Assembly: GCA_014084085.1 (NCBI GenBank)
Contig: NPFB01000015.1
Span: 202,534-266,533, forward strand
Reading direction: 5' to 3'
Origin: Hondaea fermentalgiana
Taxonomy: Eukaryota > Sar > Bigyra > Thraustochytrida > Thraustochytriidae
DNA length: 64,000 nt
How positions within the stretch are numbered: the first letter of the stretch is position 1; each line of letters starts with the position of its first letter. The notes below the pieces were generated by a model, which saw only the letters and a list, made by a program, of their open reading frames with translations, was not told the origin of the DNA and searched no databases. This document shows positions 1 through 64,000 of this stretch, piece after piece. Made by a program: the position numbers and the translations under genes.

Positions 1-53
<53 letters not shown>

Positions 54-54
54 A
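1..54. repeat. (TGAT)n tetranucleotide microsatellite at left edge
   Basis: About thirteen perfect copies of TGAT open the window and decay into ATTAATTTG. The array may extend further left. It lies just past the stop codon of the first minus-strand gene, so it is a 3' flank microsatellite. It does not resemble a telomeric repeat. Confidence 0.95.
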
Positions 55-124
55 ATTTGATTTGTCGATGGGCGACGCACGCCAAGCCGCACAAGCAGAA
101 TGAGGCGATGAAACGCAACGCACG

Positions 125-3100
125 CTACACGTCAAGCACCGAGACGAAGCCAGAAGGTTTGTGCGGGCCCAACACGTACTGCTCGGCGCCAGAGATGCCG
201 TGGGCCACGGCCAATGGAGCGTCCTTGGGGCCCGCGTCGCGAGCATACAGCTCGCAACGCACAAGGCAAACCTCCTGCACGTGCAAGTGCAGATTGTGGT
301 TGCGATCAGCGAGCTCGGTAAGAATGCTGTCGCTCTGTACAACCAGCTCCGGACCAAGACGAGCTCCGTGAGACATGCTGTCGTGGCCATAGCCAACCCC
401 GCTCATGAAAAACGGCTGCACCGGCTCAAAGGTCAGCGTGACGCGGCGACCGTCCTGCAAGACCATAATAATGGTACACGTGCGGAAATGACGCGCCCCA
501 CTCGTCTGGTACTCGAGCGAATGGCCCGCTGCCTCAACCTTGCCATAAGGCGCGTGCTCTGGGCCAAAGGGATCGCCAAAAACGTGAGCGGCGCCATTCT
601 CCACAGACCCGTCATCACGCTGTTGCGAATGGTATGTGAAGCCGCCATTAGGGACATTGATGGGGGTCCAAAACCAGTAAAATTGTGGAGCCTTGTGCGC
701 GATCGGCTGAAGGGCCAAATTCAAGGCATGGCGGACCACAAGGCTGCTCAAGAGCGCGCTGCGCGCTGCGTTCAGAGTCGCCCCCCGGTCCGCGTCAAGA
801 TGTGGGCGGCGGCCCCACGATCGATCGCGCGAGCCCCACCAGTTGCGGACAGGCAGCGTGCGCGATCCATTGAGTTTGATGCTGCCCTCCCACGCCACAA
901 GTTGAGTGAATCGTTCATAGTTGAACTCGCCAATGCCCTGGACCCCGCTATCATACGGAGGCTCCATCGTTGGCTCAAAGCGGGCGCGCATCGTCAGCGA
1001 AACCTCCATCTTGCCCGGGACGATTACCTCCAACTTGGCTTCCTCCAAAGGCTTTACAATGGAAATGCGAATCGGCCCCACAGCACTGTCCACCGTCATT
1101 CGGCCCTTGTGCATCCCCAACAACTCTTCGCGCGGCCACGTATCTGCGCCCAAGTGCCGCGACACACGCAAGTTGTGCTGTTTGCCATCCAAGACGACCG
1201 AAATGGCGGCGTCCATCGCGCCGCGACCGGGATAAAAGCCCAAGGCAACGGCGAAAAAGACCTTGCCGTCCGGACTGTACCCGTTGAGGAACCAGCGATC
1301 GTACGCGTCCCGACGGCCAGCACCTGGGGCAATTTCGTTGCCAGGCTTCAGCGTCAGGAGCATCGATGGCAGAATGTGGCAAAGCGGCTCGTCTTGCGGC
1401 GTCGCCGAACGAATCACCACAGGCGCATCCCCAGGACGGTCTCCAGGCATCGAAATGCCGTCACGATCGCGCGCGAGCATCTTGTCCTCCACATGCCGGT
1501 AGGTCGTCAGCGCGCCGCTCATGACTCTCGGCTTCGTGCTGCGGGAGAGAACATCCGACAAAACTTCGGCAGCGTGCGTGCGCTCCAAAGCGTCGATGAC
1601 CCGTCGCAGCATGGGGTCGTTCCCGTCGCGCGCCATCTCCAGGCCCGTCAAGGCCACCAAGAAGAGACAGAGTCGGTAGTCGCGCCAGCAGTCGTCCGCC
1701 GAGTATGCTTCGAGCGTCTTTTGCCCGTCTTGACCAAGAGCCTTGGCGAGAGCCTTGTGGTACTCTGCCACGAGCATGCGGTCGCACGTGTCGCCCGACT
1801 TCGGCTCTGAAGCCACATCAAGGTTGAGTCCGATGAAGCTAGCGAGATCGATTGCGCCCTTGCCTTTGGAGCTTGCCTGCCAATTGACGCTGAGCCAGCG
1901 GACCTTGAGGCGATCCAGGACATCGTCGAATTTGCGACCTGCATGGCAAGGGCGGTCTGCCTTGGCGCCTTGTACCGCGCCAGGGAAGAGCAAGTTCTCC
2001 GCCTGGCAGTTGGCGTGAATCAGCGTCATGGGTCCCTTGCAGAGCTCCTTTTGAATCACGGGCCAGTGATCCACAAAGCTGCGAAGCGCACGCTGCAACG
2101 GTGCGCTCACCGAAGCTGCAATCTGTGCGTTCTCCATGATTTGCGACAGCGTGCTCCGCATCGAGTACGTGGCGTGCAGAGGGTGGACAAAAGAGCCTTG
2201 CTCAAAGGAAGCATGCCAGCCGAGCGCAAGATCGCGATCCAGTTCGTCCATGCTGCTTCGCCAGTGCACAGCATGAAAGCGCGCGTACCGTGTCGCAAAG
2301 CTGCATGCCTGCTGCCACGAGGCACCTTGGGACGTAGAAAGGCTCTGTAGCGAGCTTGTGTCTTCAAAGAGAAGGCAAAACTCAGACGAGAGCTCGTTGA
2401 AATGTGCCGCAAACGTTCGGGGCGTCTCCACTGAGGGAAGTGGGCCGGCTCCGGAAGTCGCTCGGGGCGCGACCTTGGTGTAAAAGTAGATCTCGCGTTG
2501 CGCTGCGCTTTGGAGCCGCAAACGTAGCTTGGTAGGAAGATGTTCCACGGGTAACTTCATTTCAAACTTTTCCGGCAACGGGCTGCCCTCGGCGTCCGCG
2601 GCGGAATCGGCATATCGGACGGTGAGACGAAGCCTTTCGCACTCTTTTGAGAGAAAGCTCGCGTCGCGAGACGTTGCTTCGGGAGCTCGCCCCGCATCTC
2701 CGACCTGAGTTGCGCTTGCATCCGCGCCGCTGGCGCCTGCCTCGTTCGAACTCACCTCGCATCGGACCACGGAATGGCCGAGTGTCTTGCTCAGCCATTG
2801 CGCGTTGACTTCAGATGCTTTTGTAGGGTATGCGCGTGACGGGAGAGCGAACGTGCCTTGAAGGCGGATCTTGCGCGCCGCTTCCACATACAGAGTACGT
2901 GCAGTCATCCAAAATGAGCGCCAGACCTTGCCAAGAACGCTCCGTGGGTAGGTAAGTCCCCAGACCAAAAGCTGCAGGTGACCCAGGAAAAGAGCCACCA
3001 GGTGAAGACCGGTTCGCTGGCGCCAGCGGCGAGCGAGGCGCAAAAGAAGTCTCTGCAAGGTTGATGTCACAGCCCAAACGGTCGTGGCGAGACCACCTTC

Positions 3101-3715
3101 GCCCGGATGCTCTCGTACGACTTGCTGCTGTGCCATGTAAATGTGACCAGCGAGTCTCCCGCTCATGGTCAGAGCAAGAACGCGGGCACCCATTTTCCAG
3201 GCGGCCAGAGCAAGCAAGGCATCGGTGGCCTGAAGAGCGTGCAGAGCAATTTGCCAGTGCTCTGGGGCCTGTGGGGTCGGGTCATCGAGCCAAAAGAGGT
3301 TGCCCGAGGAGCCCTGCGGGCGCCGCGCTGTCTTGGCGAGCTCTGCAAGTTTACCCATGGCCGCGAGCTTGGCCCGCGCAGCGTGCATCAATTCATTTGC
3401 ATGGGCCGTCACGTACGGTACCTGGGCCTTGATTTTCGCCAGCAGTTCCGTCGCTTCCCGCTGCCACGCTGCCACATCCGACGCTCCCTTGCCCTTATTC
3501 GCCGGCGCGTGAGCTCCCGCCGCCGTCGGCGGCCGCCTCTGCTGCTGCTCTTGCTGCTGCGCCTCCTGCTGCAGCCCCGCCGCCGGCCGCGCCGCGCCGC
3601 GCGCAGCTTCGCCCAGGTTCGCGTTCGCGGTCGCCAGCCCGGGTCTGCGCCGCGGGTCCGCGCGCTCCTCGTCGTACCCGCGCACGACCTCGAAGTCCGT
3701 CTCCTCGTCGCTCAT
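125..3715 (-). CDS. CHK/APH-like pseudokinase fused to DUF7064/7065-like domain (paralogue A)
   Basis: A 1196-residue single-exon protein. The N-terminus is acidic (MSDEETDFEVV) and low-complexity. Residues ~150-290 hold hydrophobic helices that may touch a membrane. A phosphotransferase-like domain of the CHK/aminoglycoside-phosphotransferase type lies at ~370-720. The usual HxD catalytic motif reads H567-A-N569 followed by CQAEN, and the usual metal-binding DWQ reads N611-W-Q, so both key aspartates are Asn. The C-terminal ~450 residues (RRDAYDRWFLNGY, WGSRDRSWG, GGFTYHSQQ) recall the DUF7064/DUF7065 proteins of mycobacteria and other actinobacteria; that assignment is from memory. The start was chosen because the gene at 5390-8704 begins with a matching acidic FEVV segment. 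The inferred state is a catalytically dead kinase domain carrying an intact C-terminal domain. The substrate is unknown. Confidence 0.85.
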   Translation of the reverse strand: MSDEETDFEVVRGYDEERADPRRRPGLATANANLGEAARGAARPAAGLQQEAQQQEQQQRRPPTAAGAHAPANKGKGASDVAAWQREATELLAKIKAQVPYVTAHANELMHAARAKLAAMGKLAELAKTARRPQGSSGNLFWLDDPTPQAPEHWQIALHALQATDALLALAAWKMGARVLALTMSGRLAGHIYMAQQQVVREHPGEGGLATTVWAVTSTLQRLLLRLARRWRQRTGLHLVALFLGHLQLLVWGLTYPRSVLGKVWRSFWMTARTLYVEAARKIRLQGTFALPSRAYPTKASEVNAQWLSKTLGHSVVRCEVSSNEAGASGADASATQVGDAGRAPEATSRDASFLSKECERLRLTVRYADSAADAEGSPLPEKFEMKLPVEHLPTKLRLRLQSAAQREIYFYTKVAPRATSGAGPLPSVETPRTFAAHFNELSSEFCLLFEDTSSLQSLSTSQGASWQQACSFATRYARFHAVHWRSSMDELDRDLALGWHASFEQGSFVHPLHATYSMRSTLSQIMENAQIAASVSAPLQRALRSFVDHWPVIQKELCKGPMTLIHANCQAENLLFPGAVQGAKADRPCHAGRKFDDVLDRLKVRWLSVNWQASSKGKGAIDLASFIGLNLDVASEPKSGDTCDRMLVAEYHKALAKALGQDGQKTLEAYSADDCWRDYRLCLFLVALTGLEMARDGNDPMLRRVIDALERTHAAEVLSDVLSRSTKPRVMSGALTTYRHVEDKMLARDRDGISMPGDRPGDAPVVIRSATPQDEPLCHILPSMLLTLKPGNEIAPGAGRRDAYDRWFLNGYSPDGKVFFAVALGFYPGRGAMDAAISVVLDGKQHNLRVSRHLGADTWPREELLGMHKGRMTVDSAVGPIRISIVKPLEEAKLEVIVPGKMEVSLTMRARFEPTMEPPYDSGVQGIGEFNYERFTQLVAWEGSIKLNGSRTLPVRNWWGSRDRSWGRRPHLDADRGATLNAARSALLSSLVVRHALNLALQPIAHKAPQFYWFWTPINVPNGGFTYHSQQRDDGSVENGAAHVFGDPFGPEHAPYGKVEAAGHSLEYQTSGARHFRTCTIIMVLQDGRRVTLTFEPVQPFFMSGVGYGHDSMSHGARLGPELVVQSDSILTELADRNHNLHLHVQEVCLVRCELYARDAGPKDAPLAVAHGISGAEQYVLGPHKPSGFVSVLDV

Positions 3716-4371
3716 CGCGCGGCCGCGCCTCCGCCTTCGGGGTCTGCCTGCCGCGCGCCCGCTGCGGCGCGCCGGCCTCGAGCAGCCCGCGCTCCAGGAG
3801 GCCCGGAAAGCAAGCAGGCGAAGCAGGCGAGGAGGAAATCTCTTGCCTCCGCTCGCACCCGATGCCCGCTCGCGCCCGCTCGCGCTGCGCGCGCCGCGCG
3901 CGCGGGGCGGGCTCGCGCCGGGCCCGCGGCCTCCGAGCGCGGCGCCGTGCGTGCGGAGCGAGTCGCGCGCGGAGGCGGCGTGGCTGGATGGACGGATGGA
4001 TGGATGTATGTGGTAACCCGCCCGGGTTCTTAAGTGGTTAGCGATACCGGTTTTGCTGCTGGCGGAGCTGTGCTGCTGCCCGGTGGAGGAAAGCGACGCG
4101 GAGGATTCGGACGAGGACTCGGACGAGGATTACGCGGCAGGCTTGGGAAGGAGGGCGACGCGGAGCAGATGGACGTCGTAGAAGATAAGTTGCAAAGGGT
4201 GTAGCTTGCTGGTGTCCTTCAAGCTGCACCTGCTCGGCGGGGTGGTGGTGGTGGTGGTGAAGGTCAGTATAGCAACACTACTTTGGGGGCGGGCAAGGTG
4301 GAATGGAAAGGAGGGAAACGGCGGACGGGTTTGTGGGGCGTCCACTCGAGACCGCAAACGGCTTGGTAGGT

Positions 4372-4386
4372 GGGTGGGTGGGTGGG
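4372..4386 (+). other. G-quadruplex motif, four GGG tracts with single-T loops
   Basis: GGGTGGGTGGGTGGG: four G3 tracts with one-base loops, a pattern known to form very stable parallel quadruplexes. It lies about 660 bp upstream of the minus-strand gene that starts at 3715. Confidence 0.85.
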
Positions 4387-4435
4387 TTTCTTTCCGGCAA
4401 GAGTGGACTGGCGGGAGGCGAGTAGGCCCTTTTCC

Positions 4436-4436
<1 letters not shown>

Positions 4437-4467
<31 letters not shown>
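4437..4467 (+). repeat. (TTG)n microsatellite
   Basis: About ten uninterrupted TTG units, followed directly by GTGGTGGTGG. Located in the putative upstream region of the first paralogue. Confidence 0.9.
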
Positions 4468-4468
<1 letters not shown>

Positions 4469-5389
4469 GTGGTGGTGGTGGTGTTTATCTTATCTTCCTC
4501 TTGGTGGACTACGAGGTAGGGTTCGGATTTGGGTTACTTTGGATTTTTGACTTCTCTCAGCCGCAGGCCTTCTTTCTTTCTTCCTTCCTTCCTTCTCCCA
4601 ATGTCGGGCTCATTTTTGGCCAGGTCATGCTGAGGTCAGGCCGGTCCGAGGATGTGAGACGACGCCGCCTCGGCGCCGCTTGAGCAACGAGCGCACTGGG
4701 CTCTTCGACCGGCTGCGGCTGCGGCTGTGGCTGCGGATGGCCGCCTTCCAGGAACGGAGCCGCCGACGCTCTGTCAGAGATCAAGGCCGCTTGCGCCCTG
4801 GAGACCGACATGCGCGCTATGTTATGCAGCTCCTTTTCATTAGCACCATGTCTTTCTCCGCAGCAGTAGTAGCAAAAAAAAGTAGGTCAGGATACAGAGG
4901 AAAAAGGGAACTTGACTTGAATATGAACCGTCCGCAAGGAGACCGTCAGAGTCGTGACTTGGCGCGGGCGAGCCTTGGACGACGCTTGCGAGCTGCCTTG
5001 CCCGGAGGGAGGATCCGGGCGGGAAACGTTGCTTTTTTACGAGGAGAAGCAAAAGCAAGATTCGCAAGCCTGGCTCGTTCACTCTCGTTTGATTGTGAGA
5101 GCGCAGATGGTTTATACCTTTCCTACCGGGAAAAAAGGTATGTGTGGTGGTATCAATTCAGACAGGCGAGCTTCCGTTTCGACTTGGCTGTCGTTCTTCA
5201 AGAGGCTGATCCCTTCCCTCGCGTTTCTCTCTTTTGTATTCGCAGATTCATTTTTATGCTCACAAAGTCGCGTCGAATGCAAGATTTTTATCTCGTGCTC
5301 AGTTGCAGCTCGAGTTGGCTTTTTCAATAAATGCAACATTTCTTTACTTTCTTTGGATTCTTTCCATCTTGGCCGACATTGGCATAAGC

Positions 5390-8300
5390 TCACGCATCGA
5401 GCGCAGAAACGAAGCCAGAAGGCTTGTGCGGACCAACGACAAGCTGCTCGGCGCCAGAAACGCCATAAGTCACAGCGAGCGGAGCGTCGCTAGGGCCCGC
5501 ATCTCGTGCATAGAGCTCGCAGCGCGCAATAGAGATTTCCTGCACGTGAATATGGAGACCATGAAGACGGTCGGGCATCTCGGACCGGAAAGAGTCGCAC
5601 TGCATGACAAAGTCTTGCGGGTGGCGGACGCCATGAGGCATAGTATCGTGGCTGTACCCAATGCCGCTCATGAAAAAGGGCTGCACCGGCTCAAAGGTCA
5701 CGGTGACGCGGCGACCATCTTGAAGAACCATGATGATGGTGCACGTGCGAAAATGCCGCGTTCCATTGCTTTGGTACTCGAGCGAGTGACCAGCTGCCTC
5801 GACCTTGCCGTACGGCGCGTGCTCCGGGCCAAAAGGGTCGCCAAACACGTGCGCTGCACCATTTTCCACCGTTCCATCCTCCTTTTGCTGCGAGTGATAT
5901 GTGAAGCCGCCATTGGGGACATTGATAGGCGTCCAGAACCAATAGAATTGCGGAATCTTGTGCGCAAATGGAAGCAAGGCCTGGTTTACAAACTCGCGCG
6001 TCGTCCTGTTTGCGAGGAAGGCGTTCCGCTTGACGTTCTTTTCCGGGCCTTGGTCAGCCTGGCCGTGCGGACGGCAACCCCAAGAACGATCGCGTGTGCC
6101 CCACCAGCCGTCCGTGGAGATTTCCGTCTTGCCGTCAACAAGAATCGTGCCTTCCCACTCGACAAGCTGCGTAAAGCGGTCGTACTCGAACATGCCGATG
6201 CCGCGCACGTCGTTCGCATATGGAGGCTCCATCGTCGGCTCGTAGCGACCACGCATCGTGAGTTTGGCCTCGGCCTTGCCCGGCACCCGTACCTCGAGCG
6301 TCGCCGTCTGAAGAGGCTCTTGGATCGTGATGCGAATCGGACCTACATCGCTGTCCAGGACAATCCTCTTTCCGCTGTCAGCGGCCTTTTTCAGATTCGA
6401 GGGCCACTCGTCTTCCGTCAGGTGACGCGAGACGCGTACATTGTGCTGCTTGCCGTCGACGACCACGGAGAACGAGGCATCCATTGTGCCTCGTCCCGGG
6501 TAGACTCCCAGAGCGGCGGCAAAAAAGAACTTGCCCTCGGGGTCATACCCGTTGAGAAACCAGCGGTCATAGACGTCGCGACGGCCAGTTCCCGGCGGAA
6601 TGTCGCTGCCCTCCTTGAGCGACAACGCATACGAGGGGGAAATGTGACCAAGGGGGTCGTCTTGAGGCGTTGCAGAACGCACCACCACAGGAGCATCCGC
6701 CTTGCCCTGGCCAGGCATCGAAATCCCGGCACGGTCCCGCTCGAGCATTTGATCCTCCACATGACGATATGTCGTAAGAGCACCATTCATGCTGCGCGTC
6801 TTCACACGACGCCGGATGAGGTCTTCGAGGACCTCAATCGAGTTGAGACGCTCAATCGCTTGCACACCACGCCGAAGCGTGTACTCGCGCACCGCACGCA
6901 GCCGCTCCGATCCTTCGGATCCAATCGAGTCCGAGTGCAGGATCGTGATTGGAATCAGCAGTGAAAGAAACATGGAGAGCCGGTAGTCGCGCCAGCAGTC
7001 CTCTTCCGTGTATCCGCCGAGCTGCTTCTTGTCTGGCAGCGCCGCGACAAGTGCCTTGTAGTACTCGGAGACGAGAATTCGATCGCACGTGTCACCAGCT
7101 TCCGGGTCCACGTTCAAATCCATGCCAACAAAGTAGGCGAGATCGTAGATACCTTTGCCCTTGGTGCTTGTCTGCCAGTCAACGCTGAGCCAGCGAACAT
7201 TGTTGCGATCATACGAGTCGTCAAACTTGAGACCAGCCCGGCACAACCGGTCTTCCTTTTCGGTCTCCTCTGAAGGCAAGAGAAAGTTTTCCGTGCGTCC
7301 ATCCGCATGAATGAACGTGAGTGGACCTTGCAAAAGTTCATCAAGGACAAGGGGAATATGCTCCACAAAAGTGCGAATCGTGCGCTGTGCCGTGGGAGAA
7401 ATGTACGAAGCATAGCGATCTTCCTTCATGAGACGTGTAAAGAAGTCTCGCGTGTTCTCTTGGTTGGTGGGCGTGTGCACCGCCATCATCCAGTCATACG
7501 TCGCGTGCCATCCGAGCTTGAAGTCGACATCGAGGGCTTCCATGGATGGTCTCCAGTGCAGTGCATGGAAGCGAGCGTAGCGCGTCGCCACACTGCAGGC
7601 GAGCTGCCAGGAGGCACCCAGAAGTTCATTGCCAGACTTGAGCGGGGCAGCATCTGCAAAGAGCAAGCAGAATTCTGTCGTCAGCTGGTTGAATTCTGAA
7701 GCATAGACCACCGGAATCTCGATCATAGGTTCCTTGAGTTTGCGTCGCCACTCGTAAACGCGTGGTGCAATTTTGCTGTAAAAGTCCGTTTCGCGACGAT
7801 AGGTTCCGTTCGGGCGCACCAGGATCTTCAGGGCCGTCGAAGTTGTGGGAAGCTTGGCCACGAAACTGCGCGGAAGCTTTTGTACCGCAGGTGAGTCGGG
7901 GTTTGCAAAGCGAGGGACCAGGCGAACAGCCTCGCCAATGAAGCCACGGGGAATGATGGCCTCGTCCACGGCTTCTTCGTCATCGAGGTCGATATCATCA
8001 AGCGTCTTATTGATTGGCAAGAGACGGACGCTGGCGACCTGTTCGCCCAAAGCCTTAGACAACCACTTGGCGTCAATATCTTCTGCTTTGTATGGGAAGG
8101 ACGCACGCGGAAGGAGCGGTGTTCCCTCGAGGTGGATTTTTCGAATGGCTTCTGCATAGAGGTTTCGAGCCACACCAAAGAGGGTCTTTACCATGAAACC
8201 CAAAAAGGACCGCGGGTGCAACACACCCCACGAGACGACCTGCGCGTGCCCAAGTGAAAGAGCAAGCAAATGCATTGCGCTGCGTTGACGCCAAAATCGC

Positions 8301-8704
8301 GAAAACGCAAAGAGGGTTCCTTGCAACGCGGTAAACCCAGCCCAAATGCCTGCAGGCAGCGCGCCCTCACCGGATTTGCCCTTGGCGAGCACGACCTGCT
8401 GATTCATGTACGCGTGACTGAAGAAGCGTCCGACGGCTGTGAGCGCCAACAGCCGGGTCCCTGCTCTCCACGCTGCGATTGCAAGCAGAATGTCTCCAGC
8501 CTGGAGAGCCTTGACCGTCGTCTTCCAGTGCGCGGGTGGGACGGGCGTTGGATCATCGATCCAAAAGGTGGCTCCAGAAAGGCCTTTGTCCATCGCAGGC
8601 TCGCTGACTGGTACATCAGGCCCGTCTTCGCTCGCTGTGCGGCTGGCCCTGCCGTCTCCGGGCTGCACGACCTCGAAGCCGGATTCCTCGTCGCTCGAGC
8701 CCAT
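5390..8704 (-). CDS. CHK/APH-like kinase fused to DUF7064/7065-like domain (paralogue B)
   Basis: A 1104-residue single-exon protein, clearly paralogous along its length to the gene at 125-3715 and in the same orientation. The ATG at 8704 (MGSSDEESGFEVV) was chosen because the in-frame codon three residues upstream is GTG. The phosphotransferase domain keeps the expected catalytic residues: H466-A-D468 followed by GRTEN, and D509-W-Q with DLAYF about ten residues later. The C-terminal half carries the same segments as the paralogue (DVYDRWFLNGYDPEGKF, WGTRDRSWG, FGDPFGPEHAPYGK). In CHK/APH families the HxD aspartate is the catalytic base and the DWQ aspartate binds metal, so this copy could phosphorylate a small molecule. 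The C-terminal domain resembles bacterial DUF7064/7065 proteins (memory-based), so an old bacterial gene acquisition is possible. The substrate is unknown. Confidence 0.87.
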   Translation of the reverse strand: MGSSDEESGFEVVQPGDGRASRTASEDGPDVPVSEPAMDKGLSGATFWIDDPTPVPPAHWKTTVKALQAGDILLAIAAWRAGTRLLALTAVGRFFSHAYMNQQVVLAKGKSGEGALPAGIWAGFTALQGTLFAFSRFWRQRSAMHLLALSLGHAQVVSWGVLHPRSFLGFMVKTLFGVARNLYAEAIRKIHLEGTPLLPRASFPYKAEDIDAKWLSKALGEQVASVRLLPINKTLDDIDLDDEEAVDEAIIPRGFIGEAVRLVPRFANPDSPAVQKLPRSFVAKLPTTSTALKILVRPNGTYRRETDFYSKIAPRVYEWRRKLKEPMIEIPVVYASEFNQLTTEFCLLFADAAPLKSGNELLGASWQLACSVATRYARFHALHWRPSMEALDVDFKLGWHATYDWMMAVHTPTNQENTRDFFTRLMKEDRYASYISPTAQRTIRTFVEHIPLVLDELLQGPLTFIHADGRTENFLLPSEETEKEDRLCRAGLKFDDSYDRNNVRWLSVDWQTSTKGKGIYDLAYFVGMDLNVDPEAGDTCDRILVSEYYKALVAALPDKKQLGGYTEEDCWRDYRLSMFLSLLIPITILHSDSIGSEGSERLRAVREYTLRRGVQAIERLNSIEVLEDLIRRRVKTRSMNGALTTYRHVEDQMLERDRAGISMPGQGKADAPVVVRSATPQDDPLGHISPSYALSLKEGSDIPPGTGRRDVYDRWFLNGYDPEGKFFFAAALGVYPGRGTMDASFSVVVDGKQHNVRVSRHLTEDEWPSNLKKAADSGKRIVLDSDVGPIRITIQEPLQTATLEVRVPGKAEAKLTMRGRYEPTMEPPYANDVRGIGMFEYDRFTQLVEWEGTILVDGKTEISTDGWWGTRDRSWGCRPHGQADQGPEKNVKRNAFLANRTTREFVNQALLPFAHKIPQFYWFWTPINVPNGGFTYHSQQKEDGTVENGAAHVFGDPFGPEHAPYGKVEAAGHSLEYQSNGTRHFRTCTIIMVLQDGRRVTVTFEPVQPFFMSGIGYSHDTMPHGVRHPQDFVMQCDSFRSEMPDRLHGLHIHVQEISIARCELYARDAGPSDAPLAVTYGVSGAEQLVVGPHKPSGFVSALDA

Positions 8705-8939
8705 TTTGTCCACTTTCTCACTTCTGTGTTTGCTTTACCCGTTTGCTTCTCTGCTTGCCGCGCGATGCAGGTGCAACCTCGACCCCGTGCTCTCGACACG
8801 TGTCTGTTGTAGTGCGTTGAACTTGAACTTGGCTTCTGTTGTGGCCAGGGTTCGGGTTTTGCCGGTCGTCGCTCTGCTCGCCGTTCGTTGTCCTTCCACG
8901 TGTTCTGGGACGGGTCACTGGCTCGGGTCAGCTAGCTTC

Positions 8940-10652
8940 TTACAGTGTAGTATGAGAGATCCGCACACGCAGCAGTGCAGCTGCAGACAGCAACAGTGAG
9001 AGACATCGACATCCAGACCCGGCCTCTTTGCGCGAGCAGCGGCGCGGGGCTGATGCCGGCGCAAGACCCGCTCGCCGTGGCGGACGCACCATGCCTGCGA
9101 TATCAAGCCCGAGCCCGAGGAGACCAGGATCGATCCATCGATCCATCGATCCAGGCGTAGATAGGCGTGGTTCTACAACTAGGCGCGGGGCCCCGAGCGG
9201 CGCGCCTGCTCCCGTCGGCGGCTTCGACGCCGCGAGTGACGAGAGCGGTCGAGCAGCGTCGCGGCGCGGATACCGCCCACCGCGGCGCGCCGCAAGGGGA
9301 GGAGGCCGGGGGGCGGACGTGCGGCGAGGTCGAGGTCGAAGTCGAGGTAGTATCCTCTCCGAGACGAGGTCTCGGAGAGGACCGGCAGCCTGCAGCAGCA
9401 GCTGCAGGTCGCGCCGGAGACCGGAGATCTTGACGGCGAGCCGCAGAGCGCCCGCGCGGGAGATCGAGACGCGGGGAAGGCGGAAATCCGTCGCCGATGA
9501 GCGGCAAGTCGCAGTCGCAGTCGCGCCGCCGCAGTGCCGGCCTAGAATGCGAAGGATACGCTTGCTCGGAACGAAGATAGAACGAGATGAAAGAACACTT
9601 CGCGCAAACACTCCTCCCATACCCCTCGTACCACGCGGGTCAACGAGGCGCATTGCGCCGACATAGGGGCGGGAGACGAGTGTGCGCTGGGGGACAAGTG
9701 GGAGGGACGCGGCAAGTGCAGATCCAGACTGACTGACGCGAGGAGACGCTGCGGAGAGGTTTATAGAGGGAGAACTCCCTCCAGCAACGTCCAACGCGCC
9801 TGAAGCGGCAGGTGCTGACATGAGTGCAAGAGGCGCGGCGCGGTGCGGAGCGAGAGGGAGGCGGCAGCGATGACGGACTGGCAGGTCCAGGCCGCGAGGG
9901 GGCGTCGCCAGGCACCGTTTGGCAGAAAGAGAAAATCGTCTCGGGCCTTCTTCTTCTTCTTCTTCTTCTTCTTCTTCGTCGTCGAGTCTTCGAGTCTTTT
10001 TGGCGGCCGCCATCGGTGGCGGTAGGCCCGGCACAGCAGCGAACAGTCGGGTCGAGTCGTGTCGAGCCCGAGTTGCGGGAGGGTGATCACTGGCAGGGAT
10101 GCAGCGAGGAGGGAGGGCCAGGGAAGTATGCCACGGAGAAAGGATTGCAGCGAGGGTGGCGGCGGCTGCTGGGAGCTCGAGACAGCCGAGACTCGCTACG
10201 CTAGCACGCTCACACTTGCACGCAAACAGCATTGGTGGAAGGCAGACACGGGACGTCTCGCAAACGATTGTGCGGCACGCGGGCGCTTGAGAGGGGGCGG
10301 GGACGGGGACGGGGAGATTGGAGGCATGCTGCTTGTCTGTGAGGGTGGAGACGCACGTATAGACGTACGTAAATTGTATACTTCGGCGATGGCTATTGCA
10401 GCCTCTGTCAGATATATTCTGGAGCCTGCGCGTAAAAGGGGGGTGCGTTCGGGAGCCATTGATGAAGACGAGTGTTCGAAGCCGTCGCACAAAGAGAGGA
10501 GGAGGCGTTGGGCAGCTTGGGGCGAGATCGAGATCGCGAAGTCGACTGCGACATTGACGGGGCGTTGCTACGTTGCAACGCTCCTGCGCGAGGGAGGTTG
10601 CCGCCGATTGGGAGCTTGGAATAAGTGCGGAAAACCAGTATACTGTTTTCAT
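8940..10652 (-). CDS. Doubtful 570-codon open frame, no recognisable domain
   Basis: An ATG-started open frame with no stop for 570 codons, ending 236 bp before the start of the minus-strand gene at 8704. The translation is rich in Ser, Arg, Pro, Ala and Leu, has an 11-Glu run made by a GAA microsatellite, and shows no domain, signal peptide or clear helix pattern. A frame this long is not expected often even in GC-rich DNA, which is the only argument for it. Alternatives are chance in skewed sequence, a long 5' leader of the neighbour, or a lineage-specific gene. Probably not protein-coding. Confidence 0.2.
   Translation of the reverse strand: MKTVYWFSALIPSSQSAATSLAQERCNVATPRQCRSRLRDLDLAPSCPTPPPLFVRRLRTLVFINGSRTHPPFTRRLQNISDRGCNSHRRSIQFTYVYTCVSTLTDKQHASNLPVPVPAPSQAPACRTIVCETSRVCLPPMLFACKCERASVASLGCLELPAAAATLAAILSPWHTSLALPPRCIPASDHPPATRARHDSTRLFAAVPGLPPPMAAAKKTRRLDDEEEEEEEEEEGPRRFSLSAKRCLATPPRGLDLPVRHRCRLPLAPHRAAPLALMSAPAASGALDVAGGSSPSINLSAASPRVSQSGSALAASLPLVPQRTLVSRPYVGAMRLVDPRGTRGMGGVFARSVLSSRSIFVPSKRILRILGRHCGGATATATCRSSATDFRLPRVSISRAGALRLAVKISGLRRDLQLLLQAAGPLRDLVSERILPRLRPRPRRTSAPRPPPLAARRGGRYPRRDAARPLSSLAASKPPTGAGAPLGAPRLVVEPRLSTPGSMDRWIDPGLLGLGLDIAGMVRPPRRAGLAPASAPRRCSRKEAGSGCRCLSLLLSAAALLRVRISHTTL
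9354..9380. repeat. Perfect 12-bp inverted repeat, 3-nt loop
   Basis: CCTCTCCGAGAC, then GAG, then the exact reverse complement GTCTCGGAGAGG. It could fold as a tight hairpin or serve as a dyad binding site. Confidence 0.9.
9389..9408. repeat. Perfect 8-bp inverted repeat, 4-nt loop
   Basis: CCTGCAGC, AGCA, GCTGCAGG. It sits 8 bp after the hairpin at 9354-9380, making a two-hairpin cluster. Confidence 0.85.
9948..9978 (+). repeat. (CTT)n microsatellite
   Basis: About ten TTC/CTT triplets ending in CGTCGTCG. On the minus strand it reads GAA and creates a Glu run in the doubtful open frame. Confidence 0.9.
10293..10314 (+). other. G-quadruplex motif (G5-C-G4-AC-G4-AC-G4)
   Basis: Four tracts of four or five guanines separated by one- and two-base loops. 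It lies in the long divergent intergenic region. Confidence 0.8.
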
Positions 10653-11850
10653 CCCAAAAGACCTCTTATTGATTGAACTTTAGTCTTGTGGAGTTCGTAA
10701 ACTTGTGGTGCGACGCAACTTCCTCATCGCAAGCCGACGGTAGGCCAGAGCGGAGGCGATCCTCAAAGCTTTTCTTCAGTACTTACGGAGTTTAACCTGA
10801 CATACTTTGACGCCGCAGCCTTGGGGCTTGATTTGGGGCGGAATAGGGGACCGTCGAAAATGGTGAACCTCAATTGCTCATTGCACACATTAATTTCGGG
10901 CTGCGCGCGATACTGATTTCGCGAGCTTTGTAGCAGGGGAGTTGGTGCGCCAGTTGTTTTCCCTCGTGGAGCTTTCTGGAGAGAATTATCGCTTCGAGAA
11001 AATCGGTTCTTTCGAATTTTTGAAAGATTGCTTGGCGCAATATCTGTCGGGCCTTTCCGCGTACGTACGGGCCTGGGACGCCCCATGAGATGAAGAAGTG
11101 TAAATCAGGTCTACATTGCTTCGTTGGGCGTTGAATGTACTTGCGGCTCTATAGAGCGCTAAAAGTGCTCATCTCCAGGTTAGAGGTGATCTGAAAGAAA
11201 GCAGTTGCTCCAAAAAGCTGAGCTGTCGAGAGCTCCCGAGTCTTATCCGAGTCTTTTTGAGAACCAGGAGAAGGGGGAGGGGGGCTGTCAATGGCTGCAG
11301 CAGACTCTTTGCGGTGCCAGGCTTATTTTAAAACTTAATGGTGATAGCTGAAGAAAGATGCAAGGCGCAGTGGCGCGCCAGCGGACCTTAGAATCTATCC
11401 TTACACACAAATTATAAACAAACAGGGCAAAAAAAAGTATCCGTTGGAGAAATACGCGGCCGGGCGGCCCGGGCTGAGGCAGGCTAGAATCCTCAAGGCT
11501 CTGCAGGCAAGAACGATCAAAGGAAAGAACGTGAGGAGAAGGAGCGCAAGTCAGAAGCGGTCAAGCGCTTATTCACATCGATTTTATACCTTGGTCGTGG
11601 GACGAGAGAGGAGGCACAGGAGACGGCAACGTTGAGCTGACTGACCAAAACCTGAGACAGGGGTCGAGCAAGCAAGTGAGCTCTTTATCGAGGGCGGAGG
11701 CTAGCTCACGTGCATCTTTCTTCGCTTTCACTCGGAAGTGAGCGAGCGCGCGAGCGAGCGAGTACGCCTGCTGACGTCGTTCACTTCATCCCTTCAGAAA
11801 AAGAAGAAGCTGGAGAAGAAGCTGGAGAAGAAAGAAGACTGAAGAGGCAG

Positions 11851-14800
11851 ATGACGAAGGACTCAGTGCCCAGCGCCAAAGACCTCAAGGCCTGCGCAAA
11901 GCTTCTCAAACAAACGAAAAAGGAGGCAAAAGTCCTCGAGGGTCTAGCCTTGCTTTCTAAAGCAAAGGATCATGTTGCAACCTTCATGGATGAAGGTGCA
12001 GCACTCGTACCTCTCGCAGCTCTCATTGACGCGAGCAAACTCTCGGAACACGTTGTAGAGCTGGCACTCGTTGTTTTAGCACGATATCTAGGCCTTGACG
12101 GCTCGAACGCGCACGCATACGTGGCGCAAGGTCAAACGAAAAAGTCGTCTCCGTGCCGCGGCGTTGATCGCTTTATCAAGCTGCTTGGGCACGAGAATCC
12201 TTTGATTGTGCAGAACAGCCTTCAATGTCTTGGCAGCCTTGCCACAGCCGTCAGTACATTAGAGGATGGAACAGAGTCGCTTGCAACGGTCTCGCTTCGC
12301 TGCGCTGATCTCGTACAGAGCGACGACGCCCCGGTTTCGGTTCGTGTTGAAACCCTTTCCACTTTGCTTCATCTCGTGCTTGCCGGCGCGGAGCCTTCGC
12401 CAATTCTCGACGCTGTCTTGCGGGCCTCAACGGCGGAGACTGCTCCACCAGAGATCCAGGACGCATCCACTAAAATTCTCTACGAGGCCTCGATTCTTCC
12501 CACGTGGGGAGCGCAGCTTGTAGGCACTACAGAGACCGCAAGTCTGACCGTCTCGCTCTTTGAGGCAGCCGCAAAGCGCCTCACGGACTACGCTCCAGCC
12601 AAAGGAGAATCTCCAGAAGACACCGAGATTGCGCTCGTAACTGCTGCGGAAGGCGCCAAGAGTGCGCTGCTTGTCTTTGTCTGGACGCTTGCACATCTCC
12701 CTGAAGAAACAAACCTTCCTCAGCCTGACGCCTCCGCTGACGAAGATACGACCGAGGCCAGCGAAGATACCAATGCTGGTAATGGAACTGCGTGGGCTCC
12801 ATCTGCGGCCTCATTCGAAGCGTTCATTGCTCTCCTGAACTCAAAGCGTGAAGGCGTCGTCGACCTTTGTCTCGCGAGTCTCCCTCAACTCCCAGTAAAG
12901 TATCTGAAGGAGCTTGCATCGCGCGATGCTGCAAACGTTCTCTTGACCATCCTCAACGAGCGGCGTGATCCGGATTTGATTCAAGCTGAGGAAGAGACTT
13001 CAGACGAAGAAGTAGAAGCGCGAGAATCAAAACAAGCTTCAGACGCAAGCGCCGCCGCATCAGTGCTCGAAGAATCCATCGACGCTCCAGCAAAAGTTCA
13101 AGAGGTTGTATCACTAAACGATACGCATACTAAAGCCCAGAGCGTTGCCCTGCCTTTGGAATATGGTTTGCACCAGATGCTTATCAATATGGAGGTTCCA
13201 GATGTAAAGATTGACATTCTCAAAGTGGCCATCGCACGTGCGCCACTTGAGGCCACACGAATTATTATGCGACTACTGAACGAGAGACAGGCCAAAGTTG
13301 ATCTAGATGCATACGAGGCATGGTATACTACCCTCGTCAAGGAAGGTCTTTTTCATGCACTTGTTCAAGCGATGGGGGAAACTGACGCCTTGGAGGCTGC
13401 CATTCGCGGCATCACTCTTCTCGAGGATCTCGCGAGATGGAATGCGGATCCAGCAAACCAAACCGCTCTCAAGGAGCCCATTGCCTGGGAACCTCTCTTT
13501 ATCACTGTTCAAAGCGCGTGCAACAAGCATCTTGAGACAGTCACACATTGCTTTCTCATTGAACCCACGGGTCACCCCTCGCCTCGCCCGATTCCGGACG
13601 ACAGTAGATGGGAGCCCAAAGACATTTGCGTCGACGACGTGGAGGACGATGTCTTCGCCTGCGCATACCGACTCTTGTGCGCGGCTGCAGGAGCTGATGA
13701 TGCTCGCGCATCGGCAGCTGCGGCGGAAGCTCAGGAAGGGGAAACCTCACCTTCGCCACCACCGCGGTTCTTTGACAGCGCCCTGCTTGCGGAGGAGGTA
13801 AAATTTGCACTCTTCACCGTCGATGGCCTAGCACGAGCCGTTGCAAATGGTCTCACGCGAATTCAATTGACGTCTTTGCGCGCTCTTCGCGCACTCGCTG
13901 GGCTCGAAGGCGGCCGATCAGTGCTTTTGTCACAGCTACTTGTTGCGCGGCGTGAGCGTTCCGAAAAAGATCAAGCTGACAATGAAGACGTCGATCCCGG
14001 GACAGATGCTAAAGACTCCAAAGCTCCCAGGGAAACAAGCGAAGAGGGTCAGGATTCCGACCAGACGGAGAAAACTCCTCGCTTTGTGGATCACGTCGCC
14101 GGCGAAACATTCGCAGTGATGCAGGAAACCTGCGCTCTTCTTGCCAAGGTTCTCTATGATGTAAATCAACACGACAGCGCCGTGCAGTCAGCTGTCCAGG
14201 CCCTTTTTGCGCTTTGCAAACAGGCAAGCGTCACGCAGGACTGGGAGCAGCCGCTTGATGCAGACCTTTTTTGTGCTGCCACACTTAGGGCGTCCGTGCT
14301 TCCCTGCCTGGTTGCATTCACCGCTTGTGAGACTCTCGGAAGTGACGCGACGGGCCTCGCACGCTATTTGATTCTTCGCGGCTCTTGTCGCGAAAACGCT
14401 TGGAAGACATGGGAGGAACCTCAGATGGATGAGGAAGGTAATCCCGTGCTCGATGAGGCAGGCGAGCCCGTCATGGTCACCCAAGGTCCGGGCGAGGACC
14501 CGAACCACGGCCCGAATCTTGACGAATGGGCTCCGTTCCTGAATCAGGTCAGCCATCTGATTCGCCATGGGTCCCGCACGCAGCATCTCCCTCAAGTCGA
14601 CGCTCAGACTGCAGTCACAGTTTTGGCGCGCCAGCCTGAATTGGACGCAAGCGTAGAGCTCGTACAGCATTTGATCACCGCAGGAGCTGAACTCGAGAAT
14701 GCCACTGCTTCGGATGGAATAACTTCGCTCATGTGGGCCGCTGCAAACGGAAATGAAAAGATCGCCCGCGTGCTTTTGCAATCGGGACGCACTGACGTCG

Positions 14801-16977
14801 ACGCTGTCGACAACAGTGGATGTAATGTTTGTTATTGGGCATTTGCAGGAGGCAAGATTCTTCCTCTTTTGCTGGAGTTCAATGTGGACGTGAATATTTC
14901 CCTGGCTGCAAATGGTTCGTATCCCCTGCACTGGGTGTCCCAGGGCGTTTCACATGAAGGTTTTGCAAGCGAGCCGAGTGTCTACACCGGATGGCTTGAT
15001 GCGCTCATTCGACATGGTGCAGAGGTAGACCTTGTGGATCAACGCGGGCGATCGCCGCTGCATGATGCCGTGTCGCATGGGCAAACAGGTGCAGCATTGG
15101 ACCTACTTCGGGCAGGCGCAGATCCGAACATTGTCGACCAAAACGGCAATCTCGCGCTACATCTCGCTTGCCAGGGCGAAAACGTTGATTTGCTCGAGCA
15201 GCTGCTCGCGCTCGGAAATAAGCGGCCACTTGTTGAAGGGGTCTTTCACGATCATGGGCGTGGCTGCCCTGTTGCGAAGCGAACTGCCTTTCGTGTTGAC
15301 CGCGCGCTGAACGCTGGCCTCGAGGAAATTTTGCGTCCCAAGATCATTTGTGATCACGTTGTGAGCGTCTCGGACTTGATATGCCTTCGCAATGCCGATG
15401 GATGGAGCCCCTTCCTTGTTTTATTGACAGGTGATATCGCTCCGTCAATCCCAGACTTAGCAACGGTTGCTGCGGCGCTTTTCCAGAGAAAAGCCTCGGC
15501 AGAGAGTGACTCGGAAAGCGCCGATGTGGCTTCGGAAGAGTCTCTCACTGGTCGCTGGACCCAGCGCGCGGAGATGCTGAAAGTCATTCTGGGTCATCCT
15601 GCAGTTGACGCGCACGCTCTTGTCTTTGAACACACAAGTATGGGACAACAAAGTGCGTTGGGATGCTTTTTGCAGCAAGAAATTCCAGAAATAGTCAGCT
15701 CCCAGGCTGTGGAGATGCTCGATTGCCTACTGAGCATCTGCGGGTCAAATGGAGCGCAAGCGCTTGTCCTCGCTGACGCGCAGGGGCTTGCGCCATTGCA
15801 CTATGTGTGCCACCGTCTTCCCAGCATTGCAGTTGCCCAGCGAGTGCTCGATGTGCTGAGCGAGTCCGTTGTCGACTCAGGGAGCGATAAGCCAACTCCA
15901 TGGGAGGTTCCTGAAGATCTCGACGTTGATCCTTTCATCTTGGTTGCACCAAGACGCGAAGAAAACGAAACGTCAATTGAGCTCTTTAGCTGGCTGCTCG
16001 AGCATGGGGCGCGGTTTTCCTCGGTGACGCGCGCTCAGGCTCCACGGCCAGAATTGCCCGAATGTTTGACGGGAACCCCGCTGACCGTGACGACGATCAT
16101 GGGCGAGCTCGTCACCGTACAGATTCTCTTGGGGTGCGAGGCAATTGAGCTGGATGCAAAGGAGGTCGCGACGGGTCGCACAGCGCTGCATCTCGCGTGC
16201 TTGCATGGACACACAGATATCGCTATTTACCTTGCCGTGAGTGGCGCAGATGTCGAGGTCGCTGATGACGAAAACAGCGAGGTCGCTCTCTTCTTCTGCG
16301 TCCGCGGTGCACAGCTTGCCTCGTTGAAGGAGCTCGTAGGATCAAGTGAGGAGCCAGGCGTCCTTTATGGACAGCTTCACGCCAGCAATGATGACGGAGA
16401 CTCGCCTTTGCTGCTCGCAGAGCGCCTCAACATGGGCCCTGGTGGCGAAGCGTATGATGAGGTCGTTCGCTTTCTCCTTGAGGTCTCGCCTGGAAGTGAT
16501 GGCCCCGAAAATGGGGAGTATGAGGAGAAAGAGGAACCAGCGGTCGATCAGGACGAGCGAAGATCCCCCAAGTCGTCGCGCTCCTCGAAAGCAAACGCCG
16601 CGCAGGAGAATGTAGATCCGATGTGGGCCCCACTTGCTTTCGTACAGGGCGAGACTTGCCGCGAGGTAGCTGCAGGCAGACATTTACATCTCTGCTTTTC
16701 ACGTGGTGTCACGTTTCCGCAGTGGCAGGCAGCTGAGAAGGCATGTGCCGACGCAGAAAAGGAAAAGCAAGAGCAAGCACTTGCAGCCACCAAGATCCAG
16801 GCAGTCCACCGTGGACGCACACAACGTCTCAGAGGCATCCGCAAGCATGGCGAGGGTGGCGAAGATGACCGCGATGAAGACGACAAGTCTCGCTCCAAAA
16901 AGAAGGGCAAGAACAACAAGAAAAAGGGATCGAGTTCGTCAGACAAAAAGAAGAAGAAGAAGAAGGAGAAAGCTTAA
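11851..16977 (+). CDS. Armadillo-like/ankyrin repeat protein with IQ motif
   Basis: A ~1708-residue single-exon protein. The ATG at 11851 (MTKDSVPSAKDLKACAK) was chosen because the 47 codons before it are low-complexity Ser/Arg/Glu and begin from a non-ATG codon. The N-terminal half is a Leu/Ala-rich helical array of armadillo/HEAT type with acidic linkers. Ankyrin repeats occupy ~930-1130 (GITSLMWAAANGNEKIARVLL, RGRSPLHDAVSHGQ, NGNLALHLACQG), and further repeats follow near 1310 and 1430 (GRTALHLACLHGHTDIAIYL). An IQ motif at ~1645 (ATKIQAVHRGRTQRLRG) should bind calmodulin, and the C-terminus is a Lys-rich tail. In other eukaryotes this combination occurs in scaffold and axonemal proteins, so a flagellar or cytoskeletal role is plausible but unproven. 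The stop lies 44 bp from the end of the convergent next gene. Confidence 0.9.
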   Translation: MTKDSVPSAKDLKACAKLLKQTKKEAKVLEGLALLSKAKDHVATFMDEGAALVPLAALIDASKLSEHVVELALVVLARYLGLDGSNAHAYVAQGQTKKSSPCRGVDRFIKLLGHENPLIVQNSLQCLGSLATAVSTLEDGTESLATVSLRCADLVQSDDAPVSVRVETLSTLLHLVLAGAEPSPILDAVLRASTAETAPPEIQDASTKILYEASILPTWGAQLVGTTETASLTVSLFEAAAKRLTDYAPAKGESPEDTEIALVTAAEGAKSALLVFVWTLAHLPEETNLPQPDASADEDTTEASEDTNAGNGTAWAPSAASFEAFIALLNSKREGVVDLCLASLPQLPVKYLKELASRDAANVLLTILNERRDPDLIQAEEETSDEEVEARESKQASDASAAASVLEESIDAPAKVQEVVSLNDTHTKAQSVALPLEYGLHQMLINMEVPDVKIDILKVAIARAPLEATRIIMRLLNERQAKVDLDAYEAWYTTLVKEGLFHALVQAMGETDALEAAIRGITLLEDLARWNADPANQTALKEPIAWEPLFITVQSACNKHLETVTHCFLIEPTGHPSPRPIPDDSRWEPKDICVDDVEDDVFACAYRLLCAAAGADDARASAAAAEAQEGETSPSPPPRFFDSALLAEEVKFALFTVDGLARAVANGLTRIQLTSLRALRALAGLEGGRSVLLSQLLVARRERSEKDQADNEDVDPGTDAKDSKAPRETSEEGQDSDQTEKTPRFVDHVAGETFAVMQETCALLAKVLYDVNQHDSAVQSAVQALFALCKQASVTQDWEQPLDADLFCAATLRASVLPCLVAFTACETLGSDATGLARYLILRGSCRENAWKTWEEPQMDEEGNPVLDEAGEPVMVTQGPGEDPNHGPNLDEWAPFLNQVSHLIRHGSRTQHLPQVDAQTAVTVLARQPELDASVELVQHLITAGAELENATASDGITSLMWAAANGNEKIARVLLQSGRTDVDAVDNSGCNVCYWAFAGGKILPLLLEFNVDVNISLAANGSYPLHWVSQGVSHEGFASEPSVYTGWLDALIRHGAEVDLVDQRGRSPLHDAVSHGQTGAALDLLRAGADPNIVDQNGNLALHLACQGENVDLLEQLLALGNKRPLVEGVFHDHGRGCPVAKRTAFRVDRALNAGLEEILRPKIICDHVVSVSDLICLRNADGWSPFLVLLTGDIAPSIPDLATVAAALFQRKASAESDSESADVASEESLTGRWTQRAEMLKVILGHPAVDAHALVFEHTSMGQQSALGCFLQQEIPEIVSSQAVEMLDCLLSICGSNGAQALVLADAQGLAPLHYVCHRLPSIAVAQRVLDVLSESVVDSGSDKPTPWEVPEDLDVDPFILVAPRREENETSIELFSWLLEHGARFSSVTRAQAPRPELPECLTGTPLTVTTIMGELVTVQILLGCEAIELDAKEVATGRTALHLACLHGHTDIAIYLAVSGADVEVADDENSEVALFFCVRGAQLASLKELVGSSEEPGVLYGQLHASNDDGDSPLLLAERLNMGPGGEAYDEVVRFLLEVSPGSDGPENGEYEEKEEPAVDQDERRSPKSSRSSKANAAQENVDPMWAPLAFVQGETCREVAAGRHLHLCFSRGVTFPQWQAAEKACADAEKEKQEQALAATKIQAVHRGRTQRLRGIRKHGEGGEDDRDEDDKSRSKKKGKNNKKKGSSSSDKKKKKKKEKA

Positions 16978-17021
16978 AGAAACCGAAAGTATAGATTTTG
17001 AAATTCTTAGAGGTCCGTTGT

Positions 17022-18200
17022 TCAATTTTCTGCAGCCACGTCGGGAGCTTGCACTTCGCGTTGATCACGGTCTTCACGCGAGCGGTCGCGAGAACCACGA
17101 TTCCGATCGCCTCGATCCCGATCGCGACGGTCTCTGTCACGATTGTCGCGGCCACGGTCTCGATAGTCCCGATCACGATCACGATCACGATCCCTGTCGT
17201 CATCGCGACGGTCAGGACGATCCCGGTCATAGCGGTCGTCATCGCGGCGATCGCGGCGGTCTCGGTCATAGCGGTCGTAACGATCATAGCCACGATCATA
17301 GTCGCGATCGCGGTACCGGCGATCGCGATCGTAGTCTCGATCGCGATACCGACGGTCGCGATCGTAGTCCCGGTCCCGACGGTCGTCGTCCCGGTCCCGA
17401 CGGTCGTAGCCCCGGTCCCGACGGTCATAGTCACGATCCCGACGGTCATAGTCGCGATCGCGACGGTCGCCACGACGATCGTCGCCGCGACGGTCTCGCT
17501 GCTGCCGATCACGACCTCCTCTTCCGCCGCCTCCGCGTTGACGACCCTTGTCGTTCTTGGCATTCTTGGCTTTCCCGCCTCCACTCTTGTCGGCATCGCC
17601 GCGCTGTGATCTACGAGGCTTCTCAGCAATAGCAGCGTCGAGTGTCTCGCCGTGAAGCTGCAGTTTGCCCTCTTTCGCAGCAGCAATAGCGGCTTCTGCC
17701 TCTGTTTTTTCGAGAAAGCGAACAAAGGCATACTTTGGTCTGCCGCGGCCCTTCCGCCGGTCTGGCCTGTAGACGTCGCCAACCTTGCCAAAGGCCTCAA
17801 AAGCCTCGCGAAGTTCCTCCCCTGACACAGCATCGACAAGATTGTCCACCTTGAGCGTGATCATGTCGTCAATGCCCTCGGGGACTGCAGGCTTGCTGCC
17901 TCGGGATTTCGATGACTTGCCCTTGGCCGGTTTCTCCTCATTCGGGTCTTTGGCCTCACCATTGTCGTTATCATCGTCGGCGGCGTCGTCGTCACCTTTC
18001 TCTGCGGCCCCCTCGTCCATCTCCGCGTCACCGTCTTTCTCGCCGTCGTTATCCTCCTCGCCGTCGCCGTTGCTCTCGTCATGGTCACGGTCATCGTCCC
18101 TGTCGCCGCCGTTTTCTTCATCAACGGCCGCGTCGGCAGTCGCGTCCTGGACCTCGTGCCCGCCCTCCGGGGCCTCCGTCTTCTCCGCGTCCTCCGACAT
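17022..18200 (-). CDS. RRM RNA-binding protein with Arg-Asp repeat domain
   Basis: A 392-residue protein starting at MSEDAEKTEAPEGG; the in-frame Met further upstream was rejected because the added segment is Arg/Cys-rich and non-acidic. Residues ~1-105 are strongly acidic (Asp/Glu/Asn/Gly). A single RRM lies at ~111-197 (ITLKVDNL as RNP2, RPKYAFVRF as RNP1). The rest is RGG-like and then a long array of YDRRDRD/YDRDRRYRD units. SR-type splicing factors have an N-terminal RRM and an RS tail; here Asp/Tyr largely replace Ser, giving an alternating-charge RD domain as in some U1-70K-type and condensate-forming proteins. A role in pre-mRNA splicing or mRNP assembly is inferred. The repeated GATCGCGAC-like DNA keeps several frames open on both strands, so nearby long frames are shadows. 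Confidence 0.9.
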   Translation of the reverse strand: MSEDAEKTEAPEGGHEVQDATADAAVDEENGGDRDDDRDHDESNGDGEEDNDGEKDGDAEMDEGAAEKGDDDAADDDNDNGEAKDPNEEKPAKGKSSKSRGSKPAVPEGIDDMITLKVDNLVDAVSGEELREAFEAFGKVGDVYRPDRRKGRGRPKYAFVRFLEKTEAEAAIAAAKEGKLQLHGETLDAAIAEKPRRSQRGDADKSGGGKAKNAKNDKGRQRGGGGRGGRDRQQRDRRGDDRRGDRRDRDYDRRDRDYDRRDRGYDRRDRDDDRRDRDYDRDRRYRDRDYDRDRRYRDRDYDRGYDRYDRYDRDRRDRRDDDRYDRDRPDRRDDDRDRDRDRDRDYRDRGRDNRDRDRRDRDRGDRNRGSRDRSREDRDQREVQAPDVAAEN

Positions 18201-18764
18201 TGCCGCACAAGCGCGCACGCACGCACGCACGATGAACCTTTGCTGCAGGCTTCTGCTCCAAAAGATACCACCGCGCCATCTGCCATTCCATTGGCGCCTA
18301 GAGTGACTAGTCACTCATTTCGAGTCATTTCGGCTCATTCATGTCCATTCGTGGGAGACCAATCCTTCTTCTTCGACGACTTGCTCAATTTTTCCTCCAG
18401 CTGGCGATCCTGTCATCTTTGTTGTCCTCGCGCTGGCTGATCGTGCGCTTGGATGAACTAGCCGCTCATCATGCCGTGCTCGATGATGCTTTTTGTCAAC
18501 ATTTATCATCCCGATTTTCCTGTCATTCTTGTATACTGGTATAGTATCTTTTGGCTGAGTTCTAATAGACCTTTCACTATAACCCACTTGCCGCGGTCAT
18601 AGAGGCGGCAGCGCGGGAAGTCGACTTGTGCGACGAATGGCGCTGTTGCGCGGGCGAAAAGAAGTACTTGCTATAAGTAACTTGCGAGCGCCCGCCCTCA
18701 ACCTGACTCGCCGACGCCGCAGAATCGGAAAGTCGCGGGCGCGAGGAGGCGCCGCGCGCGGAGC
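18201..18764. promoter_or_regulatory. Divergent intergenic region (RRM gene / RING gene)
   Basis: 564 bp between two opposite starts, presumably holding both promoters. It contains ACTAGTCACTC-type short repeats near 18303-18345 and no gene. No core promoter element could be assigned with confidence. Confidence 0.5.
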
Positions 18765-21700
18765 ATGCGGCGCGGGTTCTTGCTCGCGCGGCGCAAAAGC
18801 GGCAGCGAAGCAGACGCAGGGCCTCGCGCAAGCCCTGAGCCAGACACCTCGAGCAAGCGTGGCGAAAACGGAAGATGGGACGCGGCCCGCGGAGGCGACG
18901 TCTCTGCCGGCGACGACTCAACCGCCCCAGCGCCTGGACGTGGACCTGCGAGAACGCAGACTCTGACCGAGGACGCAGCCGGCCGCGCAGGGCCGTCGCA
19001 ACTGCGATGCAGAGATAGCCACAGCGAAATGGGAGCGCCGCAGGAAGCATCGCAAGATGCCTCAAGACCGCGACTTGGCCCGGTCCTTGCACCACTGGAG
19101 CAAACTGCTTCTCTAGATCGTCCAGCGCAAGGACGCGCTGAGAAGCAGGATGCGACGGCATCACTTGGCCCAGGTTCTTCTACGGGCGCGCAGATGCCGA
19201 TTTCATCTCAAGGTTCGCCTCTGCCCGGAACAGGGGCCTCGGCGGCAACAAGTTTGCCATCGAGGAGACAAGGGGAAGCGCCGCACGCCGTCTTGAAGAC
19301 ATGTGAAGTCGGCGAGGCAGAGGAAACGGATGCAGCGAAGAAAAGGACACCGACTCAGATGCGTACGAGTTCATTGACATCATCGTCTGCCGAAGCGCGC
19401 AAGCGTTTCCGTAATGCGCGAGCGGCCGCTGGCCGTCAAGTCCGGCGCGTGCACGTGCATGAGATTGACGCGCGTGAGTCTCTCCGTAATGTTGTCGAAG
19501 ATGTAAGACGTGCAACAGATCGTTTGCCTCGTCGTCGCAGACGCGCCTCGAGACGCAACGGAGGTGCTCTCGAGGATGAGGACGAGGATGATGAGGCGGC
19601 TTTGTCTTCGAGTTCGTGCGAGCCTGGCGAGAGCGATGGCGAAACGCTAACACCGGAGGACGTAAAAGATGACGCCAAGCAGGGTGCTGCCTCTCGGCGT
19701 GAACCTGCTCCTTGCTTAAACGAGAACGCAGACGTAAACGCGTCACGACTCACACCGGACGAAGCAACGAGTGCGACCGTAAGACATGCAGAGGAAGGAC
19801 AAACGTCCGAGGATGGGACGGATCGCAAGCGCGGGGGTCAAAAGGTGCTTTTGCGAATTTTACGGCCTCGGCCCGGTCTCGCGCAAGAGCGTACGACCAC
19901 TGGGCCGAGACAAAGACAGCGCTCACAGTCGCTAACCAATTTACATACAAGCGAAACTCGCGCCGAGAACAGTGCTGCTCGGCAAGAGCAAGACGGAGAT
20001 ATGGGTCCGAACGCGAGCGCTCATTTTCATTCCAATGGCTCAAACACTGCGACGGCTGCCAACGTGGTCCACGCCGAAGGGCCGAGTCCAGCGCCGTCTC
20101 GGGAGGCCACTCCAACGAGACAAGCAAATGGCGCTTCTGTAGGTGGCGCTGCTGTAGGTGGCGCCACTGTCGACGGCGCTGCTGAGGCCTCGGGGGACTC
20201 CCAAACGAATGCGCCGATGAGTCCCCAGACAGCCAATCGTAAAATGGCCCCGCGTCAGCTCTTCAAACGAATGAACGAAAAGCTCGTTTTGCATCAGCAA
20301 CTTTTGCTGCAGGTTCCAAAGCGAGGCGGTCCGCAGCAGCTCGACAAGGACGCGGAGGAGCACGTGACCTGTTCGATCTGCCTCAACACTTACGATGAAC
20401 CCGTCAAGACGTCTTGCGGACACATATTTTGTCGAAAGTGCCTTGAGCAGACCAAGCAACATCATTTGCAGCAACAACAACAACAGCAGCAACAACGCAC
20501 CACTCAGGCTCTGCGGCATGAACAGCTGCAAACGTTGCAGATCCGTCTGCCGCGGGCGGCAGGCCACGTCGTATCTCAGCGTCTTAATCCCGTTCGCCCG
20601 CAGATGCAGCCTCGAACCCAGCTGCAGTCGCAAGCGCAAGCGCAAGTGCCGCAGCACCAGGCTGTACATCCGCCTGCAACAGCAGCGAATGGAGCCGGGT
20701 CGGTCTTACCAGGATTGAACACGAGTGCGCCGCAGGCACAGGGCGCGCATGGGGCAGCGTTGAGTTCATTTCCATGCCCACTCTGCCGCAGCCAAATCAC
20801 ACAAAATATTGCTGACTTGCCCTTGGCACAGGACATGGTATCGTACATGGAGCGATTCGTTGTGACGTGCACGAACAGGGGTTGCAAGGCTGCTGTGAGA
20901 TTGGCTGACTTTCGTGCGCACCTTCGCGCCTGCGATTGGGTCGTTACACCATGCATGCACGCCAAGGCAGGCTGCGAGTGGCGAAGTCTCAAAAAGGATC
21001 TACAAGCGCACCTCGAAGTTTGCCCATACCACGCGATCCGACGTTTCTACCCTCTTGTGTTTGGTAAGCTGGAGCATGTGCATTCTCTTACGCATGAGCT
21101 GCAGGCAACCATTGCAACGCACGAAGAGGTATTCCGCCATCAATTAAGGCACTTAGTCCAGCTCAAGCACCTTGACATTACAAGTTTTCGCGACAATTTG
21201 CGGATGCTCGGGCTCTACTTTTGGTGGCCGCAGCGTCTCGTTCGCACTCAGGCGCAGTGGTTCCAATTTTCTGTGTTTTTGCAGATTTCGCTGCTCTTTC
21301 TATGGCCGCTTCTCGCATGCACTTATATTGTAGCAGGAGGGAGTATCCATGCCGGAGATGCGGAAAGCTTCTTTCGTATTCCTGCCAATGCGAGTATGAC
21401 CCTGAAAGATCTTTGGGCCGAAGGCGTCGCGCATGCATCGAACTTCACGCGTTCACCCGCCATCTCGCCAACGGCCTTCCTTCCGGAGATTCTTGGCACA
21501 ACAGGTAATCCAATGCGCATCGGCCTCTGCGATGCGGCAATTTTCCCAGAGTGGTCCTGCATACACATTCCCGTGGTACTTGTCCTTTTATGTTCATTCG
21601 TGCTGCTAGAGGTCGGGTTACTCGAGGGATCGCACTCGGAGCATAAGCTTCGCATCAAAATTTACAATACGGCGCAACCAAACACGAACGGAGCGCGCCC

Positions 21701-22331
21701 CTCGCGCGTAGAGGTGGGCCCCTCTGTCGCTGAGTCGAATGCTCCGCAAGGGGCTCGCGCATGGCGCTTTGTCATTCGAGAACAAATTGCTCCGCTAGAG
21801 GTGCTTTTGAGCTTGGTCGTTTGCCTTTTGTTTTCTCAACTATCGCTCGGATACCAAATTGTTTTAGCAGTGGCGTTCCTTCCGGGGCTATGCTTGCACG
21901 AGACTGTGGCAGACCACAATTTCGTGCGGCCTGTTTTGGCCGGTGCCTTTGTCGGTTTCCAGTGCGCGTGGGTCCACCCTCGCGTTCTTGTTGCCACCAA
22001 CATTTTGGCGATTGTGCACACGCCATACTGTCCAGTCTTTGCAGAAGACGATGCCTTTGCGTCAAGAGTACGACTCGCATCTGTTGGACTCATGCATCTC
22101 GCGCTTCCGGAGGTGTACTTTATGGGATTTGCATTGAGCACAGGGCTCTTCTACGCCGGCCGTACGGGCTTGCCAGCCTTGCGAAGGCGTTTGCAGAGCT
22201 CAATCAATGAGGCGTCACCAGACCCCGTGTGTCAAGGTGTCCTTGCCTTGGGACTGACCGCTCAAGCAATGCTTACATGGAAGACGTTGCTTGTCGCCAT
22301 TGAGCGTACGCTGGTTTATTCCACTGCATGA
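18765..22331 (+). CDS. Membrane RING/TRAF-type zinc-finger protein (putative E3 ubiquitin ligase)
   Basis: 1188 residues. Residues 1-530 are disordered and charged. A C3HC4-type RING begins at C536-x2-C539, then C551-G-H553 and C556-x2-C559, but the last pair, C671-P-L-C674, comes only after a 111-residue poly-Gln-rich insertion. A TRAF-type zinc finger follows at ~700-760 (CTNRGCKAAV, HLRACDWVVTPC, AGCEWRS, HLEVCPYH). The C-terminal third has about six to eight hydrophobic segments (residues ~825-1180), so the protein is polytopic with its RING presumably cytosolic. RING plus TRAF zinc finger is the pattern of E3 ligases that mark substrates at membranes, for example in ER or endosomal quality control. 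The insertion could make the RING non-functional or simply loop out. The start is the first ATG of the frame. Confidence 0.87.
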   Translation: MRRGFLLARRKSGSEADAGPRASPEPDTSSKRGENGRWDAARGGDVSAGDDSTAPAPGRGPARTQTLTEDAAGRAGPSQLRCRDSHSEMGAPQEASQDASRPRLGPVLAPLEQTASLDRPAQGRAEKQDATASLGPGSSTGAQMPISSQGSPLPGTGASAATSLPSRRQGEAPHAVLKTCEVGEAEETDAAKKRTPTQMRTSSLTSSSAEARKRFRNARAAAGRQVRRVHVHEIDARESLRNVVEDVRRATDRLPRRRRRASRRNGGALEDEDEDDEAALSSSSCEPGESDGETLTPEDVKDDAKQGAASRREPAPCLNENADVNASRLTPDEATSATVRHAEEGQTSEDGTDRKRGGQKVLLRILRPRPGLAQERTTTGPRQRQRSQSLTNLHTSETRAENSAARQEQDGDMGPNASAHFHSNGSNTATAANVVHAEGPSPAPSREATPTRQANGASVGGAAVGGATVDGAAEASGDSQTNAPMSPQTANRKMAPRQLFKRMNEKLVLHQQLLLQVPKRGGPQQLDKDAEEHVTCSICLNTYDEPVKTSCGHIFCRKCLEQTKQHHLQQQQQQQQQRTTQALRHEQLQTLQIRLPRAAGHVVSQRLNPVRPQMQPRTQLQSQAQAQVPQHQAVHPPATAANGAGSVLPGLNTSAPQAQGAHGAALSSFPCPLCRSQITQNIADLPLAQDMVSYMERFVVTCTNRGCKAAVRLADFRAHLRACDWVVTPCMHAKAGCEWRSLKKDLQAHLEVCPYHAIRRFYPLVFGKLEHVHSLTHELQATIATHEEVFRHQLRHLVQLKHLDITSFRDNLRMLGLYFWWPQRLVRTQAQWFQFSVFLQISLLFLWPLLACTYIVAGGSIHAGDAESFFRIPANASMTLKDLWAEGVAHASNFTRSPAISPTAFLPEILGTTGNPMRIGLCDAAIFPEWSCIHIPVVLVLLCSFVLLEVGLLEGSHSEHKLRIKIYNTAQPNTNGARPSRVEVGPSVAESNAPQGARAWRFVIREQIAPLEVLLSLVVCLLFSQLSLGYQIVLAVAFLPGLCLHETVADHNFVRPVLAGAFVGFQCAWVHPRVLVATNILAIVHTPYCPVFAEDDAFASRVRLASVGLMHLALPEVYFMGFALSTGLFYAGRTGLPALRRRLQSSINEASPDPVCQGVLALGLTAQAMLTWKTLLVAIERTLVYSTA

Positions 22332-22605
22332 AATGGCGAAAAGTAGGAATAGATGCTGCAAAAGCGTTCGTCATTGGGGCGTTTGATTGGTTGGACGTAT
22401 CACCAAAAAGGACAATGACGCAAAATGTCATATTTCATTGGTTGGTGGAAGAATGCCTCGTTTGTGACCACGGGGCGTATGCTGATTCGTTCTGAAAAGG
22501 GCGAAAGAAGTGAAAACGGAAGAGAAAAAAGTAAGCCGCGAGAGAGAGCATTAGAAGTTCAACTTAGATTTACGAGAAAGACATGGACTGTTGTCTGCCA
22601 CTGCT

Positions 22606-23454
22606 TTACTCTCCCGGAACCTCGTGCAGTCCGCACAGCATATTGAACGGGAGCGCACGGTCAATCTGCTTGGGATATTGCAGGTTCAGGTTGGCCATGA
22701 TACTCTTGAAGGTTGCCTTGTCCTTGGAAAGGCGAGGATTGTATCTTTTCTCCTCGCAAACAGTCGACATTGTTCGCCCCCGATAATCGTGCGCAGGAAG
22801 CAAAATGGTGTCCTCGTCAAGTGTAAAGATCTTTTGCTGCACCGAGTCGTAAAGCTCGTCTGAACTTCCTCCTTGAAAGTCAGTCCTGCCACAGCCGCGA
22901 ATGAGCAAAGTGTCCCCTGTAAAAGCGAGTTGACGGTCTGCATCGTCCTTGAGAACGAGAGTGTGGCACCCTTGAGTATGGCCGGGGGTATGGAGGAATG
23001 TAAGCGAGAATCGTCCAATCGAAAGAGCATTTCCCTCGGCGACCTTGACATCCGCCTTGGCAGCTTCATTGCCCGCGGCACCAAGAACGCTCTCAAGGTC
23101 CGGAATGCGCTTCTTCATGCGGCCGGTCGCTGTGAGGTGATCCGCGTGGACATGAGTGTTGACCGCGTATCGCAGATTGGGCTTTTTGAAGACCTCTTCG
23201 AGCAGCTCCAAGTCGCGGTCTGTGTGGGATAGCACCGGATCAATGATCGCCGCGTCTCCTGATTCTCGGTCCCCAATCAAGTACGTGTACGTGCACGAGG
23301 TTTGGTCAAAGAGCTGCCGGAACACGAGCTGACTTCCAGGGACGGCGCGATGCATGCTCCTCCTTTGCTGCTGCGTTCCCGTCGCCCCAACTCGGTTCGC
23401 GAGCTCGCCCAGGTGCTGCCCGAGGCGCGCAGATCTTCGCAAGGCTTGAAGCAT
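22606..23454 (-). CDS. ETHE1: Persulfide dioxygenase ETHE1-like, mitochondrial
   Basis: 282 residues, from MLQALRRSARLG. The upstream in-frame extension encoded by the CAAA repeat was rejected because it only adds Val-Cys-Leu repeats. Residues 1-35 are Arg-rich with no acidic cluster, as in a mitochondrial presequence. The body is a metallo-beta-lactamase fold with the ETHE1 signature: THVHADHLT (HxHxDH), HTPGHTQGCH, FTGDTLLIRGCGRTDFQGGS and LPAHDYRG. ETHE1 oxidises glutathione persulfide to sulfite and glutathione in mitochondrial sulfide detoxification, using one Fe(II). All expected metal ligands are visible and length matches the family. The gene is convergent with the RING gene (274 bp between stops) and divergent from the immunophilin gene. 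Confidence 0.95.
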   Translation of the reverse strand: MLQALRRSARLGQHLGELANRVGATGTQQQRRSMHRAVPGSQLVFRQLFDQTSCTYTYLIGDRESGDAAIIDPVLSHTDRDLELLEEVFKKPNLRYAVNTHVHADHLTATGRMKKRIPDLESVLGAAGNEAAKADVKVAEGNALSIGRFSLTFLHTPGHTQGCHTLVLKDDADRQLAFTGDTLLIRGCGRTDFQGGSSDELYDSVQQKIFTLDEDTILLPAHDYRGRTMSTVCEEKRYNPRLSKDKATFKSIMANLNLQYPKQIDRALPFNMLCGLHEVPGE

Positions 23455-23478
23455 CGTCTTGCTTGCTTTACGCTGTAT

Positions 23479-23514
23479 CAAACAAACAAACAAACAAACA
23501 AACAAACAAACAGA
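23479..23514 (+). repeat. (CAAA)n microsatellite in ETHE1 5' flank
   Basis: About eight tandem CAAA units ending CAGAAAACAAACAG, 25 bp upstream of the ETHE1 start on the opposite strand, so likely within its leader. Confidence 0.9.
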
Positions 23515-24080
23515 AAACAAACAGTCAATCTACTCTCAGCTGCAGCTGGCTGCTGCGCTGCTACGCGCTCCGCTCTCGCTCAAGCGTCGCGAGGTATTCC
23601 GAGACTGCCAGGCCCGCCGCCAGCACGCCCGAGTTCTGTCTGTCTGATCTGCGCCATTCTCCGACCCCCTTTTCCCGTCCCATCCCAAGGGGTGCGCGCA
23701 AAATGTCCCTGAACCCGCGCACACCGGGTCCCCGTCTCGCGTGTGTACGAAGAGGCGCGGGAACGCGGGGAAGGCGAAGATTTTTTCTCGAAAGAGGGCC
23801 CCGGCAACCGTGCAGGCGCGGCGCGCGAGGCCGCCGCCGACAGCGACTGCGAGCGGCTTGGCCTGCGGGCAGACCAGGATCGGAGGTAAGTCAGGCACTC
23901 AAGGCGTGCGTGGGTTGCGCTTTGCATCGAGCTGGCCCGCGGCCCGCGCCACCGCTGCCGGCTGCGGCGTCTCGCACTTGCTAGGCAAGAATAGAAAGCT
24001 GATCTCGATCTCGAACGGAAGCTGCAGCAGCAGTTGGAGCAGACCAACAACGCAAGAGCGAAGCGGTACAGCAGGGACAG

Positions 24081-24082
<2 letters not shown>

Positions 24083-24119
<37 letters not shown>
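24083..24119 (+). repeat. (CAG)n microsatellite in the leader of the immunophilin gene
   Basis: About twelve perfect CAG/GCA triplets ending 12 bp before the ATG at 24132. If transcribed, the repeat would sit at the end of the 5' UTR. Confidence 0.92.
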
Positions 24120-24120
<1 letters not shown>

Positions 24121-24131
24121 GAGACAAGAAG

Positions 24132-25598
24132 ATGGCGGAAGAGCAAGAGACGCCCAAGGGCCTGGCCACCGAGGTGGGCCAGGAGATCGACCTCACCGGC
24201 GATGGCGGTATCGTGAAAAAGGTGCTCGCTCTGGGCGAAGAGAACGGCGCCACGCCGCAGAGCGGAGACCAGGTGTACGCGCACTACACCGGCACTCTCG
24301 AGGATGGGACCAAGTTCGACTCGAGCCGCGATCGCGGCAAGGAGTTCGACTTTACGATCGGCCAGGGTCAGGTGATCAAGGGTTGGGACGTTGGTTTTGC
24401 CTCAATGCGCAAGGGCGAGCGCGCCGAGCTCATCATCAAGTCTGACTATGGCTACGGTGACAGTGGCTCCCCGCCCAAGATTCCTGGCGGCGCCACGCTC
24501 AAATTCGACGTGGAGCTTCTTCGTTTCGGACCCAAGCCCAAGGAGAAGTGGGAGATGAGCACGCCGGAAAAGATCGAGGAGGCGAAAAAGTACAAGGCGC
24601 AGGGTCTCGAGGCCTTCCAGGCCAAGGACTTCAGCACTGCTCAGTCCGAGTGGGATACTGCTCTCGACTACGTTGAGTTCCTCGACGGCGAGGGCGAGCA
24701 GGTCATGGAGGGCAACGAGCTCAAGCTCTCCCTGCAGTTGAATCTTGCACAGGTCGGACTCCTGACCAAGGACTACCAGAGCGTCTTCAAGTACACAAAC
24801 GCGGTGCTCAAAGATCACCCCGACAATGTCAAGGCCCTCTTCCGTCGCGGTACGGCGCATTCTGCCTTGGCCGACTTTCCTGCGGCCAAGGCGGACCTCC
24901 TTCGCGCGCGCGACCTTGACAAGGAGAATAAGGCCGTGCTGCGCGAGCTGGGGCTTCTCAAGAAGCGCATCCAAGATGCCAAGGACAAGGAGAAGTCTCT
25001 TTTCGGCAATGCCTTTTCAAAAATTAGTGGCGGAATTTACACGGAGAAGAAGACGGTCAAGCCCTCGGTTGCGCACGACAAGCACAAAGATTGCCCGCAG
25101 GTGTACTTTGACGTCAAGGTTGGCGAGGATGCCGAGCCAGAGCGCATTGAGATGGAGCTCTTCAAGGATACTGTGCCCAAGACGGCCGAGAACTTTCGCG
25201 CTCTGTGCACCGGCGAAAAGGGTTTTGGATACAAGGGATGCACCTTTCACCGTGTCATCAAGGACTTTATGATCCAGGGTGGCGACTTTACGAACCACAA
25301 CGGCACAGGTGGCAAGTCAATTTACGGCGAAAAGTTTGAGGATGAGGACTTTGGTTCAAAGCATTCTGAGGCCGGTCTTCTCTCGATGGCTAATGCTGGG
25401 CCGAACACCAACGGCTCGCAGTTCTTTATCATCACTGCCGAAGGCGGCACCCCTCACCTTGACGGCAAGCATGTCGTCTTTGGCCGCGTCACCAAGGGCA
25501 TGGAGGTTGTCCGCAAGATCGAGAACTCGGATACCGACAGTTCGGACAAGCCCGATTCTGCGGTCACTATCGTGGACTGCGGTGAGATGACCGCCTAA
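24132..25598 (+). CDS. Dual-family immunophilin: FKBP-TPR-cyclophilin fusion
   Basis: 488 residues with three modules. An FKBP-type prolyl isomerase lies at ~25-135 ([38 protein letters not shown]); the FK506-pocket Phe-Asp and Trp are present. TPR repeats follow at ~150-290 ([36 protein letters not shown]). A cyclophilin lies at ~315-488 ([15 protein letters not shown] with the catalytic Arg, [15 protein letters not shown]). The position of the cyclosporin-contacting Trp of human CypA is His here ([14 protein letters not shown]), as in Cyp40, so weak cyclosporin binding is predicted. FKBP-TPR-cyclophilin proteins (FCBP) are known from Toxoplasma, and reversed fusions from Flavobacterium; they are rare. 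The TPR block suggests an Hsp90-type chaperone partner. Likely cytosolic, with no targeting signal. Confidence 0.96.
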
Positions 25599-25966
25599 CC
25601 TCTGGCTGAGTTGTTGAGAAAGACACGTCATGCCATGAAGTAAATAGCTTTTGTTCGCGCCAATGTTTCCTTTTTTCTCTCATTGCAGCAACATAATCTT
25701 TATGCAACCCGAGAGAGCGAGAAGAAATGGGCCGAAAGAAGGTAGAGCAAGGAGAGCGAGAGAAGGACAGATGTGCTCAAGAACAGCTAGATTTCCTTCC
25801 CGCTCAGAGACTCGTCCTTGAGTAAGACGAATTGAATCGTAAAAGATAACTGCGAAACCTTTCTGATGATTTTTTCTTTCTTTCATCGAAGTAGGCATTG
25901 CTGCTTCTGTGGGGGCACACGCAACGAAACGAGCACGGTAAAAAATCGTGAACAGTTATAAGAATC
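25599..25966. other. Convergent 3' intergenic region
   Basis: 368 bp between the stops of the immunophilin and eEF1B gamma genes. It is AT-richer than the flanking coding DNA and presumably holds both 3' UTRs. No gene seen. Confidence 0.6.
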
Positions 25967-27163
25967 TTACTTGAAGACCTTGCAGTCAAGGTAGCCGCGG
26001 GGCTCACCGACGCCGGTGACCTCGTCAGCCTCGGAGCACCAGTACTCGGCAATGATGGCCTTGTTCTTGTCGTTGAGCTCCATCTTGATCCAATCGTGGT
26101 ACTCGGCATCGGGGTTGCTGTCGATGATGGCGTCAACGTTGTCGCCACGGAAGAGCCAGCAGCCCTCGAGCTGCTGCGAGTCCTTGGTGCCGAGGATGAG
26201 GAGGGTGCCGAAGAGGTACTTGCGCACGGCGTCAAGACGCTGGCAGAAGCCACCGGCAAGGTTGCTGGTCTGGAAGTCAACCTTGAGCTCCTCGTTAAAC
26301 TTGTACTTGCTGACCCAGATGCTCCAGCCGTTGGTGTCGAGGTTCTCCCAGAGCCAGTTCATGGCGTCGTACGGGTTGCGGGCGTTCGAGTATTGGCGCT
26401 TCCAGGCGTCCATGACAAAGTCGCTCTTGGGGAGCTTGCCGAGAAGGGTGACGGGGTCAGCCTTCTCCTCCTTCTTGGGGGCCTCCTCCTTGGGGGCCTC
26501 GGCCTTGGGGGCAGCGGCGCCAGCCTTCTTGGGCTCGGCGAGGGACTTGACAGCGGTCTTGCACATGGTGACGGGGCCAATGACCTTGAGGAAGTTGGTC
26601 TGGTTGACGCAGGTCTCGAACCAGCGGGTCACGCAGACGAGCTGCTTGCGGGCCTTGGCGTCAAGGACGAACTTCATGGGGAGGACGAGCGCGGCGGCGA
26701 TGGCAATGTCGGCGAGGGTGATGGAGCGGCCGACGAGGAAGGTCTCGGTCTTGAGGTGGTCCTCGAGCACGGCGAGGGCGCTCTTGAGGGCCTTGACAGC
26801 GGCCGAGGTGACCTCCGGCGAGTTCTCGGTCCAGCCGATGATCGGGTAGGTGGCCATGGTGGCAGGGACCTCGATCTCGTTGGCGCAAAAGTCAACCCAG
26901 GACTCGATCTGGGCCTGCTCGAAGGCGTCCTTGCCGACAAGCTCGCTCTTGCCAGCGGCGACAAACTTCATCGCGGCGTTGCTGGTGAAGAGGCAGCCCT
27001 TGTCGGTCTCGAGCATCGGGAGGCGGTTGGCGGCGGCCTTGCCCTTGATGTCGCTCTCCTTGGCGCCGGTCACGATGTCAAGCGAGGCGCCGGCATACTG
27101 GGCGGCCACGATGATCTTCTGGGCGCGAAAGGAGCCCTCGCGAGCGTAAAGCTTCATTGTCAT
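25967..27163 (-). CDS. EEF1G: Elongation factor 1-gamma (eEF1B gamma)
   Basis: 398 residues from MTMKLYAREGSFRAQK; the in-frame sequence before 27163 lacks family similarity. A GST-N-like thioredoxin fold lies at ~1-80, a GST-C-like helical domain at ~90-205, then a Lys/Ala/Glu-Pro linker (EAPKEEAPKKEEK), and the conserved EF1G C-terminal domain at ~235-398 (YDAMNWLWENLDTNGWSIW, NLAGGFCQRLDAVRKYLFG, SEADEVTGVGEPRGYLDCKVFK). It is the scaffold subunit of the eEF1B nucleotide-exchange complex in translation elongation. Codon use is strongly biased to C/G-ending codons, as expected for high expression; this bias keeps a 496-codon antisense frame open, which is a shadow. Convergent with the immunophilin gene. 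Confidence 0.97.
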   Translation of the reverse strand: MTMKLYAREGSFRAQKIIVAAQYAGASLDIVTGAKESDIKGKAAANRLPMLETDKGCLFTSNAAMKFVAAGKSELVGKDAFEQAQIESWVDFCANEIEVPATMATYPIIGWTENSPEVTSAAVKALKSALAVLEDHLKTETFLVGRSITLADIAIAAALVLPMKFVLDAKARKQLVCVTRWFETCVNQTNFLKVIGPVTMCKTAVKSLAEPKKAGAAAPKAEAPKEEAPKKEEKADPVTLLGKLPKSDFVMDAWKRQYSNARNPYDAMNWLWENLDTNGWSIWVSKYKFNEELKVDFQTSNLAGGFCQRLDAVRKYLFGTLLILGTKDSQQLEGCWLFRGDNVDAIIDSNPDAEYHDWIKMELNDKNKAIIAEYWCSEADEVTGVGEPRGYLDCKVFK

Positions 27164-28395
27164 TTTGGAAAAGTGGTTTGTTTGCTTGCAACTTGCTCTC
27201 GTCTGCAGAGTCATTCGTCCAGTCAGAATCTACCACGTCAGTCTCGCCGTTCCTTCGCTGCGCTTTCGCTCTCCCATACTCTCTCTCTTTCTCCGTCTCT
27301 GTGCACGCGCGTCGCCCTGCGTGCCATGCTTCGCATCGGCGAGGCTTTACACACGAGCTCCGCGCGCAGTCCGCGGTCGTGCCTCAGCAGGTCATCGTTG
27401 CTGCTCCACCCCAAGCCGCCAATCACTTTCCGCGTCGCGGCGGCGCCGCGCGAGGCGAGCGTGCGCGCACGCGGAGGCGGGCCCGGCGGGCGGGCTCGCG
27501 GGCACCCTCGTCTCCCCGCGCGCCGCACGCGCCCCGGCGGCGGCGGCACGAGCGTGCGCGACGTACCTGGTGGTCTCTGTTGCTGATCTGGCGGCCGTCA
27601 ATCGCTCCGTCAATCTCTCCCTCAATCTTTCCCGCCTTGCGGCCCCGGACTCCGGAATGAATGGACGGACGCCCGCGGCTCCGAATCTTCACTTGCACGC
27701 GACGCATAGCCCACTTGCGCGCGGCGCCGACAAGTCGGGGGGTTCAGGTGCAAGTGCATTATAGGGTCCAACCGCCGGTCAAGTGAGCTATTGTGAGCGG
27801 CAGCGGCGGGAGGCCGAGGCGGAGTCGGATGATGTTCGACAGGGCGGTGTGCGAGGCTGGAGGAGAAATGGTGAACGTGATGTGCATTTGGGGGGAGGGA
27901 GATGGAGAAGAGTGTTCGGCTTGAAAAGGGGAGAGAGAAGGTCGCGTTCTCGAATCGATGTTTGTTCTAGTTTGCGAGACTATGTCGTGCGCGAGGATCG
28001 ACTGTGAGTGCTGCAATTTGTCCTGGTTGGTCTTCAGCGAAATTCTTGAACAAACAATGGCAATGTTTCTGTAGCAGGATAGACGATTTAACTTCCTTCC
28101 ATTTGAAGGATCCGAAATAGGTGACGTCGAATTATAGCAAGAACAGAAGTCTTCCCTGAAACTGTTGGTCACACCACTTTTTTCGTTGCTATACTTTGCA
28201 AAACGAGCTGTCTTTGAGATAAACTTGCGTTGCTCGTAGCGCGACGCCAATTTTGAATTATCCCAGGTAGGCCTAGATACTCTCGAGACCACCAAAACAC
28301 ATTCGAGCTTTTGCTCGACTCATTCATTATTGTGCTCATTAGCACACATCGGTTGCTGCAAACATAACGTGAGGCAAAACGTGATCATCGTCTCC
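27164..28395. promoter_or_regulatory. Divergent intergenic region (eEF1B gamma / SF3A1)
   Basis: 1.2 kb between opposite starts. It is very GC-rich at 27400-27570 and more AT-rich from 27990 on. No convincing gene; presumably the two promoters. Confidence 0.5.
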
Positions 28396-30078
28396 ATGAG
28401 CACGGCAACGACCCACGCGGGCGCGCAGGATGGCGGCGGCGGTGGCGCCGACGCCAGCGCCGCCGCTGATAGCGCCAGCGCGTCGGCAGGCGCCAGCAAC
28501 GGGGCGGCGCCGGTCGCAGAGGCCAGACAGGGCGCTGTCGAGGGCGTCATCAAGCCGCCGCCCGACCTGAGGCTTCTCGTGGACAAGACCGCAGAGCACG
28601 TGGCGATGCGGGGCAAAGCCTTTGAAGAAAGCATTCGCAGCAAGATGAAGGGCAAGCCAAAGTTTGACTTTCTCAAGCCGGGACATCCGTACTATCGCTA
28701 CTATGCGGAAAAGGTCGACGAACTCTCGCTCAAGGAGCACCTTCGCGTGACCAAAGAGGCCAAGGCCAAGACACCAGAGCAGCAAGAGGAAACCAAATCA
28801 CCCTCGAAAGAGGGAAAACAGATTGACGAGGCCTCATCGCATTCATCGCAAAAGGAGCAAGAAAGCAAAACCGAGAAAGCATCCAAGAGCGAAGTGATCG
28901 AGCGCGCGGCCAAGATCGACGCCACGGCCGGCGCGGTCCGCAAACGTCGCACGCGCGCTCCTCCCCCGCTACAGTTTACCGTGGCTCATCCTATCGACAC
29001 AGAGCCAGCGGCCACGATTGATCTCGTCAAGCTGACTGCCAAGTATGCGGCCGTGCTCGGCGACTCGTTCGTGAGCAAAGTTGGCGCGCGAGAACAGCAC
29101 AACCCCGAATTCTCCTTTTTGAAAGCGAGCGACCGAGTGCACGGCTACTTTAAGGAGATGACTGCCATGTACAGTAAGATCCTCGACTGGCAGGAAACCG
29201 TGCGGGTCGCGACTGGGGACTTTAAGGATCCCATGTCTGTTTTGGATCGCGCTGTCCACCGGGTCGAGTGGGAATCTGACCAAGCGCTTCGCGAACGCGA
29301 AGCCAAAGCACAAGAGCGCGAGGAATTTGTTGCTTTTAATCAAATCGACTGGCACGATTTCGTTCTGGTGGAGACAATCTCTTTTGACGATAAAGCGCCT
29401 TCACCAGCTCCGGGCGCGCAAACGACTGCGGATGCCCCAACTGCATCCAACGCTGCGAGTGGACTCACGGCGACAAGCAAAGGCCCGGATCCTGGGAAGA
29501 AGCCCGCGCAAGCTGCTGACGCAGGCTCTGACTCTGACTCTGACGTGGACATGGACATGGACGACAGCGACGACGAGGAGGGGCCGATCCGTGTACGTAC
29601 AGACTACCAGGCGCAAGTTCGGGCCCAGGCCGTCAAGGACACCAAGCTCGCTCTCCCTGACGGCAGACAAATGGATGCCAATGATGTGAACGAGCACATG
29701 CGCAAAGAGCTGATTGATCCCAAATGGAAGGAACAGAAGGAGCGCTTTCTTGAGAAACAAAAGGTCCAAGCCTTTGCAGAGCAAGACATTAGTCGTAATC
29801 TTGGGAGAATGGCCGCTCACAGACCTGACGTCTTCTCCACGGATGAGGGAGCTGCAAAGCGCGCGCGCGATGAGGACGAGGCTGCCCAGGCAAAGGGCGC
29901 TTCTTTGACCTGGGACGGCACCGTGAGCTCTGCCGCTGCTGTCACGGCAGAAGCACAGCGTCGCAAACAAGAGGCCCGTGGTCGTCGTGACGATGATGCG
30001 GCGCCGCAAATCAATTACTCTGTTGGCCCGGCACAGGCGCCTCCCAGCAAGCGAAGCAAACAGTCAAAGTCTCACTAA
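28396..30078 (+). CDS. SF3A1: Splicing factor 3A subunit 1 (SF3A1/PRP21)
   Basis: 560 residues. The ATG at 28396 follows in-frame leader codons without family similarity. An Ala/Gly-rich N-terminus precedes two SURP (SWAP) modules at ~58-107 (GKPKFDFLKPGHPYYRYYAEKV) and ~210-262 (NPEFSFLKASDRVHGYFKEM). The PRP21-type segment lies at ~350-480, including an acidic patch and WKEQKERFLEKQKV. SF3A1 is part of the SF3a complex that with SF3b forms mature U2 snRNP at the branch point. The human protein ends in a ubiquitin-like domain; none is visible here, so the protein resembles the shorter yeast Prp21 form in that respect. Its presence implies an active spliceosome although neighbouring genes lack visible introns. 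Convergent with the JmjC gene. Confidence 0.93.
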   Translation: MSTATTHAGAQDGGGGGADASAAADSASASAGASNGAAPVAEARQGAVEGVIKPPPDLRLLVDKTAEHVAMRGKAFEESIRSKMKGKPKFDFLKPGHPYYRYYAEKVDELSLKEHLRVTKEAKAKTPEQQEETKSPSKEGKQIDEASSHSSQKEQESKTEKASKSEVIERAAKIDATAGAVRKRRTRAPPPLQFTVAHPIDTEPAATIDLVKLTAKYAAVLGDSFVSKVGAREQHNPEFSFLKASDRVHGYFKEMTAMYSKILDWQETVRVATGDFKDPMSVLDRAVHRVEWESDQALREREAKAQEREEFVAFNQIDWHDFVLVETISFDDKAPSPAPGAQTTADAPTASNAASGLTATSKGPDPGKKPAQAADAGSDSDSDVDMDMDDSDDEEGPIRVRTDYQAQVRAQAVKDTKLALPDGRQMDANDVNEHMRKELIDPKWKEQKERFLEKQKVQAFAEQDISRNLGRMAAHRPDVFSTDEGAAKRARDEDEAAQAKGASLTWDGTVSSAAAVTAEAQRRKQEARGRRDDDAAPQINYSVGPAQAPPSKRSKQSKSH

Positions 30079-30560
30079 AAGTAAAGAACGGCCCCAAGGT
30101 CTGCACAACGCAGCATTTACTGCCAATTCGTGCGCGGCTCTCCTCGTGGACGAAAGAGAGCAAAGATTCGATGGTGCGCCTGCCCTGCTCAACAATAGGA
30201 ATGCTTTGCTTTGCTTTGCTTTGCTTATTGGGCTCAAAGAACTGAGATGGGCCAAGCTGGCTGGCGGCGTTGCCAATCATACGAGGAGCAAAAAACCCGC
30301 AAACGACGAAGAAGTGAGCGAGTAGAAAGAAACGAATGAATGATAGACACAGTCAATTGACACAAAACATTTATCTTTCGAGTTGAGCCGCGACGAGTTT
30401 GGTGGCTCTTTCAAGCTAATACACAGACTGATGGAAGGATCGATGCCGCGGGCTGCTGCTCTGAGCAGCGCACTTTTTGGAGATTGTCTTCCATTCGCTG
30501 GTCGAGCGTCCTTTTTGTCAGTCGTTGGGGTGGATCTTTCAGTGTCTCCTGACTTTCGTT
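30079..30560. other. Convergent 3' intergenic region with (TTTGC)n repeat
   Basis: 482 bp between the stops of the SF3A1 and JmjC genes. It contains about five TTTGC pentamers at 30200-30226. No gene seen. Confidence 0.6.
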
Positions 30561-32006
30561 TTAAAAAGGAGGCTGGGGCATGAAGGCCGCTGCCGTGTCC
30601 TTTCCATGGACCCAGTAGTTGACCATGACGGAGGATCCCATGTTCTGCACATGATGGAACCAGCCCGCGGGAAGGTAGAGAAGCTCACCAGGCTTGATGT
30701 CGACGATCATTTTGTTGTAATGCGAAGAGGACACTCCAGGGGCATTCGGGTCCGCAGGGTCGCCGTAGCAAAGACCCTTGTTCCGGCCAACGCAGCGCGG
30801 CTTGAGCAACTGAAAGTCCGAGGGCGGCGCAATGGTGAAGCGCTTGGTGCCGGCAATCATCGCGACAATGTTGTCACAGCAGTCCGAGTGCGAGGCCGTA
30901 CCAGACACACCGTTACCCATCCAGAGGCTACCGCGCTGCATCCAGCGGCGGGGGAAGAGGGGCGGAGGGCGAATGCCAAGCTTTTGCAGCGCATGCGGCT
31001 TGATCTTCATGTTACGTGGGAGGTTGCGGAGGCCCTTCTTCTTGACAAGCGTCGCGTTGGCGCGCAAGGCCGCGAGACCTGGGCCAAGATCGACCTCGCC
31101 ATCAAAGCGAGCGTTGGGCCGGTACTGCGCAAAGGTCTCAGTGGTCACATCATGGCCATCGAAGGGAAACATCTCGTTGAGTTCCTCAAAAGTGAAGGCG
31201 CGGCCCGTGTAACCAGACTTGCGCATGTTGTCCATGCGAAAGAGCACAGGCTGACCGAACTTGCGAAAGCGCGCGCGAAAGTTCTGTTCATTGAGCTGGA
31301 TGCTACGCTTGAGCACGGGAACGAAGCGTTTGATTGGGTTTGCGCGGTACAGACGAGCGTACTCTTGCACGCCCCACCACTCGTTCTGCTTGGGCGCGAG
31401 GTCGGGGACAACGACGTCAGCGCTTGCAGCGTACTCGGCGTAGTTCTCAAAGATGTCCGAGTCCTTCATGCTCGTGAGATCGTGGAAAGGCTCGAGATAC
31501 AGGTCAGCGACCTCGGCAGCTGCCGACTCGTCGGCGCGCTCGTCCTCCTCCCGTTCAGCCTCCTCCTCAGCGGTTTCCTCGGCAAGGTTGGGGTTGACAT
31601 CACCGGGAGAGGGATCTCCATTCTCAACGCGACGGCTAAAGTGCTCGTTGCCGTTCTCGCTGGTAATCTCGAAGCCGTCGTTGCCAACGGCCGGAAGAGT
31701 GGTCCCGCCACTGCCAGTCATCGTCGGAGCTGCGCGGCTGTTGCCACTTCCGGCGACAACAACGTCCTGCTTGCCATGCGCTGCGTAGCCGAACATGAAC
31801 GATGCCGAGACGAGCATGAGAACCACCACGTACATGAACCACCGCGACTGCTTGACGGCATCTACCTGGTGCATGACGCGCTCCATGACCGGCGCGTTCC
31901 GCGCGCGGCCGCTCAAAAGGCCTGTCTGGCCATCCTCGGTGGGCGAGGGGGCCCTCGAGTACGGCAGACTGCCGCTGCTGCTGCTGTGCTTGCGCGCCTT
32001 CATCAT
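30561..32006 (-). CDS. Membrane-anchored JmjC/cupin-8 Fe(II)/2OG oxygenase
   Basis: 481 residues. A short Ser-rich N-terminal tail precedes one transmembrane helix at ~56-78 (WFMYVVVLMLVSASFMFGYAA), giving a type II topology with the catalytic part in the lumen or outside. After an acidic linker the C-terminal ~280 residues form a JmjC/cupin-8 domain with the iron facial triad visible: H373-S-D375 (GTASHSDCCDN) and H451 (PAGWFHHV). The family uses Fe(II), O2 and 2-oxoglutarate to hydroxylate proteins or RNA; membrane-anchored or luminal members are a minority among mostly nuclear and cytosolic ones. The substrate cannot be read from sequence. It is divergent from the prolyl 4-hydroxylase gene, another membrane-anchored 2OG oxygenase, across a 1.6-kb shared upstream region. 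Two Met codons in tandem mark the start (32006 and 32003). Confidence 0.9.
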   Translation of the reverse strand: MMKARKHSSSSGSLPYSRAPSPTEDGQTGLLSGRARNAPVMERVMHQVDAVKQSRWFMYVVVLMLVSASFMFGYAAHGKQDVVVAGSGNSRAAPTMTGSGGTTLPAVGNDGFEITSENGNEHFSRRVENGDPSPGDVNPNLAEETAEEEAEREEDERADESAAAEVADLYLEPFHDLTSMKDSDIFENYAEYAASADVVVPDLAPKQNEWWGVQEYARLYRANPIKRFVPVLKRSIQLNEQNFRARFRKFGQPVLFRMDNMRKSGYTGRAFTFEELNEMFPFDGHDVTTETFAQYRPNARFDGEVDLGPGLAALRANATLVKKKGLRNLPRNMKIKPHALQKLGIRPPPLFPRRWMQRGSLWMGNGVSGTASHSDCCDNIVAMIAGTKRFTIAPPSDFQLLKPRCVGRNKGLCYGDPADPNAPGVSSSHYNKMIVDIKPGELLYLPAGWFHHVQNMGSSVMVNYWVHGKDTAAAFMPQPPF

Positions 32007-32347
32007 CTTTGCCCTTTTGCTGCTGGCCGCTGCTTGGACCGATTATCCTTTGCTTTGGCAATCTTGCGCGCGTTCAGGTTTTGCTTTCGGCCTTTGGGAG
32101 ATTGGCCTTCCAGGGCTTTGCTTGCGCCGCACTGCTGCTTGTTTTGCTCTACTGTGGCTTCTTTTAAAGGGTGCTCGGCTCGAGTCACGGGCCCGCCAAA
32201 GGCTACCAGGCACGCGTGCAGTGCCACCGTCGTCCGCGTCACGGTTACGTTGCTAGCTCCGTGCGCACTCGTCTCCCAGCCGTGGCCGTGGAAAAGGCAT
32301 CTATCTTCATGTTTGGCGGGGTGGTCGATCAATCATCAGGGTTCGGT

Positions 32348-32374
32348 CGGCCGGCCGGCCGGCCGGCCGGCCGG
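32348..32374. repeat. (GGCC)n palindromic repeat
   Basis: Six to seven CGGC/GGCC tetramers in a row. Each unit is its own reverse complement, so the tract can fold on either strand. Confidence 0.9.
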
Positions 32375-33085
32375 TTAGCCAGTCGCCCTGGCAGCAACTG
32401 GGTCGGGGTCGGTTGATGCGCCTCGCTCGGGCCGCCATCTTGGACGTCATGGCCTCAGCCTGGCCGGCTCCGGACGTCTCGTCACCGGTCACGGCCGTCC
32501 TGGTGCGGCGGACGCGGGAGGCGGCGGCCACTACAGTGTAGCTGGGAAAAAAAGGAGGAGACTCGTCCTCATCCCATCATGTTGGGGCCGGCCCCACACC
32601 TGGTACCGCTCGGTTCCAGACTCTTTTCCTGCCCTCTTTTGCGTCTTTCACCGATAGGCATCGATCTGGATGGCAAGGAGCAAGAACGAGACTCTTTGCG
32701 CCTCCAGCTTCTTCGCTGGGAGTTCCGCGCGAAGCGTCCTCACGGAACGTCCCGCACGGGGCCCCTTTTGGACCCCGCAACGATGCAACTGTGGCGCGTG
32801 CATTCTAGATCCCAAGCAGCGCGCTCGGTCCCACACCATGCCCACATGTCCCCACGCTCTCGGCACGGAAGCGTCCGGGACGCTTCACCTGCGAGGCGGC
32901 CGGAGCCGGTCTTGGCTGGCCGCGTGCCGCCATTTCCCTCGCACGCGTCCTGCGATCGATCACTGGTGTCGTGGCCGGCCGCTGCCGGAGGGAGCCGGCC
33001 GGCCTCCCTCGGCGAGATCGTTCGTGCCGCCATCACCGCGGCACGACGCCCTTCGCGGTGGGGACGCCTCGATCGACCGTAGAAA

Positions 33086-33100
33086 GGGAGGGAGGGAGGG
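33086..33100 (+). other. G-quadruplex motif, four GGG tracts with single-A loops
   Basis: GGGAGGGAGGGAGGG, 523 bp upstream of the prolyl 4-hydroxylase ATG and on its coding strand. Confidence 0.85.
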
Positions 33101-33622
33101 CCCCACACGTACGAACGGATACATTCGTCCCTCTTGTCTCGCTTCAAGGGATCGGCCCGACGGCCAAAAGGGCGGGCTTGGAGGCGTTTATCTATCTGGC
33201 TGCTGGCCGACCATCGAAGAGGCGCTGCGAAGACTTCTTTCGCTGCTCAGCAGTGGCAGCCAGCTGTAGGTCAACACAAACAGTGGCCATGGTGGCCGGC
33301 GCACGCAGTTAAGGACGGTCGCCACGCGGACGCCGCCGCGCCGGCCGCGAGAAGGCTTGCGGAAGCAGCCCCATGGCGCGACCCTGCCTCGAAGTCCGTC
33401 CGCCGCTGGGAGGCGGAGAAGTCGGTAGATAGGCGCAAGAGGGGACACTACTCACCACTGGCACGTGTATAAGCTCAGTCGATACGTGCGGCAACGACCA
33501 GAACCGCATTGACCAATTTGGGAGGAAGAGCGTCCAGAGTGACGCGGCAGCCAGCTGGCACGTGTGGACGCAGACGAGACATCTTGTAAACGTGTAAAGC
33601 CAGAAAACTTGATACCATCAAA

Positions 33623-35272
33623 ATGCAGACCCTTGCCGGAGCGGCGGTGCTATCTTGTGAGCAGGAGAAAGCCAAGCGCACATGTGACGATGAAGAAGAC
33701 GAGGCGCTGAAAGAACTGCAAGAGATGAGCAAGGCGTGGCTTACAAGCACACTCACACGGCTAGCGACCGTCGCCGCGTCAGTTCTCATCCTCGTCGTAG
33801 CGATCGCTATCGGCATGAGCGAGGAGATCCAAAATGATCTGAAAAATATCGCACGTGAAGTGCCGTTGCCTCGTACTTTGGCAAGCTACGACCAGCACCA
33901 CGCAGAGCAAGACGATCAAGTAAAGTTCCCGGTAGACTTTACTGTGCATTTTAATGGCGATGGCCTCGGCGACGGCATGTCTGCGTCCTCGCGAGACTGG
34001 ACGGGCATCGATCCGCTCATCCGCGCCGCCTGCGATGAAATGGAGGAAGTCCTTGAGTTCGCGTCCTATGACAATGAAACAATGGCTCGCATCTGCGAGC
34101 CGACTCGAGGCGCTCGTCTCTTTACACCCGGGGGCAAGCGAGTCCGCTCTTTTGCAGATGTTCCGGCCAACGGAACGCGCATCTATCTCGTGCCCCAAGG
34201 TCTGCAGTTTGTCTTTCCTCTTGGCAAAGTTGGCACTGAGATTGTAGCCACCAATGTGGTCTCACCGCTTGCAGACAAAGTCGTCAAGCTGCGGCAATTG
34301 ACCGAGTCTCCGCGGGTGTTCAGTTTGGAAAACTTTATCTCCGACGAGGAGATTGACGCGATTTTAAAGCACAATGCTGATCTCGTCAAACCTAGCGAGG
34401 TTGGGTTCTCTGGCTGGAGAGACTCTACACGGACAAGTAGCACGGCCTGGGATATGCACTCGTCGGCCTCACGCGCCGTGCGAAGACGTAGCTTTGACTT
34501 GCTCGGCATGGACTTCGACAATGACATGGCCGATGCCCTCCAGGTACTCCGGTACAATCTCAGCGAGTGGTACAAGCCTCATCTGGACTCCTTTGACAAA
34601 AAGGCGTACGATGGAACCGTCCCCAAGGTCGAAAACGGGACAAACCGATTTGCTACAATCTTTCTTTACCTTTCTGACGTCGAAGAAGGCGGGCATACGG
34701 TTTTTCCTCTTTCGACGACGCATGAGGGCTACAATGGCGAGAAAATTGTACATGACGGAACCGTGCGGTCACCGGGATACATTGCCGATAAAGACGCGCG
34801 CTGGGCGTGCAACACTTCCTCGACTGCATTGCGGTCCGGTACTCGCCGTGGCTCCGCGCTTCTCTTTTACAGTCAGACTGCGGATGGCGAGATTGATCCT
34901 TACAGCTTGCACGGCGGCTGTCCTGTTGTCAAGGGCATCAAGTACTCTGCCAACGTCTGGGTCTGGAATCGACCAAAGCCGTCAAAGTCTGACGCCAAGG
35001 ACGCTGGGGCAAGGCCTGCGCCCGATCTTAACTCGATTCAAATGCATTTCCACAACCGTCGCGCAGGAAAGGTCAACTTGTTCTGGGACGATGGGACGGA
35101 AGACATGATTTTCCAGGCTGAAATCCTTCCCGGGGAGATGCAGAGCATGACGACGTACCATGGTCACAGCTTTGTGGTGCGAGACGCGGATTCCAAGGAG
35201 ACTTTGCACGCTTTTACAGCAAATGACAAGCTTCACAAGGGGAAGCAGCACGTGGAGGCCATCGAGGCGTGA
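33623..35272 (+). CDS. Membrane prolyl 4-hydroxylase with C-terminal pVHL-beta-like domain
   Basis: 549 residues. One transmembrane helix at ~41-67 follows a short charged cytosolic tail (type II). A prolyl 4-hydroxylase catalytic domain lies at ~230-455: H320-L-D322 (YKPHLDSFD), distal H430 (YSLHGGCP) and K440 ten residues later, matching the HxD...Hx10K iron and 2-oxoglutarate ligands of collagen-type P4Hs. Residues ~474-535 are not part of P4H and resemble the beta domain of pVHL: MHFHNRRAGKVNLFWDDG, then LPGEMQSMTTYHGHSFVVRDAD (pVHL has a CNRSP...VWLNFDG...SYRGHLWLFRDA pattern). The Trp and His of the pVHL hydroxyproline pocket are kept; its Tyr, Ser and second Trp positions are Phe, Thr and Phe. 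If the similarity is real, this enzyme carries its own hydroxyproline reader. Likely ER/Golgi luminal, acting on secreted or wall proteins. Confidence 0.92.
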   Translation: MQTLAGAAVLSCEQEKAKRTCDDEEDEALKELQEMSKAWLTSTLTRLATVAASVLILVVAIAIGMSEEIQNDLKNIAREVPLPRTLASYDQHHAEQDDQVKFPVDFTVHFNGDGLGDGMSASSRDWTGIDPLIRAACDEMEEVLEFASYDNETMARICEPTRGARLFTPGGKRVRSFADVPANGTRIYLVPQGLQFVFPLGKVGTEIVATNVVSPLADKVVKLRQLTESPRVFSLENFISDEEIDAILKHNADLVKPSEVGFSGWRDSTRTSSTAWDMHSSASRAVRRRSFDLLGMDFDNDMADALQVLRYNLSEWYKPHLDSFDKKAYDGTVPKVENGTNRFATIFLYLSDVEEGGHTVFPLSTTHEGYNGEKIVHDGTVRSPGYIADKDARWACNTSSTALRSGTRRGSALLFYSQTADGEIDPYSLHGGCPVVKGIKYSANVWVWNRPKPSKSDAKDAGARPAPDLNSIQMHFHNRRAGKVNLFWDDGTEDMIFQAEILPGEMQSMTTYHGHSFVVRDADSKETLHAFTANDKLHKGKQHVEAIEA

Positions 35273-35458
35273 TTGAAAACTTCTCTGTATCTGAGTTGTG
35301 TTATATACTTTTTGCCAGGCAAATCTCTGGCGCTATCTGCAGCTGCTAGCTTCTCTCTTGCTTCTGTGAAGAAGGTGGTGATTGGCACGTCGAATTACTT
35401 TCAAAATTGATCTTTATATCGAATACACTTTTCTCTCCCTTTTCATTTCTTGCCTCGT

Positions 35459-35950
35459 CTACTTGGCAAAGTTGGTCCAAGACTTGCGGACGACTTCTCG
35501 GTTAATGTCCTTGCCCAAGTTCTGTGCCGTCTTTTTTCGGAGCGTGCTCATCGTGGCGGCGCACTTGCCATTGTCGCCAAAGGGGAACCAGCAAAGAACA
35601 ATGTTGAGAAGTGGAGCCAGCGGGATGGTGAGAGGAAGGAATCCTGTGCTGCCGTCGACGACTTTGAGCGTCGTGGAATCCTGAGACTCAGACACGACCT
35701 CAATGGTGATTTGGTCGAGCCACTTGAGCTTGGTGGTCAAATAGTCCACGGTGAGCTTCTTCTCCTCACGCTTTGCCGGCTCATACTCCTCGAGCTCGCT
35801 GGCTGCCTTCCAGATCGCCTCGAGCGTCTCCTTGGCACTGGCTGCGACCACCCACGTTTGCTCCTCGGAGTGCAGATTGCGCACGCCCGGCAGCACCAGA
35901 GCCGGCCGCAGCTTCGTCTGAATGCTCCGCTGCCACGCGATGAAGCCCAT
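35459..35950 (-). CDS. Small conserved-looking protein of unknown function
   Basis: 163 residues with balanced composition and a clear alternation of predicted strands and helices, unlike shadow frames. There is one hydrophobic stretch at ~105-125 (FLPLTIPLAPLLNIVLCWF) and a basic C-terminus. The middle (LDQITIEVVSESQDSTTLKVVDGS) weakly recalls DUF1499-type proteins, but I would not assign it. The ATG at 35950 abuts a CTT microsatellite that would lie in the 5' UTR. Convergent with the prolyl 4-hydroxylase gene (186 bp between stops), fitting the local alternating pattern. Confidence 0.65.
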   Translation of the reverse strand: MGFIAWQRSIQTKLRPALVLPGVRNLHSEEQTWVVAASAKETLEAIWKAASELEEYEPAKREEKKLTVDYLTTKLKWLDQITIEVVSESQDSTTLKVVDGSTGFLPLTIPLAPLLNIVLCWFPFGDNGKCAATMSTLRKKTAQNLGKDINREVVRKSWTNFAK

Positions 35951-35975
35951 CTTCTTCTTCTTCTTCTTCTTCTTC
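35951..35975 (+). repeat. (CTT)n microsatellite next to a start codon
   Basis: Eight CTT triplets directly upstream of the minus-strand ATG at 35950, so GAA repeats would end the 5' UTR. Confidence 0.88.
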
Positions 35976-36579
35976 TACTTCGTCTCCTTCTCCTCTTCCG
36001 TCCGCTTCGCCGAGTCCTTGTCTCCGAGTCGCTCGTCCGTGTTGGCGTTCTGCCTGCGCTTACTCGCAAGCTCTGCGACACTGATGTGGACGGTGAGGTA
36101 AGTAACAGTACGTAGTAGGCCTAATACTACTGAAGCATACGTGAGCACCCACCCCTGCTTTTCACTTTATACCTTCGTCGTCACCAGCACCGACTGCGAC
36201 CTCGGCCTCGGCGCTGGCTCTGGCGGCCGTCAGCGTGCGTGCTGCTGCTGCGCATGGACACGTAAACCTCCACTGCGGCTCGCGGCTCGGAGGTCGACGC
36301 GGACGCCGCGCGAGAGTGGCTGCGCCGCTGCGTGCCGCGCGGAATTCTCAACCAAACCCTTGGACTCCTCACCGTCAGTCACTGACAGTCAAGGCGTGCT
36401 ACGAACAGAGAATCGTGAGAGCTTTGGGACTGTTGAGAACTTTGGCGACTCTTGAGAGGTTTGAGATCTTTTCGAATGACTAGTATTTTAGGAACTTTGA
36501 GAACTCTTCGTAGTAATAACGAGGAAGGGATGCAGCCGAGTTGCGTTCAGAAGAATAGCAAGGTAGTATACTTTGCAGC

Positions 36580-36583
36580 TCGC

Positions 36584-36616
<33 letters not shown>

Positions 36617-36618
36617 GA
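36580..36618 (+). repeat. (AAGC)n microsatellite
   Basis: About nine AAGC units, the last few imperfect (AAGCGAGC). A similar array occurs at 41270-41323, so the motif recurs in intergenic DNA here. Confidence 0.9.
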
Positions 36619-37614
36619 GCATGTGGCGACAAGGGGTTAATTTATGAAGCGTATACATACATGAATTGATCATCATGCATTGCGATTTTCTACAACATCG
36701 ATCGTGCTGGACTACTCGTTGGCTTCGTGTGGGCCATGAAGCAGAAAAAGACAAAGGAAAGAAGAGCCACAATTAGAAAAGCAGCCACCTCGAGGAAAAA
36801 AGGGAATGGTGAATCCATGCTGCAACGGACGTATGTGTACCCGGGACAGCATTCTCATGCGTATTCCCCCAAAATGCGTTGCGCGAGGGACATTCTCGAT
36901 GAGCAACAAAACCACCCCAAAAGCAAACAGACACGGGAAAGGAGGGGGGCGGGGGATTCAATTGGATCGCAACCAGAGTTACCGCTGGTCTCTATCGAAA
37001 GATGCATCCCATGAAAGAACTAGAAACTACAAATGAATGTCTGCCAACCCAGGGCGGACAGTTGCGATCGGTACAATGGTCGGCGTGTGTTGCCTTTGCC
37101 GCTCCAAGAAAGAGATACCTCGGTTGGTCAGCAACCCGCCGACCCTGACTTTGCCATTCTCCCCTTTTATAGCAGCCTTGGCTGCCCTACTGTTATTGGT
37201 TTCCGCTTCCTCTTCACGCGTCCTTTTTATTCCTTTACAAGCCCCTCATTGGCATCGCTCCACATTGGCATCGCGCCACATCACGCGACTCGCTGCTGGT
37301 GAGAGGTCAAGACAATACATTGCAGGCTTTTGCTAAATCTGATCCGTGAAGGGTGACAGCCGCAATCGGGCGGACCACCGGGACCAATCTTCAAGCTCAG
37401 ACCCCAGGTTTTCCAGTACCGAAAATGCTGGCAGCTTCTTCCTGTGGATGCCAATGTCTAATACCCTAGAAGCTGACAAAGCAACCAAGGTCGGCAAGAT
37501 GTGGAGCCTTTGGGTTCGCCCCCGAAACTAGAGTATTAACGCAAAGTCCCCGGCCCGGAACGGAATCCACTCGAGTCGGTAACAGTTCTTCAACAACATT
37601 ATCGCCCCCCTGCC

Positions 37615-39612
37615 ATGGCGGGGTCTAACGAGACAGATGCCGCTGCTGCGTCGCTCTGCGCACGTGAAGTCGCTGCGCAAGCCGAGCGTCTTGGCGTTGA
37701 ACCGGCAATTCGCCTTAACGAATTTCCTGGGTGGACACGAAAACTTGCGCTTGGCGTCTTTGTCGTGTCCATTACCTATTATGCCATCACGCTCGTGTGG
37801 TGGTTCGCGCGGCGTAAACACTACTTGATACGAAAGAGAGGGTCTCTCTTTATGCTTCTCACGACGTGTGGACTCATCTATAGCGAGATCGCAGTGCTTC
37901 TTCGCGTATACATGGGCATTTCGACCTTCTCATGCGATTTGTACCATTGGAGGCTGGTGGCCATGTCTCTTATCGTCGGGCCCATCGTGACACGCCTCAT
38001 TCTCCACGCCAACGGCAGTCGCTTCAACACCATGCTGTTGGAGCGGGGTAAGCGAGACATCGCCTTTGAGGAATACCGGGACCTGACTGTGGCAAACGCG
38101 TCACGCGTATTTCTCTACACATTTTGTGGCATGTGCCTTCGAGGACGGCGCAGGCGCCCGCACACGCGACGTGCCCGGCTTGAGCGGCGCGAGTCGATTG
38201 GGTCTCAGGCGATCGACTCCGAAACTGAAGACGAATTGGAGGATCCACATCGCGCCCAAAGTAGACACGAGGCAAATGATGGACGCGCACAATCACAAGC
38301 TCACCTCAAGCTCTCGCATCACCATCATGCTACCGTCGACATCGAAGAAGGAGGCTCGAGGGGAGGCAGTGGGCAAGTGCCTTCTCTTTCGCAGCGAGGA
38401 GCGACGTCTCGAGCAGCGGGCAAGTCAAGGACCCTTCGATCACTCACATTCGACGAGCAGCAGCTCTTGGTGGCATACTACAGGACGACCAACGTGTACG
38501 GCCTCATGCTCGCTGGAGGATTTGCGCTCGCGCCTATGGCGTATACTGTGAGCACAATGCTACGCGAAAACTTGCCATATGGGGGCAAGGGATGCCAAGG
38601 CTGCCTTGGGAGTGCTCTCGATGTCCTGGTCTTGGCAATTACCTTTGGAGTCATGCTTGTGATTGGGTGTAGCGTGATTGCACAAACGCAAAGTGGGGAT
38701 GCTCTGGGTGTCGTGGCAGAGTTGCGAAAGTGCATGGGGCTCTCTGTTATGACGGCAGTTGCAACTGCCATCGTCATGGCAGACCCGGGCGAGCTTCAGC
38801 GACGACGAATTTTTCCTCTGGACATGATCGTGGTGCCGTTCTTGATGATGATCCACTTTGTGCAGTGTCCTCTGCAAGTGTACCGGACCAAGTGTCCACT
38901 CCTAAACTGGCTCGCCACCTGCAAAGTGCAAGCTCCAAAGAATAGCGGGCAGGGAGCCCCATCTGAATCACTTCATCATCGTACCTTTGGATCTGGAAAG
39001 TCCTCTCGCGCCTTTGTTGCGCGCTCGTCATCATTCTCTAGAACCATGCGTGCACCTCCACCGTCACCTTCAACGATAAGCCCATCGAGGAATGCTTTGG
39101 AATCGAGCGACGACGTTTCCTTTTCGCGGACCATCTCGTGTACGATGACATCGAGTACGCGTTTGGCATCCAAACCCTCTCTCGAAGAGGTTCTAGAGAG
39201 CGCAGAAGGGCGTCAAGCTTTTGTGCGACAGCTTAGTCGAGAGCATAGTATTGAGTCGTATTATCTGCTCGATGCCGTACAGCGGTATCGAGTGATGCAG
39301 GAGCAGCACCCAAGCTCGCCGTTGGTGCTCGATATGGTCTTCAAGATCTATCGCACTTTCATAGCGGACAATTCCATTCTCCAGGTTAACGTCTCGTGGA
39401 ACGTTTCTCGCGAGCTCGCCCGTGCAGTGGCCGCGCTAAGCGAATCAGAAGCGCAGGTGCAAGAGCCCGCTGGAGACCTCTTTGATGGCGTGCTTGGCGA
39501 GGTCATTGAGATGATGCGAAGAGACTCCTTTCAGCGGTTTTTGCTCTCTGATTTATCTCAAGACTATTTGCGGAGACGTCGAACACGTTTGTGTCATGCA
39601 GCAACTGCATGA
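37615..39612 (+). CDS. 7TM receptor-like protein with C-terminal RGS domain
   Basis: 665 residues. About seven hydrophobic helices: three between ~43 and 140 (LALGVFVVSITYYAITLVWWF, LLTTCGLIYSEIAVLLRVYM, LVAMSLIVGPIVTRLIL) and four between ~290 and 440 (YGLMLAGGFALAPMAYTV, LDVLVLAITFGVMLVIG and others), separated by a long charged cytosolic loop with a His run. The C-terminal ~135 residues (522-655) are an RGS domain (SLEEVLESAEGRQAFVRQL, SIESYYLLDAVQRYR, DSFQRFLLSDL). RGS proteins accelerate GTP hydrolysis by G-alpha subunits; 7TM-RGS fusions are known in plants (AtRGS1) and various protists. The ligand is unknown. The expected partner is a heterotrimeric G protein encoded elsewhere. Confidence 0.92.
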   Translation: MAGSNETDAAAASLCAREVAAQAERLGVEPAIRLNEFPGWTRKLALGVFVVSITYYAITLVWWFARRKHYLIRKRGSLFMLLTTCGLIYSEIAVLLRVYMGISTFSCDLYHWRLVAMSLIVGPIVTRLILHANGSRFNTMLLERGKRDIAFEEYRDLTVANASRVFLYTFCGMCLRGRRRRPHTRRARLERRESIGSQAIDSETEDELEDPHRAQSRHEANDGRAQSQAHLKLSHHHHATVDIEEGGSRGGSGQVPSLSQRGATSRAAGKSRTLRSLTFDEQQLLVAYYRTTNVYGLMLAGGFALAPMAYTVSTMLRENLPYGGKGCQGCLGSALDVLVLAITFGVMLVIGCSVIAQTQSGDALGVVAELRKCMGLSVMTAVATAIVMADPGELQRRRIFPLDMIVVPFLMMIHFVQCPLQVYRTKCPLLNWLATCKVQAPKNSGQGAPSESLHHRTFGSGKSSRAFVARSSSFSRTMRAPPPSPSTISPSRNALESSDDVSFSRTISCTMTSSTRLASKPSLEEVLESAEGRQAFVRQLSREHSIESYYLLDAVQRYRVMQEQHPSSPLVLDMVFKIYRTFIADNSILQVNVSWNVSRELARAVAALSESEAQVQEPAGDLFDGVLGEVIEMMRRDSFQRFLLSDLSQDYLRRRRTRLCHAATA

Positions 39613-39799
39613 TGAATTGCACTGACATGTACGAGAGTCCTCCAATCGTTCGTTCCCTGATGGGCCTGATGCAAACAAAGCAAATACTACATGACTGAGA
39701 AATTAGATAGGAATGAAAGAAGAGGGTTTACGGTAGTTGAAGGAGACAAAACCTTGCATAGTGGGTTGCATTGTTCTGTATTCTGTGTTTGTGTTGTGA

Positions 39800-40567
39800 C
39801 TATCGAGCGCAATACGCGCATGCACTGTTTGTACATGTTGCTGGGTTGTGCAGCGACCCGCGCACTGTGGCGTGGTGAAGAACTTGAGGAAAGGCCTTGG
39901 TCGATGCGGGGGCTCGCTCTGGTGCAGAGCCGCTGTCGAGTGACTTTTGCTCTTCGAGAGATCCAATGGAGCTCACTGAGCTCGAAGCGGATCGCTGGCC
40001 CAAGGACAGTGGGCTCAGCGCGGCAGCAAAGAAGGCCGGAAGAGATGACGCTAACGTCGTTGGGCTCTGTTGCTGTTGTTGCTGTTGCTGGCATTGCTGC
40101 TGCTGCTGTTGTGACTGTTCGTCAAAGCTGTTGCCTCGAGAACGATCTTGGCCGTCCCACTGCTGCTGCTGCTGCTGCTGCGTCTGGCTTTGCTGGCGCT
40201 CTTCGTCGCGCTGCAGCTGTCTCTGCACGGCTCGCCATCGCGGCGAGGCGATCGAGTCATCGCCCAGCTGGGCTTCGAGCAGAGGGCCCGATGGCGTGAC
40301 ACTTATGGTGAGGTTGGACTTTTTCGACGAAGCCTCGAGCTCAATTTCGGTCTTCTGGATCTCGTACCTCGTGACCCCGAGCAGGCTCGACGCCATGCTG
40401 CTGCTACTATGCTTGCGCAATAACCCGCCGCTGGGACCGACGAAGCCCGTCATGTTCGCCGCCGCTCCCGACGAGCAGTACGCGCAGTCTCCGCGCTGGC
40501 AGCTCGCGTGTTTGTGCAGCTTGATCGCGTGCCGCAGGTCGCTGCGGAACCCCGGGGTCTCGTCCAT
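39800..40567 (-). CDS. Poly-Gln protein with duplicated H-C-C-C (CAYC) motif at both ends
   Basis: 255 residues. Residues 17-31 and 239-253 share the motif L-H-x2-A-[S/T]-C-x4-C-A-Y-C (LHKHASCQRGDCAYC and LHNPATCTNSACAYC). The fixed spacing H-x4-C-x4-C-x2-C could bind a metal ion. Between the copies are a short hydrophobic-polar segment (~65-100) and two poly-Gln tracts (~128-170). I know no family with this arrangement. The protein ends two residues after the second motif, and the first motif starts within 17 residues of the N-terminus, so the architecture is symmetrical. The start ATG at 40567 lies 22 bp from a five-tract CCC array, which is a G-rich array in the leader of the mRNA. Function unknown. 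Confidence 0.75.
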   Translation of the reverse strand: MDETPGFRSDLRHAIKLHKHASCQRGDCAYCSSGAAANMTGFVGPSGGLLRKHSSSSMASSLLGVTRYEIQKTEIELEASSKKSNLTISVTPSGPLLEAQLGDDSIASPRWRAVQRQLQRDEERQQSQTQQQQQQQWDGQDRSRGNSFDEQSQQQQQQCQQQQQQQQSPTTLASSLPAFFAAALSPLSLGQRSASSSVSSIGSLEEQKSLDSGSAPERAPASTKAFPQVLHHATVRGSLHNPATCTNSACAYCAR

Positions 40568-40589
40568 GGCGCCTTGCCTTGCCTTGCCT

Positions 40590-40608
40590 CCCTCCCTCCC
40601 TCCCTCCC
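40590..40608 (-). other. G-quadruplex motif in the likely 5' UTR of the CAYC gene
   Basis: On the minus strand this reads five GGG tracts with single-A loops, ending 22 bp before the ATG at 40567. In mRNA it could form an RNA quadruplex near the start codon. Confidence 0.8.
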
Positions 40609-41269
40609 GCCCGCGTGCCGCCGACGCTGCGCGCGAGAGCGGCCGGCGGGCCCTCGGCGCTCTCTAACGCGCGCAGCGGACCCAGCCCTCAGGTCGGGGC
40701 GGACTCCGACGCCGCCGCCGCCGCCGCCACCGTCGTCGCCGCCGTCATCGCCGCGTCAGAGCAGAGCGATCGGCTGCGGTCGACGGGACGAGCGGCGCTG
40801 GGATGCGTGCGAGAGCGCTTGGAGCCTCGCCTCGTCTTGTCTTGTCTTGGCTGTGGCTTGCGTGGCTTGTGTTGGGTCGTGTGTTGTCTAACTTGCCTTT
40901 CTTTCAGTCATCGCAGCTGCACGACCTGCCTCTTTAGTAAAGATGTCCTGCCTTGAAGCGGCGGCGACGGGGCGACCACAGAAGGCGGCTCTCCGTCCGT
41001 CGTTGATCGCATCATCACATCGCATCACATCGCATGCGCATCGCATCGCATCGCATCGCATCACCTTGGCCTGGCCTAGCGCCAAGAAAGTCCCATCCAC
41101 GGCAGCGGCAGGCCACGCATTGGAAGACGTTCCTCATGCTCGTCATCATCATCATCGACAACCAGCCACAGCCACAGCCAGCAGCGGCCGGCCAAATTCA
41201 AATTGGGTTGCGCGGATTTTTTTTTAACGACAAAAATCGACAAAAATAGGAAAATAGTTTTTTTTATTT

Positions 41270-41285
41270 GCAAGCAAGCAAGCAC

Positions 41286-41317
<32 letters not shown>

Positions 41318-41323
41318 CCAACC
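41270..41323 (+). repeat. (AAGC)n/(AACC)n microsatellite
   Basis: About ten AAGC units, one with a C substitution, followed by AACC units. Same repeat family as at 36580-36618. Confidence 0.9.
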
Positions 41324-41679
41324 AACCAACAGCAATTGATCGAACAATTGAGTTAATCGATCGAGCAATGGGCACGCTCCCAATACGATCTTGTTTCACG
41401 ACCCGTCGCTACGTGCTGCTACTGCTTTTCGAAACAAAGGAATGTCGTTTCGGCTATCAAAGGCTATAACCGTGAGAGCACTAGGCCTAACTGTAAAGTG
41501 GACTCCCGGCGTGCCTAGCTGCCTGGCTGCCTAGCCGCCTACCTGGCTGCCTAGTTAAAAGACTTTGCTTAGAGCACGTCAGTGCGCACGCGCCCTAGCG
41601 CAAGAGCGCGCGCGCCGCACATCCCCGCGCTCCTACGCGTTTACAAGCACGCGCGCACGCACGCCAAGACGTGACCAAC

Positions 41680-42011
41680 ATGAAACATCAGCAGCATCCA
41701 CCAGAGAAACCTCCGCGCCAGCTCGTCCTGCGACTGCGCCTGCCACCGAGCAAGAGGACTCGACAGAATAATGAACAAGACGATGAAGTCGAGGTCGTAG
41801 AGCCGCGAAAGCGCGTCAAAGTACTTGCACCCCCTCCGGGCGTTGACCCCGAGATCTTCGCAGAGCTCCCGGAGGAGGTCCAGATCCAGGTGATTCAGGA
41901 GCACACAGAGGAATCTGGCCTTCAAGATGACACGAGCGCAAAGCCTGCTGCCTCAGAAGCTGGCATCCAAAAGAATACGAGCGCAAAGCCTCCTACATCG
42001 ACTTCTTCATA

Positions 42012-42046
<35 letters not shown>

Positions 42047-43020
42047 ATTCGGGACCAGCACAGACCACTGCAGCGGAGGTCTCTCCAATCACCAAATGCG
42101 AGGACATCAGTTATTTGACTTACAATGTTTGGTTTGCAGAAGAAGTAGCCCTTCAAGAACGAATTGAGGCCATCGTATCAAGCATCAAAGCCCACAAACC
42201 GACCTTTGTCGGTCTACAGGAGGTCACGCGGAACATCTTGCACCTCCTTGCTGGACCACTACGAGCCCTCAAGTACGACGTCAAAATCCAAGGTGCTGCC
42301 CAACAGCCGTACTTTGTCATCCTCGCGACTCGTCATCGCTGGGCGTGGTGTCGCGAGCGTTCCTTCAGAAACTCACAAATGGGTCGCTGTCTCCTTTACG
42401 GCGGCGTGCAGATTCCCAACGGTCCACTCATGATCGTGGGCACGACCCATCTCGAATCTGCCATACCGCCATTTTATGGAGAAGCAATGAATTCACCCGC
42501 GCGACGGGCACAATTTCAAGAGTGTCTCGATACCCTCGACGCCTCTTGCGCCGACGGTGATGCCACAACACATAAAGTTGCCGTCCTAATGGGCGATCTC
42601 AACTGGAACGAAGGCGGTCGGCCCTACAAGCGTCAGCCCTCAAAGCGAACCAAGATACTTGACGGCGACCTTCCTCTGCGCGCCGGATGGAAAGACGTCT
42701 GGTCAAACCTTTTGCATCCCGCCGTCTCTTTCGAGGAGTCATGCACCTACGATGGTCCCGGCAATCCCATGCTCGCCAACTCCACCTGTTTCCGCCCCGA
42801 TCGCATCCTCGTTCGTGCCGAACGTCATGCCCCTCGATCTGGCCATGGTTCATCTGCATTGGAGCTACGTTGGACCGAAGCGACGAGAATAGGTCGCGAC
42901 CCGATCCCAGGCATTACGCACCAGAATGAGCGCTCAAAGCGCGAGCGCCCCGTGCTGCCTAGCGACCACTACGGGGTATTGGCACGCGCGCGCTACGCGC
43001 GGCACGCTAGTGCGAAGTGA
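41680..43020 (+). CDS. TDP2-like endonuclease/exonuclease/phosphatase protein with UBM-like motif
   Basis: 446 residues from the ATG at 41680. The C-terminal ~305 residues are an EEP (Mg2+-dependent phosphodiesterase) domain with the TDP2-type motif set: TYNVWF (~146), LQEV, TTHLES, GDLNWN and SDHYG (~428). TDP2 removes 5'-phosphotyrosyl adducts left by trapped topoisomerase II. The N-terminal part is Arg/Pro-rich and then contains GVDPEIFAELPEEVQIQVIQ (~54-73), which matches the ubiquitin-binding motif (UBM) of Rev1 and Pol iota (Phe-x2-Leu-Pro-x2-hydrophobic-Gln). Animal TDP2 instead has an N-terminal UBA-like ubiquitin-binding domain, so ubiquitin binding may be achieved by a different module here. 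A Ser run follows, encoded by a TCA repeat. The next gene starts only 62 bp after the stop. Confidence 0.88.
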
Positions 43021-43082
43021 AGGCGTCTCGGTGGATCGACGCGAGCGCCTTCACAGAGACGACGAGAGATGATATTGTGACG

Positions 43083-44150
43083 ATGGGCGACCTCGGCATG
43101 GCACACGAAAACGAAAAGCCTGGGGCCAACCAAGAAGGACACGCGCAGGCCGCGCTGCGACTCGGACTTGAAGACGCGCACACACACCTATTCGAGGCGG
43201 CCATTGACAACGCCGCAAAGGGCCCTTTTCGACAGCTGTCCCGCGACATCGCGTCTAGCGAGGTCCTCAATGGTACAGCTCCCGATGATTGGGACACCGT
43301 TATCGAGGCCGCCTCCATGTACGACTCTGTGCACGGTGGAATTGGCGTGCACCCCTGGCGAGTGCACGAGTTTCAAGATGCATGGCTTGACCACCTCGAG
43401 CAGCTGCTACTCTGCCACAAAACCTTGCACGTTGGTGAAGTGGGCCTCGATGGCATCTGCAAGCCGCCAAGCACAGCCTCGCAGCACTTGAGCCAGGAAT
43501 CTTTAGCAGCGCTTCAGCAAAAGGTCTTCGAATCTCAGTTTGCATTGGCTGCACGCCTCAGTCGCGCTGTTTCGATACATTGTGTAAAATCTTTTGGCCT
43601 CTTAGTAGACACCCTTCTCGAGGCTGCCCGCCTCGACGACGCGTCGATGCCTCCACGCATTCTCTTGCACTCTTGGAGTGGAAGTGCAGAGACGTTAAGA
43701 CAACTTTTGTCCGTACCAAAACTTCAGACTCGCATCTTTATTGGCGTTTCGGTCCATGTAAACGCGCGCGCTTTATTTCGCTTCTCGCTTGCAGATACTT
43801 CTTCGTCTCCAGAACGCTGGACCCTCGTGGATGGCCTCAGTGCGCTTTATGACCTTCGTAACGAGGCACCAGAATGGATCTTTGCGGGCAGTGCTGTCGG
43901 CGAGGAATCTTCGAGGCTACGTTCTCGTCAGCCGTGGCGCGTCCACGCACCCAAGGCTTGGTCGAAATTTTGTGCTCGTGTCCAAGCTGCCGGTCCACGT
44001 CTTGTTCTCGAGTCCGATCTTTCAGCGCGTGGTGATCCGACGATGAGAGCAGCAAGCCTCGCTCTTGCTGCCTGGATGCTTTGCGATGCGCTTCAGGTCG
44101 ACATGCACCATCTTCGTCAGGACTATCTTGCAAGTTCGGTTTTTCAGTAA
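43083..44150 (+). CDS. TatD-like metal-dependent hydrolase
   Basis: 355 residues from ATG 43083; the frame is open upstream to a GTG at 43017, but no earlier ATG exists. TatD/amidohydrolase motifs are present: DAHTHL (HxH), GVHPWRV, HVGEVGLDG (metal-bridging Glu), SIHCVKSF and LLHSWSG, with LVLESDLS giving the catalytic Asp. The Asp-containing end is more divergent than in bacterial TatD. TatD enzymes are 3'-5' exonucleases acting in DNA repair and in DNA breakdown during cell death. The start is 62 bp after the stop of the TDP2-like gene, in another frame, leaving little room for a separate promoter. Confidence 0.87.
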   Translation: MGDLGMAHENEKPGANQEGHAQAALRLGLEDAHTHLFEAAIDNAAKGPFRQLSRDIASSEVLNGTAPDDWDTVIEAASMYDSVHGGIGVHPWRVHEFQDAWLDHLEQLLLCHKTLHVGEVGLDGICKPPSTASQHLSQESLAALQQKVFESQFALAARLSRAVSIHCVKSFGLLVDTLLEAARLDDASMPPRILLHSWSGSAETLRQLLSVPKLQTRIFIGVSVHVNARALFRFSLADTSSSPERWTLVDGLSALYDLRNEAPEWIFAGSAVGEESSRLRSRQPWRVHAPKAWSKFCARVQAAGPRLVLESDLSARGDPTMRAASLALAAWMLCDALQVDMHHLRQDYLASSVFQ

Positions 44151-44672
44151 GCTTCCCCTTCTTAGTGTCTGTGCTGCTCAATGTAATCGAAAGACAAAAC
44201 AAACGAAACGGAACTCTTTGCTTTTAATGCGTGCTACAATTGCCAAACCCGTGCAACAAGCGATACGAGTTCGCCTCATTCCGATAAAATCAAATGACTC
44301 CGGCTGAAATCGATCATAGAACAATATGCAAACAATAATACACTATGCCGATTTAAAGTCTAAAGTACTACGAAGCGAGTTTTCAGGAAAGCCTCAGACT
44401 AACCCGTCGTCAACGGCACAAACAGTGTCATTTTTCGAGCTCTTGTGTTTGATCGGCCATAATTCTAAGTTACAACTTTGATTTTTCAATTAAAACACAG
44501 CACAAGCTTGTACGAACGTGTAGGTTCTACCTATTCCACCTTACGGCTGGTTGGGACGCACGAAACGAGATTTCCCCGAAATGCTGCCTTGCGTTTTGCT
44601 CTCTCACACACCATGCGTTCGAAATCCATGTCGTGGAATCCCGGAACAGAAAATGGGACAGGGAGGTTGCGC
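44151..44672. other. Convergent 3' intergenic region
   Basis: 522 bp, AT-rich, between the stops of the TatD-like gene and the minus-strand 7TM gene. No gene seen. Confidence 0.6.
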
Positions 44673-45830
44673 TCACCAAGCGCCTACTTTCGAAGCCGAC
44701 TCTCCACGTGTCAGGGACGGAACAATCCTCGACAGTGATGCTCCTCTTGCTAAACTGGGCGGATGGAATGGCGCCGAAGATATTCGTTGCGCCATCGCAG
44801 AAACGGGGACAACAGTCACCCTGCGAAACGCGCTCGCCGTAGACGATCTCCCGTGAAACCAATCCTTTTCCTTGGAACGATCAAAGTAATAGGTGATGTC
44901 GCTGGTGATCCGCGTCAGCATCAGCAATTTTAAAAGAGTGACAGACTCGTCCGCGGGGCAAGCCGCATGGTCGGTCAAAACCTCGTCAATCAAAACTTGT
45001 AGCGCTTGAAGCGCAAGGTACCATACAACAAACTTTGCGATACCTCGTACAAGCGTGCGAAGCTTTGCAACAGAGGTAGCCTTCGAATCCTCGTTTATTG
45101 AATGTACGCTCAAACGGACCATGGCGCTATACTTGTAGCCAAAGATACCGATAATAATGACCATCAAGAGCTGAAAGACGTTTCTTGGAATCTCGAGAGC
45201 GACCTTTCCTACCGGTCCTACTAAAAGCACAAACACAAACGCCCCAAACAAGTGCAGTCCAAAGCACACGCGCATGAACAATACCGTGCGGTGCAGCGAG
45301 ACAAAGCTGACGAGCTGGATAAGTTCGATCCATAGAAAGTACACGGCTCCAACGCTATTTATCACCATGAGCAAAACCATGAGATTGTACATGAACTTTC
45401 CCCATTCATAAAGATCTGAGATTGTACCTCCGAGACTGTCGATGATAGTTCGAGCGCATGCTTCCGGGTCGTCGGATTGACTTGCAATGCTTAACTTCAC
45501 AATGTATGTAATTTGCATCAAGATCGCACCAATGTCGTTCATTGCAATCTGTGCCATCGCGGCATGTATGCAGAGGATCGCTATTGTTCGCCAAAAGATC
45601 ACTCGGTTTGGCGTCGTTAGCATGAAAACGTCTTCCCTCCAAAGGTATCGAGTCAGGCTCGTAACCCTTCTCCACTGGGGCACGATGATGATCATCAGGA
45701 ACAAAGTCCGAAGGAATCCACTTGCCGCATAGTACTTTACTACGTAGTCGCACTCTGCCGTGGTCACCGATGTTGCGTTCGTGAGCAGATGTTCCCCCTC
45801 CGCCCAGTGTTCGATCATTTGTTGACACAT
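44673..45830 (-). CDS. Predicted seven-transmembrane protein, family not recognised
   Basis: 385 residues. Seven clear hydrophobic segments, for example FLRTLFLMIIIVPQW, WRTIAILCIHAAMAQIAM, FMYNLMVLLMVINSVGAVYFLWI, MRVCFGLHLFGAFVFVLLVG, VFQLLMVIIIGIFGYKYSAMV and IAKFVVWYLALQALQVLI. The N-terminus has a glycosylation-type site (NAT) and two Cys in the first ~30 residues. The C-terminus (~310-385) is a basic Ser/Arg-rich tail. No GPCR, channel or transporter signature was recognised. A 7TM-RGS gene lies 5 kb away, but no link can be shown. The start at 45830 is the first ATG of the frame. Confidence 0.75.
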   Translation of the reverse strand: MCQQMIEHWAEGEHLLTNATSVTTAECDYVVKYYAASGFLRTLFLMIIIVPQWRRVTSLTRYLWREDVFMLTTPNRVIFWRTIAILCIHAAMAQIAMNDIGAILMQITYIVKLSIASQSDDPEACARTIIDSLGGTISDLYEWGKFMYNLMVLLMVINSVGAVYFLWIELIQLVSFVSLHRTVLFMRVCFGLHLFGAFVFVLLVGPVGKVALEIPRNVFQLLMVIIIGIFGYKYSAMVRLSVHSINEDSKATSVAKLRTLVRGIAKFVVWYLALQALQVLIDEVLTDHAACPADESVTLLKLLMLTRITSDITYYFDRSKEKDWFHGRSSTASAFRRVTVVPVSAMAQRISSAPFHPPSLARGASLSRIVPSLTRGESASKVGAW

Positions 45831-46984
45831 CTTCTTGAGGATTTCTCTCTACCGAAGCAGGCCCGTGCCTGCTCCCGACGCCTCGCCGTCTGGCGCCGTC
45901 GTCCGCGCGCGCCAGTCGCGGGTGTCGGGCCGTTTTGGATGGATTCTTGCTGCTGTCGGCCGTATAGTTACATACCCGTTCATGCGAGATCTCGTACACA
46001 CCACTTCCACAATGGCGAACCTACTTTTACTTGCTACTCACATCAGCTTCCCCTGCTTTGCTCAGCAAAGAACATTGTGCCATCAATGCCTGGATAAGCA
46101 TGCTAGTGCGCGTGCCACAGCGGCTCGGAGTCCTACTCCAAATTTAGCATTAAACGGACAAATGCTCCCGCTGCGGTGGGTCAGGTGACACTTTCGGTCC
46201 GCGCGGCAAAGGGGTGGATCGGGTCAAGAACGCAGCCCCAGGTCAGATCAGCTTTAGGCGACTTTTGCTAAAAGTACTCGCTTCGTGACTGTGACGAGCC
46301 TGCCGCATTAAAGTTAAGCTCCCAGATCCGTTTTAAAGTTCAAGAGTCTCAGCGCTTCCATTCAGATAGACCTAGGGCCTGGGCCTGGCCATCAATGAAT
46401 TCGACGGCTTTCTTCCTCTTGGGAATAGATGGCTAGACCAGTCCTTGGCAGTGCGTGACCTAGTCGTGACCTCGCATTCGCTTGCTGGAGCTTCCCAGCA
46501 AGAGCAAGTGCACCCGTGGCTGGCATGTTCATGATGTCCGATAAATATGGAGTGAGAGCCTGCTAGCGCTAGTTCCTTACTTCGGTTCTTTTGCTTTTCC
46601 TGCACATGTCACCATGCTACACAAATCCGTTGGCACCGTGTCCGCCACCCCAGGCGCCTCGGGAGCCCAAAGAACGGCAGGGCGCCAAAGAACATGCGCA
46701 AGCCCAAACGAACAAGACTACGTCACCATCGCGCTCAACTCAAGACCTACCTTTCTAGCTCTGCATTGCCAGGCTGCCCAAGCTGCTGCGTGAGCCCGAG
46801 CTGTGCCAGCATAAGTGCCCGACTCGGACGCAGCGACTCCGAGGTAGACTCCAGATTGCCGGTAACCGGTAACATAGCATCAGCGCCGCCGCACAGAGCA
46901 GAGTGAGTCCCACTCGTGCGCCAAGTACGTCTGGGATCAAAAATACCACCACGTTCGACGAGGACAACAGCGACGCCCACGACT
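45831..46984. promoter_or_regulatory. Divergent intergenic region
   Basis: 1.15 kb between opposite starts; the right limit depends on the uncertain start of the next gene. A GTGAGT at 46903 resembles a splice donor, so an upstream exon of the next gene cannot be excluded. No other gene seen. Confidence 0.4.
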
Positions 46985-47743
46985 ATGATGATGAGAGGCG
47001 CGATGTCGCGTCGGGAAAGCCAACCGCCGGGCCCGAGGCGCGAGAAGATGGCAGCCGCGCTCGCAACATGCCGCGCACGCGTCAAAGCCGCCCGAGAAGC
47101 ACGCCAAGGCGCCCAGAGCAACGTCCACGCCGATGCACAAACGCTCGAGGAGCAAAGGGAGAAGCTTGTCAAGAGCCAAACTGCGTCTTTTGCAGTCGTT
47201 CCAGCGTCAATCGAGGCGACCCTTCTCATCGACCACAATGAGAAGCGCGAGCTCGACGCGCTTCGTGAAAAGGTTCGATTTCAACAACAGGGACCCTCGC
47301 CTCACGAGCTGTTAGAGCGTCTTCGTAACGCACAACCCGCTCCATCGCTGCCAGGACTCATCAACGTTCACGATGCTACTGAAGATGAAGAAGATGATAT
47401 TGATGATTGCCAGGCAAAACCAGGTGTCAAACGTGCGTTCGTAGTTGCAAAAGGTGCCCAAGGCCTTCTTTATGCGGAGGAGGGCGCGCAGGAAAACGTA
47501 CCTATTTCGGCAAATCACTATGCTTCATCAGGCTGGACCGATGATCTTGGCATTGAGTGCATTGATGCCAGCGATGAAACCTTGGGAGGTCGTATGACGA
47601 CAACGCAGGCACCGTCATCGTCTTCGCTACTGGTTGACAACTATTGCATTGCCGAAGAGAGTGAGAGCGATGGAAGTGACGAAGACGACAGTGATGACAA
47701 TGATGGGGCGGAAGGAGGTTACCTCCCAAGTAACCTGCGATAG
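46985..47743 (+). CDS. Acidic coiled-coil protein of unknown function, start uncertain
   Basis: 252 residues from the ATG at 46985 (MMMRGAMSRRES). The frame is open upstream to a GTG at 46916, and an alternative start at 47048 (MAAALATCRARVKAAREARQ) is equally plausible. A basic Ala/Arg helix and a Glu-rich coiled-coil-like segment (~35-110) precede two acidic regions (EDEEDDIDD and a C-terminal Glu/Ser/Asp run). The middle segment LLYAEEGAQENVPISANHYASSGWTDD is reminiscent of nothing I can name. No domain was recognised. The stop is only 49 bp from the stop of the convergent kinesin gene. Confidence 0.6.
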   Translation: MMMRGAMSRRESQPPGPRREKMAAALATCRARVKAAREARQGAQSNVHADAQTLEEQREKLVKSQTASFAVVPASIEATLLIDHNEKRELDALREKVRFQQQGPSPHELLERLRNAQPAPSLPGLINVHDATEDEEDDIDDCQAKPGVKRAFVVAKGAQGLLYAEEGAQENVPISANHYASSGWTDDLGIECIDASDETLGGRMTTTQAPSSSSLLVDNYCIAEESESDGSDEDDSDDNDGAEGGYLPSNLR

Positions 47744-47792
47744 CTCCCGGGGCCATATCCTTGATTTTGTCACAACGAGGTAGAATTTAATT

Positions 47793-50700
47793 TTATTTAC
47801 GCGAATGAAGATCGTATGAGTTTTGAAACAGGCCGAAGCGCATCGCTCCAGTGGATGAACCGCCCGCCGAGGCAGCGCTCGCTCCGGTCCCGCCCTGCAT
47901 TCCGACGCCGCCGCTGCCACCCCTAGGTGATGTAGCACGACTAATGAGTCGCGAAACCCGAGATCCGAGTTGACGTTCGTTACCCTTCTTGCGTGCACGC
48001 GGCGACCCCGCACTCTTTGTCTCTTCTTCGGCAAGGCTCGAGCCGCCACTCCCGACTGACGATGTATCGGAAGGGCGACGAAGATTCTTCGCAGATTGGC
48101 CGGCTTGTCTTTGCAGCCCAAAGATTGACGATGATTTAGGCGCTGAAGGAGGTTTGCCGGCGCTTTGCTGCGGCCTTGCCTGCTTCTGTTGCTGCTTTAC
48201 GGGCTTGGATGACTTAAACTGTTTCGATGAATCGGGTTGTTCTTTTGCAGCCTTTTGCTCTTGCTCCATCCTTTGCTTTTGCTCTTGATGCTTTTGTTGC
48301 TGCATTTGCTGCTGAGCTTCCTGCATGTAGTGTTGCTCTTCGTGATTCTTGAGAACGCGCTCCTCGAAGGATTGGAGACGACGGTTCCGACGCTCAATCT
48401 TGGCTTCTTGAATCTCGACGAGCTGGCGGAGACGTTCATTCTCGGCACGCAAGTTGTCTTCCCCGCCCTTATTCTTGTTTCTGCTTGACGGCGAAAACGC
48501 AATGTCCTTGACGTCAAAAGCAGACAAAGACTGGATCAGTTCTGATTGGCACCGGTTCGCACTTTGCAACTTTTCGTGCAGATCGCGACGCGCGGCCTCC
48601 TCCTCATGACGTAGCTCCTGGATACGTTTTCGGAACTCGAGGGAGGCGTGATCGAGCGCCGCGTCGAGGGCGCTGTTGCTTCGCGCCAGCACATCTTCGG
48701 CCGCAAGTTTCTCCGCCTTATGCTGGGCGAGTTCCTGAGAATGAGCGTCGTCTTCCTTGCCCTGGCGACCGCGCGCCACCCGGTGGTGTTCGGCATCCAA
48801 AAGATCTCGCGTGGCACGCTCCACGCGGCGCGCAGCATCCGAAATGTTCGCGAAATGGCTGTCCCGAATGGCCAGCATTCGCTCGCGAATGGCATTTCCA
48901 ATGGTCTCAGCGCGAGCCTTGAAGGCATGCACATCTGCAGTAGCGTTGTCGCAAATATTGTGCTGCATGTCCAGACTGTTCTTGAGACCTGCAACGATAT
49001 GCTCGTATCGCTCACGCTGTGCATCGTCGAGGGCGTCCTTGCGACTACATTGCTTGCGAATGTCTGCAATTGTATTCTCTTTGGTCTTGACGCTGGAGAT
49101 AAACTTGTTAACAGAACTGAGCAGATCTGTGCAAGGTTTGTCCAAGGCCTTGACCTCGTGCAGAAGCGAAGTCTGCACAGAGCGCGCCTTGGACTTGAGC
49201 TGCTCATTGCGCTCCCACACCTGAGCTTCCAAGACCGCCTTTTCGCCTTGAAGCCTTTTCACTTGTTCTTGCAGGTCCTGCGTAAATTGGTCAAGCTTTA
49301 CCTGCTGGTGCTCTTGCAGCTCGTGCACAGAGGTCATACGTTGCTTCGTGGCGGCGTCACGGGCGGCACGCAGACTTGCGCAGTTGGCAACTGCGCTCTC
49401 CAAGTCACATTTCAGCTCTGCAATTCGCTCATGAGCAGACGCCTTTTCTGCATCGGCGCGCGCGAGTGCATCGACGTACGATTGCACAGCAAGCGCATTG
49501 CCTTGGCCCGTGGTGTCCTTGTCAAGCAAGAGTGCATTGACCTCGGACTCCAATTTCGCGTTGGCAGCTCGTAATTCGGTAAGCTCGTGTTGTAGCGCGG
49601 ATACGGTCTGCTCATGCCGCATCGCGGCATCCTGAGACTTTTGAAGAACCTTCGCGAGCTCGGCGGCTTCCGTCGTTCCGCGCGCTGCCAACTCAGCGGG
49701 AGTAAACTTGCTCGAGCTGAGTGAGTTGGACTGCGCGGCGGTCAACTCGTCCTGAACGCGAGCAAGCTCTTGTTGCAACGCCCGAACCCGGGCCGACTTC
49801 TCTGCCTCGAGCGCGCCAAGTCGCCGAACTTCCTCCTTGAAGTCCGTTTCACGGCGCTCGTGCTCAGTGCACATGCGTTGGCTCTCGTCGAGCATACGCT
49901 GCAGGCTCTCGAACTGCACAGAGTCATGAGCGCTCGAGGATGAGAGCGTGAGCACCTGGGCCTCAAGCCCTTTGGTGCGCTGCACCTGAAGACGGTAGTC
50001 GCCCTCAACAGCCTGCAGCTCCTGCTGCAGACTCATGATCTGGGCATTTTGCTGCTCGTTTTGGGAAGTAAGCTGATCCGTCACCGCCTTGAGCTTTTCG
50101 GCGTACTCGCGGTTGAGCTTGTGCGCGCTGTTCAGTGATTGCTGAAGGTCTTGCATTTGCGCACATGATTGCTCGTCCGCTTGGCTGAGCTCGTCGATCT
50201 TGGCTTGCAGCTCGAGCGTGCTCTCGTCCTGCTCGCGATGCTTTTCCATGAACTCGTCGAGGTTATCTTGCAGCTCAGCATTCTCGCGCTCAAGCGCAAT
50301 GAGTTTGTTCGAAAGGCGCAGTTCCTGATCGGCCAGTGCGCGCTCCGCCTGATGCGCATGCGATGCATCGTCTGCGGACCGAGAGCGCAGCTGCTCGACC
50401 TCGCTGCGCAACGTTTCGACATAGACCTCTTGTTCCTGGTTTTGAGCCTTGGCAGCCTGCATATCGCGCTCGAACTTGGATACAACATCCGCGTGCTTCT
50501 CCTCGAGCACGGCCAGCTGCGTTTGCAGATCAAGCATTTTGTCCTTGTACCCGCGTGAGACGGTCTGCTCGTGCGCCAAGGTCTTCTCGAGATGCTCAAT
50601 GCGCGAGGCATTCTCCTCGTCGCGAGCGCGCAAATCCTCCGCTTGCGCTTCGAGCGACTTGGTGGATCTTTCCTTTTCTTGGTGCTGCTTTTTGGCAGCC

Positions 50701-53700
50701 CTGAGCTCATCCTGAAATGCCTCGAGGTCGGACGCCTGCTTCTCCTCGAGCGAAGAGAGCTGCGACGCAAGCCTCATGGCCTTGCTTTTGTAGTCCTCCG
50801 AGAGCTCACGCTCGCCGGCGAGGGATTCCTCGAGGCTACGAATCTGGGAATAGTTCTCGTCGTCGCGGAGACGGAGCTCCTGGATTTGGGCCTGAAGACA
50901 TTGCACGTTTTCGGCATAGGCCTGATGCTCCCGCTGCACAGCCTGAAGCTGATCTTTGAGATCCGAAGCCGAGTCAGCCTGTTGGGCCTCGAGGTCCTTG
51001 AGCTGCGCCTGGAGACGTTCCTCCTTGGCCTTGAACTCTCGTGTCAGCTCACGCTCGTGCGCAAGAGAGGCCTCGAGCTCGTTCACCTGCGCAGCATTGA
51101 CGCCCTCGCGCTCCCGCAGTTCCTGCACCTCGGACTTGAGCGAGGAGACGCTGATCGCGTGGGCGCGGTACTCTTGCTCGGTGGCATCCAGACGTTTCTG
51201 CAGCTCTGCGACCTGACTTGATCGACTTTCTTGAAGCGCAGCGAGCTGGGCCTTGAGCTCTTTCTGCCTGTCGTGGTGGTCCTCGGAAAGCTGTCGCTCC
51301 TGTGACAACAACGTCTCAAGCTCCTTGATGCGCTTAACGTTTGTGTCGTCAGCAGAGCGCAGCTTGTGGACCTCTTCCTGGAGATTCTTGAAGGAGTCAC
51401 TCTGCTCGCCGTCTTTGGTCTTGAAGGTCTCGAGCTCTTTGCGAAGCTTTTTCAGCTGCTTCGCGGTTGCCTTCTTGTGCGCATTGAGCTCGTTCACTTC
51501 CTCTTGCATTTCCTTGGTTCGCGAAGCATGCTCGGAGGACCGCTCTTGCGAGTCTGCGAGACGCTGTTCCAGAACAAGAATTTGCACGGACCGCTGCTCC
51601 TCGAGCGCGCTGAGCTTGTCAACCTCATTCTGTAGACTCTTGGCGTTTACTTCATACTCACTGCACTCTTGCTTGGCGGTCTTGAGCTCTTGCTCGAGCA
51701 CAGGACGCAAACGCTGTAGAATGCGGAGTTCCTTGTTGACCACCTGAAGCTTGGTCTCGTGCGTCTCGCTGGAAGCGAGTGCCTCTTTCAACGCGGCCTC
51801 GAGCTCCTTAATGCGCACTGTGCTCTTTTGCTCAATGCCACGCAAATGATCAACCTCGGCCTCGAGCGTTTTCACGCTCTTCCGGAAAGCTTCCACCTTT
51901 TGCTGTGCGGCGGCGAGCTCTTCCTTTAGCGCCGAAACGCCTTCGGTACCCTTGGCCGCCTCGCGTTCATACTTGGACTTGAGGTTGGCTTCCTTTTGCG
52001 CGTGTTCAAGACACAGCTTCCGGGCATTCTTGAGGGCAACTTCAAGATTGTCAATCTGCTCGGTGCGCTCTTTTTCGAGCGAACGCAAGCGCTCGACTTC
52101 GGTCTTGAGCTGCTTTGAATTCTTTTTGCTTTCCTTGTGGTCCCGCTGCACGACCTGGAGCGTCTCTTGCAGTTGCGCCGCCTTTTCGGAATGGTCCTGA
52201 ACCTGCCGCGACAGTTTTTCAATCTCGCCCGTGGCTTTCGACTTATGCTTCGCAAGCTCCTGGCGCGACGCGTCGGCCTCAGACTTGGTCTGCGCGAGCT
52301 CCTTCTCGAGCGAGCTGATTGCGGTTTTCAGCTTGGCTTCCGTGGCCGCAGACGCGGAAGCTGAGCTAACGAGGGCATTTTGAGCGCTCTCAAGTTCTTG
52401 CAAGAGCAAGGACACTCTACTGGCACCGTCGACGAGGTTGTGCTTGAACATAGCGCGCGAGGCCTGCGTCTCCTCGTCGAGTTCGCGACGTGTTTTTTGC
52501 AAATCGGCGATTTCTCCCTCGAGCTCAATGCGGTGACGCTCCGTCTCGGTCTTGACCTGGTCCAGCGTCTTGCGCAGTAGTTTTTGCGCAGACGTTGCGC
52601 GCATGAGGTCCTCCTGGAGCTTGACAATTTGGGCCCCGGCGCGCTCGGAAGCCTTGCCGGCACTTGCGAGCTGGCGATTTTCGCGCCCCTTGCTTTCGGC
52701 GAGGGCATCCTGCAAGGCGGCAATTTGCGCTGTCTTGGACGCGAGCTCAGCCTCGCGATCGGCGAGACGCTCTTTGACATTCTTGAGTTCTTCGCGGCTC
52801 TCTTCAAAATGACTCGAAATGAGCTTGAACGAGAGCGCGTGGTCGTTCGAAGCTTGCTCCGATGCGCGCCGAAGCGAGTCGGTCTCGGCCTTGTGCGCCT
52901 TGGCAGCCTCTGAACGCGCTTCCACAAGACGCACGAGCTCAAGATTTAGCTTCTCCAGCTCTCGATGGCAGCTGTCAACACGCTCGCGCTCACGCCGCAA
53001 TTCGAGCTCCTTCTCTTTCAGCTTGTGGATCTGGAGCTTCACGCGAGCCTCGGTGTCGTCTTGGGTGTCACCAGCGTGCGCAAGTTCCTGGCGAAGCGTT
53101 TTGATTTCATCATCGCGAGAGGCGAGTTCCTTGCGCAATTCGTCCTCGTGGCAACGAAGCTGCGCCTGGATCGCGGCCTCCTTGGCAAGCGAGGCCTTGA
53201 AGTCGAGTTCCTGCTGCTCGATTTCGACACGCGCGGACTTGAGCTGCGCAGCAAGCTCGCTGTTGCGAACATTATGCTTTGTGGTCTCGCTACGGGCCTT
53301 GAGGAGAGCATTTTCCAGCTCGGTGATCTCAGCCTGGAGGCGCCGCTGGTCTGCGCTCGTCACGAGCTTGAGAATGTTCTCCCGGGTTGTCTCATGAGAA
53401 GGGTTTTTCATTGCCGCAGGGACCTGGGTTCGCAGCTGGGCCAGCTCGCGCTGTGCCTTGGTGAGCAGCGATCGGAGCTCGGAAGGCGAGTAGAGCTGAT
53501 TGGGTCGCACTTCGTTACGAACAAGCTTGGCTCGGGAACCAAAGCGGAGCGTGGAGAGGGTTTCGTTGAAGTGAATTGATGATGGCGACGCGCACATGAT
53601 GAGGGCTGTCTTCGAGTTTCCGCCAAGGGATTCTTGCAGAATACGCGTCAGTTTAGAGTCACGGTACGGGGTGTAGGTGACTGAGTCATCTGTGAGCGCG

Positions 53701-54632
53701 TTGATGACATTGCCGAGAGTGGAAAGCGATTTGTTAATGGTCTTGGCCTCTTCCAGCCGCGCGCCCGTGGACCCGGATTTGCGGACCTTCTCACTTCCGG
53801 CCAAGTCAACGAGGGTCATTTTCCCTTGAAGCTGTGTGTTGGTGCTCAGATTGTTTTGCTCAACGTTAACAATGACGAGACTGTGGCTACGCGAAGAGTC
53901 ACTGTTCATTTTCGTGCTCGCGGTGGACCGATTCTGCTGACCTCGCTTGATAACGTCAAGAATCGCGTCCGGGGTTTTGAGGGTCTCCGTGCGGCAGCCC
54001 TCGACCCAGATTCCCCGAGCGCTATCTTCCCGGATGGCCAAGTTGAGTTTGCTCGGGTCCAAGAGATCATTTACGCGCTCCATGTAAATTTCGAGCATGC
54101 TAATACTGATATTGTACTTGATGTGCTCTGGAGCATTTTTCATGCCATCGAAAAGTGCCAGCGTCATGCGCGGGATCATGCCACAGCGCGTCTCGTCGCT
54201 TACAGATGGGCCCTCCATGGTAAAAGTTTTACCGCTTCCGGTTTGACCATATGCAAAGACAGTGCCGTTGAAGCCTTCCAAGACAGCCTTAACGAGAGGA
54301 GTACCCACGCGGTGGTATATTTCGTCTTGGTTTGTGCTGCTCGGGAAAACGTGATCAAATCTGAACTCGTAGGTGTTGTCCGTGTCTTCAGGATCGACGA
54401 CTCGCACAAGCTCCGGTTCGTGGCGATTGGTCTTGATGGCGAGCTTGCCGCCCTTGCGCATTTCGCGGCGATTTTGCGGGCGGAATCTGCACACCACGAC
54501 AACTTTACCTTCGTCAAAGTCGCTCATGCTCGCCACGTCCGACGAGCTCGCTCCGCGACCGAAGGCTGACGCCTCTTCGTCGGTGACGAGCTTCTCCTCT
54601 TCGTCCTCCATCATTTCGGCAGCGGTAGCCAT
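47793..54632 (-). CDS. Kinesin-1-like motor protein with very long coiled coil
   Basis: 2279 residues in one 6.8-kb exon. ATG 54632 (MATAAEMMEDEEEK) was chosen because the frame further upstream begins at a non-ATG codon. An N-terminal motor domain lies at ~37-390 with P-loop GQTGSGKT (~130), switch I NSDSSRSHS and switch II LVDLAGSEK (~273), followed by the neck region. Motor sequence is closest by eye to conventional kinesin (FAYGQTGSGKTFTMEG, YRDSKLTRILQESLGGNSK). Residues ~400-2060 are almost continuous coiled coil, far longer than the ~550-residue stalk of kinesin-1. The tail is Gln/Lys-rich and then Ser/Gly-rich basic with no cargo domain I recognise. It should be a plus-end-directed microtubule motor; cargo unknown. 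The subfamily call is tentative. Confidence 0.93.
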   Translation of the reverse strand: MATAAEMMEDEEEKLVTDEEASAFGRGASSSDVASMSDFDEGKVVVVCRFRPQNRREMRKGGKLAIKTNRHEPELVRVVDPEDTDNTYEFRFDHVFPSSTNQDEIYHRVGTPLVKAVLEGFNGTVFAYGQTGSGKTFTMEGPSVSDETRCGMIPRMTLALFDGMKNAPEHIKYNISISMLEIYMERVNDLLDPSKLNLAIREDSARGIWVEGCRTETLKTPDAILDVIKRGQQNRSTASTKMNSDSSRSHSLVIVNVEQNNLSTNTQLQGKMTLVDLAGSEKVRKSGSTGARLEEAKTINKSLSTLGNVINALTDDSVTYTPYRDSKLTRILQESLGGNSKTALIMCASPSSIHFNETLSTLRFGSRAKLVRNEVRPNQLYSPSELRSLLTKAQRELAQLRTQVPAAMKNPSHETTRENILKLVTSADQRRLQAEITELENALLKARSETTKHNVRNSELAAQLKSARVEIEQQELDFKASLAKEAAIQAQLRCHEDELRKELASRDDEIKTLRQELAHAGDTQDDTEARVKLQIHKLKEKELELRRERERVDSCHRELEKLNLELVRLVEARSEAAKAHKAETDSLRRASEQASNDHALSFKLISSHFEESREELKNVKERLADREAELASKTAQIAALQDALAESKGRENRQLASAGKASERAGAQIVKLQEDLMRATSAQKLLRKTLDQVKTETERHRIELEGEIADLQKTRRELDEETQASRAMFKHNLVDGASRVSLLLQELESAQNALVSSASASAATEAKLKTAISSLEKELAQTKSEADASRQELAKHKSKATGEIEKLSRQVQDHSEKAAQLQETLQVVQRDHKESKKNSKQLKTEVERLRSLEKERTEQIDNLEVALKNARKLCLEHAQKEANLKSKYEREAAKGTEGVSALKEELAAAQQKVEAFRKSVKTLEAEVDHLRGIEQKSTVRIKELEAALKEALASSETHETKLQVVNKELRILQRLRPVLEQELKTAKQECSEYEVNAKSLQNEVDKLSALEEQRSVQILVLEQRLADSQERSSEHASRTKEMQEEVNELNAHKKATAKQLKKLRKELETFKTKDGEQSDSFKNLQEEVHKLRSADDTNVKRIKELETLLSQERQLSEDHHDRQKELKAQLAALQESRSSQVAELQKRLDATEQEYRAHAISVSSLKSEVQELREREGVNAAQVNELEASLAHERELTREFKAKEERLQAQLKDLEAQQADSASDLKDQLQAVQREHQAYAENVQCLQAQIQELRLRDDENYSQIRSLEESLAGERELSEDYKSKAMRLASQLSSLEEKQASDLEAFQDELRAAKKQHQEKERSTKSLEAQAEDLRARDEENASRIEHLEKTLAHEQTVSRGYKDKMLDLQTQLAVLEEKHADVVSKFERDMQAAKAQNQEQEVYVETLRSEVEQLRSRSADDASHAHQAERALADQELRLSNKLIALERENAELQDNLDEFMEKHREQDESTLELQAKIDELSQADEQSCAQMQDLQQSLNSAHKLNREYAEKLKAVTDQLTSQNEQQNAQIMSLQQELQAVEGDYRLQVQRTKGLEAQVLTLSSSSAHDSVQFESLQRMLDESQRMCTEHERRETDFKEEVRRLGALEAEKSARVRALQQELARVQDELTAAQSNSLSSSKFTPAELAARGTTEAAELAKVLQKSQDAAMRHEQTVSALQHELTELRAANAKLESEVNALLLDKDTTGQGNALAVQSYVDALARADAEKASAHERIAELKCDLESAVANCASLRAARDAATKQRMTSVHELQEHQQVKLDQFTQDLQEQVKRLQGEKAVLEAQVWERNEQLKSKARSVQTSLLHEVKALDKPCTDLLSSVNKFISSVKTKENTIADIRKQCSRKDALDDAQRERYEHIVAGLKNSLDMQHNICDNATADVHAFKARAETIGNAIRERMLAIRDSHFANISDAARRVERATRDLLDAEHHRVARGRQGKEDDAHSQELAQHKAEKLAAEDVLARSNSALDAALDHASLEFRKRIQELRHEEEAARRDLHEKLQSANRCQSELIQSLSAFDVKDIAFSPSSRNKNKGGEDNLRAENERLRQLVEIQEAKIERRNRRLQSFEERVLKNHEEQHYMQEAQQQMQQQKHQEQKQRMEQEQKAAKEQPDSSKQFKSSKPVKQQQKQARPQQSAGKPPSAPKSSSIFGLQRQAGQSAKNLRRPSDTSSVGSGGSSLAEEETKSAGSPRARKKGNERQLGSRVSRLISRATSPRGGSGGVGMQGGTGASAASAGGSSTGAMRFGLFQNSYDLHSRK

Positions 54633-55648
54633 CTCCGACGCGCTTCTGCACGGCCGGCCGCGGCCGCCTCGGGGCAGCTGACCTGTCTGCTGCACCGAAG
54701 CGTCCGCTGTGCACCGCAATTGTGGATTGGACGATGGATGTTAGTTATCCTATCGTGCGGATCGATGTAGTCTCCATGCACTCTTTAGCCTGAGCTGGTA
54801 GTTTCCGTGCTGACGCGACAAGCAGGCTACCGTGTGGATTCGACGGCTCAGACTATCAACGTATTCCTACTATCCTGCATGCCTCTCGGCTTGACGAAAA
54901 TGGATTGCTCAAGCAAAACATGCCCGTTGGCTCTGTCTCCGCAGCACTTTATCCTCTGTTTAAGTGCGCAGTAACAAAAGGAGAGGAATGAAAAAAAAGG
55001 TCCGTTGTTGTCCTCTTACGTAATCCGAGACTCAGACTCATGATTAACTTTCTAAAACGAGCCCTCACCTAAGCATACTGTCTTGTCAGTGGACAATGCC
55101 ACAACAAAGAACAACAACAAATTTAATCTTTTATCGTGGCATACGCTTCCACAGTGTCGCAGCAGTGGAAGGACATCAGCTATCTCTCTCATCGTCAATG
55201 CAAGGACATCAGCTATCTCTCTCATCGTCAATGCAGAACTAAGATCCGTTCAACGGATATGAAGAAAAGAGGTGGTATTGGTTTTCAGGATAGAGCCTTG
55301 TGAGACATTTTGGCACAGCGCTCTCGCACGTGCAGCGCATACAAAGGTGACGCGGCGCAGAAAACGTTCTTATCGCGTGTTGTAGTCGCGCATTGTGACG
55401 GGCCATGTCACGGGCGCGTCAAAGAAAAGGGCCTATCTCGCTCGTACACACCGGCCGTCGCCCGCTTGCAAGTGCATGAGTATTCGTGCGTTTCGACGAC
55501 CATAACAAGCACGCAACGTCTGCGAACCCAGGCGCTCACGCGCGCGCTCGAGGGCACGAGGACACGACACGCACGTGCGCACGCGGGCAAAGAAGCTAAC
55601 ACGCACGCGCGCGGACGTTTGTAGAAAACGCCTTGGCGGTCTTGAAAA
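54633..55648. promoter_or_regulatory. Divergent intergenic region with a 33-bp tandem duplication
   Basis: 1.0 kb between the kinesin and RJL starts. It contains an exact 33-bp direct duplication (55169-55234). AT-rich in the middle; no gene seen. Confidence 0.5.
55169..55234. repeat. Perfect 33-bp tandem duplication
   Basis: Copies at 55169-55201 and 55202-55234 are identical and adjacent, beginning AAGGACATCAGC and ending CGTCAATGC. The lack of any difference points to a recent duplication. Confidence 0.97.
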
Positions 55649-56212
55649 ATGACGGTCAGCGAAGGCCAAGGGCAGGTACGCACAGTGCATGTTCCTGATA
55701 TTGTCCGCATCAAGGTGACGTCCATGGGCGACGGCGGCGTGGGGAAGAGCTGCTTGATCAAAAGATACTGCGAGGAGCGCTTCGTCTCAAAGTACATTAC
55801 AACAGTCGGCGTCGATTATGGAGTCAAGACAGTGGACGTCGAAGGATACGAGGTTCGCGTCAACTTTTGGGACCTGTCTGGACATGGTGAGTTCTTCGAC
55901 GTGCGCAACGAGTTCTACAAGGACACCCAGGGCGCGATCTTGTGCTTTGACCTCTCTTCGCGAAGGTCCTTCGAGGCGCTCGATGGGTGGCTGACCGAAG
56001 CCCGAAAGTACGGGTGCAGCGAGACCTCGGCGCAATTCGTCCTCGTGGGCTGCAAGTCCGACAAGCGACGCATCGTCACCGAGCACGAGGCCCAATCGTG
56101 GGCCCGCGAGCGCGGCATTCCGTACTGGGAGACCTCCTCCAACACGGGCGCCAATGTGGTCGAGATGTTCGAGTCCCTCTTCCAGCGCGTGGTGCGCCGC
56201 TTCGTCCAATAA
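55649..56212 (+). CDS. RJL-family small GTPase (DNAJC27-like, no J domain)
   Basis: 187 residues. G domain with P-loop G27DGGVGKS34, switch I region TTVGVDYGVK, and switch II WDLSGHGEFFDVRNEFYKDTQG. This last segment is diagnostic of RJL/RBJ GTPases (DNAJC27 in animals): the catalytic Gln of Ras/Rab (DxxGQ) is His. The base-specificity motif reads CKSD and the SAK-type motif ETSS. There is no DnaJ domain and no C-terminal prenylation cysteine, as in other protist RJLs, so it is probably soluble. Published work linked the distribution of RJL genes to organisms with flagella. The NSUN gene begins 73 bp after the stop on the same strand. Confidence 0.93.
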   Translation: MTVSEGQGQVRTVHVPDIVRIKVTSMGDGGVGKSCLIKRYCEERFVSKYITTVGVDYGVKTVDVEGYEVRVNFWDLSGHGEFFDVRNEFYKDTQGAILCFDLSSRRSFEALDGWLTEARKYGCSETSAQFVLVGCKSDKRRIVTEHEAQSWARERGIPYWETSSNTGANVVEMFESLFQRVVRRFVQ

Positions 56213-56285
56213 GCCCGACCCGAGTGGCCGCTGCAAACGCGGCATAAAACGCCAACGCAGCGCAGAGCCGTCCGCGGAGCATGCC

Positions 56286-57563
56286 ATGAGCGAGCCCCTG
56301 AGCATCGCGACGGAGCCCCGCGCCCCTGCAGAGCGAGCGGGGTCCGGGTCCGGGTCCGGGTCCGGGTCTGACCCGGCGGCGGCGGCGTCATCGTCGAGCG
56401 CGGGGCGCCGGCATGAGGCGGCGCTCGAGACCTTCGTCGCGGGCCTCGGCCTCGACGCAACGTGGTACGCGCGCGAGACGGAGGCCGCGAAGAAGCTCAA
56501 GCGCTACGTGAGAGTCAACCCTCGCAAAACGACCGTCTCCAAGCTTCTCGCAAAAGCCGCAGAGGGTCTCGTCGGAGCCCAGGCCGTCGAAGGTTGTGCC
56601 GGTTTCCTTGGTCTTGACGGTGAGACTCGGCTCAAGGGCGTGCATGCGTACGAGGATGGCGAGGTTTATGGGATGGACCTTGCAAGTGGACTGGCCGTAA
56701 AAGCGCTCGCGCTCAAGCCTGGCATGTCGGCACTCGACTTGTGCGCAGCGCCTGGCGCAAAAATGTGCATGATGGCGGATGAAATGGAGCACAAAGGTTT
56801 GCTCGTCGGTGTTGACGCGAGCGCGCACCGCTCGCGAACGTGTGCGAGCCTTTTGAAAAAGTATCGCGTTGCAGAAAAGCTCGAGAATTGGCAGTGCATG
56901 CTGGTCGAAGCGGATGGCGTGACCTTCAGCCACGTTGAACCTTTAACAATTGTTTGGGATAACGAGGCAGATGAGATGATGTGCTCAGCGCCGCCAGGTG
57001 GCAAGCGAAAACGACGCCTCAATAAGTCTGGCCGACGCATGCTCGCGCGCCGCCGTCTCGAAAATGGTGTTGCTGACGCGTCCACAGTATCTACTGCGTG
57101 GGAGTTTGATCGTGTTCTCGTAGACGCTGAGTGTACGCACGATGGATCTATCAAACACATGCTAAAGTATGCCGAGGGCGGTTTTTTCGGGGAGAATGCG
57201 CTCGAGGAAAAATTCATTGGCGCCGATCTCGTCAAAGATAGTACAGGTGCTCAAACTCTTGAAGAGCTGCAGCGCGGATTACTCCTTAATGGATTTCGCC
57301 GCCTGGCGCCTGGCGGTGTACTCGTCTATAGTACCTGCAGCTTTAGTGAAGCTCAGAATGAGAACATTGTGCGTTATTTGCTCGAGCATGCAGAGTTCGC
57401 CCCCCAAGCCCGCCTCGAGGATCTTGACGCCTGTGCAATGTTTCAATGTGCATCTCCACTGTCGAGCAAAAGTTTACCCGGCACACTCCGTTTCACGCCG
57501 ACACACAGTGGCACGAGTGGTCTCTTTTTGGCAAAGATTAGCAAGCAAAGCAAAGCAACGTAA
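56286..57563 (+). CDS. NSUN-type RNA cytosine-5 methyltransferase
   Basis: 425 residues from ATG 56286, chosen because the frame before it overlaps the GTPase gene and lacks similarity. The N-terminus contains a Gly-Ser repeat encoded by GGGTCC units. The SAM-binding motif is at ~150 (LDLCAAPGAK), followed by VGVDAS. The motif-IV cysteine is C283 in VDAECTHDGS, where most family members have Pro-Cys; here it is Glu-Cys. The motif-VI catalytic Cys is C351 (STCSF). A basic insertion (~235-270, KRKRRLNKSGRRMLARRR) lies between them. NSUN/NOL1 enzymes methylate C5 of cytosine in tRNA, rRNA or mRNA using two cysteines. Which RNA is modified cannot be read. The 73-bp spacing from the RJL gene leaves little room for its own promoter. 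Confidence 0.9.
   Translation: MSEPLSIATEPRAPAERAGSGSGSGSGSDPAAAASSSSAGRRHEAALETFVAGLGLDATWYARETEAAKKLKRYVRVNPRKTTVSKLLAKAAEGLVGAQAVEGCAGFLGLDGETRLKGVHAYEDGEVYGMDLASGLAVKALALKPGMSALDLCAAPGAKMCMMADEMEHKGLLVGVDASAHRSRTCASLLKKYRVAEKLENWQCMLVEADGVTFSHVEPLTIVWDNEADEMMCSAPPGGKRKRRLNKSGRRMLARRRLENGVADASTVSTAWEFDRVLVDAECTHDGSIKHMLKYAEGGFFGENALEEKFIGADLVKDSTGAQTLEELQRGLLLNGFRRLAPGGVLVYSTCSFSEAQNENIVRYLLEHAEFAPQARLEDLDACAMFQCASPLSSKSLPGTLRFTPTHSGTSGLFLAKISKQSKAT
56339..56366 (+). other. Coding G-quadruplex motif (GGGTCC)n
   Basis: Five tracts of at least three G with TCC loops, inside the first 30 codons of the NSUN gene, encoding a Gly-Ser repeat. It could form a quadruplex in DNA or mRNA close to the start codon. 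Confidence 0.75.
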
Positions 57564-57965
57564 AGTAATTTATTAGTATGTGCGTGGCATCGATGTATGA
57601 TTGACTCGAGAATCAGCCAGATGTTTACCAACGTTAGAGGGGAAAAAAAAAAGCACGTGTAAAGAACAACCAGCGAGACGCAGCTTTGCTAAGCGCGATT
57701 TGGTCACCGTGCCGTCAACAAGAAGGTCGAACGTTTGCATGCAGCTAGTGTTGGTGTATCTGGCAGTGTCTGTCAGCCTCTCTTTGTGCGCGGCACTTGC
57801 GAGTCATCACCAGCCCCTTGACATGGAGCACGGTGGGTACTCGATGATGGTACCACGGCGTTGGTACCATAAGCTCGTAGTTGTTTTGTTCAACGACTGC
57901 GCCCAAACCTGCTTGAGCACAAGATACGCGGCAGCTTGACTGCGCTCGCGCGCGCACACGCAAAG
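57564..57965. other. Intergenic region before the TMED gene, with 9-bp inverted repeat
   Basis: 402 bp between same-strand genes. It contains an exact inverted repeat at 57847-57870. An open frame from ATG 57739 to 57939 begins with a signal-peptide-like stretch (MQLVLVYLAVSVSLSLCAALAS) and could encode a 66-residue secreted peptide, but support is weak. Confidence 0.4.
57847..57870. repeat. Perfect 9-bp inverted repeat, 6-nt spacer
   Basis: ATGGTACCA, CGGCGT, TGGTACCAT. A candidate dimeric-factor site or hairpin 96 bp before the TMED start. Confidence 0.85.
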
Positions 57966-58679
57966 ATGGCTCAGAGCCAGAGCCGCGTGGAAGGCGTCGT
58001 CCGCGCGCACACCGCAGTACGAGGAGGAATGGTGAGAGTTGCGCTCTTGGTTGCGACGGTGTTGCTGAGCTGGAGCGTTGCGCCGACCACGGCGCTAGAC
58101 TCGGACCTGTACTTTTACCCCGCCCGCGGCAGCGCGTCGCGCAGATGCTTCATCGAAGAGCTACCAGAAGATCTCTTTGTGATTGGCGAGTACACGTATC
58201 CGTCTTTTAAGGACAGGCCTGCCGTGATCAAGATCTTTGACGCGCAAGGCGACGAGGTCTATTCCGAAGATGCAGACTCGAAGGGTCGCTTCGCATACCC
58301 TGCGCGCGCCTCGGGCGAGCACACCATCTGCGTCGATGCAGGTCCGTCGAGTGCCAAAGGGCCGTTGACAAAAAACGAGAGGTTCCATTTCCGGCTGGAG
58401 ATCCATGGCAAGGACGAAGTCAAGTTGGATTCGGGGGCCAAGCGAGAACACCTTTCGAATCTCGAACGCGAAATCGAGGAGCTCGACGGCAAGGTCAATG
58501 TTATTCTCAAGGATATTGAGTATTCCCGCGAGCAGGAAAAACATTTTCGCGACCAGGGCGAGCGTATCAATAGCAGAATCATGTGGTGGTCACTTTTTCA
58601 GACGTTGCTTCTCCTGCTCTCCGGTGTTTGGCAGGTCGTGCACTTGAAGAATTTCTTTAGGGCAAAGAAACTCGTATGA
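57966..58679 (+). CDS. p24/TMED-family cargo receptor (emp24/gp25L/GOLD)
   Basis: 237 residues from ATG 57966; an inner ATG at 58029 (MVRVALLVATVLLSWS) would place the signal peptide at the very N-terminus and may be the true start. After cleavage a GOLD domain begins (LYFYPARGSASRRCFIEELPED ... EHTICVD, two Cys for the disulfide). A coiled coil (~150-200, HLSNLEREIEELDGKVNVILKDIEYSREQE) leads to one C-terminal transmembrane helix (WWSLFQTLLLLLSGVWQVVHL) and a tail ending FFRAKKLV with a KKxx COPI signal and a di-Phe. p24 proteins cycle between ER and Golgi and sort cargo such as GPI-anchored proteins. Length and order match the family. Confidence 0.94.
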   Translation: MAQSQSRVEGVVRAHTAVRGGMVRVALLVATVLLSWSVAPTTALDSDLYFYPARGSASRRCFIEELPEDLFVIGEYTYPSFKDRPAVIKIFDAQGDEVYSEDADSKGRFAYPARASGEHTICVDAGPSSAKGPLTKNERFHFRLEIHGKDEVKLDSGAKREHLSNLEREIEELDGKVNVILKDIEYSREQEKHFRDQGERINSRIMWWSLFQTLLLLLSGVWQVVHLKNFFRAKKLV

Positions 58680-58899
58680 GCCACGAAACAAAAGTTATAC
58701 CATACAATTTTCTAATCAAACATACAAGAAAACGTGAGCAATTCTTCCTCGAGGAGGATCGATGATGGGAAAGCGCAAGCAATTCCATGTCGCGTGTTCG
58801 TCCGTCCGGAAAATAGGCTGGATGGTCGACTCTCTTTCCACTACATCCATCGTCTCCTTGTTCTTCTTCTTGTTCTTCTATTCTTCACGGTCAAATCTG

Positions 58900-61800
58900 T
58901 TATTGTGTTGGGGAACATGGAGAAGAGGCATCACGCTGAGGAAGGATTTGCTTTTGCCTTGCGCGTCTCCTTTGCTCACGCTTACGGTTCTGCCAAGTCA
59001 AAAGACGTTCCATGTGAGCCTTGACTTGCGCGAGCTGACCTGCGTAGTCCTCACTGTTGTGATTGAAGCGCTCCAATAAATCGAGAAGATGGCGAAAATC
59101 AGACTCGCTCTCCTCCATGAGACCTAGAACAAGACTAAGCTGTCGGTCCTTTTCTGCAAATGCAAGTCGCAAGTCATGATTTCCAGCCTTGAGCGCATCA
59201 ATCTGCTTGCTTGCCGATCGTCGCAGCTCCTCAATCAAACTCGTGCTCGTACGCGACACTGCGGTTGAAGGAGTTACCGTAAGGTCTCCCCGACGTCTTG
59301 GAATGGGCGTCTGAAAAGCCTGGAATGGGCTTTGTGCGGACTTGTTCGCAAACTGCGCCGCGACAGCCGCAAAGGAAGACTCATGAGTTTCTTCGGGGTC
59401 CTCGCCGTCTCCCATGCGAGGAGTAAATTCCTCGCCTATTGCACATGGAGACCTCATAGGTTCCGTTGCCGGGTCTTTCGATTCCTCTTGCAAGCTCGCA
59501 AGGCCTTGCTGCGCCAAATCTTCGCTGGCCCGAAGTTCCTCCTTGAGAGCACGATTTTCTTGCGCAAGGGTTTTGCAATCTTGCTCTGCGCGCTCATACT
59601 TGAGTCGCAGCTCTGACAGTTCGCGAGAAACTGGCCGTCGCGCATGTATGTTCGCCTCAAGTGCCTGAAGGCGGGCCTGCAGCTGCGCGTGGTCGGCGCG
59701 TGCTTGAGCCTCGGCTTCTCGCGCGGCACGTGCGGCGCTCTTTGCGGTCTTTACCTCCTCTTCGCGGGCTGCTAAAAGCTTGCTCACTTCGGTTGTTTCC
59801 TGCTGATACTCGCCAACTTGCGCATCCTTTTCGCGCAAGAGGCGCTCAAGTTTGTCGAGCTTGCTTTCTAATTTGTGGATCGAGGTTCCACCACCAGACA
59901 AAGTTTTTGCTGAGGCACGAGCAGTCGCCAGTGCGCTTGCGCTTTGACGAGACTGCTTTCGTAACATTTGGTTTTCTGCCTCGAGCTCGTGCACGCGGCG
60001 TTCGAGCTGCTCGCAAGATACACGGAGCGCTTGCGTTTCAGCGGCATGATCCTGATCAAATTCATTCTTGCTGCCCACAGTCGCGCGATCGAGTCTCGCG
60101 GAAAGCTCCACGGCGCCCAGGTGAGGCGAGGCAGCGCCGAGACCCTCAAGACGGTCCAAGGCGCGGCAAATGGCCAGAGCAGCCACATCAGCCTCTTGTC
60201 GCGCAGCCTGGGCATCCTGCAATCCCTCGGTCTTGGCCCCGCGCAAAGCGGACTCGAGTTGCCGGGCCTTCTCGAGAGCGGCGGCGCGTTCCGCGTCCAC
60301 ACGCTCGAGCTGAGTTGCGAGGTCTTGGTGGCGCCCCTCGGCACCGTCGCGAGAGGTCTCCGCGCGCGCGTTGCCGGCCTTGAGTCGAACAATTTCTTTG
60401 TCGCGAGCTTGCAGCGCACTCTGAAGCTGGGCGAGAGCTTCTTGGAGCTGAGGGGCGCTCGTGGCGCCGTGTTCGGAGCGTTGCAGGATACCCGTCAGCT
60501 TTTTGCATTCTGCCGCATGTCGAGTGGACTGTGCCTCTGCGGCTTCGAGTCGGACCTCGTATCGCTTGATTGCTGCCTCCTGCGCTCGGGCTGATCGATC
60601 GAGCGCGGACCGGTGGGCTCGACACGCATTGCGGTGCATCATGGCCACAAAGACGCCGAGAGATACCTGACGGCGCGAGCGCCCGAGCGCGCGACGATGG
60701 CGCTCCCTTTCACGGCGTTGGCGACGAAGCGCAGAACGTGCTTCATCGAGAGCCTCTGTGAGACTCGCGTAATCTCGAGAGAGCTGCTCGGCGCGCTTGT
60801 CAGCCTTGAGAAGATGGTCCTGACCCCCGCGCGACGTACTTTCCAGTTCGTATTCGAGGGCCTCGACACGGACTTGTAAAGCGCGAGACTCCTCCCTTTG
60901 CGTTGTAATCTTTGCAGTCGCCTTCGTTGCAGCCCGCAGTTGATCTTTCGCCGCGGCGAGATCGCTCTCAAGCTGATGCAAAGCGGTTCGCGCTTGTTCT
61001 GCATCTTGGAGAGAGGCGCTCACTTCCGAAGCTCGTGCCTGCGCTAGGGCCTCCGCGCTACTCGCGGCCTCACGAACCTTAGCAAGCTCCTTTTCTGCAG
61101 CATCCCGGCGCTCTTCCGCAGCGCTGAGCGCATCTTCAGAAGCCGCAATGCGGCCTTGCAGCTCTTCAAGGTTGGCTAATTTCACATTCGCCTCCGCAAA
61201 ACTTGCTTCCAAGCCAGTCGCTTTCGTAACCAATTCGTCGCGTGCTGTCTCGGTTTCGAGAAGTTTTGATCGGAGGCTTTCGCATTCCTTACGCGCGTCT
61301 TCCAGCTCCTTGCAAAGTTGAAGCGTGCGCGCATCATTTTCGCCGGAGGCTATTTCGTTGCGTCGCAAGAGTTCCAGATTTGTCGCATTTTTGGTTTCCA
61401 AGGATGCCTCGAGATCCACAACGCGCTCGCTTAGTTTGTCATTATGGCTGCGAAGTTCCTCGCAACTGGCCACGGCAGCGTCAAGATCGCGATGTGTCGA
61501 TTCGAATTCGTGAAGTTTGTCCTCTAGCGCGGCGACCTTGGCATCAAGATCTTTGCATCTCTGCTCGCTCGTCTCCAGTGCTCGTGTACTGGGTTCGAGA
61601 GCCTTGACCTGCGCGGAAAGATCTCTGTTGAAGTTCTCAAGCGCACCAATCTTTGTTTCGAGTTCTTTGCATTTCTCTTTGCTTGTTTCGAGCTCCTGTG
61701 CTTTCGGTTGGAGAAAGTGAACCCGAGCCTCGAGTTCGCTACACCGATCTTCAATCTCACTCTGGTCCTTCAAACGCGCCTCAAGCTCGAGAACACTTTC

Positions 61801-64000
61801 ATTGAGATCCTTGACCTGCGTTTCCAGCTGGTCTTTGACGTCGATGAGCTCAGTCATCTTCTCCTCTGCATCGACCAATGCCTTCTTGGCAGCTTCAATA
61901 TCATGCTCATTTTCCTCGAGGCCGCGCATCGTGCTCGCTGATGCCTCGGCTTCAGCCTCGAGATCCCGTACTCGATTTTGCAAATGCGTCCTGTCGTCTT
62001 CTAACTCTTCGCACCTACTCTCTGCGGCTTCGAGATCTTGTTTCGTGGCCTGAAGAGACTTCTTTAAGGCAGACAACTCACTCGAAAGAGAAGCGTGCTC
62101 CTGTTGAACCTCTTCGAGGTCTGCCACACGGTTCTCGAGGAGGCTATTGCGCTCTGCGTAATCTCGCTCGCGTGCCTCGTGCGCACGGATGGCGTCCTGG
62201 AGCTGGTGCAGTTCATTTTCGGCGAACTGGTACCGTTCTTCGGATGTTTTCTTGATGACATCCACTTCGTTATCCTTTGCCTCCACGGATAAGGCAAGAG
62301 CAGCGCGCGCGTCGTCTAGCTCTGCCAATTGTGCATTGCGAGCCTCGAGCGCGGTTTCGAGCTCCTCAAGGCGAGATGCGAGGTCTGCCTTTTCGGTCTC
62401 TGCAACTTGACGAATGCGGCCATTTTCCTCCTTGACCGAATTGACCGTGGCGCAGAGACCTTTTAAGTCCTCTTGGAGCGAGGCTGCGTTTTGCCGCAGA
62501 GCCTCTTGCTCTGTGGCGCGATCCTCGAGAAGCCGCAGTTGCGTTTGCCAGGTAGTCCGTTCCTGCGTGTGCTCAGCAATGAGTCTGGCCTGCTCAGCGC
62601 TTGCATCTTCCTCGATTTTGTTTGCGCGGGTAGCCGCTTGTTCTAATTCGGACGTTGCTTTCTCGAGTTGGCTCTCAAGCTGCGTCACCTGCTCATTTGC
62701 GTGGGCGAGCGCCTGATCCCGTTGGGCTCTAGCTGTATCAGCACGCTCAAGCTTAGTTTGCAAGATTCCCAAGGCATTCTCCAGAGAGTCAGCGGATTGC
62801 TGATCGAGTGGCGCGTTTAATGGATCAGAAGCTTCCTGGTCAAGATGTTGCGCCGAGACAAGCAGACGTTGTGCCGAGACTTGTGAATGTTCTATTCGCG
62901 TGTTGCAATCCGCGAGATCGCGCTCGAGAGCTTCTGCGCGTTTTTCTTGGGCCTCTGCGCGGCTCTCTTGCGCGTCAGCGCGGCGACGGCTGCTTTCGAG
63001 TTCCGCTCTTAGGTCCGCGATTACATCATCCTGCTCCGGACGGGCTTCCTTGAAAACCTGGAGTTGCCTTTCGAGCACTTGAATTCGCGTTTGTGCTTCT
63101 CCAAGTCGGGATTGCGCTTTCTGAGCATCGAGCGCGCTTTGTGCGCCTTGAGTTGCTGCGACCTCGAGATTTTCCAGCTGTTTTTCCAAAGCACGAATTC
63201 GCGCCAGAGCTTGCTCTTCTTGTTGATCGGCGCGTGCACGCTCATTTTGGACTTGATTCTGCAGTCTGATGACTTCGTCTTCGTCTCGAGTCTCTGGGCT
63301 TGCAGGAGCGTTATGGAGAAACTCGCGAAGCTTTTCCTGAGCTTCTAGCAGGAGACTCTTGGCTGCAGTAACCTGACGGTCGCGTTGAACAAGTTCATGT
63401 TCGAGCGCGTCGACGTCTTCGGAGCGAATTGCCAATGAGTTGACGGCCCCAACAAAGGGATCACCGTCTTCGGCGCTTTCAAAGCTGGTCTGAAAGCGGA
63501 CCGAGTGCTGAGGTGCATCGCCTCTCTGTTGAAGACGTGCGACTGTGAAGGGGGCGTCAGGCACAGCCGCAAAGACTGGGTTGCGACGCGGACGCACAGC
63601 CGTCTGCGGCACGAGGGACTTGCGACGTGCAAAGCGCGGTGTTTGAAGAGACTTTGCGAGGTTGGAGTGAAGCTTGCGCTCGAGCGACTGTACTTTTTCT
63701 TGAAGCAACTGCTTTTCGGAGACGTTGAGCGCCAGTTCCCGTTGAAGCGTGCCAACCTGCGTTCTAAAGGCCTCAAGAATTTTGTCGCCCGTTTCGACCT
63801 GATTAAGTTTGGCATGCGTCTTGATTTTGCTTGCGCGGTGGGCAAATTGAAGGGTCGATCGTGACTCGTCGTGGTGCAAGATGGAAGGCGTAACGCAACA
63901 GATCATTGCCGTATACGAATTTCCCCCGAGCGCCGAGGTCAGCAGACGTGTGAGTTTACACGAGCGAAAGGGGATGTGTGAGGATCCTGCATTAATGGCG
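58900..64000 (-). CDS. Kinesin-7/CENP-E-like kinesin, 5' part beyond the window
   Basis: At least 1698 residues. The frame stays open to the right edge, so the N-terminus and most of the motor are missing. The edge-proximal codons give the C-terminal end of a kinesin motor: HIPFRSCKLTRLLTSALGGNS, then AMICCVTPS and STLQFAHRASKIKTHAKLN. The KLTRLL...LGGNS motif and FAHRAS are typical, and the FxxRAxxIK end suits kinesin-7/CENP-E. About 1500 residues of nearly continuous coiled coil follow, then a Ser/Thr-rich region and a basic C-terminus (KREQRRRARQKQ). In CENP-E such a long stalk links kinetochores to microtubules. The subfamily call rests on a short stretch and is tentative. Convergent with the TMED gene (220 bp between stops). 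Confidence 0.9.
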   Translation of the reverse strand, partial: AINAGSSHIPFRSCKLTRLLTSALGGNSYTAMICCVTPSILHHDESRSTLQFAHRASKIKTHAKLNQVETGDKILEAFRTQVGTLQRELALNVSEKQLLQEKVQSLERKLHSNLAKSLQTPRFARRKSLVPQTAVRPRRNPVFAAVPDAPFTVARLQQRGDAPQHSVRFQTSFESAEDGDPFVGAVNSLAIRSEDVDALEHELVQRDRQVTAAKSLLLEAQEKLREFLHNAPASPETRDEDEVIRLQNQVQNERARADQQEEQALARIRALEKQLENLEVAATQGAQSALDAQKAQSRLGEAQTRIQVLERQLQVFKEARPEQDDVIADLRAELESSRRRADAQESRAEAQEKRAEALERDLADCNTRIEHSQVSAQRLLVSAQHLDQEASDPLNAPLDQQSADSLENALGILQTKLERADTARAQRDQALAHANEQVTQLESQLEKATSELEQAATRANKIEEDASAEQARLIAEHTQERTTWQTQLRLLEDRATEQEALRQNAASLQEDLKGLCATVNSVKEENGRIRQVAETEKADLASRLEELETALEARNAQLAELDDARAALALSVEAKDNEVDVIKKTSEERYQFAENELHQLQDAIRAHEARERDYAERNSLLENRVADLEEVQQEHASLSSELSALKKSLQATKQDLEAAESRCEELEDDRTHLQNRVRDLEAEAEASASTMRGLEENEHDIEAAKKALVDAEEKMTELIDVKDQLETQVKDLNESVLELEARLKDQSEIEDRCSELEARVHFLQPKAQELETSKEKCKELETKIGALENFNRDLSAQVKALEPSTRALETSEQRCKDLDAKVAALEDKLHEFESTHRDLDAAVASCEELRSHNDKLSERVVDLEASLETKNATNLELLRRNEIASGENDARTLQLCKELEDARKECESLRSKLLETETARDELVTKATGLEASFAEANVKLANLEELQGRIAASEDALSAAEERRDAAEKELAKVREAASSAEALAQARASEVSASLQDAEQARTALHQLESDLAAAKDQLRAATKATAKITTQREESRALQVRVEALEYELESTSRGGQDHLLKADKRAEQLSRDYASLTEALDEARSALRRQRRERERHRRALGRSRRQVSLGVFVAMMHRNACRAHRSALDRSARAQEAAIKRYEVRLEAAEAQSTRHAAECKKLTGILQRSEHGATSAPQLQEALAQLQSALQARDKEIVRLKAGNARAETSRDGAEGRHQDLATQLERVDAERAAALEKARQLESALRGAKTEGLQDAQAARQEADVAALAICRALDRLEGLGAASPHLGAVELSARLDRATVGSKNEFDQDHAAETQALRVSCEQLERRVHELEAENQMLRKQSRQSASALATARASAKTLSGGGTSIHKLESKLDKLERLLREKDAQVGEYQQETTEVSKLLAAREEEVKTAKSAARAAREAEAQARADHAQLQARLQALEANIHARRPVSRELSELRLKYERAEQDCKTLAQENRALKEELRASEDLAQQGLASLQEESKDPATEPMRSPCAIGEEFTPRMGDGEDPEETHESSFAAVAAQFANKSAQSPFQAFQTPIPRRRGDLTVTPSTAVSRTSTSLIEELRRSASKQIDALKAGNHDLRLAFAEKDRQLSLVLGLMEESESDFRHLLDLLERFNHNSEDYAGQLAQVKAHMERLLTWQNRKREQRRRARQKQILPQRDASSPCSPTQ

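Follow-up and report, generated by a model that had tools for sequence, protein, structure and literature searches.

A prolyl 4-hydroxylase joined to a VHL beta domain in Hondaea fermentalgiana, a putative hydroxyproline-docking enzyme

The gene at positions 33623..35272 (forward strand) of the window, by which we mean the whole 64,000-nucleotide stretch of Hondaea fermentalgiana DNA analyzed here, encodes a 549-residue protein that joins a prolyl 4-hydroxylase (P4H) to a VHL beta domain. We propose, with about as much doubt as confidence, that it is a membrane-anchored, probably ER-luminal P4H equipped with its own hydroxyproline-docking domain, an enzyme that would dock its own product. The catalytic domain would hydroxylate proline-rich secreted chains (proline-rich wall or matrix proteins are possible substrates), and the VHL-beta tail would use a pocket consisting of W488, T511, H515 and F517 to bind 4-hydroxyproline, whether freshly formed or previously formed on the chain in question. 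A chain docked in this way would stay near the active site, where its repeated prolines could be hydroxylated in turn.

The reading frame called for this gene is intron-free and lies within an open frame of 560 codons without stops. From the N- to the C-terminus, and all on the forward strand, it encodes a hydrophobic membrane anchor (residues 47-65, 33761..33817), a conserved middle domain (104-208, 33932..34246), the catalytic 2OG/Fe(II) P4H domain (225-451, 34295..34975), a linker (452-470, 34976..35032) and the VHL beta domain (471-549, 35033..35269). The middle domain is recognized by its conservation and by pLDDT values of 94-98 in the blocks covering residues 101-210 of the structure model. 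It holds a GARLFxxGGKRVxSFxD stretch, matches PF25510 in 2 of 83 relatives at E <= 0.01 and is, we presume from a weakly tested likeness, possibly doublecortin- or ubiquitin-like. By sequence identity, for instance to the relative P0002 (84% in the catalytic domain, 65% in the tail and 31% at the N-terminus), the tail is more conserved than the N-terminus and less so than the catalytic domain.

The Pfam family 2OG-FeII_Oxy_3 (PF13640) matches residues 306-448 with E 6.1e-11 (43.6 bits against a cut-off of 27). The catalytic ligands named in the initial annotation are all present, namely the iron ligands H320 and D322, an HxD pair (34580..34588), and H430 (34910..34912), and the lysine K440 (34940..34942), and each is invariant in 83 of 83 aligned sequences, a set that includes the Hondaea protein itself. 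The role of K440 in binding 2-oxoglutarate is one that we assume from knowledge of the family. When the full-length model was compared with the PDB, the matches listed were P4H, PHD and other 2OG-oxygenase chains, and the tail was therefore folded alone for its own fold search. Among the matches listed, the structurally closest solved catalytic domain is that of a P4H crystallized with (Ser-Pro)5. Judged from the model, the Hondaea protein is probably a peptidyl-proline hydroxylase, with P4H as its nearest fold. A whole-protein Pfam scan at a maximum E of 10 gives PF13640 and PF01847 as its sole entries, with no P4Ha_N or other peptide-substrate-binding domain; most weak matches are dropped by the HMMER filters in such a scan.

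PF01847, the VHL beta family, matches residues 472-530 in the whole-protein scan with 22.2 bits (cut-off 21, E 1.4e-4) and the isolated tail more strongly (E 6.1e-6, 26.6 bits, same cut-off). Both Pfam domains thus lie on one intron-free 549-residue chain, as the proposal of a fusion required. The predicted structure of the tail has seven strands and takes the pVHL beta-sandwich fold; pVHL accounts for 50 of the 50 matches listed in the fold search. A single-sequence phmmer search of the PDB with the tail gave three chance matches and no VHL chain, and only 9 of the 83 aligned sequences reach E <= 0.01 with the Pfam VHL model; the VHL link thus needs profiles or structure, and with these the assignment of the tail as a VHL-beta domain is clear. 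The phmmer result is also what would be expected from an artefact, either chance similarity or a mis-joined reading frame, which we regard as having a negligible chance of being right: it is contradicted by the single uninterrupted frame, by the fold matches and by transcript-derived homologues that carry the tail (MMETSP entries P0003, P0012 and P0013).

An NCBIfam scan gave no match. A profile search for stand-alone tail proteins of 54-173 residues yielded 379 candidates, 0 of them at E <= 0.01. In a viral structure library, the best weak matches are two pithovirus proteins (E 1.1e-4 and 2.6e-4, 12-13% identity), which we take as general beta-sandwich likeness. The chain stops at residue 549, two residues past the last beta strand, and no further Pfam domain is listed. 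The VHL alpha domain, the elongin C-binding part, is absent, and an elongin or E3 ligase role is therefore not expected. A VHL_C profile search of the Hondaea genome gave no match, though no control gave a match either.

In passages of PMC9528729, the hydroxyproline site of pVHL consists of Trp88, Tyr98, His110, Ser111, His115 and Trp117; the hydroxyproline hydroxyl bonds to Ser111 and His115, and Tyr98 binds the carbonyl. Two profile alignments place the Hondaea residues at the pVHL number plus 400, without gaps across the pocket. The initial annotation had assigned counterparts to five of these residues. Four of the assignments stand: Trp88 corresponds to W488 (35084..35086; W in 70 of 83 and aromatic in 82), Ser111 to T511 (35153..35155; T in 59 and S in 23, thus Ser/Thr in 82/83), His115 to H515 (35165..35167; H in 82/83) and Trp117 to F517 (35171..35173; F in 52 and W in 30, thus Phe/Trp in 82/83). 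The fifth, Tyr98 with Phe, does not, as F497 sits one place off in both gap-free alignments and the aligned residue is Q498 (35114..35116). At the five positions there are thus two identities, two conservative replacements and a change of Tyr98 to Gln.

The conservative quartet at 488, 511, 515 and 517 is found together in 82 of 83 sequences, the sole exception being P0090, and exact W-S-H-W in eight, among them proteins from Phytophthora, Achlya, Aphanomyces and Saprolegnia. In conservation, the five pocket columns rank 1, 2, 3, 6 and 10 among the 81 columns of the tail (mean rank 4.4), and none of 200,000 random draws of five columns equals them. Several details count against docking: the Tyr98 position is Gln in 33 and Met in 22 of the 83 (55 together; Trp in 12, Tyr in 3), P0090 has kept the length of the tail and lost all four pocket residues, and in the second VHL-beta copy of P0125 an Asp replaces the His.

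A bacterial control bears directly on what this conservation means. VHL-beta domains were found in 6 of 398 genomes from one bacterial phylum, three bacterial genomes searched earlier having yielded none. The seven distinct bacterial domains all keep W88, S/T111, H115 and W/F117 at exact pVHL spacing, with Tyr at the Tyr98 position in 3/7. In Pfam scans, the seven proteins are free of P4H domains; ricin-lectin repeats occur in one and MliC in another. Several of the bacterial proteins (L090-L097) start like signal peptides, and a bacterial VHL-beta protein described in PMC9002001, Litorilituus EMK97_00595, is predicted to be secreted. Since the quartet is kept in all seven without a P4H, it marks the VHL-beta family, and it may go back to an ancestral ligand site or answer a structural requirement. 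The pocket argument for hydroxyproline reading is for this reason weaker than it appears, and the conserved pocket is not taken here to prove that hydroxyproline is bound.

The same control favors a different account, which we consider fairly unlikely: the tail would be a true VHL-beta domain whose pocket is a fold signature or a site for some other ligand (a glycan, another peptide or a partner subunit), and would aid folding, partner binding or localization of the enzyme with no reading of hydroxyproline. That Tyr98 is mostly not kept, in P4H tails and bacterial domains alike, would fit such a role. Against it, across a whole clade VHL-beta is attached to an enzyme that makes hydroxyproline, the bacterial domains may themselves bind hydroxyproline or a hydroxyproline-like ligand, and we know of no ligand of the VHL-beta pocket other than 4-hydroxyproline. 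For product docking we count that the domain sits on the very enzyme class that makes trans-4-hydroxyproline, that the nearest solved catalytic domain carries a proline-containing peptide, and that the one other tail-bearing gene found in the genome is again a P4H. Against docking we count that no collagen-type substrate was found in the Hondaea genome.

The second gene is a paralogue (L003 1168-2850, G000:C10:56192-57874), 62% identical to the P4H in the window over the matched part, and its product has the same sequence as a Hondaea fermentalgiana protein that bears the label Prolyl 4-hydroxylase subunit alpha-1. In the same genome the Pfam VHL model, which is insensitive and misses the paralogue, matches only the locus described here. 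Two other genes in the window may be mentioned: a 481-residue Cupin_8/JmjC protein at 30564-32006 (reverse strand), a second gene of 2OG-oxygenase type that precedes the P4H gene by about 1.6 kb, and a 488-residue reading frame at 24132-25598 (forward strand) that combines FKBP and cyclophilin, a dual-family prolyl isomerase.

Residues 47-65 have a mean hydropathy of 2.67 over 19 residues, the best later stretch reaching 1.12, and the model has a helix at residues 24-64. The stretch is flanked by basic residues toward the N-terminus and acidic residues after it, a distribution that suggests a type II anchor with the bulk of the chain in the lumen. Of the 120 proteins listed, 13 end in KDEL, RDEL, VDEL or KEDL, with KDEL-type ends in oomycete relatives; P0124 ends in EDEL. 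Together, the anchor and these ends favor the ER lumen and disfavor ubiquitin ligase work, in line with the anchored, luminal arrangement originally suggested. They would also fit a resident retention factor, in which the tail reads hydroxyproline for retention or quality control, keeping hydroxylated chains in the ER until folding or glycosylation is complete, with no effect on the rate of catalysis. Ordinary resident enzymes are likewise retained by KDEL and anchors, and we think this role improbable.

The linker contains prolines in the Hondaea protein, is weakly conserved with many gaps at 462-468 of the 83-sequence alignment, and falls to pLDDT 74 in block 461-470 of the model. A hydroxylated proline of the linker itself (RPKP / RPAPD) could be imagined to occupy the pocket and regulate activity as an oxygen- or self-sensing switch. 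Like the Hondaea protein, roughly half of the relatives have prolines where the catalytic domain leads into the tail (P451 in 47/83, P453 in 46/83); the other half, including oomycetes with NRRRYGLD, lack them and still keep the pocket, and such a switch seems very improbable to us.

A tail profile, built from pieces of 26 of the eventual positives, finds VHL-beta in 108 of 140 P4H-type proteins (i-E < 1e-3), many of them from stramenopiles. The carriers include oomycetes (Phytophthora, Achlya, Aphanomyces, Saprolegnia, Lagenidium), Ectocarpus, Chrysoparadoxa, Phaeothamnion, Pelagophyceae, Aureococcus and Chrysophaeum, and the chlorarachniophytes Amorphochlora and Partenskyella. The survey of stramenopile P4Hs proposed in the initial annotation thus reveals a widespread tail, and of that annotation as a whole the fusion, the fold, four of five pocket positions, the anchor with its probable luminal side and the stramenopile spread have held up; Phe at the Tyr98 position has not, and an open pocket, hydroxyproline binding and a part in retention or processivity are still proposals. 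The other 32 proteins comprise 18 among the first 120, of which at least 8 have <75 residues after the catalytic motif, and 14 from a second search (nine of 283-336 residues, four with the animal-type PF08336 domain, and P0140). P0140 is a 619-residue P4H that also carries PF03452 and PF13704, which we take to be glycosyltransferase-type labels, and is perhaps a hydroxylase-glycosyltransferase fusion. Three sequences labelled Batrachochytrium salamandrivorans and Durusdinium (P0028, P0032 and P0004) resemble labyrinthulomycete enzymes and may reflect contamination or mislabelling.

The arrangement also varies. P0125 and P0126 have a tandem VHL-beta pair at the N-terminus and P0120 a pair at the C-terminus, as expected of a binding module; the N-terminal VHL-beta-like domains of P0125 and P0126 escape Pfam's VHL model. 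When 49 of the 140 catalytic domains were placed in a midpoint-rooted tree, a branch with support 100/93 held all VHL-beta-bearing P4Hs to one side, and seven sequences without the domain lay apart; P0090, which has no tail-profile match, fell on the bearing side, and forms with the domain at the N-terminus branched outside those with it at the C-terminus. There may have been one origin of the fusion with later rearrangement. Independent repeated fusion is not claimed, as the bearers are grouped by a single well-supported branch. Tentatively, and with somewhat more doubt than belief, we suggest that stramenopiles and at least some Rhizaria share an ancient single-chain writer-reader, a luminal P4H that reads its own hydroxyproline mark through VHL-beta, with VHL-beta as an extracytoplasmic bacterial and protist module before its E3 use in animals for sensing oxygen.

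Hydroxyproline recognition by pVHL is regarded as belonging to the pathway by which animals sense oxygen. A VHL-beta domain on a hydroxylase in another eukaryotic supergroup provides a natural comparison for the origin of that recognition, and raises the question of whether the pocket is older than HIF. If product docking is correct, the protein would combine the writing and the reading of protein hydroxylation in one enzyme, in the manner of chromatin enzymes that recognize the mark they themselves set, and would be relevant to the modification of long proline-rich wall and matrix proteins. In the open-access literature searched we recognized no description of a P4H-VHL fusion. PMC9618697 follows VHL through metazoan phyla, one choanoflagellate and the ascomycetes, and PMC13223302 concerns an engineered system. 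Precomputed Pfam labels place both domains on the relatives P0035 and P0069, so the pairing was already latent in databases.

Compared with the beta domain of animal pVHL, the Hondaea tail comes without an alpha domain or elongin-binding segment, has Gln in place of Tyr98, and is joined to a hydroxylase and probably luminal. The bacterial VHL-beta proteins share the W/[ST]/H/[WF] quartet with it in all seven found but, unlike the Hondaea protein, have no P4H domain in the seven scanned. In the Chlamydomonas P4H (3gze, 2jig), the solved chains of 224-233 residues consist of the catalytic domain only, with no VHL-beta tail. A plant pathogen (Pythium) reportedly has a dual-function Skp1 prolyl 4-hydroxylase/GlcNAc-transferase, the subject of a work cited in PMC8724618, in which a P4H is fused to the next actor on hydroxyproline; unlike in Hondaea, the second domain is a glycosyltransferase and the substrate nucleocytoplasmic. 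The alpha subunit of animal collagen P4H has the module PF08336 (P0136-P0139, three of them also with PF23558), absent from the Hondaea protein, but it is likewise a P4H of the secretory pathway with an extra substrate-binding module, as the VHL-beta tail would be in our reading.
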